Positions 1 to 20,106 of a DNA stretch of 20,106 nt are shown here, piece after piece. Source of the DNA: Actinomycetota bacterium (GTDB taxonomy: Bacteria; Actinomycetota; Thermoleophilia; Gaiellales; Gaiellaceae); contig JACDBY010000035.1 of the NCBI GenBank assembly GCA_013694685.1, positions 1-20,106 of the forward strand, in the 5' to 3' direction. The notes under the pieces were generated by a model, which saw only the letters and a program-made list of their open reading frames with translations, had not been told where the DNA came from and did not search any database. Numbering within the stretch: position 1 is the stretch's first letter; each line of letters opens with the position of its first letter. Made by a program: the position numbers and the translations under genes.

Positions 1-653
1 ACCTGGAGGTCATCTACTTCCTCGCTTTCCCGATCGGCGAGTACCGGCCGGCGGGGGAGAGCGCGATCGCCTCGCGCGTCGCCGAGATGCTCGGTGTCTC
101 GCGCGCTTCCGCGGGCGAGATGCTGAAGCGGCTCGAGGCCGAAGGGCTGGTCGAGCGTGGCGAGCAGAAGGAGGCGCTCCTGACGCCGACGGGCATCGAG
201 CGCGCCGAGCGCGTCGTCCGCAAGCACCGGATCATCGAGCGATTCCTGACCGACTTCAAGGGCTACACCGCGTCGGAGTCGCATGTCCACGCGGACGAGC
301 TCGGCGACACCTTCACCGACGAGATGATCGAGCGGATGTACGAGCGGTTGGGGAAACCCGACCGGTGCCCCCACGGATGGCCGGTCGCCCCGGACGTGGA
401 GCAGACCGAGAACGTCGGGCTGGTCGCGTTGTCCGAGCTCGCGCCCGGCCAACGCGGCGAGATCGTCAGGCTCGCCGAGCACGACGGCGACCTCCTCCAC
501 TGGTTCTACGACGAGGGCTACGTCCCCGGCTCGCAGGTGGAGCTTCGCGAGGCACAGCCGGCCGCGGGTCAGCTCAAGGTCGTGCTCGACGCGGACGAGC
601 GCGCGATCGGCGAGAAGGCCGCCCAGGGTCTGTACGTCCGTCTCGCCGCCTGA
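1..653 (+). CDS. DtxR-family metal-dependent transcriptional regulator (5'-truncated)
   Basis: The gene enters from the left edge; codons are in phase from base 3, so the true start lies outside the window. Visible are a winged helix-turn-helix (VAEMLGVSRASAGEMLKRLE), the dimerisation/metal domain with RKHRIIERFL, the RCPHGWPV motif typical of the family, and a C-terminal FeoA/SH3-like domain (about the last 75 residues). Such proteins repress iron or manganese uptake genes when loaded with metal. Oddity: where DtxR carries Cys102, Glu105 and His106, this protein reads D-E-L-G-D, so the usual Glu-His pair of the primary site appears replaced by Gly-Asp; His79, Glu83 and His98 equivalents are present. 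The family call is firm; metal identity and targets cannot be told. Confidence 0.9.
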   Translation, partial: LEVIYFLAFPIGEYRPAGESAIASRVAEMLGVSRASAGEMLKRLEAEGLVERGEQKEALLTPTGIERAERVVRKHRIIERFLTDFKGYTASESHVHADELGDTFTDEMIERMYERLGKPDRCPHGWPVAPDVEQTENVGLVALSELAPGQRGEIVRLAEHDGDLLHWFYDEGYVPGSQVELREAQPAAGQLKVVLDADERAIGEKAAQGLYVRLAA

Positions 654-746
654 CACGACTTACACCCGGCTTACGCGGCGCTCATCGGTCGCCCACGGCG
701 CAGTGATTCGCTTCGGCGCGAACCTCTTCGAGAAGGAGAACGACAC

Positions 747-1340
747 GTGACCAGAACACTCAGCCTCATCGCTACGGTCGTCGCCTGCGCCTCGCTCGCG
801 ATCGGCGCTACCGGTGCTGCCGCCGCCGACAAGCCATCGGTCGCCGACGACGTCGCCGCCAAGCTCGGCATCACCCCCGAGGCGCTCCGCACGGCCTTCA
901 AGGCCGTCCTCACGGCCCGCGTCAACGCCGCACTGGCAGCAGGAACGCTCACGCCCGAGCAGGCCGCGAAGCTGAAGGAGCGGATCGCGAACGCGAAAGG
1001 CCTCGGGCTGGGGGCGAAGCGCGGCTTCGCCGAGAAGCAGCAGGCGCTCGTGAAGCGGATCGGGGCGAAGGTCAAGCGCCTTGGCGCTGCGGCCGACCAC
1101 CTTGGGCTCACGCGTGAGGAGCTGCGTGCCGAGCTCGAGAGCGGGAAGTCCCTCGCTCAGGTCGCAGCTGCGCAGGGCACGACGGTCGACGGTCTCGTGA
1201 CGGCGCTGCTCGGCCCGGTGAAGGAACGCCTTGCGAAGGCGGTGGCCGCGAAGCGGCTCACGCAGCAGCGGGCGGACGAGATCCTCGACCGGCTCGAGGA
1301 TCGGGTGGCGAAGCGCATCGAGCGCTCGCGCGACGCCTGA
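747..1340 (+). CDS. Secreted alpha-helical protein of unknown function, two related modules
   Basis: GTG start chosen because a strong ribosome site (GAAGGAG, 732-738) lies just upstream and the first residues form a signal peptide (short basic start, hydrophobic stretch, ATGAAAAD-type cleavage region near residue 27). The mature part is Ala/Lys/Glu-rich and predicted helical. It contains two similar modules: LGITPEALRTAFK...AGTLTPEQAAKLKERI (about residues 36-85) and LGLTREELRAELESG...AKRLTQQRADEILDRLEDR (about 118-190). The pattern of a helix start followed by 'LTPEQAxxLKxRI' resembles secreted proteins of the YckD/DUF2680 kind, but that is only resemblance. It lies 93 nt after the DtxR-type gene on the same strand and converges on metK, with a palindrome overlapping its stop codon. 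Function unknown. Confidence 0.8.
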   Translation: MTRTLSLIATVVACASLAIGATGAAAADKPSVADDVAAKLGITPEALRTAFKAVLTARVNAALAAGTLTPEQAAKLKERIANAKGLGLGAKRGFAEKQQALVKRIGAKVKRLGAAADHLGLTREELRAELESGKSLAQVAAAQGTTVDGLVTALLGPVKERLAKAVAAKRLTQQRADEILDRLEDRVAKRIERSRDA

Positions 1341-1345
1341 GAGCA

Positions 1346-1369
1346 CGTGTCCGACTGAAGTCGGACACG
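1346..1369. repeat. Palindrome family 1, copy 1 (11-bp stem, 2-nt loop)
   Basis: CGTGTCCGACT-GA-AGTCGGACACG is a perfect inverted repeat between the convergent secreted-protein gene and metK. A 30-nt block (1339-1368) that overlaps the TGA stop codon is repeated without a mismatch at 19228-19257. It could act as a two-way terminator, but there is no T-tract on either side. Confidence 0.8.
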
Positions 1370-1388
1370 GAATCGGTCACCGGTCGGG

Positions 1389-2657
1389 CTATGCGGCGGG
1401 AATCCGCTCTGGCGGATTCCCGTTTCGCGCCGCTGAGCGGAGCTCCTCCGCCCGGTCGGTGCGCTCCCAGGTGAAGTCGGCGTCCGTCCGGCCGAAGTGG
1501 CCGTACGCGGCCGTCTTCGCGTAGATCGGCCGCTTGAGGTCGAGGTCGCGGAGGATCGCGCCGGGTCTCAGGTCGAAATGCCCGCGGACGAGCTCCGAGA
1601 CGTGCTCGTTCGTGAGACCCTCGGCCTCGGTGCCGAAGCAGTCGACGAGAACGCTCATCGGACGGGCGACCCCGATCGCATAGGCGACCTGGACCTGGCA
1701 GCGGTCTGCGAGGCCGGCGGAGACGACGTTCTTCGCCACGTGCCGGGCGGCGTAGGCGGCCGAGCGGTCGACCTTCGTCGGGTCCTTCCCGGAGAACGCG
1801 CCACCGCCGTGCGGGGCGGCGCCGCCATAGGTGTCGACGATGATCTTGCGTCCGGTGAGGCCGGTGTCGCCCATCGGGCCGCCGATCACGAACTTCCCGG
1901 TCGGGTTCACGTAGAGAAAGCCCTTCGCGCCGAGCTTGTCGTCGTCGTACAGCCCCCGGTAGTCCGCGTGGAGGACGGGCTCGACGACGTGCTCGAGCAG
2001 GTCGGGCTTGATCAGCGACTCCGCGTCGAGACCGTCCCGGTGCTGGGTCGAGAGGAGGATCCGCTCGATCGCGACGGGCCGCTGACGACCGTCCTCCGAC
2101 ACCTCGTACCGGACGGTGACCTGCGACTTCCCATCCGGCCGCAGGTAGGGGAGGACGTCCGCCTTGCGGACGGCCGCGAGACGGCGGGTCAGCTTGTGCG
2201 CGAGCATGATCGGAAGCGGCATCAGCTCCTCGGTCTCGTTCGAGGCGTAGCCGAACATCATTCCCTGGTCACCCGCCCCGATGCGGTCGATCGGGTCGGT
2301 GTCGCCGTGCTGCGCCTCGTACGACTCGTCGACGCCCTGCGCGATGTCCGTCGACTGGTCGTCGATCGCGACCATCACGCCGCAGGTCTCGGCGTCGAAG
2401 CCGTACTTCGCGCGCGTGTAGCCGATGCCGGCGATGGTCTCCCGGACGATCGACCGGACGTCCACGTACGTCTTGGTCGTGATCTCCCCGGCGACGACCA
2501 CGAGCCCGGTGGTGATGAGCGTCTCGCAGGCGACGCGGCCGTCTGGGTCGTCGCGCAGGACGGCGTCGAGGACTGCGTCTGAGATCTGGTCGGCGATCTT
2601 GTCGGGGTGCCCCTCGGTGACCGACTCCGAGGTGAACTCGAACGTGCGCGCGCTCAT
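1389..2657 (-). CDS. metK: S-adenosylmethionine synthetase (methionine adenosyltransferase)
   Basis: Cytosolic enzyme making S-adenosylmethionine from methionine and ATP. The 422-residue protein has the family landmarks: TEGHPDK (14-20, catalytic His), the ATP/methionine signature [12 protein letters not shown] (127-138) and the glycine-rich P-loop GGGAFSGKD (284-292). Length is slightly above usual because of a tail ([11 protein letters not shown]) after the conserved FTWERTD region; that tail is encoded by a palindromic repeat. The ATG at 2657 has no Shine-Dalgarno sequence but TACACT lies 8 nt upstream, so it may have its own leaderless transcript although it follows gpsA by only 48 nt. 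No SAM riboswitch could fit in that gap. Confidence 0.97.
1397..1422. repeat. REP-like hairpin (family 2, copy D) inside the metK C-terminus
   Basis: CGGGAATCCGC, loop TCTG, GCGGATTCCCG: a perfect 11-bp stem. It is read in frame as the last residues of MetK. Core and following bases resemble the longer repeats at 18629, 18735 and 19279. It sits about 30 nt after palindrome family 1, the same order as at 19228-19340. Confidence 0.65.
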
Positions 2658-2665
2658 CGGGGGCG

Positions 2666-2671
2666 AGTGTA
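2666..2671 (-). promoter_or_regulatory. Putative -10 element for leaderless metK
   Basis: Minus strand reads TACACT, 8 nt, then ATG. It fits the actinobacterial TANNNT -10 motif placed so that transcription starts at or next to the start codon. No -35 is evident. Confidence 0.45.
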
Positions 2672-2679
2672 GCGAGCCT

Positions 2680-2701
2680 CGTGTCGGACTTCAGTCCGCC
2701 A
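2680..2701. repeat. Palindrome family 1, diverged copy
   Basis: GTGTCGGACTTCAGTCCGCCAG lies between gpsA and metK. Against the perfect copies one C-G pair of the stem is flipped to G-C, preserving pairing, while two outer pairs are lost. The inner stem CGGACT/AGTCCG is intact. Confidence 0.55.
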
Positions 2702-2705
2702 GCGC

Positions 2706-3662
2706 TCATTCGAACGTGGGCTCGCGCCCCATGAGCTGCCCGACGAGCTCGATCAGCGAGATGCCGCCGAGCACCGCGCAGACACCGTCGGTGATCGGGA
2801 GCTCGAGCTCGAGCCTGTGCGCGAGATCGCGCAGCACGGGCGCCGTCGTCAGCCCCTCGACGACCATCCCGATCGCGCGCGCCGCCTCCTCCGGGGTCGC
2901 GCCCTGGGCGATCAGCTCACCCGCGCGCCGATTCCGACCGGACTTCGACCAGCACGTGACGATCAGGTCGCCCATCCCGGCGAGCCCCGCGAACGTCTCG
3001 GGGCGCGCACCCGCCGCGTCGGCGAGTCGCGCCATCTCGGCGAGCCCCCGCGAGACGAGAGCGGCCTTCGCGTTGTCGCCGAGCGCGAGCCCGTCGGCAC
3101 CACCCGCCGCGAGCGCGATGACGTTCTTCGCGGCGGCGCAGAGCTCCACCCCCACCAGGTCGTCGCTCACGTAGACGCGGAACGCCCCCGAGTTGAGCGC
3201 GAGCTGGAGCTGCACCGCGAGCGGCATGCTCTCGCACGCGATCACTGCAGCCGCCGGGAGCCCCCGCGCGACTTCCTCGGCGATGTTCGGGCCGGAGAGA
3301 ACGGCCACCGGCCGGTCGCGGACGAGCGTCGAGAGGCGGTCTCCGGTGCCCGGGTCGAGGCCCTTGGTGAGGCTGAGCACGGGTGCGGTCCCGGGAAGAG
3401 CCGACACGACACCTGCGAAGGCTGCGCTCGGCACAGCGACGACGACGAGGATCGCCTCTTCGATCGGAGCCTCCGCGATCGTCGTCGCCGCGATGCCGGC
3501 GAGCTCGACGGAGGTGAGGTACCGCGGGTTGTGCATGCTCGCGCGGATCGCCGCAGCCTGCTCGGGGTCGCGGCACGCGAGCGTCACCGCGTGGCCGTGG
3601 TCGAGGAGCAGGCGAGAGAACGCCGTGCCCCACGAACCGCCTCCGACGACGACGACGTTCAA
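2706..3662 (-). CDS. gpsA: Glycerol-3-phosphate dehydrogenase [NAD(P)+]
   Basis: Cytosolic reduction of dihydroxyacetone phosphate to sn-glycerol-3-phosphate, the backbone for phospholipids. The protein (318 residues) has the Rossmann motif GGGSWGTA (7-14), the catalytic-region lysines in LSLTKGL (about 100) and AAAKNV (179), SGPNIAEE (123-130) and the substrate-side motif GDLIVTC...S.RN. The start codon is TTG (plus-strand bases 3660-3662); no in-frame ATG or GTG precedes the Rossmann strand, and no good ribosome site is seen. An upstream 8-codon ATG frame ends with TGA overlapping this TTG, which might couple initiation. It lies in the same direction between der and metK and works with the nearby PlsC in lipid synthesis. 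Confidence 0.95.
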   Translation of the reverse strand: MNVVVVGGGSWGTAFSRLLLDHGHAVTLACRDPEQAAAIRASMHNPRYLTSVELAGIAATTIAEAPIEEAILVVVAVPSAAFAGVVSALPGTAPVLSLTKGLDPGTGDRLSTLVRDRPVAVLSGPNIAEEVARGLPAAAVIACESMPLAVQLQLALNSGAFRVYVSDDLVGVELCAAAKNVIALAAGGADGLALGDNAKAALVSRGLAEMARLADAAGARPETFAGLAGMGDLIVTCWSKSGRNRRAGELIAQGATPEEAARAIGMVVEGLTTAPVLRDLAHRLELELPITDGVCAVLGGISLIELVGQLMGREPTFE

Positions 3663-3691
3663 TGGCTCGGCGCTCGCCGGGGCATTCGTAG

Positions 3692-3711
3692 GGGCGAGAT
3701 ATATCTCGCCC
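3692..3711. repeat. 20-nt perfect palindrome directly after the der stop codon
   Basis: GGGCGAGATATATCTCGCCC begins at the base following the TGA of der on the minus strand. It can fold as a hairpin and probably ends or protects the der transcript. It is flanked by TTCGTAGGGGC, a string also found (minus strand) beside the palindrome at 12564-12590. Confidence 0.75.
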
Positions 3712-5055
3712 TCACGTCGACCGCTGGAAGTCGATCGACACCGGCACGCCCTGCAGCTCGAAGCGCGCTCGCAGCTCGTTCTCGACCCAGTAGCCGTAGT
3801 CGCGGGTCACGAGCTTCGGATCGTTGACGAAGACCCGGAGCCGCGGCGGTCTCGTCGCGGTTTGGGTCGCGTAGAGGAGCTTCAGCCGCCGGCCGCGCTC
3901 GCCCGCCGGGCCTGGGCGCGCCTGCTTCAGCTCCCCCAGCGCGCGGTTCAGGACCGGAGTGGGAATGCGCGTGACGTGCTTCGAGAAGAGCGCTTCCACG
4001 TGATCGAGCAACCGCCGGAGCCCACGTCCGGTCGTGGCCGAGACCGCGACAGCGGGTGGACGCTGCCGGAGCCGGCGGTTCAGATGTCCGCGTGTCTCCT
4101 GGAGGTCGATGACCCCGATGTCCCACTTCGAGAGAACGACGAGTGTCGAGCAGCCTGCCTTGCGGGCAACGTCCGCCACGGCCAGATCCTGCTCGACGAC
4201 GCCCTCCGACGCATCGACGAGGACGAGCGCGACGTCGGCCCGCTCCGCCGCCTCGAGGGCACGCAGCTCGGAGTAGTACTCGATCCCCTGCCGCTGCCGT
4301 CGCTTGCGGCGAAGCCCCGCAGTGTCGACGAGGAGAAACGTTGACTCGCCACGGCGGAGCACGGTGTCGATCGCGTCGCGCGTCGTCCCGGGCACGTCCG
4401 AGACGATCACGCGCTCCTCGCCGACGAGCGCGTTCAGGAGCGACGACTTGCCGACGTTCGGGCGACCGAGGATCGCGACGCGGATCGCCTCGTCGCCGAC
4501 CGGCGTGGGGCCGCTCCCCGGGAGCCGGGCGACGATCTCGTCGAGGAGGTCGCCCGTTCCGTGGCCGTGGAGCGCGGAGAGCGGCACGGGGTCGCCGAGC
4601 CCGATCCGGTGGAACTCGACCGCGTCGAGGTCGCGCCGCGGATCGTCGATCTTGTTCGCGAGCACGATCACCGGCTTCCCCGACAAGCGCAGGATCGTCG
4701 CGAGCTCCTCGTCGCCCGGTGTGATTCCCGCCCGCGCGTCGACGACGAAGAGGACGAGGTCGGCCTCCTCGATCGCGGCCCGTGCCTGGCGCGCGGTGTG
4801 CCCACCGTAGGGGCCGGTGTCGGCCTCGTCGACCCCGCCCGTATCGATTAGTAGGAACGTGACCCCGTTCCAGTCGCAGAGAAGCTCTTTCCGGTCGCGC
4901 GTCACCCCTGCCGTCTCGTGGACGACAGCTGCGCGACTCTGCGTCAGCCGGTTGACGAGCGTCGACTTCCCGACGTTGGGGAAGCCCACGATCGCGACGG
5001 TTCCCGCGATCTCGACCCTCGCCGGGCCGGGTTCGCTAGCTGCGTGCTCGTCCAT
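3712..5055 (-). CDS. der: Ribosome assembly GTPase Der (EngA), two GTPase domains
   Basis: Essential GTPase for 50S maturation. From the chosen ATG the protein is 447 residues. First G domain: GFPNVGKST (24-32), DTGG (71-74), NKID (134-137). Second G domain: GRPNVGKSS (197-205), DTAGL (244-248), SKWD (309-312). The last 100 residues form the KH-like domain. A longer GTG start at 5088 is possible (458 residues) but has no ribosome site, whereas ATG 5055 follows GAGGAG closely. From ATG 5055 the gene overlaps the end of plsC by 20 nt, pointing to one cotranscribed unit (aroA-cmk-plsC-der). Confidence 0.96.
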   Translation of the reverse strand: MDEHAASEPGPARVEIAGTVAIVGFPNVGKSTLVNRLTQSRAAVVHETAGVTRDRKELLCDWNGVTFLLIDTGGVDEADTGPYGGHTARQARAAIEEADLVLFVVDARAGITPGDEELATILRLSGKPVIVLANKIDDPRRDLDAVEFHRIGLGDPVPLSALHGHGTGDLLDEIVARLPGSGPTPVGDEAIRVAILGRPNVGKSSLLNALVGEERVIVSDVPGTTRDAIDTVLRRGESTFLLVDTAGLRRKRRQRQGIEYYSELRALEAAERADVALVLVDASEGVVEQDLAVADVARKAGCSTLVVLSKWDIGVIDLQETRGHLNRRLRQRPPAVAVSATTGRGLRRLLDHVEALFSKHVTRIPTPVLNRALGELKQARPGPAGERGRRLKLLYATQTATRPPRLRVFVNDPKLVTRDYGYWVENELRARFELQGVPVSIDFQRST

Positions 5056-5713
5056 GCGCTCCTCGATCGCCCGCCGCGGGCGGGACACCCTGGGGACGAC
5101 CGAGTCGATGCAGATCGACGAGCCAGTCGAAGAGCCGCCGGATCTCCGTCTGCACGACGATCGAGGCCTCCTTGTAGCCCCGGCCGCCCTTCGGGAGCCC
5201 GTCGAAGGTCATCGGCTCCCCCCAGGCGATCGAGACGGGTCCTCTCCCGGGCCACGACTGCGTGCCGTGGATCGCGACCGGGCAGACCGGCGCTCCCTCC
5301 TGGAGCGCCACCATCGCCGCGCCCGCTTGCACCGGTCCCGGGACGCCCGAGTGCTGTCTCGTTCCCTCGACGAAGAGACCGAGCGCCTCGCCGTCCGCGA
5401 CGACCGCCCGCATCATCCGCACCGCTTCGCGATCGGACTCGCCGCGACGCACCGAGAAGCAGCCGAATGCACGAATGAAGATCCCGAGCCCCGGCATCCT
5501 GTGCGCCTCGATCTTCGCCATGTAGTAGAGAACGCGCGGGCTCGCCGCGCCGAGCACGATCGGGTCGAGCCAGCTGAAGTGGTTCGCGGCGACAACGAGA
5601 CCGCCGCTCGGAGGCACCCGCTCCCGGCCGTACACCTCGAGACGTGACGCGAGCGACGCGACGGCACCGAGCGTCGGGCGACCGACCGCCCAGGTCAGCT
5701 CCGCCGCCCTCAT
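5036..5713 (-). CDS. plsC: 1-acyl-sn-glycerol-3-phosphate acyltransferase (PlsC family)
   Basis: Membrane-associated acyltransferase that forms phosphatidic acid from lysophosphatidate. The 225-residue protein has the catalytic block NHFSWLD (44-50, HX4D) and the substrate-binding EGTR (116-119, FVEGTRQHSG). The ATG overlaps the cmk stop codon as ATGA, a translational-coupling arrangement, and GAGG sits about 7 nt upstream within cmk. Gene order cmk-plsC-der is seen in other bacteria and supports the call. Acyl-chain specificity cannot be read from the sequence. Confidence 0.92.
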   Translation of the reverse strand: MRAAELTWAVGRPTLGAVASLASRLEVYGRERVPPSGGLVVAANHFSWLDPIVLGAASPRVLYYMAKIEAHRMPGLGIFIRAFGCFSVRRGESDREAVRMMRAVVADGEALGLFVEGTRQHSGVPGPVQAGAAMVALQEGAPVCPVAIHGTQSWPGRGPVSIAWGEPMTFDGLPKGGRGYKEASIVVQTEIRRLFDWLVDLHRLGRPQGVPPAAGDRGAHGRARS

Positions 5714-6336
5714 CGAGCGGCCTCGACGAGCACCGCGATCCGGTCGACGACCTCGTGGAGGTCGAGCTCGGTCGTATCGACCTCGACCGCGTCGGCGGCG
5801 CGGTGCGTGTTGACCGCGTCGCGCTCGTCCCGCCGGCGGAGCTCTTCCGCGAGGTGCTCCGCTTCGAGCCCGGCTCGCTCGGCCTGGCGTCTGCTCGCCC
5901 GGACGGCGGGATCGGCGATGAGCCAGACCTTGACCTCCGCCTCGGGCACGACGACGACGCCGATGTCCCTGCCCTCGATCACGACGTTTCCCCGGCGGCC
6001 GAGCTGTCGCTGTCGCCCGCGCATCACCGCCCGAACGTCCGGATGACTCGCGACGACGGGTACCGCGGCGTCGATCTCAGGCTCGCGGATCTCCGCGGTC
6101 ACATCCACGCCATCGATCGAGACCTCCCGCCCGAGACCGAACACGACGGGCCGCACCCGCGCCAGCTCAGCGAGCGCCGCGCCGTCGTCGAGCGCCACGG
6201 CGTCACGAAGCGCGAGCCACGTGAGCGCGCGATACATCGCGCCCGTGTCGAGATACCGGAAGCCGAGTCGCTCGGCGAGCTCCGTCGCGACGGAGCTCTT
6301 GCCGGCGCCCGCGGGGCCGTCGATCGCCACGATCAT
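5710..6336 (-). CDS. cmk: Cytidylate kinase
   Basis: Phosphorylates CMP and dCMP with ATP. The 208-residue protein has the P-loop GPAGAGKSS (7-15), the substrate motif DTGAMYRA (30-37), GRDIG and an Arg-rich lid region (RASRRQAE). It is slightly shorter than the usual 220-230 residues. ATG at 6336 is 18 nt after the aroA stop; no clear ribosome site is visible, so it may depend on coupling to aroA. Its stop codon overlaps the plsC ATG. Confidence 0.95.
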   Translation of the reverse strand: MIVAIDGPAGAGKSSVATELAERLGFRYLDTGAMYRALTWLALRDAVALDDGAALAELARVRPVVFGLGREVSIDGVDVTAEIREPEIDAAVPVVASHPDVRAVMRGRQRQLGRRGNVVIEGRDIGVVVVPEAEVKVWLIADPAVRASRRQAERAGLEAEHLAEELRRRDERDAVNTHRAADAVEVDTTELDLHEVVDRIAVLVEAAR

Positions 6337-6354
6337 CGCGCGGAGGTTAGACGC

Positions 6355-7689
6355 CTACCGCCGGTCCGGCTGCTCGACGGCCGACGTGCGGCGGAGCTCT
6401 GCGAGCATCTCGAAGAAGCCGGGGAAGCTCACGCCGACGGCGTCGGCGGCGCCCACGCGCACGCCCTCGCCCGACACGAGCCCTGCGACGGCGCCGAGCA
6501 TCGCGAGTCGATGGTCGCCGCCGCTCGCCATCCGGCCGCCCCTGAGCCGGCCCGGCACGCCGGTTACCTCGAACCCGTCCTCGCGCGCGCGAGCCCGGAC
6601 TCCGAGCGCTCTGAGCGCATCGACGGTCGCCTCGATCCGGTCGGTCTCCTTCGCCCGCAGCTCGCCGGCCCCGGTCACGACCGTCCGTCCGCGGGCACAG
6701 GCGGCGGCCAGGGCGACGAGCGGCAGCTCGTCGATTGCGAGGGGAACCTCGTCCGCGCCGACCGTGGTGCCGACGAGCGGGGCCGCGTGCACCTCGAGGT
6801 CGCCGCCGGGCTCGCCCCCGATGGCGCGCCGGTTGTAGGAGATGATGCGCGCGCCCATCCGTTCGAGGATGGCCAGCAGCCCCGTGCGCCTGGGGTTCAG
6901 GTTGACGCCGTGGAGGTGGAGCTCTGAGCCGGGAACGAGCGTGGCCGCGACGAGGAACGGCGCTGCGGAGGAGAAGTCACCCGGCACTTCGACCTCGCCG
7001 AGGGAGAGACGCTCGGCAGGCCAGACGGTCACGCTCTCCGGCCGGCGCGTGATGCGAGCACCCGCCGTCTCGAGCATCCGCTCGGTGTGGTCGCGGGTCG
7101 GGGCCGGCTCGACGACCGTCGTCTCGCCATCGGTCGCATAGAGGCCCGCGAGGAGGATCGCCGACTTCACCTGGGCGCTCGCCACCGGTAGGCGATAGCT
7201 GATCGCGCGAAGTGGCCGGCCTTGAATACCGAGTGGGAGCCTCCCGTCGTTCGTCTCGATCCCAGCTCCCATCAGCGCGAGCGGATCGGCGACCCGGCCC
7301 ATCGGACGGGCGCTGAGCGACTCGTCGCCCGTCAGCTCGAACTCCTTCCAAGCCTGTCCTGCCAGGATTCCGGCGAAGAGGCGAACGAGCGTGCCGGCAT
7401 TCCCACAGTCGATTGCCGTGCCTGGCTGCGCGAGCCCGCGGAGCCCCTTGCCGAACACGCGGAGCGTCTCGTGACCGTGCTCGTACACCTCCACCCCACA
7501 GGCACGCACGGCGGCGATCGTCGCCTCGGTGTCCGCAGACCGTCCGAAGCCGGTGATCCGCGTCTCGCCGTCGCCGATCGCGCCGAGCAGAACCGCCCGG
7601 TGCGAAATCGACTTGTCCCCGGGAACGGCGAGGTGCCCGAGCAGCTTCGGCACGGGCTCGACGAGGAGGCTCGCAGCACCGGCGCTCAT
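6355..7689 (-). CDS. aroA: 3-phosphoshikimate 1-carboxyvinyltransferase (EPSP synthase)
   Basis: Sixth step of the shikimate pathway: phosphoenolpyruvate plus shikimate-3-phosphate to EPSP. The frame is open to 7830, but ATG 7689 is chosen because AAGGGAG lies about 9 nt upstream and the family begins close to this point; this gives 444 residues. Motifs: DKSISHR (25-31), GNAGTLVRL (96-104), RDHTERMLE, KETDRI and GDHRLAM near the C-terminus. It sits between the prephenate dehydrogenase gene and cmk in an aromatic-synthesis block. The 160-nt gap upstream carries two palindromes, so transcription may partly end or restart there. Confidence 0.96.
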   Translation of the reverse strand: MSAGAASLLVEPVPKLLGHLAVPGDKSISHRAVLLGAIGDGETRITGFGRSADTEATIAAVRACGVEVYEHGHETLRVFGKGLRGLAQPGTAIDCGNAGTLVRLFAGILAGQAWKEFELTGDESLSARPMGRVADPLALMGAGIETNDGRLPLGIQGRPLRAISYRLPVASAQVKSAILLAGLYATDGETTVVEPAPTRDHTERMLETAGARITRRPESVTVWPAERLSLGEVEVPGDFSSAAPFLVAATLVPGSELHLHGVNLNPRRTGLLAILERMGARIISYNRRAIGGEPGGDLEVHAAPLVGTTVGADEVPLAIDELPLVALAAACARGRTVVTGAGELRAKETDRIEATVDALRALGVRARAREDGFEVTGVPGRLRGGRMASGGDHRLAMLGAVAGLVSGEGVRVGAADAVGVSFPGFFEMLAELRRTSAVEQPDRR

Positions 7690-7730
7690 CCGGCGGCTCC
7701 CTTCGGACCCGTCCAGTGCGGCCGTCTTGA

Positions 7731-7758
7731 CAAGAACCGGTGTCTGACACCGATCTTG
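7731..7758. repeat. Imperfect 28-nt palindrome upstream of aroA
   Basis: Inner stem CGGTGTC, loop T, GACACCG, extended by CAAGA/TCTTG after a small internal loop. It lies 42 nt before the aroA ATG and could be a terminator, a regulator-binding site or part of a dispersed repeat. Confidence 0.6.
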
Positions 7759-7832
7759 GCAACCGGCCGCGGTGCGCGGCACGAATGCCTGCAAACAGGT
7801 GAATCCTCGTCCCTCTCGGGGCTCCACCATTT

Positions 7833-7848
7833 TCCACAGGCCTGTGGA
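7833..7848. repeat. 16-nt perfect palindrome one base after the tyrA stop codon
   Basis: TCCACAGGCCTGTGGA. On the plus strand TTTTCCACA (7830-7838) differs from the DnaA box TTATCCACA at one base. It could fold as a small hairpin ending the tyrA message; no T-run follows on the minus strand. Confidence 0.6.
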
Positions 7849-7849
7849 C

Positions 7850-8947
7850 TCATTCGTCGATCACCGGGGCGGCGACGACGCCGTAGCCCTGTTGCTCGAG
7901 CACGTCGGCGGCGCGAGAGGCGTCGTCATCCCCTGCGACGAGAAGCGTCAGGGTGCCGCCGCGATCGGGCGAGACGTGATCGAAGTCGAAGTCCTCGACG
8001 TTGATCCGCTCGGCCCCGAGCGCCTGGAAGATCCCCGCCAGCACACCCGGTCGGTCGGGGATGTGGATCCGCAGCCGGTGGAGCGTGCCCGGGTCGGAGA
8101 AGGCCGTCGCCAGGAGACGTCGTCGATGACCGCTCGCATCCCCGATCCAGCGGGCGAGGAACCCGGCATCGCCCGACTCGAGCGCCCGCTCGACCTGCTC
8201 GAGCGCGCGGCGCTGCTCGGCGAGCGCGGCCGTGAGCGCCTCCCGGTTGTCGAGGAAGATGTCGACCCAGATGCGCGGGTTGGCCCCGCCGATCCGGGTC
8301 ATGTCGCGCAGAGACCCACCGGCCGCCTGGAGCGGGTCGTGCCCATCGATCCTCACCGAGCCCGCCTGGTTCAGGAGGACATTGGCGAGGACGTGCGGCA
8401 GGTGGCTCGTCACCGCGACCAGCCGATCGTGGGCGTCCGGCCCGATCACGACCGGGCGCGCACCGAGTGCCGAGACGAACCCGTGCACGAGGCGAAGGCG
8501 CTCGGCTCCGGTCGCCGCCGTCGGCGCCAGGAACCACGTCGCGCCGTCGAAGAGCTCTGCAGTCGCGCGACCCGGCCCGCGTGTCTCTGCGCCGCAGATC
8601 GGATGCCCGCCCACGAACCGGGGGTCGCCGTCCGCCGCGGCGCAGACTGGCCCCTTCGTCGAGCCGACGTCCATGACCGTGCTCGTCTCGGGCGCACGAG
8701 CGAGGACGTCGCGAACCGTCCTTGGCAGCTCGCCGACGGGTGCGGCGACGACGATCAGCTCCGCCTCCGCCACCGCGGCATCCAGATCCGCCTCGGCGTC
8801 GATCGCGCCGCGTGCGGCCGCCAACCCGAGGAACTCGGTGTCCGGATCCCAGCCGACGACCCGCGACACGCCGGCGCGCCGGGCCGACAGCCCGATCGAG
8901 GCGCCGATCAGCCCGGTTCCCACGATCGCCAGGCGCTCGACACTCAT
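7850..8947 (-). CDS. tyrA: Prephenate dehydrogenase with C-terminal ACT domain
   Basis: Oxidative decarboxylation of prephenate to 4-hydroxyphenylpyruvate (tyrosine branch), NAD(P)-dependent. The ATG at 8947 gives 365 residues and places the Rossmann motif GTGLIG at 10-15, as expected; the frame is open further upstream but those residues look non-coding and would overlap the DAHP synthase gene. Further marks: DVGSTKG, GGHPICGAE (substrate-domain motif) and, from about residue 290, an ACT domain (IHIPDRPGVLAGIF...INVEDFDFDH) likely to bind an aromatic amino acid for feedback control. It starts 31 nt after the DAHP synthase gene in the same direction, so the two are probably cotranscribed. Confidence 0.93.
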   Translation of the reverse strand: MSVERLAIVGTGLIGASIGLSARRAGVSRVVGWDPDTEFLGLAAARGAIDAEADLDAAVAEAELIVVAAPVGELPRTVRDVLARAPETSTVMDVGSTKGPVCAAADGDPRFVGGHPICGAETRGPGRATAELFDGATWFLAPTAATGAERLRLVHGFVSALGARPVVIGPDAHDRLVAVTSHLPHVLANVLLNQAGSVRIDGHDPLQAAGGSLRDMTRIGGANPRIWVDIFLDNREALTAALAEQRRALEQVERALESGDAGFLARWIGDASGHRRRLLATAFSDPGTLHRLRIHIPDRPGVLAGIFQALGAERINVEDFDFDHVSPDRGGTLTLLVAGDDDASRAADVLEQQGYGVVAAPVIDE

Positions 8948-8978
8948 CGCTCTGGTCTCGTGCTTGCCCGCGAGGCGC

Positions 8979-10334
8979 TCACGTGACCGCCCGCATGAGC
9001 TCGGCCACGCGGAACGCGAGGTCGAGCGACTGGCGGGCGTTGAGCCGCGGGTCGCAGAGCGTCTCATAGCGATGGTCGAGCTGCTCCTCGCGCACCTCCT
9101 CGGAACCGCCGAGGCATTCGGTCACGTCCTCGGCGGTGATCTCGAGGTGGACGCCCCCCGGCCAGGTTCCGACCTCGCGGTGCGACGCGAAGAATCCCTC
9201 GATCTCGCGAAGAACATCGTCGAACCGGCGTGTCTTGTGCCCGGAAGGGGTCACGAAAGTGTTGGCATGCATCGGATCGCAGGCCCAGAGGACCGGGATC
9301 CCCGACTCCCGCACCGCGCGTGCGAGCGGCGGCAGCGCTTCGCGGACGCGATCCGCGCCGAGCCGGGTTACGAGCGTCAACCGGCCCGGTACACGAAGCG
9401 GGTTGAGCCGCTCGCAGAGCGCCACGACCTCGTCCGGCATCGCGGCAGGCCCGAGCTTCACGCCGACCGGGTTCTCGACACCCGCGAGGAACCCGACGTG
9501 GGCACCGTCGAGTTGGCGCGTTCGCTCGCCGCTCCAGAGGAAGTGCGCGGAGCACGCGTACCAGTCGCCGGTCGTCGAGTCGCGGCGAACGAGCGGCTCC
9601 TCATAGTCGAGGAGCAGCGCCTCGTGGCTCGTCCAGACGTCGACCTCGTGGATCGCCCGCTCATCGCCGAGGTCGATCCCGATCGCCTGCATGAACCGCA
9701 ACGCCCTACCGATCTCGTTCGCGATCACCGCGTACCGGCGCCCTTCCGGGGAGCTCGAGACGAACTCCTGGTTCCACGTCTGCACCTGTGTCAGGTCCGC
9801 GAAGCCGCCCTTCGTGAACGCGCGGAGCAGGTTCAGCGTGGACACGGCCTGGTAGTACGCCTGCACCATCCGCTCGGGATCGGGAACTCGCGCAGCCGCG
9901 TCGGGCTCGTCCGAATGGATCGCGTGACCGCGAAACGACGGCAGCTCGACTCCGCCGACACGCTCTGTCGACGAGGTGCGGGGCTTCGTGAACTGACCCG
10001 CGATCCGCCCCACCTTGACGACCGGCAGCGTGGCGCCGTACGTCAGCACGGCGGACATCTGCAGGAGCACCTTGAGCCGCTCGCGGATCGCGACCGCCGA
10101 GACGTCACGGAACGACTCGGCGCAGTCGCCTGCCTGGAGGAGGAAGGCGCGGCCCTCGACGGCCTCGCCGAGCGCCCGCGTGAGCGCTCTGGCCTCGCCC
10201 GCGAAAACGAGCGGCGGCAGCTGACCCAGTCTCTGCCGCACCGACTCCGCGGCCGCAGGATCGGGCCAGTCCGGCTGTTGCAGCGCCGGAAGCGAGCGCC
10301 ACGAGGAGGGGATCCAGGGGTCGGCCACGGCCAT
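8979..10334 (-). CDS. Class II 3-deoxy-D-arabino-heptulosonate 7-phosphate (DAHP) synthase
   Basis: First enzyme of the shikimate pathway, joining phosphoenolpyruvate and erythrose-4-phosphate. At 451 residues it has the size and motifs of the plant/mycobacterial (class II) type: QAGDCAE (Cys71, metal ligand), SAHFLWSGERTR, GPAAMPDE, CDPMHANT (His ligand; the family more often has MHGNT), LEITAEDVTECLGG (Glu) and CDPRLNARQS (Asp). It heads the minus-strand aromatic block and diverges from trpS across 175 nt. The ATG has no Shine-Dalgarno sequence but TAGAGT lies 6 nt upstream, so translation from a leaderless message is likely. Symbols aroG, aroF and aroH are all in use for this type, so none is assigned. 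Confidence 0.95.
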   Translation of the reverse strand: MAVADPWIPSSWRSLPALQQPDWPDPAAAESVRQRLGQLPPLVFAGEARALTRALGEAVEGRAFLLQAGDCAESFRDVSAVAIRERLKVLLQMSAVLTYGATLPVVKVGRIAGQFTKPRTSSTERVGGVELPSFRGHAIHSDEPDAAARVPDPERMVQAYYQAVSTLNLLRAFTKGGFADLTQVQTWNQEFVSSSPEGRRYAVIANEIGRALRFMQAIGIDLGDERAIHEVDVWTSHEALLLDYEEPLVRRDSTTGDWYACSAHFLWSGERTRQLDGAHVGFLAGVENPVGVKLGPAAMPDEVVALCERLNPLRVPGRLTLVTRLGADRVREALPPLARAVRESGIPVLWACDPMHANTFVTPSGHKTRRFDDVLREIEGFFASHREVGTWPGGVHLEITAEDVTECLGGSEEVREEQLDHRYETLCDPRLNARQSLDLAFRVAELMRAVT

Positions 10335-10340
10335 GGAGGC

Positions 10341-10346
10341 ACTCTA
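10341..10346 (-). promoter_or_regulatory. Putative -10 element for the leaderless DAHP synthase gene
   Basis: Minus strand TAGAGT, 6 nt, ATG. Its position 14 nt from the plus-strand -35 of trpS makes this a compact divergent promoter region. Confidence 0.5.
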
Positions 10347-10359
10347 GCCCCGGGGAATT

Positions 10360-10388
10360 TTGACGCCCCGCGCCGAAACAGCTACAAG
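10360..10388 (+). promoter_or_regulatory. Sigma-70-like promoter of the trpS leader
   Basis: TTGACG (10360-10365), 17-nt spacer, TACAAG (10383-10388; TACAAGAT to 10390). Transcription would begin near 10395, at or beside the ATG of the leader ORF at 10396, making the leader ORF leaderless. This is the best -35/-10 pair noticed in the window. Confidence 0.6.
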
Positions 10389-10395
10389 ATCAGGT

Positions 10396-10473
10396 ATGCA
10401 CGGCCTCGACCGCCTGTCGCTCTACTGGCGCCCTCCCGCGCCCATGCACACCCGCGGTCGAAAGCGCCCCTGA
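10396..10473 (+). CDS. Putative trpS leader peptide (25 codons, one Trp codon)
   Basis: An ATG frame of 25 codons starts about one base from the predicted transcription start and ends with TGA directly before the hairpin that covers the trpS ribosome site. Codons 10-16 read YWRPPAP: a single TGG at 10426-10428 followed by a Pro-Pro pair. The Trp codon lies between RNA segments 1 and 2 of the proposed attenuator. No Shine-Dalgarno sequence is needed if translation is leaderless. A single Trp codon could occur by chance; placement relative to the pairing segments is the main argument that the ORF is real. Confidence 0.5.
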   Translation: MHGLDRLSLYWRPPAPMHTRGRKRP

Positions 10474-10504
10474 GTCCTTTCGGCCGCGAAGCGGACGAAA
10501 GGAC
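10406..10504 (+). promoter_or_regulatory. Candidate ribosome-controlled attenuator of trpS translation
   Basis: Four segments can pair in competing ways. Segment 1 (10406-10413) pairs with segment 2 (10454-10461) over 8 bp. Segment 2 (10453-10464) pairs with segment 3 (10477-10488) over 12 bp including one G-U. Segment 3 (10474-10487) pairs with segment 4 (10491-10504) in 13 of 14 positions around a GAA loop. Segment 4 contains AAAGGA, the trpS ribosome site. A ribosome waiting at the leader Trp codon would block segment 1, allow 2:3 and free the site; a ribosome reaching the leader stop would cover segment 2 and let 3:4 close. There is no U-tract after 3:4, so control of translation is more likely than transcription termination. 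Confidence 0.6.
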
Positions 10505-10509
10505 GAATC

Positions 10510-11493
10510 GTGAGGATCTTCTCGGGCATCCAGCCCACCGGCGACAAGCACCTCGGCAACTACATCGGCGGGTTCCGCCAGTACGCAAAGACGCAGGAGC
10601 TCGGCGAGGCGTTCTTCTGCATCGTCGACCTCCACTCGATCACGGTCGAGCACGATCCGCGCGACCTGTACGAGCGCACGCTCGACCTCTACGCCATGCT
10701 CCTCGCGGCGGGGCTCGACCCGAATCGCTCGACGGTGTTCGTCCAGAGTCACGTCACTGCGCACGCGGAGGCCAGCTGGCTGCTCTCGGCGGTGACGAGC
10801 TTCGGACAGCTCGGCAGGATGACGCAGTTCAAGGAGAAGGGGGACGTCCGCGAGTTCGTCTCGGCGGGTCTCTTCACGTACCCCGTCCTGATGGCGGGCG
10901 ACATCCTGCTCTACCGCACCGATCGGGTTCCGATCGGCGACGACCAGCGTCAGCACCTCGAGCTCGCACGCGACGTCGCCGAGCGGTTCAACTCGCGGTT
11001 CGGGGAGACGTTCGTCGTGCCCGAAGGGATCTACCCGGAGGTCGGCGCACGGATCATGGATCTCCAGGAGACGACCCGGAAGATGTCGACGACGGGCGGC
11101 ACGGAGCAGGGCACCGTGAAGCTCCTCGACGAGCCGGACGTCATCCGCAAGAAGTTCCGCTTGGCCGTGACCGACTCGGGTCGTGAGATCCGCCGGGCCG
11201 CCGACAAGCCCGGCGTCTCCAATCTGGTGGACATCCTCGCAGTCGCGACCGACTGCACGCCCGCGGAGGTCGAGACTGCCTACGAGGGCAAGGGTTACGG
11301 CGATCTCAAGACCGACGTCGGCGACGCGGTCGTGGCCTTCGTCACGCCCGTGCGCGAGCGCTATCTCGAGCTGCGCGGCGACGAGCCCGAGCTCCGGCGC
11401 CTCCTCGCAGGGGGCGCAGAGAAGGCCGAGACCGAGGCCGCGCCGACGCTCGCCGCCATGTACGAGCGCATGGGGTTCGTCGCACGGGGGTAG
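10510..11493 (+). CDS. trpS: Tryptophanyl-tRNA synthetase
   Basis: Charges tRNA-Trp. The GTG start (327 residues) follows AAAGGA with 6-nt spacing and the protein begins directly with the catalytic fold: PTGDKHLGNY (9-18, HIGH-type), VLMAGDILLY (126-135), GDDQRQH (143-149) and KMSTT (191-195, KMSKS-type), all in bacterial TrpRS order. It diverges from the DAHP synthase gene, and its ribosome site is buried in a leader hairpin, suggesting control by charged tRNA-Trp level. Only one TrpRS is seen in the window. Confidence 0.97.
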   Translation: MRIFSGIQPTGDKHLGNYIGGFRQYAKTQELGEAFFCIVDLHSITVEHDPRDLYERTLDLYAMLLAAGLDPNRSTVFVQSHVTAHAEASWLLSAVTSFGQLGRMTQFKEKGDVREFVSAGLFTYPVLMAGDILLYRTDRVPIGDDQRQHLELARDVAERFNSRFGETFVVPEGIYPEVGARIMDLQETTRKMSTTGGTEQGTVKLLDEPDVIRKKFRLAVTDSGREIRRAADKPGVSNLVDILAVATDCTPAEVETAYEGKGYGDLKTDVGDAVVAFVTPVRERYLELRGDEPELRRLLAGGAEKAETEAAPTLAAMYERMGFVARG

Positions 11494-11523
11494 CACCTTC
11501 CGGGACGGCGACTAGTCTCGGAC

Positions 11524-11548
11524 CCAGACCCGCGGCTGCGGGATCTGG
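11524..11548 (+). other. Hairpin between trpS and the PASTA gene
   Basis: CCAGACCCGC, loop GGCT, GCGGG-A-TCTGG: 10 bp with one bulged A. TAGTCT (11513-11518) lies 5 nt before it, so the hairpin may form the 5' end of the PASTA mRNA; it could instead mark the trpS 3' end. No T-tract follows. Confidence 0.45.
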
Positions 11549-11572
11549 TCGATGACGAGAAGGGGAAGCGAC

Positions 11573-12517
11573 ATGGCGCGCGACGACCGGACAGACGATC
11601 CAGACCGGGTACTCGGGGAGTGGGTCGAGCCCGAGGAGCAGACGACGATCCGTCCGATCGAGGAGGAGCGCACGATCGAGCGAACCGCGGTGGAGCGCGG
11701 TCCGGCACCGCCCGTCGGCCCCCCGGGTGGTCCCGACGTGGAGGAGGCCGTCGTCCGCGAGAGCGAGACCATCCGCCGGCGCGACGACGGGACGATCGAG
11801 CGAGACACCGTTCGCCACGAGGAACGGCGGCGCTCGCCGACGGAGCGGATCGGGCTTGCGCTCGCGGTGCTGCTCCTCCTCCTCGCTGCCGCCGGTGCCG
11901 CGTACTGGTACTTCACCCAGGAGCAGACGACCGAAGTGCCGTCGGTTCAGGGGCTGCCCGTCGATCGCGCGGTCTCCGAGCTGCAGGACGAGGAGCTCGA
12001 GGCCGACATCGTCACGGAGCCGAACGACGCCGAGGAGGGAACCGTCTTCGCGCAGAGCCCCGACGCGGGCACGGAGGTCGACGAAGGCTCGAGCGTGCGG
12101 ATCAACGTGTCGGGTGGCCCCGATTCGACGCCGGTGCCGAACGCCGTCGGTCGCGGCGAGGCCGAGGCACGTGACGCACTCGTCGCGGCCGGCTTCCAGG
12201 TCGAGACGAAGGAGGTCTTCTCCGAGCGTGAGCCCGGGCTGGTCGTCTCGCAGGAGCCCGCGGCCGGAGCCGATGTCGCGAACGGTGAGACCGTCACGAT
12301 CTCGGTGTCGAAGGGCACGGGGCTCGTCGAGGTGCCGAACGTCGTGGGGCTCAGCCGTGGCGAGGCAGAGGCGGAGCTCAGCTCGGCGAAGCTCGAGGCC
12401 AACGTCGTCGAGGTGCCCTCCGATCAGCCCGAAGGGGGCGTCGTCGCCCAGAACCCGGTCGGCGGCCAGCTCCGGCAGGGCTCGGCGGTCAGGTTGAACG
12501 TCTCCGCAGGGAGATAG
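11573..12517 (+). CDS. Membrane-anchored protein with three PASTA domains, no kinase domain
   Basis: From ATG 11573 (AAGGGGA about 7 nt upstream; an ATG at 11552 would add 7 residues) the protein has 314 residues. Residues 1-92 are charged and Arg/Glu-rich, with repeated ERTIER / GTIERDT strings. One membrane helix spans about 93-114, with the C-terminus outside. Three PASTA repeats follow (about 120-182, 186-247, 252-313), each with a VPxVxGLxxxxAxxxL start and a V-x-x-S-x-G end. PASTA domains of Ser/Thr kinases and penicillin-binding proteins bind muropeptides or beta-lactams. Here neither kinase nor transpeptidase is attached, so it may sense cell wall or scaffold; the function is inferred only from the domains. 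A strong palindrome follows the stop codon. Confidence 0.9.
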   Translation: MARDDRTDDPDRVLGEWVEPEEQTTIRPIEEERTIERTAVERGPAPPVGPPGGPDVEEAVVRESETIRRRDDGTIERDTVRHEERRRSPTERIGLALAVLLLLLAAAGAAYWYFTQEQTTEVPSVQGLPVDRAVSELQDEELEADIVTEPNDAEEGTVFAQSPDAGTEVDEGSSVRINVSGGPDSTPVPNAVGRGEAEARDALVAAGFQVETKEVFSEREPGLVVSQEPAAGADVANGETVTISVSKGTGLVEVPNVVGLSRGEAEAELSSAKLEANVVEVPSDQPEGGVVAQNPVGGQLRQGSAVRLNVSAGR

Positions 12518-12563
12518 GGCCGGAGCTGTCCTGCCCGTGACCGACGATCGAAATCGATGGCGA

Positions 12564-12590
12564 TAGGGGGCCGGACAGGTCCGGCCCCTA
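12564..12590. terminator. Two-way terminator-like palindrome (family 3, copy 1)
   Basis: TAGGGGGCCGGA, loop CAGG, TCCGGCCCCTA, with one bulged G. It lies between the convergent PASTA and rluB genes and includes the rluB stop codon (12588-12590). The 18-nt core GGCCGGACAGGTCCGGCC recurs unchanged at 14555-14572. Confidence 0.65.
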
Positions 12591-13283
12591 CGAAAGACCG
12601 ACGAGCTGTCGCAGGCGACGAACCTCGTCCCGCGTGAGCTCGCGCCAGTCTCCCGCTCGCAGACGTCCTGCGGGAAGCCCGGCATAGCGCGAGCGGCGGA
12701 GCCGAACGACCGGGTGGCCGACAGCCTCGAGCATGCGTCGTACCTGCCGATTGCGCCCCTCGTGCAGCGTGAGCTCGATCTGCGACGGGCCGAGCAGGCG
12801 AACACCGGCAGGGGCGGTCCGCCCGTCCTCGAGCTCGAGCCCGGTCGCGAGCGCGGCGAGAGCCTCGTCGCCCGGCTCGCCTTCGACATCGGCCACGTAC
12901 ACCTTCTCGATGCCGTACCTCGGATGCGAGAGCCGATGCGCGAGCGGACCGTCGTTCGTCAGGAGGAGCACACCGGTCGTATCGCGATCGAGGCGGCCCA
13001 CGGGGACGACGCGAATCTCCCCACGCACGAGGTCGACCACCGTCGGTCGACCGCGCGGGTCGCTCGCCGTCGCGATCGTCCCCCGCGGCTTCACGAGCAG
13101 TACGTGGCGCAGAGCGCTCTTCCCGACCTTCCGGCCGTCGACCCGCACGACATCGGTGCGCTCGACGAACGTGTTGAGCTCCCCCGGGGCATCGTTCACG
13201 GTCACCTTCCCCGCCTTGATCAGCTCATCGGCCTTGCGACGCGAGGCGACACCAGCACGGGCGAGGAAGGCATTGAGGCGCAC
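12588..13283 (-). CDS. rluB: 23S rRNA pseudouridine synthase, RluB/RsuA family
   Basis: Isomerises a uridine in ribosomal RNA, by family usually helix 89/90 of 23S rRNA. The 231-residue protein has an N-terminal S4 RNA-binding domain (MRLNAFLARAGVASRRKADEL, about 1-60) and the catalytic motif GRLDRDTTGVLLLTNDG with Asp99, then LHEGRNRQVRRML near the C-terminus. GTG start; no Shine-Dalgarno sequence, but GACAAT lies 6 nt upstream, suggesting a leaderless message. Neighbouring scpA/scpB and cmk/der genes match the common scpA-scpB-rluB-cmk-der neighbourhood, here broken up. RsuA-type specificity for 16S rRNA cannot be excluded. Confidence 0.9.
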   Translation of the reverse strand: MRLNAFLARAGVASRRKADELIKAGKVTVNDAPGELNTFVERTDVVRVDGRKVGKSALRHVLLVKPRGTIATASDPRGRPTVVDLVRGEIRVVPVGRLDRDTTGVLLLTNDGPLAHRLSHPRYGIEKVYVADVEGEPGDEALAALATGLELEDGRTAPAGVRLLGPSQIELTLHEGRNRQVRRMLEAVGHPVVRLRRSRYAGLPAGRLRAGDWRELTRDEVRRLRQLVGLS

Positions 13284-13289
13284 CGGAGC

Positions 13290-13295
13290 ATTGTC
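13290..13295 (-). promoter_or_regulatory. Putative -10 element for leaderless rluB
   Basis: Minus strand GACAAT, 6 nt, GTG. It departs from TANNNT at the first base but keeps the spacing. It diverges from the element at 13321 with 25 nt between them. Confidence 0.35.
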
Positions 13296-13320
13296 CCGGC
13301 TCCGCCCCGTCGGCGGTGGC

Positions 13321-13326
13321 TACCCT
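13321..13326 (+). promoter_or_regulatory. Putative -10 element for the leaderless M29 aminopeptidase gene
   Basis: TACCCT, 6 nt, GTG (13333). No ribosome site is present in the 48 nt separating this start from the divergent rluB start. Confidence 0.4.
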
Positions 13327-13332
13327 CCGCGG

Positions 13333-14538
13333 GTGCCCGACCGCGCCGACCTGACCCGCCGCCTCGCAGACCTCGTGGTGGGCTACGGCGCGAACGTCCA
13401 GCCGGGTCAGATCGTCGGCGTCACGACCTATACGGGCAAGGAGGAGCTGACGCGGGAGATCGCTCGCGCCGCGTACGAGCACGGAGCCCGCTGGGTGGAC
13501 GTCTCGATCCACGATCCGCTCGTGAAGCGCCAGCGCCTGCTCCACGCAGAGGAGTCGACCCTCGACTACATCCCGCCCTGGATGATCGACCGGCTCGAGT
13601 GGCTCTCGAACGAGCGTGCGGCACGCATCTCGCTCACCGGCCCGGCTATCCCCGACGCGCTCGACGGCATCGATCCGGGGCGCGCGGGCCGCGACCTCCT
13701 CCCCTATCTCCCGACCACCGGCGAGGTCGTGAACCGCGGCACGACGAATTGGTGCGTCGCCCCTGCTCCGTCATCCGGCTGGGCCGCGCTCGTCTTCCCG
13801 GAGCTCGAGCCAGAGGCGGCGCTCGACCGGCTGTGGGAGCTCATCGCGCACGTCTGCAGGCTCGACGAGGACGACCCGGCGGAGGCCTGGCGCGAGCGAG
13901 CGCACACACTGGAGTCCGTCGCCGCTCGGCTCACGGCCAGGCGCTTCGACGCAATCCGTCTCCGCGGGCCCGGCACGGACGTCACGGTCGGCCTGTTCCC
14001 GTCCTCGACCTGGAACGCTGCCGACTTCACGACCGTCGACGGCCTGCGGCACTTCCCGAACATCCCGAGCGAGGAGATCTTCACGACCCCGGATCCAACC
14101 CGCGTCGATGGCCACGTCACCGCCACCCGTCCGCTAGAGCTCTACGGAGCCGTGATGGACGGGATCAGGGTCGGCTTCGAGCGCGGCGTCGCGACGCGCA
14201 TCGATGCCGAGCGCGGCGCCGACACACTGCGCTCGCTCGTCGCGAAGGACGAGGGCGCCTCGCGACTCGGCGAGCTTGCGCTCGTCGACGGCGAAGGCCG
14301 CATCGGCCCGCTGGGCACGGTGTTCTACGAGACGCTCCTCGACGAGAACGCGGCGAGCCACGTCGCGCTCGGAAGCGCCTACGACATCGGTGTCGAGGAC
14401 GAGAGCGACCGCGGTCGGATCAACACGAGCGGGGTACACGTCGATTTCATGATCGGCTCGCCCGAGACCGACGTCGACGGCGTGACGCCTGACGGCGATG
14501 CCGTTCCGCTGCTTCGTGGCGGCGTCTGGCAGATCTAG
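13333..14538 (+). CDS. M29-family metallo-aminopeptidase
   Basis: Cytosolic exopeptidase of the AmpS/PepS/aminopeptidase T type, removing N-terminal residues from peptides with a two-metal centre. GTG 13333 is chosen because the family fold begins immediately (RLADLVVGYGANVQPGQIV) and TACCCT precedes it by 6 nt; the frame is open far upstream but that DNA is antisense to rluB. The 401-residue length fits the family. Visible metal-site motifs are IPSEEIFTTPD (Glu), NAASHVALGSAY (His) and SGVHVDFMIGS (His-x-Asp). A family 3 palindrome lies directly downstream. The family is secure; substrate preference is unknown. Confidence 0.92.
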   Translation: MPDRADLTRRLADLVVGYGANVQPGQIVGVTTYTGKEELTREIARAAYEHGARWVDVSIHDPLVKRQRLLHAEESTLDYIPPWMIDRLEWLSNERAARISLTGPAIPDALDGIDPGRAGRDLLPYLPTTGEVVNRGTTNWCVAPAPSSGWAALVFPELEPEAALDRLWELIAHVCRLDEDDPAEAWRERAHTLESVAARLTARRFDAIRLRGPGTDVTVGLFPSSTWNAADFTTVDGLRHFPNIPSEEIFTTPDPTRVDGHVTATRPLELYGAVMDGIRVGFERGVATRIDAERGADTLRSLVAKDEGASRLGELALVDGEGRIGPLGTVFYETLLDENAASHVALGSAYDIGVEDESDRGRINTSGVHVDFMIGSPETDVDGVTPDGDAVPLLRGGVWQI

Positions 14539-14553
14539 CGCCGAGCGGTGCGC

Positions 14554-14573
14554 AGGCCGGACAGGTCCGGCCT
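14554..14573. terminator. Two-way terminator-like palindrome (family 3, copy 2)
   Basis: AGGCCGGA, loop CAGG, TCCGGCCT. It sits between the convergent aminopeptidase and DJ-1/PfpI genes, and its last base is part of the stop codon of the latter. Confidence 0.65.
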
Positions 14574-15160
14574 TACACCGGCGGCGCCGGGTCGTACTGG
14601 ATGTAGCGCCTGACCTCGCGTGCGCGCTCGACCGAGCCGAGCCGGGCGACGAGATGGAGCGCCATGTCAATCCCCGCCGAGACACCCGCCGCGGTGACGA
14701 CCTCCCCGCTGTCCACGAACCGGTCGTCGGGTCGCAGGTCGATCGAGGGGTCGAGCTCGGCAAGCGTCTCGAGGCTTCCCCACCACGTCGTGGCCGGGCG
14801 CTCGTGCAGCAGGCCGGCCGCCGCGAAGACGAGAGCACCGGTGCAGACGCTCGTCATCAGGACGTCCTGCTCGCGCAGCTTCCGCAGGCGCTCGAGGACC
14901 ACCGGATCGGCAAGCTCGCGGCGTGTCCCGCGTCCGCCCGGGTAGACGAGGACGTCGATCGGCGGCGCTGCCTCCCACGTGTGGTCCGAAAGGACGCGCA
15001 GGCCCTTCGCGCAGGTCACGGCTTCGCTCGAGTCCGCGACGGTGAACACCTCGACGCCGTCCTCCGGCCACTGCGTCGACCAGGCGGCGAGCACCTCCCA
15101 CGGCCCGACCACATCCAGCTCTTCCGCGTCCTGGAAGAGCGCGACGGCGATCCGGGTCAT
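14573..15160 (-). CDS. DJ-1/PfpI superfamily protein (isonitrile hydratase-like)
   Basis: A 195-residue single-domain class I glutamine-amidotransferase-like fold. The start is like that of isonitrile hydratase/AraC-type PfpI domains (IAVALFQDAEELDVVGPWEVL; Asp16), and the nucleophile elbow is TSVCTGALVFAAAGLL with Cys106. The segment ATTWWGSLETL carries Trp where many relatives have His (ATTHW), so a His-dependent triad is unlikely; isonitrile hydratases use Asp and Cys without that His. ATG 15160 follows GAGG by about 8 nt; the frame is open upstream but runs antisense into scpB. It lies 67 nt after scpB in the same direction and may be an operon end. Substrate unknown. Confidence 0.85.
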   Translation of the reverse strand: MTRIAVALFQDAEELDVVGPWEVLAAWSTQWPEDGVEVFTVADSSEAVTCAKGLRVLSDHTWEAAPPIDVLVYPGGRGTRRELADPVVLERLRKLREQDVLMTSVCTGALVFAAAGLLHERPATTWWGSLETLAELDPSIDLRPDDRFVDSGEVVTAAGVSAGIDMALHLVARLGSVERAREVRRYIQYDPAPPV

Positions 15161-15227
15161 CCGTCCATCCTCGACCCGGACGATATCGGTGGCCGAAGCC
15201 CGCTTGGAAGAGACTGTCGCAAGCGTC

Positions 15228-15845
15228 CTACGACGCGCGTGCCTCGGCGACGGCGAGCAGGCGCTCGCGGATCGCATCCGGCTCCCCACCGAGGTCATCG
15301 AGCCGTGGAAGCTCCGCGAGCGTGTCGAGCCCGAAGACCCGCTCGAAGAGCGGTGTGACGCGGTACCGGACGGCGCCACCGGGCGCGTTCTCGCGACCCG
15401 CTTCGGCGACGAGACCTCGCTCGACGAGCGCGGCGACGGTGGAGTCGGCAGCGACTCCGCGGATCCGCGCGATCTCCGGCCGCGACACCGGCCCGAGGTA
15501 CGCGACGATCGCGAGCGTCTCGAGCGCAGCCTGCGAGAGCCCGCGCTCGACCGGACGCTCGAAGAGCCGTGCGCACGCCTCCGCCGCCTCGCGCGCTGCC
15601 CGGAAGGCGTATCCACCGGCGACACGTTCCAGCACGATGCCGCTCCGACCCTCCGCGTGGCGCTCGCGCACGAGCCCGAGCGCGGTCTCGATCCGCTCGG
15701 TCTCGTCGTCGACCGCGGTCGCGAGCTCCTCGACCGAGAGCGGTTGCGAGGCGACGACAAGGAGCGCCTCGATGGTGCGGGCGACCGCGTCGATCGGGGT
15801 GCCGGCGATGGTCTCGGCGGAAATCAGGCGGAGCGGACGGTCCAC
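15228..15845 (-). CDS. scpB: Segregation and condensation protein B
   Basis: Winged-helix partner of ScpA and SMC in the condensin complex that organises the chromosome. The frame has no ATG near its start; GTG 15845 is chosen because AGAAAGGA lies about 7 nt upstream, inside scpA, giving 205 residues and a 22-nt overlap with scpA. Family features: ARTIEALLVVASQPLSVEELA (about 25-45), QAALETLAIVAYLGPVSRPEIARIRG (the best conserved ScpB stretch) and RYRVTPLFERVFGL. Overlap and order with scpA support translational coupling and equal supply of the partners. Confidence 0.93.
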   Translation of the reverse strand: MDRPLRLISAETIAGTPIDAVARTIEALLVVASQPLSVEELATAVDDETERIETALGLVRERHAEGRSGIVLERVAGGYAFRAAREAAEACARLFERPVERGLSQAALETLAIVAYLGPVSRPEIARIRGVAADSTVAALVERGLVAEAGRENAPGGAVRYRVTPLFERVFGLDTLAELPRLDDLGGEPDAIRERLLAVAEARAS

Positions 15846-16582
15846 GCGTTCATCCTTTCTCTCTCGGTACGGGCGACGCGGATCGGCCCGAACGGCGCGG
15901 CCTGTGCGAGCGCGACCTCCCCGTTCTTGCGGAGCTCGAGGAGCGCGAGAAACGCGACGGCCTGCTCGATCCGGGGCAGGCTCGCGACCTCGCCGTCGAA
16001 GTCGAAGACACGCCGACGGCGGAGCACGGCGCGGAAACGCTCGAGGAACTGACCGACGGGCGGGAAGCGGAGGGCCATGTGCGAGAGAGACACCTTCGGC
16101 GGCGGCGTCGCAAGCCCTGCAAGAGCCGTCGCCAGCAGCGCCGGCTCCTGCGGAGCGAGCCGGCGCTCGGCTCGAGGTGCGAGCGGTGCCGGCCCGAGCC
16201 GGAAGTAGCGGTCGCGCTCGGCCGCGAGGCGCTCCCGTAACCAGACGGCCGCCTCTTTCATGCGCCGGTACTCGGCAAGCCGTCGGGCGAGCTCCTCGGC
16301 GGCCTCCTCGGGCTCGAGCTCTGCGAGCTCGGCGCCTTCCTCCGGGAAGAGCTGCCGCGCCTTGAGCTCGAGCAGCGCCGATATGAGGACGAGGAACTCG
16401 CCGCAGGCATCGAGGTCGATCTCGTCGCGTTCGGCAAGGTGTTGGACGAAGGCGACGACGATCGCGGCCATGTCGATCTCCGCCGGCTCGAGCTGCTCCT
16501 TGAGCACGAGCGTCAGGAGGAGGTCGAACGGCCCTTCGAACGCGTCGAGATCCAGCTCGAGATCGCGGGCCGCCGAGGACAC
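15824..16582 (-). CDS. scpA: Segregation and condensation protein A (kleisin)
   Basis: Kleisin subunit bridging SMC heads. The 252-residue protein starts with the family signature AFEGPFDLLLTLV (14-26), continues with IDMAAIVVAFVQHL and FLVLISALLELKARQLFP, has an acidic linker, and ends in the winged-helix region (VAFLALLELRKNGEVALAQ) that binds SMC. Start is GTG 16582, 9 nt after the lgt stop, with no ribosome site. TAGCAT 6 nt upstream overlaps the lgt TAG stop codon, so a leaderless transcript starting inside the operon is possible. It overlaps scpB by 22 nt. Confidence 0.94.
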   Translation of the reverse strand: MSSAARDLELDLDAFEGPFDLLLTLVLKEQLEPAEIDMAAIVVAFVQHLAERDEIDLDACGEFLVLISALLELKARQLFPEEGAELAELEPEEAAEELARRLAEYRRMKEAAVWLRERLAAERDRYFRLGPAPLAPRAERRLAPQEPALLATALAGLATPPPKVSLSHMALRFPPVGQFLERFRAVLRRRRVFDFDGEVASLPRIEQAVAFLALLELRKNGEVALAQAAPFGPIRVARTERERMNAWTVRSA

Positions 16583-16588
16583 GCGGCG

Positions 16589-16594
16589 ATGCTA
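16589..16594 (-). promoter_or_regulatory. Putative -10 element for leaderless scpA, overlapping the lgt stop codon
   Basis: Minus strand TAGCAT, 6 nt, GTG; its first three bases are the lgt stop codon. Stop-codon use offers an alternative reason for the TAG, so evidence is weaker than at other sites. Confidence 0.35.
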
Positions 16595-17488
16595 GTCGGG
16601 TCGTCGGACGCGCTTCTCGCCGGGAACGGACATCGTCCTCCGCGGCGACTCGGGCCGGCCGCGACGCGCTGCGGTGTCGGGCGGCCGCGCGCGGCGCTGG
16701 GAGAGCACGTACCAGATCGTCCCCGCCGCGATCCCGAGGAGCGAGACCCAGGCGTTGAAACGGAGCCCGGCGATCTCGTGCGCCGGATCGATGCGCAGGA
16801 GCTCGACCGCGAACCGTCCGACGCAGTAGAGCGCGATGTACGCAGCGAAGATGCCCGGTGGACGCGGTTTCAGGCGCCGCTCGAGGACGAAGACGAGGAT
16901 CGCCGCGGCTGCGAAGTCCCAGCCCAGCTCGTAGAGGAACGTCGGATGGAACGTCTCCTGGTCGATGTGCTCGAGCGGCCGGTTGATCGGGTCGATCTCG
17001 AGCCCCCACGGCAGGTCGGTAGGCCTTCCGAAGAGCTCCTGGTTCCACCAGTTGCCGAGGCGCCCTACCCCCTGGGCGAGGAGAAGCGCCGGCGCGAGAC
17101 AGTCGGCGAGCAGCCAGACGTCGACCCCGGCCCGCTTCGCCACGAGGCCGCCGACGAGGCAGCCGGCCGCGATCCCGCCCCAGACACCGAGGCCGCCGCG
17201 CCAGATGGCAAACGGCCCCCACCACTCGTCGGGCACCTCGCTCCAGCTCGTCGCGAGGTGGTAGAGCCGCGCGCCGACGATCCCGGCCGCGACCCCCCAG
17301 ACGGCGCAGCGAAAGATGAGATCCCAGTCGCCCCCGCGCGCGACCCAGCGCCGGCCGGCGACGTAGGTCGCGAGCGCGATCGCCGCGAGGAGCGTGAGCC
17401 CGTACATGTGCACGGTGAGCGGCCCGAGCTCGACCGTCCCGGAGCTGGGCGATGGAATCGAAGCGAGGATGTGCACGGCGAGGCGCAT
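16592..17488 (-). CDS. lgt: Prolipoprotein diacylglyceryl transferase
   Basis: Inner-membrane enzyme that transfers diacylglycerol from phosphatidylglycerol to the lipobox Cys of prolipoproteins. The 298-residue protein has several hydrophobic helices, the N-terminal IPSPSSGTVELGPLTVHMYGL, and the signature GRLGNWWNQELFG (142-154), plus HPTFLYE and LLRIDPAHEI near the C-terminal helices. The GGLGVWGG stretch (99-106) has Trp at the place of the E. coli His103, as in actinobacterial enzymes. The C-terminus is a short basic tail. ATG 17488 follows GAGG by about 6 nt. It is the first gene of lgt-scpA-scpB and diverges from the LysE-type gene, with 32 nt between starts. Confidence 0.95.
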   Translation of the reverse strand: MRLAVHILASIPSPSSGTVELGPLTVHMYGLTLLAAIALATYVAGRRWVARGGDWDLIFRCAVWGVAAGIVGARLYHLATSWSEVPDEWWGPFAIWRGGLGVWGGIAAGCLVGGLVAKRAGVDVWLLADCLAPALLLAQGVGRLGNWWNQELFGRPTDLPWGLEIDPINRPLEHIDQETFHPTFLYELGWDFAAAAILVFVLERRLKPRPPGIFAAYIALYCVGRFAVELLRIDPAHEIAGLRFNAWVSLLGIAAGTIWYVLSQRRARPPDTAARRGRPESPRRTMSVPGEKRVRRPD

Positions 17489-17507
17489 TCTGCCTCAGAC
17501 CGCGGAC

Positions 17508-17513
17508 TATGCT
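17508..17513 (+). promoter_or_regulatory. Putative -10 element for the leaderless LysE-family gene
   Basis: TATGCT, 7 nt, GTG (17521). The same bases read on the minus strand contain CATAGT, a possible -10 for lgt, so the two divergent promoters may overlap. Confidence 0.4.
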
Positions 17514-17520
17514 CGACGGC

Positions 17521-18132
17521 GTGAGCATCGAGTTTCTCGTGACGACGATGATCATCGTCGCGACGCCCGGTACCGGTGTCGTCTACACGCTCGCGGCCGG
17601 TCTCACGCGCGGTAGCCGGGCAAGCGTGATCGCGGCGTTCGGCTGCACGCTCGGGATCGTTCCCCACATGGTCGCCGCGATTACGGGTCTGGCAGCGCTT
17701 CTCCACACGAGCGCCGTCGCCTTCCAGACCCTGAAGTACTTCGGCGTCGCCTATCTCCTCTACATGGCCTGGGCGACGCTCCGCGAGCGTGGTGCCCTCG
17801 TCGTCGAGGGCGAGGCGACGCCTCGCTCCGTCGCGAGGATCGTCGGGTCGGCAGTGCTCGTGAACGTCCTCAACCCGAAGCTGACGATCTTCTTCTTCGC
17901 TTTCCTGCCGCAGTTCGTGGGCGCGGGCGACACGGGGTCGGTGTGGCGGATGCTCGAGCTGAGCGCCGTCTTCATGGCGCTCACGTTCGTCGTCTTCGCG
18001 CTCTACGGACTCTTCGCGGCGTCCGTGAGGACACATGTGATCTCGCGTCCCCGCGTGATCACATGGATGCGGCGCGCCTTCGCCGGCTCGTTCGCCGCGC
18101 TCGGCGCGCGTCTCGCCTTCACCGACCGCTAG
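17521..18132 (+). CDS. LysE/RhtB-family amino-acid exporter
   Basis: Integral membrane protein of the LysE superfamily, which exports amino acids or similar small molecules. From GTG 17521 it has 203 residues and begins as the family does: EFLVTTMIIVATPGTGVVYTLAAGLTRG, including the TPG motif (TPGP in most). About six hydrophobic segments follow, with FGVAYLLYMAWATL and NVLNPKLTIFFFAFLPQFV, the conserved 'NPK' segment. An ATG at 17509 would add four residues; TATGCT placed 7 nt before the GTG favours the shorter form. Its 3' end overlaps the convergent VOC gene by 14 nt. The exported compound cannot be predicted. Confidence 0.9.
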   Translation: MSIEFLVTTMIIVATPGTGVVYTLAAGLTRGSRASVIAAFGCTLGIVPHMVAAITGLAALLHTSAVAFQTLKYFGVAYLLYMAWATLRERGALVVEGEATPRSVARIVGSAVLVNVLNPKLTIFFFAFLPQFVGAGDTGSVWRMLELSAVFMALTFVVFALYGLFAASVRTHVISRPRVITWMRRAFAGSFAALGARLAFTDR

Positions 18133-18562
18133 ATACACCCTTCGCGCGAAGCTCGGCGAGGGCGGCGTCGGTCTTCTCGAGCCTGTCGTGACCCATTGTC
18201 TCGAGCACCTCGTCCGTCTTCGTGAACTGCACCTCGCGATAGTCGACGAACTGGAGGAGATTGCCCCAGGGGTCACGGAGGTCGAGCGACGGCGGGCGCG
18301 AGACCTCGATGCCGGCAGCGAGCGCCGCCGCCCGGACGGCCTCCTTGTCGTCGACGACGATCCCGACGTGCCGCGCGACGTCCGATCCCCCGCTGCGTGG
18401 TGCCGCGAGGGCGAGGAACTGATCTCCCATGTCGACGAAGGCCATCGACCCCATCCGGCCGCGGAGCTCGAGCGGCCCGACGAGCCGCTCCCAGAACGCG
18501 AGCGCCTCCTCGATCGAGTCGACCTCGAGCGCGACGTGGTTGATCCCGACGAGGCGGCTCAT
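18119..18562 (-). CDS. VOC (glyoxalase/dioxygenase-like) family protein
   Basis: A 147-residue protein with one vicinal-oxygen-chelate unit: GINHVALEVDSIEEALAFWERL at the start, GSMAFVDMGDQFLALA in the middle, RHVGIVVDD as the second beta start, and DLRDPWGNLLQFVDY near the end. In metal-dependent relatives the last motif usually carries Glu; here it is Gln (NLLQF), so metal binding is uncertain. ATG 18562 is preferred over an open frame reaching 18643, whose extra residues look non-coding. It converges on the LysE-type gene with a 14-nt overlap of 3' ends. Substrate unknown. Confidence 0.85.
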   Translation of the reverse strand: MSRLVGINHVALEVDSIEEALAFWERLVGPLELRGRMGSMAFVDMGDQFLALAAPRSGGSDVARHVGIVVDDKEAVRAAALAAGIEVSRPPSLDLRDPWGNLLQFVDYREVQFTKTDEVLETMGHDRLEKTDAALAELRAKGVSSGR

Positions 18563-18628
18563 GCCTGCGCTCGAGCGTACCGAGTCTGTGCGGAACCGAT
18601 CGCGGCCGGCCGGTGTAGATGAGCCAAT

Positions 18629-18690
18629 GCGGAAACGCGACAAGCGACAGGAATTCGCTTCTGCGGAAATTCTGCTTCGCGAACCAAATC
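18629..18690. repeat. REP-like element, copy A
   Basis: About 60 nt. The hairpin AATTCGC/GCG-GA-AATT around 18651-18672 is followed by TCTGCTTCGCGAACCAAAT. It shares order and tail with copies B and C. An overlapping perfect 9-bp stem, CTGCTTCGC (18672-18680) with GCGAAGCAG (18705-18713), joins it to the next stretch. Confidence 0.6.
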
Positions 18691-18715
18691 ATGGTTTGCG
18701 GCCTGCGAAGCAGGA

Positions 18716-18744
18716 CGCCTTCAGGGGTCGCCTCGCCGAAGGCG
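18716..18744. other. Hairpin between repeat copies A and B
   Basis: CGCCTTC (18716-18722) pairs with GAAGGCG (18738-18744), 7 bp around a 15-nt loop. Together with copies A and B the 250-nt stretch between the VOC and YtkA-like genes is a row of hairpins. Confidence 0.45.
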
Positions 18745-18795
18745 CGGATCAAGCGGAAAGAATCCGTTCCCGCGGATTCCTGCTCGCGAACAAAT
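18735..18795. repeat. REP-like element, copy B
   Basis: Begins GCCGAAGGCGC and GGATCAAGC, has the stem GAATCCG (18760-18766)/CGGATTC (18773-18779), and ends TCCTGCTCGCGAACAAAT. The element ends 23 nt before the ATG of the YtkA-like gene. Confidence 0.65.
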
Positions 18796-18817
18796 AGCAG
18801 TCCGAAAGGAGCAAGTG

Positions 18818-19183
18818 ATGCGCAAGCTCGTCCTCGTCCTCGTCGTTCTCGGCGCCCTCGCACCGGCCGCGGCTCTCGCGGGCGGCTGGGCGACCGTCAA
18901 GCTGAGCTCGACCCCCGCCGGCACCCAGGCGGGTGCCCCCTGGGTCGTCGATCTGACCGTTCTCCAGCACGGTGTGACGCCTCTCGCCGGAGTCGAGCCA
19001 CGCGTCCGGATCGCGCAGGGCACGATCGCCCGCTCGTTCCTCGCCCGGCCGACAAAGGTCGAGGGCGTCTACCGAGCCCGCGTCGTCTTCCCGCGTGCGG
19101 GAACCTGGCGCTGGTCGATCTGGGACGGCTTCACCCGAACGCACACCTACAAGGCAGTCCGGGTAACCCCCAACGCGGCCTGA
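18818..19183 (+). CDS. Small secreted YtkA-like domain protein
   Basis: ATG 18818 has GAAAGGAG (18804-18811) 6 nt upstream; the GTG three bases earlier is too close. The 121-residue protein opens with a clean signal peptide (MRKLVLVLVVLGALAPAAALA, cleavage near residue 21). The mature part is one beta-rich domain: WATVKLSSTPAGTQAGAPW, VDLTVLQHGVTPLAGVEPRVRI, and FPRAGTWRWSIWDGF at the end. This spacing resembles YtkA-like domains, which are secreted immunoglobulin-like folds sometimes linked to copper or cytochrome oxidase genes. No such genes are nearby, so the role is unknown. REP-like repeats and hairpins flank it on both sides. Confidence 0.8.
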   Translation: MRKLVLVLVVLGALAPAAALAGGWATVKLSSTPAGTQAGAPWVVDLTVLQHGVTPLAGVEPRVRIAQGTIARSFLARPTKVEGVYRARVVFPRAGTWRWSIWDGFTRTHTYKAVRVTPNAA

Positions 19184-19194
19184 GTCGCAGCGCT

Positions 19195-19220
19195 GCGAGG
19201 GCAGCGGCGGCTGCCCTCGC
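19195..19220. terminator. Strong GC hairpin after the YtkA-like gene
   Basis: GCGAGGGCAGC, loop GGCG, GCTGCCCTCGC: perfect 11-bp stem starting 11 nt after the stop codon. No T-run follows, but stability and place suggest a terminator or 3' stabiliser. Confidence 0.6.
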
Positions 19221-19227
19221 GCCGACC

Positions 19228-19257
19228 GAGAGCACGTGTCCGACTGAAGTCGGACAC
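19228..19257. repeat. Palindrome family 1, copy 2
   Basis: Thirty bases identical to 1339-1368, with the stem GTGTCCGACT/AGTCGGACAC (19236-19257). As at the first copy, a REP-like hairpin follows within about 45 nt. Confidence 0.8.
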
Positions 19258-19278
19258 AACCCGAGAGGCGGTCGCGAC

Positions 19279-19340
19279 GCCGAAGGCGCGGGATCAAGCC
19301 GCAGGATTCGGCTTCTGGCGAATCCTGCTGGCGAACAAAC
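19279..19340. repeat. REP-like element, copy C
   Basis: Begins GCCGAAGGCGC and GGATCAAGC as copy B; stem GCAGGATTCG (19301-19310)/CGAATCCTGC (19319-19328) is a perfect 10 bp; ends GCTGGCGAACAAA. It stops at the 3' end of the cyclic-nucleotide-binding gene. Confidence 0.65.
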
Positions 19341-19757
19341 CTAGACCGCGTCCGCGTGCAGCCGCTCGCCGAGGCTCTGGAGCACCTTGGCCGAGACCGT
19401 GGGCGTCCGCTCGAGGAGGCCGCGGAAGGCGCGGTCGGTGACGACGAGGAGCCTGACCGGACTCGTCGCTGTCACGGTCGCGGTACGGGGGACGTCCGCG
19501 ACGAGCGCGATCTCGCCGATGAAGTCACCGGACCCGAGATCTCGGAGCTTTCGTCCCTTGCGGGTGACCCGTACCGTGCCCTCGACGACGACGAGGAACT
19601 CCCGGCCGCGCTCGCCCTCACGGATGAGGGTCGCCCCCTCGGCGAGGTCGAGCTCGTCGGCGATCTCGGCGATGCGCTGCACGTCCGCCTTGGAGCACCC
19701 GGCGAAGAGCGGCACCCTCTTCAACAGATCGACCTTCGCGTTCTTCCTGAGCTGCAC
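19341..19757 (-). CDS. Single-domain cyclic nucleotide-binding protein
   Basis: A 138-residue protein made of one CAP-type cNMP-binding beta roll: VDLLKRVPLFAGCSKADVQRIA at the start, LIREGERGREFLVVVEGTVRV in the middle, and the phosphate-binding cassette SGDFIGEIALVADVPRTATV (76-95) with Glu82 and Arg91, the residues that normally contact the ribose and phosphate. No DNA-binding, kinase or channel domain is attached, so it may act by protein contact. GTG 19757 lacks a ribosome site but has TAGGAT 6 nt upstream (leaderless). The first residues look like a normal family N-terminus. Ligand (cAMP or cGMP) and partner are unknown. Confidence 0.88.
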   Translation of the reverse strand: MQLRKNAKVDLLKRVPLFAGCSKADVQRIAEIADELDLAEGATLIREGERGREFLVVVEGTVRVTRKGRKLRDLGSGDFIGEIALVADVPRTATVTATSPVRLLVVTDRAFRGLLERTPTVSAKVLQSLGERLHADAV

Positions 19758-19763
19758 CGCGCG

Positions 19764-19769
19764 ATCCTA
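19764..19769 (-). promoter_or_regulatory. Putative -10 element for the leaderless cNMP-binding gene
   Basis: Minus strand TAGGAT, 6 nt, GTG. Same spacing as before the DAHP synthase and aminopeptidase genes. Confidence 0.45.
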
Positions 19770-19953
19770 CGAGCGGGAGGCGCATGCCGCAAGTATCCGA
19801 CCCGCGCGCGCGAGGACCGTCCCGGAACGTTCTTACAGCTCCTTCATCCCCCGACCGCAATTCCTGAACGCCGAGCGCGTACAACGAGACATCCGATCGG
19901 ACCGCTCGCGCGAACATCTAGACAGACGTCCTCCAATGCATAAGGAAGAGACC

Positions 19954-20106
19954 ATGTCGCAAGCAGAGCTCATCGAGCCGCACGTCGAGGTCGACCGCGT
20001 CGAGCAATGGCGGGCATTCTCTCTCGAGCGCGCCGGCTATGACGCGGAGTCGGCCGCGGTGCTCGCCGGAACGCCCGAGGTCGATCTCCATCTGGCGATG
20101 TCGCTC
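19954..20106 (+). CDS. Unrecognised protein, 3'-truncated by the window
   Basis: The ATG follows AAGGAAGAG (19942-19950) closely. The 51 residues in the window (MSQAELIEPHVEVDRVEQWR at the start, then LERAGYDAESAAVLAGTPEVDLHLAMSL) form a soluble, probably helical N-terminus without signal peptide. The pattern resembles short hypothetical proteins of actinobacteria in which a Cys-containing segment follows, but that part lies outside. The 196 nt before it hold the divergent cNMP-protein promoter; no convincing promoter for this gene was found. Confidence 0.65.
   Translation, partial: MSQAELIEPHVEVDRVEQWRAFSLERAGYDAESAAVLAGTPEVDLHLAMSL

Follow-up and report, generated by a model that had tools for sequence, protein, structure and literature searches.

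The window, a 20,106-nt stretch of DNA from a Gaiella-like MAG, carries trpS, the gene for tryptophanyl-tRNA synthetase (TrpRS), behind a promoter, a short leader ORF and a hairpin holding the trpS ribosome site (Table 1). This gene is the sole TrpRS match in the window genome, as its counterpart is in each of the seven genomes of the genus. A preliminary description of the locus had reported the promoter, a 25-codon ORF that contains a single Trp codon, and a stop codon touching a hairpin paired at 13 of 14 positions, and we found each of these where it had been placed, with 17 nt between the two promoter elements and the stop abutting the hairpin (10474–10504). A mechanical promoter scan of the window listed no promoter; the scan requires T at the last −10 position, which is G here. 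Given the distance of the −10 element from the ATG, which is conserved in the genus, the leader ORF would be leaderless if the promoter assignment is right. One Trp among 24 codons is unremarkable alone (P = 0.16), so the weight of this codon lies in its conservation and not in its mere presence. On the other side of the promoter, a divergent minus-strand gene (8979–10334), which we take, by eye, to encode a class II DAHP synthase, has TAGAGT 6 nt before its ATG (window positions 10332–10346) and may therefore be leaderless too.

Table 1. Features of the trpS leader region, numbered by position in the window
Feature	Position	Strand	Remarks
−35 element, TTGACG	10360–10365	+	Within TTTTGACGC, which is invariant in all five aligned genus loci
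−10 element, TACAAG	10383–10388	+	7 nt ahead of leader ATG; GCTAnA invariant in all five aligned loci
Leader ORF, MHGLDRLSLYWRPPAPMHTRGRKRP (stop included)	10396–10473	+	25 codons; ATG at 10396, stop 10471–10473; related ORFs in L002, L003/L032 and L009
Single Trp codon (codon 11)	10426–10428	+	TGG in four of five aligned leaders; CGG in L010
Segment 1	10406–10413	+	Pairs with 10454–10461 (8 bp, −15.0 kcal/mol, p = 0.04)
Segment 2	10453–10464	+	Forms a 12-bp helix with segment 3 that leaves the stop codon in its loop; 11-bp counterpart in L002
Segment 3	10474–10488	+	5' arm of the ribosome-site hairpin; 10477–10488 pairs with segment 2
Segment 4	10491–10504	+	3' arm; carries Shine-Dalgarno AAAGGA (10498–10503); CGAAAGGA invariant in all five aligned loci
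trpS, tryptophanyl-tRNA synthetase	10510–11493	+	GTG start

The 1:2, 2:3 and 3:4 pairings originally drawn between the four segments are all real in the sequence. The ribosome-site hairpin has 9 bp and 4 bp on either side of one G.A mismatch and is closed by a GAA loop (−22.5 kcal/mol), the 2:3 helix (10453–10464 with 10477–10488) includes one G-U pair (−20.1), and the minimum free energy fold of 10394–10530 combines 1:2 with 3:4 (z = −2.46). The match between segments 2 and 3 exceeds that in dinucleotide shuffles (p = 0.0002) and in random codons (p = 0.015) and is within chance when the same peptide is recoded synonymously (p = 0.23), so that much of it stems from the encoded peptide. A T-box, a trp leader or any other Rfam element was considered and set aside, as the window and 20 related loci gave no match above the gathering cut-off; the search at E ≤ 5 returned one irrelevant match, below its own cut-off.

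To describe how ribosome position might act on this region, we calculated an opening cost, the free energy to open the Shine-Dalgarno, with the ribosome edge set 12 nt beyond the first base of the A-site codon; all such predictions are from equilibrium folding of MAG sequences. In the window (L001), the cost is 6.7 kcal/mol without a ribosome, 2.4 kcal/mol with a ribosome at the Trp codon, 3.6–4.1 kcal/mol at codons 12–16 and 8.4–10.4 kcal/mol at codons 17–23, before falling to 5.0 kcal/mol at codon 24, 2.9 kcal/mol at codon 25 and 3.2 kcal/mol at the stop. When the sequence between Trp and stop was shuffled 300 times, no shuffle matched either the value at the Trp position or its contrast with codon 22. 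Equilibrium folding thus predicts that the position of the ribosome selects between two hairpins that exclude each other, one of which hides the ribosome site while the other leaves it accessible. The mean unpaired probability of AGGA is 0.00 in the free RNA; a ribosome at codon 8 raises it to 0.52, one at codon 9 or 10 to 0.12, one at the Trp codon to 0.23 and one at the stop to 0.75. With maxima at codon 8 and at the stop, opening spans positions around and before Trp as well as the stop, and is thus broader than the Trp codon; Trp would matter to the switch if a ribosome waits there.

On balance, we lean towards the reading that this leader is a ribosome-mediated attenuator with the trpS ribosome site as its output. 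The RNA would begin at or next to the leader ATG, a start that we infer from the promoter spacing, and the ribosome would load on it leaderless. With ample charged tRNA-Trp, the ribosome would clear codon 11 and cover segment 2, leaving segment 3 to pair with segment 4 and the Shine-Dalgarno buried. When charged tRNA-Trp is scarce, the ribosome would instead wait at the Trp codon on segment 1, and segment 2, being free, would take segment 3, so that the Shine-Dalgarno would be exposed more often and more TrpRS would be made. RNA that is not translated would be held closed by 1:2 together with 3:4.

Within the genus, the leader peptide is better conserved than the stems. Four of the seven genomes have a Trp codon in a leaderless-looking ORF, within the motif L(F/Y)WR (MHGLDRLSLYWRPPAP.. 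in the window, MSGIDRHCLFWRPAP.. in G004, MSELHRLGLFWRR in G003 and MPSLNLLGLFWRA in G001). One more, G002 (L010), keeps the ORF with CGG in place of TGG, and the remaining two have no such leader: none was found before trpS in G005, and in G006 (L006) the shared promoter, −35 element included, stands directly before trpS. In terms of loci, L004 and L006 are those whose trpS upstream region lacks the leader. The relatives thus keep a Trp-bearing ORF in four of the five leader loci, and the loss of both ORF and stems that would have told against the preliminary description did not appear; the conservation it expected of the stems held up less well. The hairpin occurs with 9 + 4 bp in the window and, lengthened to 11 + 4 bp, in G004, and is absent in the window's form from the other three leader-bearing genus loci. 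L003 and L009 keep the peptide and not the window's stems, and the full 1:2/2:3/3:4 set recurs only in L002, in weaker form. As for the earlier suggestion that the Pro-Pro after Trp could itself pause ribosomes, Trp-Arg is found in all four genus Trp leaders and Pro-Pro in the window alone, which weakens this alternative, and we rejected Pro-Pro as a conserved pause signal.

The predicted behaviour of the relatives differs accordingly from locus to locus. In L002, where the ribosome-position switch is weaker, the site stays closed at Trp (7.5 kcal/mol), costs 13.7–15.2 kcal/mol to open with the ribosome over segment 2, 2.5 at the stop and 10.5 in free RNA. Folding gave no such switch in L003 and L009: the cost in L003 is 1.0–1.4 kcal/mol under a ribosome and 1.9 free, with no change from Trp to stop, and in L009 it is 1.1–1.2 kcal/mol under any ribosome from Trp to stop and 6.2 free, so that in this model the L009 site is opened by leader translation as such, whatever the Trp supply. 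The attenuator logic first proposed for the locus therefore applies, as a prediction, to the window, extends to L002 in direction only and is not found elsewhere in the genus. These values also bear on translational coupling, in which leader translation ending at the hairpin would pull the 5' arm open and hand over to trpS, with Trp playing little or an indirect part. The behaviour of L009 is what coupling would give, the stop abuts the hairpin in both L001 and L002 with a cost at the stop of 3.2 and 2.5 kcal/mol, and the ORF of L010, which has no Trp, still reaches to 20 nt before trpS. Yet 73 and 77 nt separate trpS from the leader stops of L003 and L009, whose leaders nonetheless keep LFWR, and Trp is the feature common to leaders across the family; we consider coupling rather unlikely as the main mode of control.

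Support for the proposed attenuator also comes from the wider family. A scan for short ORFs starting 5–9 nt after a −10-like hexamer, run on 162 non-redundant regions upstream of trpS, yielded 25 loci, 23 of them with Trp (one, L171, doubtful) and 17 with two or three Trp codons. The 22 leaders other than L171 are leaderless-looking short ORFs with Trp codons (one in the window, one to three in relatives), and the hexamer lies 6–9 nt from the start in the leaders found. In the 135 loci compared with shuffled sequence (60 rounds; the 27 outgroup loci L083–L107, L109 and L110 set aside), Trp leaders numbered 23 against a shuffled mean of 0.5 and maximum of 3, and leaders with two or more Trp numbered 17 against a mean of 0.1, using a relaxed −10 set (TACAAG, TACAAA, TAAACA) that was chosen after the genus sequences were known. 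The strict TANNNT pattern gave 19 leaders with at least one Trp and 17 with at least two, against 0.8 and 0.2. Among 40 upstream regions outside the family, in the most distant of which the trpS start may be misplaced, the sole candidate was L171, a doubtful ORF with a TTG start. By eye, the leaders sort into group A (the genus, one Trp), group B (WSWRRGRGGALR type), group C (WWW followed by a GC hairpin and TTTT) and group D (W.W..RGGSLR type). In L006 and L111, the trpS ATG follows a −10-like hexamer by 8–10 nt, so that the gene itself appears to be leaderless there, and it seems that the leader was lost or never inserted. In L008, the frame preceding trpS runs straight into it and ends in a stretch with QFHPES, presumably a glutamine amidotransferase-like motif.

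On a TrpS tree, which leaves out 21 loci without a long enough protein, three leader-bearing ones included, the leader trait occupies 19 of 76 rows and needs at least 11 changes, six of them forced by well-supported branches; the trait is nevertheless clustered, since none of 500 shuffles was as low. Such patchiness, together with the missing Trp of L010 and the missing leaders of L004 and L006, is what would be expected of a relic, that is, a leader descended from a Trp attenuator that no longer regulates, its hairpin setting a constitutively low translation rate. We find this quite improbable for the window, as its switch contrast was unmatched in 300 shuffles, and the promoter and Shine-Dalgarno are invariant, and Trp kept in four of five, among the genus leaders. 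Taken together, the leader ORF, the conserved Trp codon, the Trp leaders of the family and the predicted window switch lend partial support to the original reading of the locus, in which charged tRNA-Trp would control TrpRS synthesis; the presence of no more than one Trp codon, the narrow distribution of the stems and the broad range of opening positions count against it.

Sister leaders show related pairings in which the end of the ORF, beyond the last Trp, binds the sequence that follows the stop codon. This helix is 13 bp long in six of seven group B loci; L118 has 10 bp, with C-G in place of an A-U pair, and L056 a different helix of 13 bp. It measures 12 bp in the window and 11 bp in L002. 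As long GC-rich stretches pair regardless, gapped duplex energies were mostly uninformative against shuffles (the own 3' side was best in only 5 of 16 leaders) and were discarded in favour of the contiguous helix. By that test, 10 of 16 leaders pair better with their own 3' side than with that of any other group, and L001 and L002 tie with each other. For L007, L013, L019 and L062, between 2 and 9 of 15 do as well as the own side or better; the best helix is within chance (p 0.075–0.29) in these four and in L079 and L133. Since the group B hairpin around the stop begins 4 nt after the last Trp codon, it could correspond to 1:2 and not to 2:3. The switch modelling covered loci with a recognised ribosome site, which L118 and the four group C loci lack. 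In group B, the predicted cost at the first Trp is below that at most later codons in L035, L044, L119 and L166, the signal is weak or mixed in L040 and L050, and L056 shows no opening change ahead of the stop. Group D has a flat or slightly falling unpaired probability except in L019, which goes in the opposite direction and opens further past Trp, from 0.11 at the first Trp codon up to 0.60. In the predicted folds of L035, L044, L050, L166, L009 and L010, the ribosome site of trpS can be bound by the ORF 5' end (for example TTCGCCTC and CCTTCGCTC), a pairing that may act as a second lock.

The genus also has Trp leaders before another gene. A trpE-like gene (PF04715) is present in six of the seven genus genomes and was not found in the incomplete G000; trpA (PF00290) is likewise present in six and was not found in G003. 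Trp-rich, leaderless-looking leaders, such as MPPVTHTWAWSWRGERGGSVR and MTFARDLGWWRHGRCGSVR, precede five of the six trpE-like genes (L258, L259, L260, L262 and L263), with GC hairpins and runs of at least four T behind them, and G004 has no Trp leader within 330 nt upstream of its copy. Together with the GC hairpins and T-runs of the group C trpS leaders, they invite an explanation by transcription attenuation, in which the hairpin, or Rho, would halt RNA polymerase before trpS, here without a U-tract, as proposed for Streptomyces trpS and as is likely before trpE in this genus. The two hairpins described for Streptomyces lividans trpL2 (PMC8079986) also lack a uridine-rich stretch. In the window, however, no T-run follows 10504, no terminator-like site is listed, so that the intrinsic terminator with U-tract of a trp-type transcription attenuator is absent, and the 3' arm of the hairpin is the ribosome site itself; termination as the output at this locus is therefore unlikely. 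The trpE leaders resemble, by eye, the trpS leaders of other genera (groups C and D), so the two attenuators may share ancestry. As a tentative reading, to which we would give somewhat less than an even chance, the genus may use a leaderless Trp leader for two outputs, termination before trpE and ribosome-site exposure before the sole trpS, where a single Trp codon would tune synthetase translation; the trpS leader of the family would then be shared with the trpE attenuator and have been repeatedly lost or re-tooled.

If the attenuator reading is true, a single sensing codon suffices for trp-type attenuation to govern how an essential synthetase with only one gene copy is translated, and a leader ORF can do without its own ribosome site. 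The family would then provide a natural series, from terminator type through ribosome-site type to loss, along which a change of output can be followed, and a likely Trp-responsive circuit would be added for a deeply branching group of actinobacteria known here mostly from MAGs.

Control of trpS by a leader is known already; trpS1 of Streptomyces coelicolor, an example that the preliminary description also gives, is under transcription attenuation. Leaderless cysteine attenuators of mycobacteria, which Canestrari et al. reportedly described in 2020, are likewise leaderless short ORFs answering one amino acid, with a different amino acid and different genes. In the translational attenuation of erm genes, a subject of PMC5118997, a stalled ribosome similarly frees an inhibitory stem-loop before the gene, although the stall is caused by an antibiotic and not, as proposed here, by missing charged tRNA. 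Among the matches listed from the open-licence literature, Gaiella or Thermoleophilia were not joined with leader peptides or attenuators.

Closer parallels are found in other Actinobacteria, for which trp attenuators have been described, with a candidate before trpS2 of Streptomyces avermitilis (Seliverstov et al., 2005; PMC1262725); Thermoleophilia are not named among the attenuators in the portion of that article consulted. These share with the window Trp codons in a short ORF and alternative hairpins, but the trp-operon attenuators in that portion have two or three UGG codons and U-tract terminators, which the window lacks. In a Streptomyces-like genus, we found leaderless-looking Trp leaders before 17 of 20 sampled second trpS copies (L238–L257; 13 of WWAA or WWPA type, four of WRSS type) and before none of the 30 best-matching copies (L208–L237). 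Six second-copy leaders were folded; all six are followed by a GC hairpin, and two of them by a run of five T. None of 396 genomes matched a wide DNA pattern for the tail of the S. lividans peptide. The nearest counterpart is S. lividans trpL2 before trpS, whose leader peptide MMTRTCTQLWRAA has one Trp, is reported as leaderless from mapped starts and is followed by the two hairpins through which termination has been proposed (PMC8079986). The window shares the one-Trp leader before trpS, which looks leaderless here, and the lack of a uridine-rich stretch, and is therefore a variant of a known control, not a new kind; it differs in that the ribosome site would move where termination is proposed in S. 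lividans, and what would be new is this ribosome-site output on a trpS that is the sole copy.
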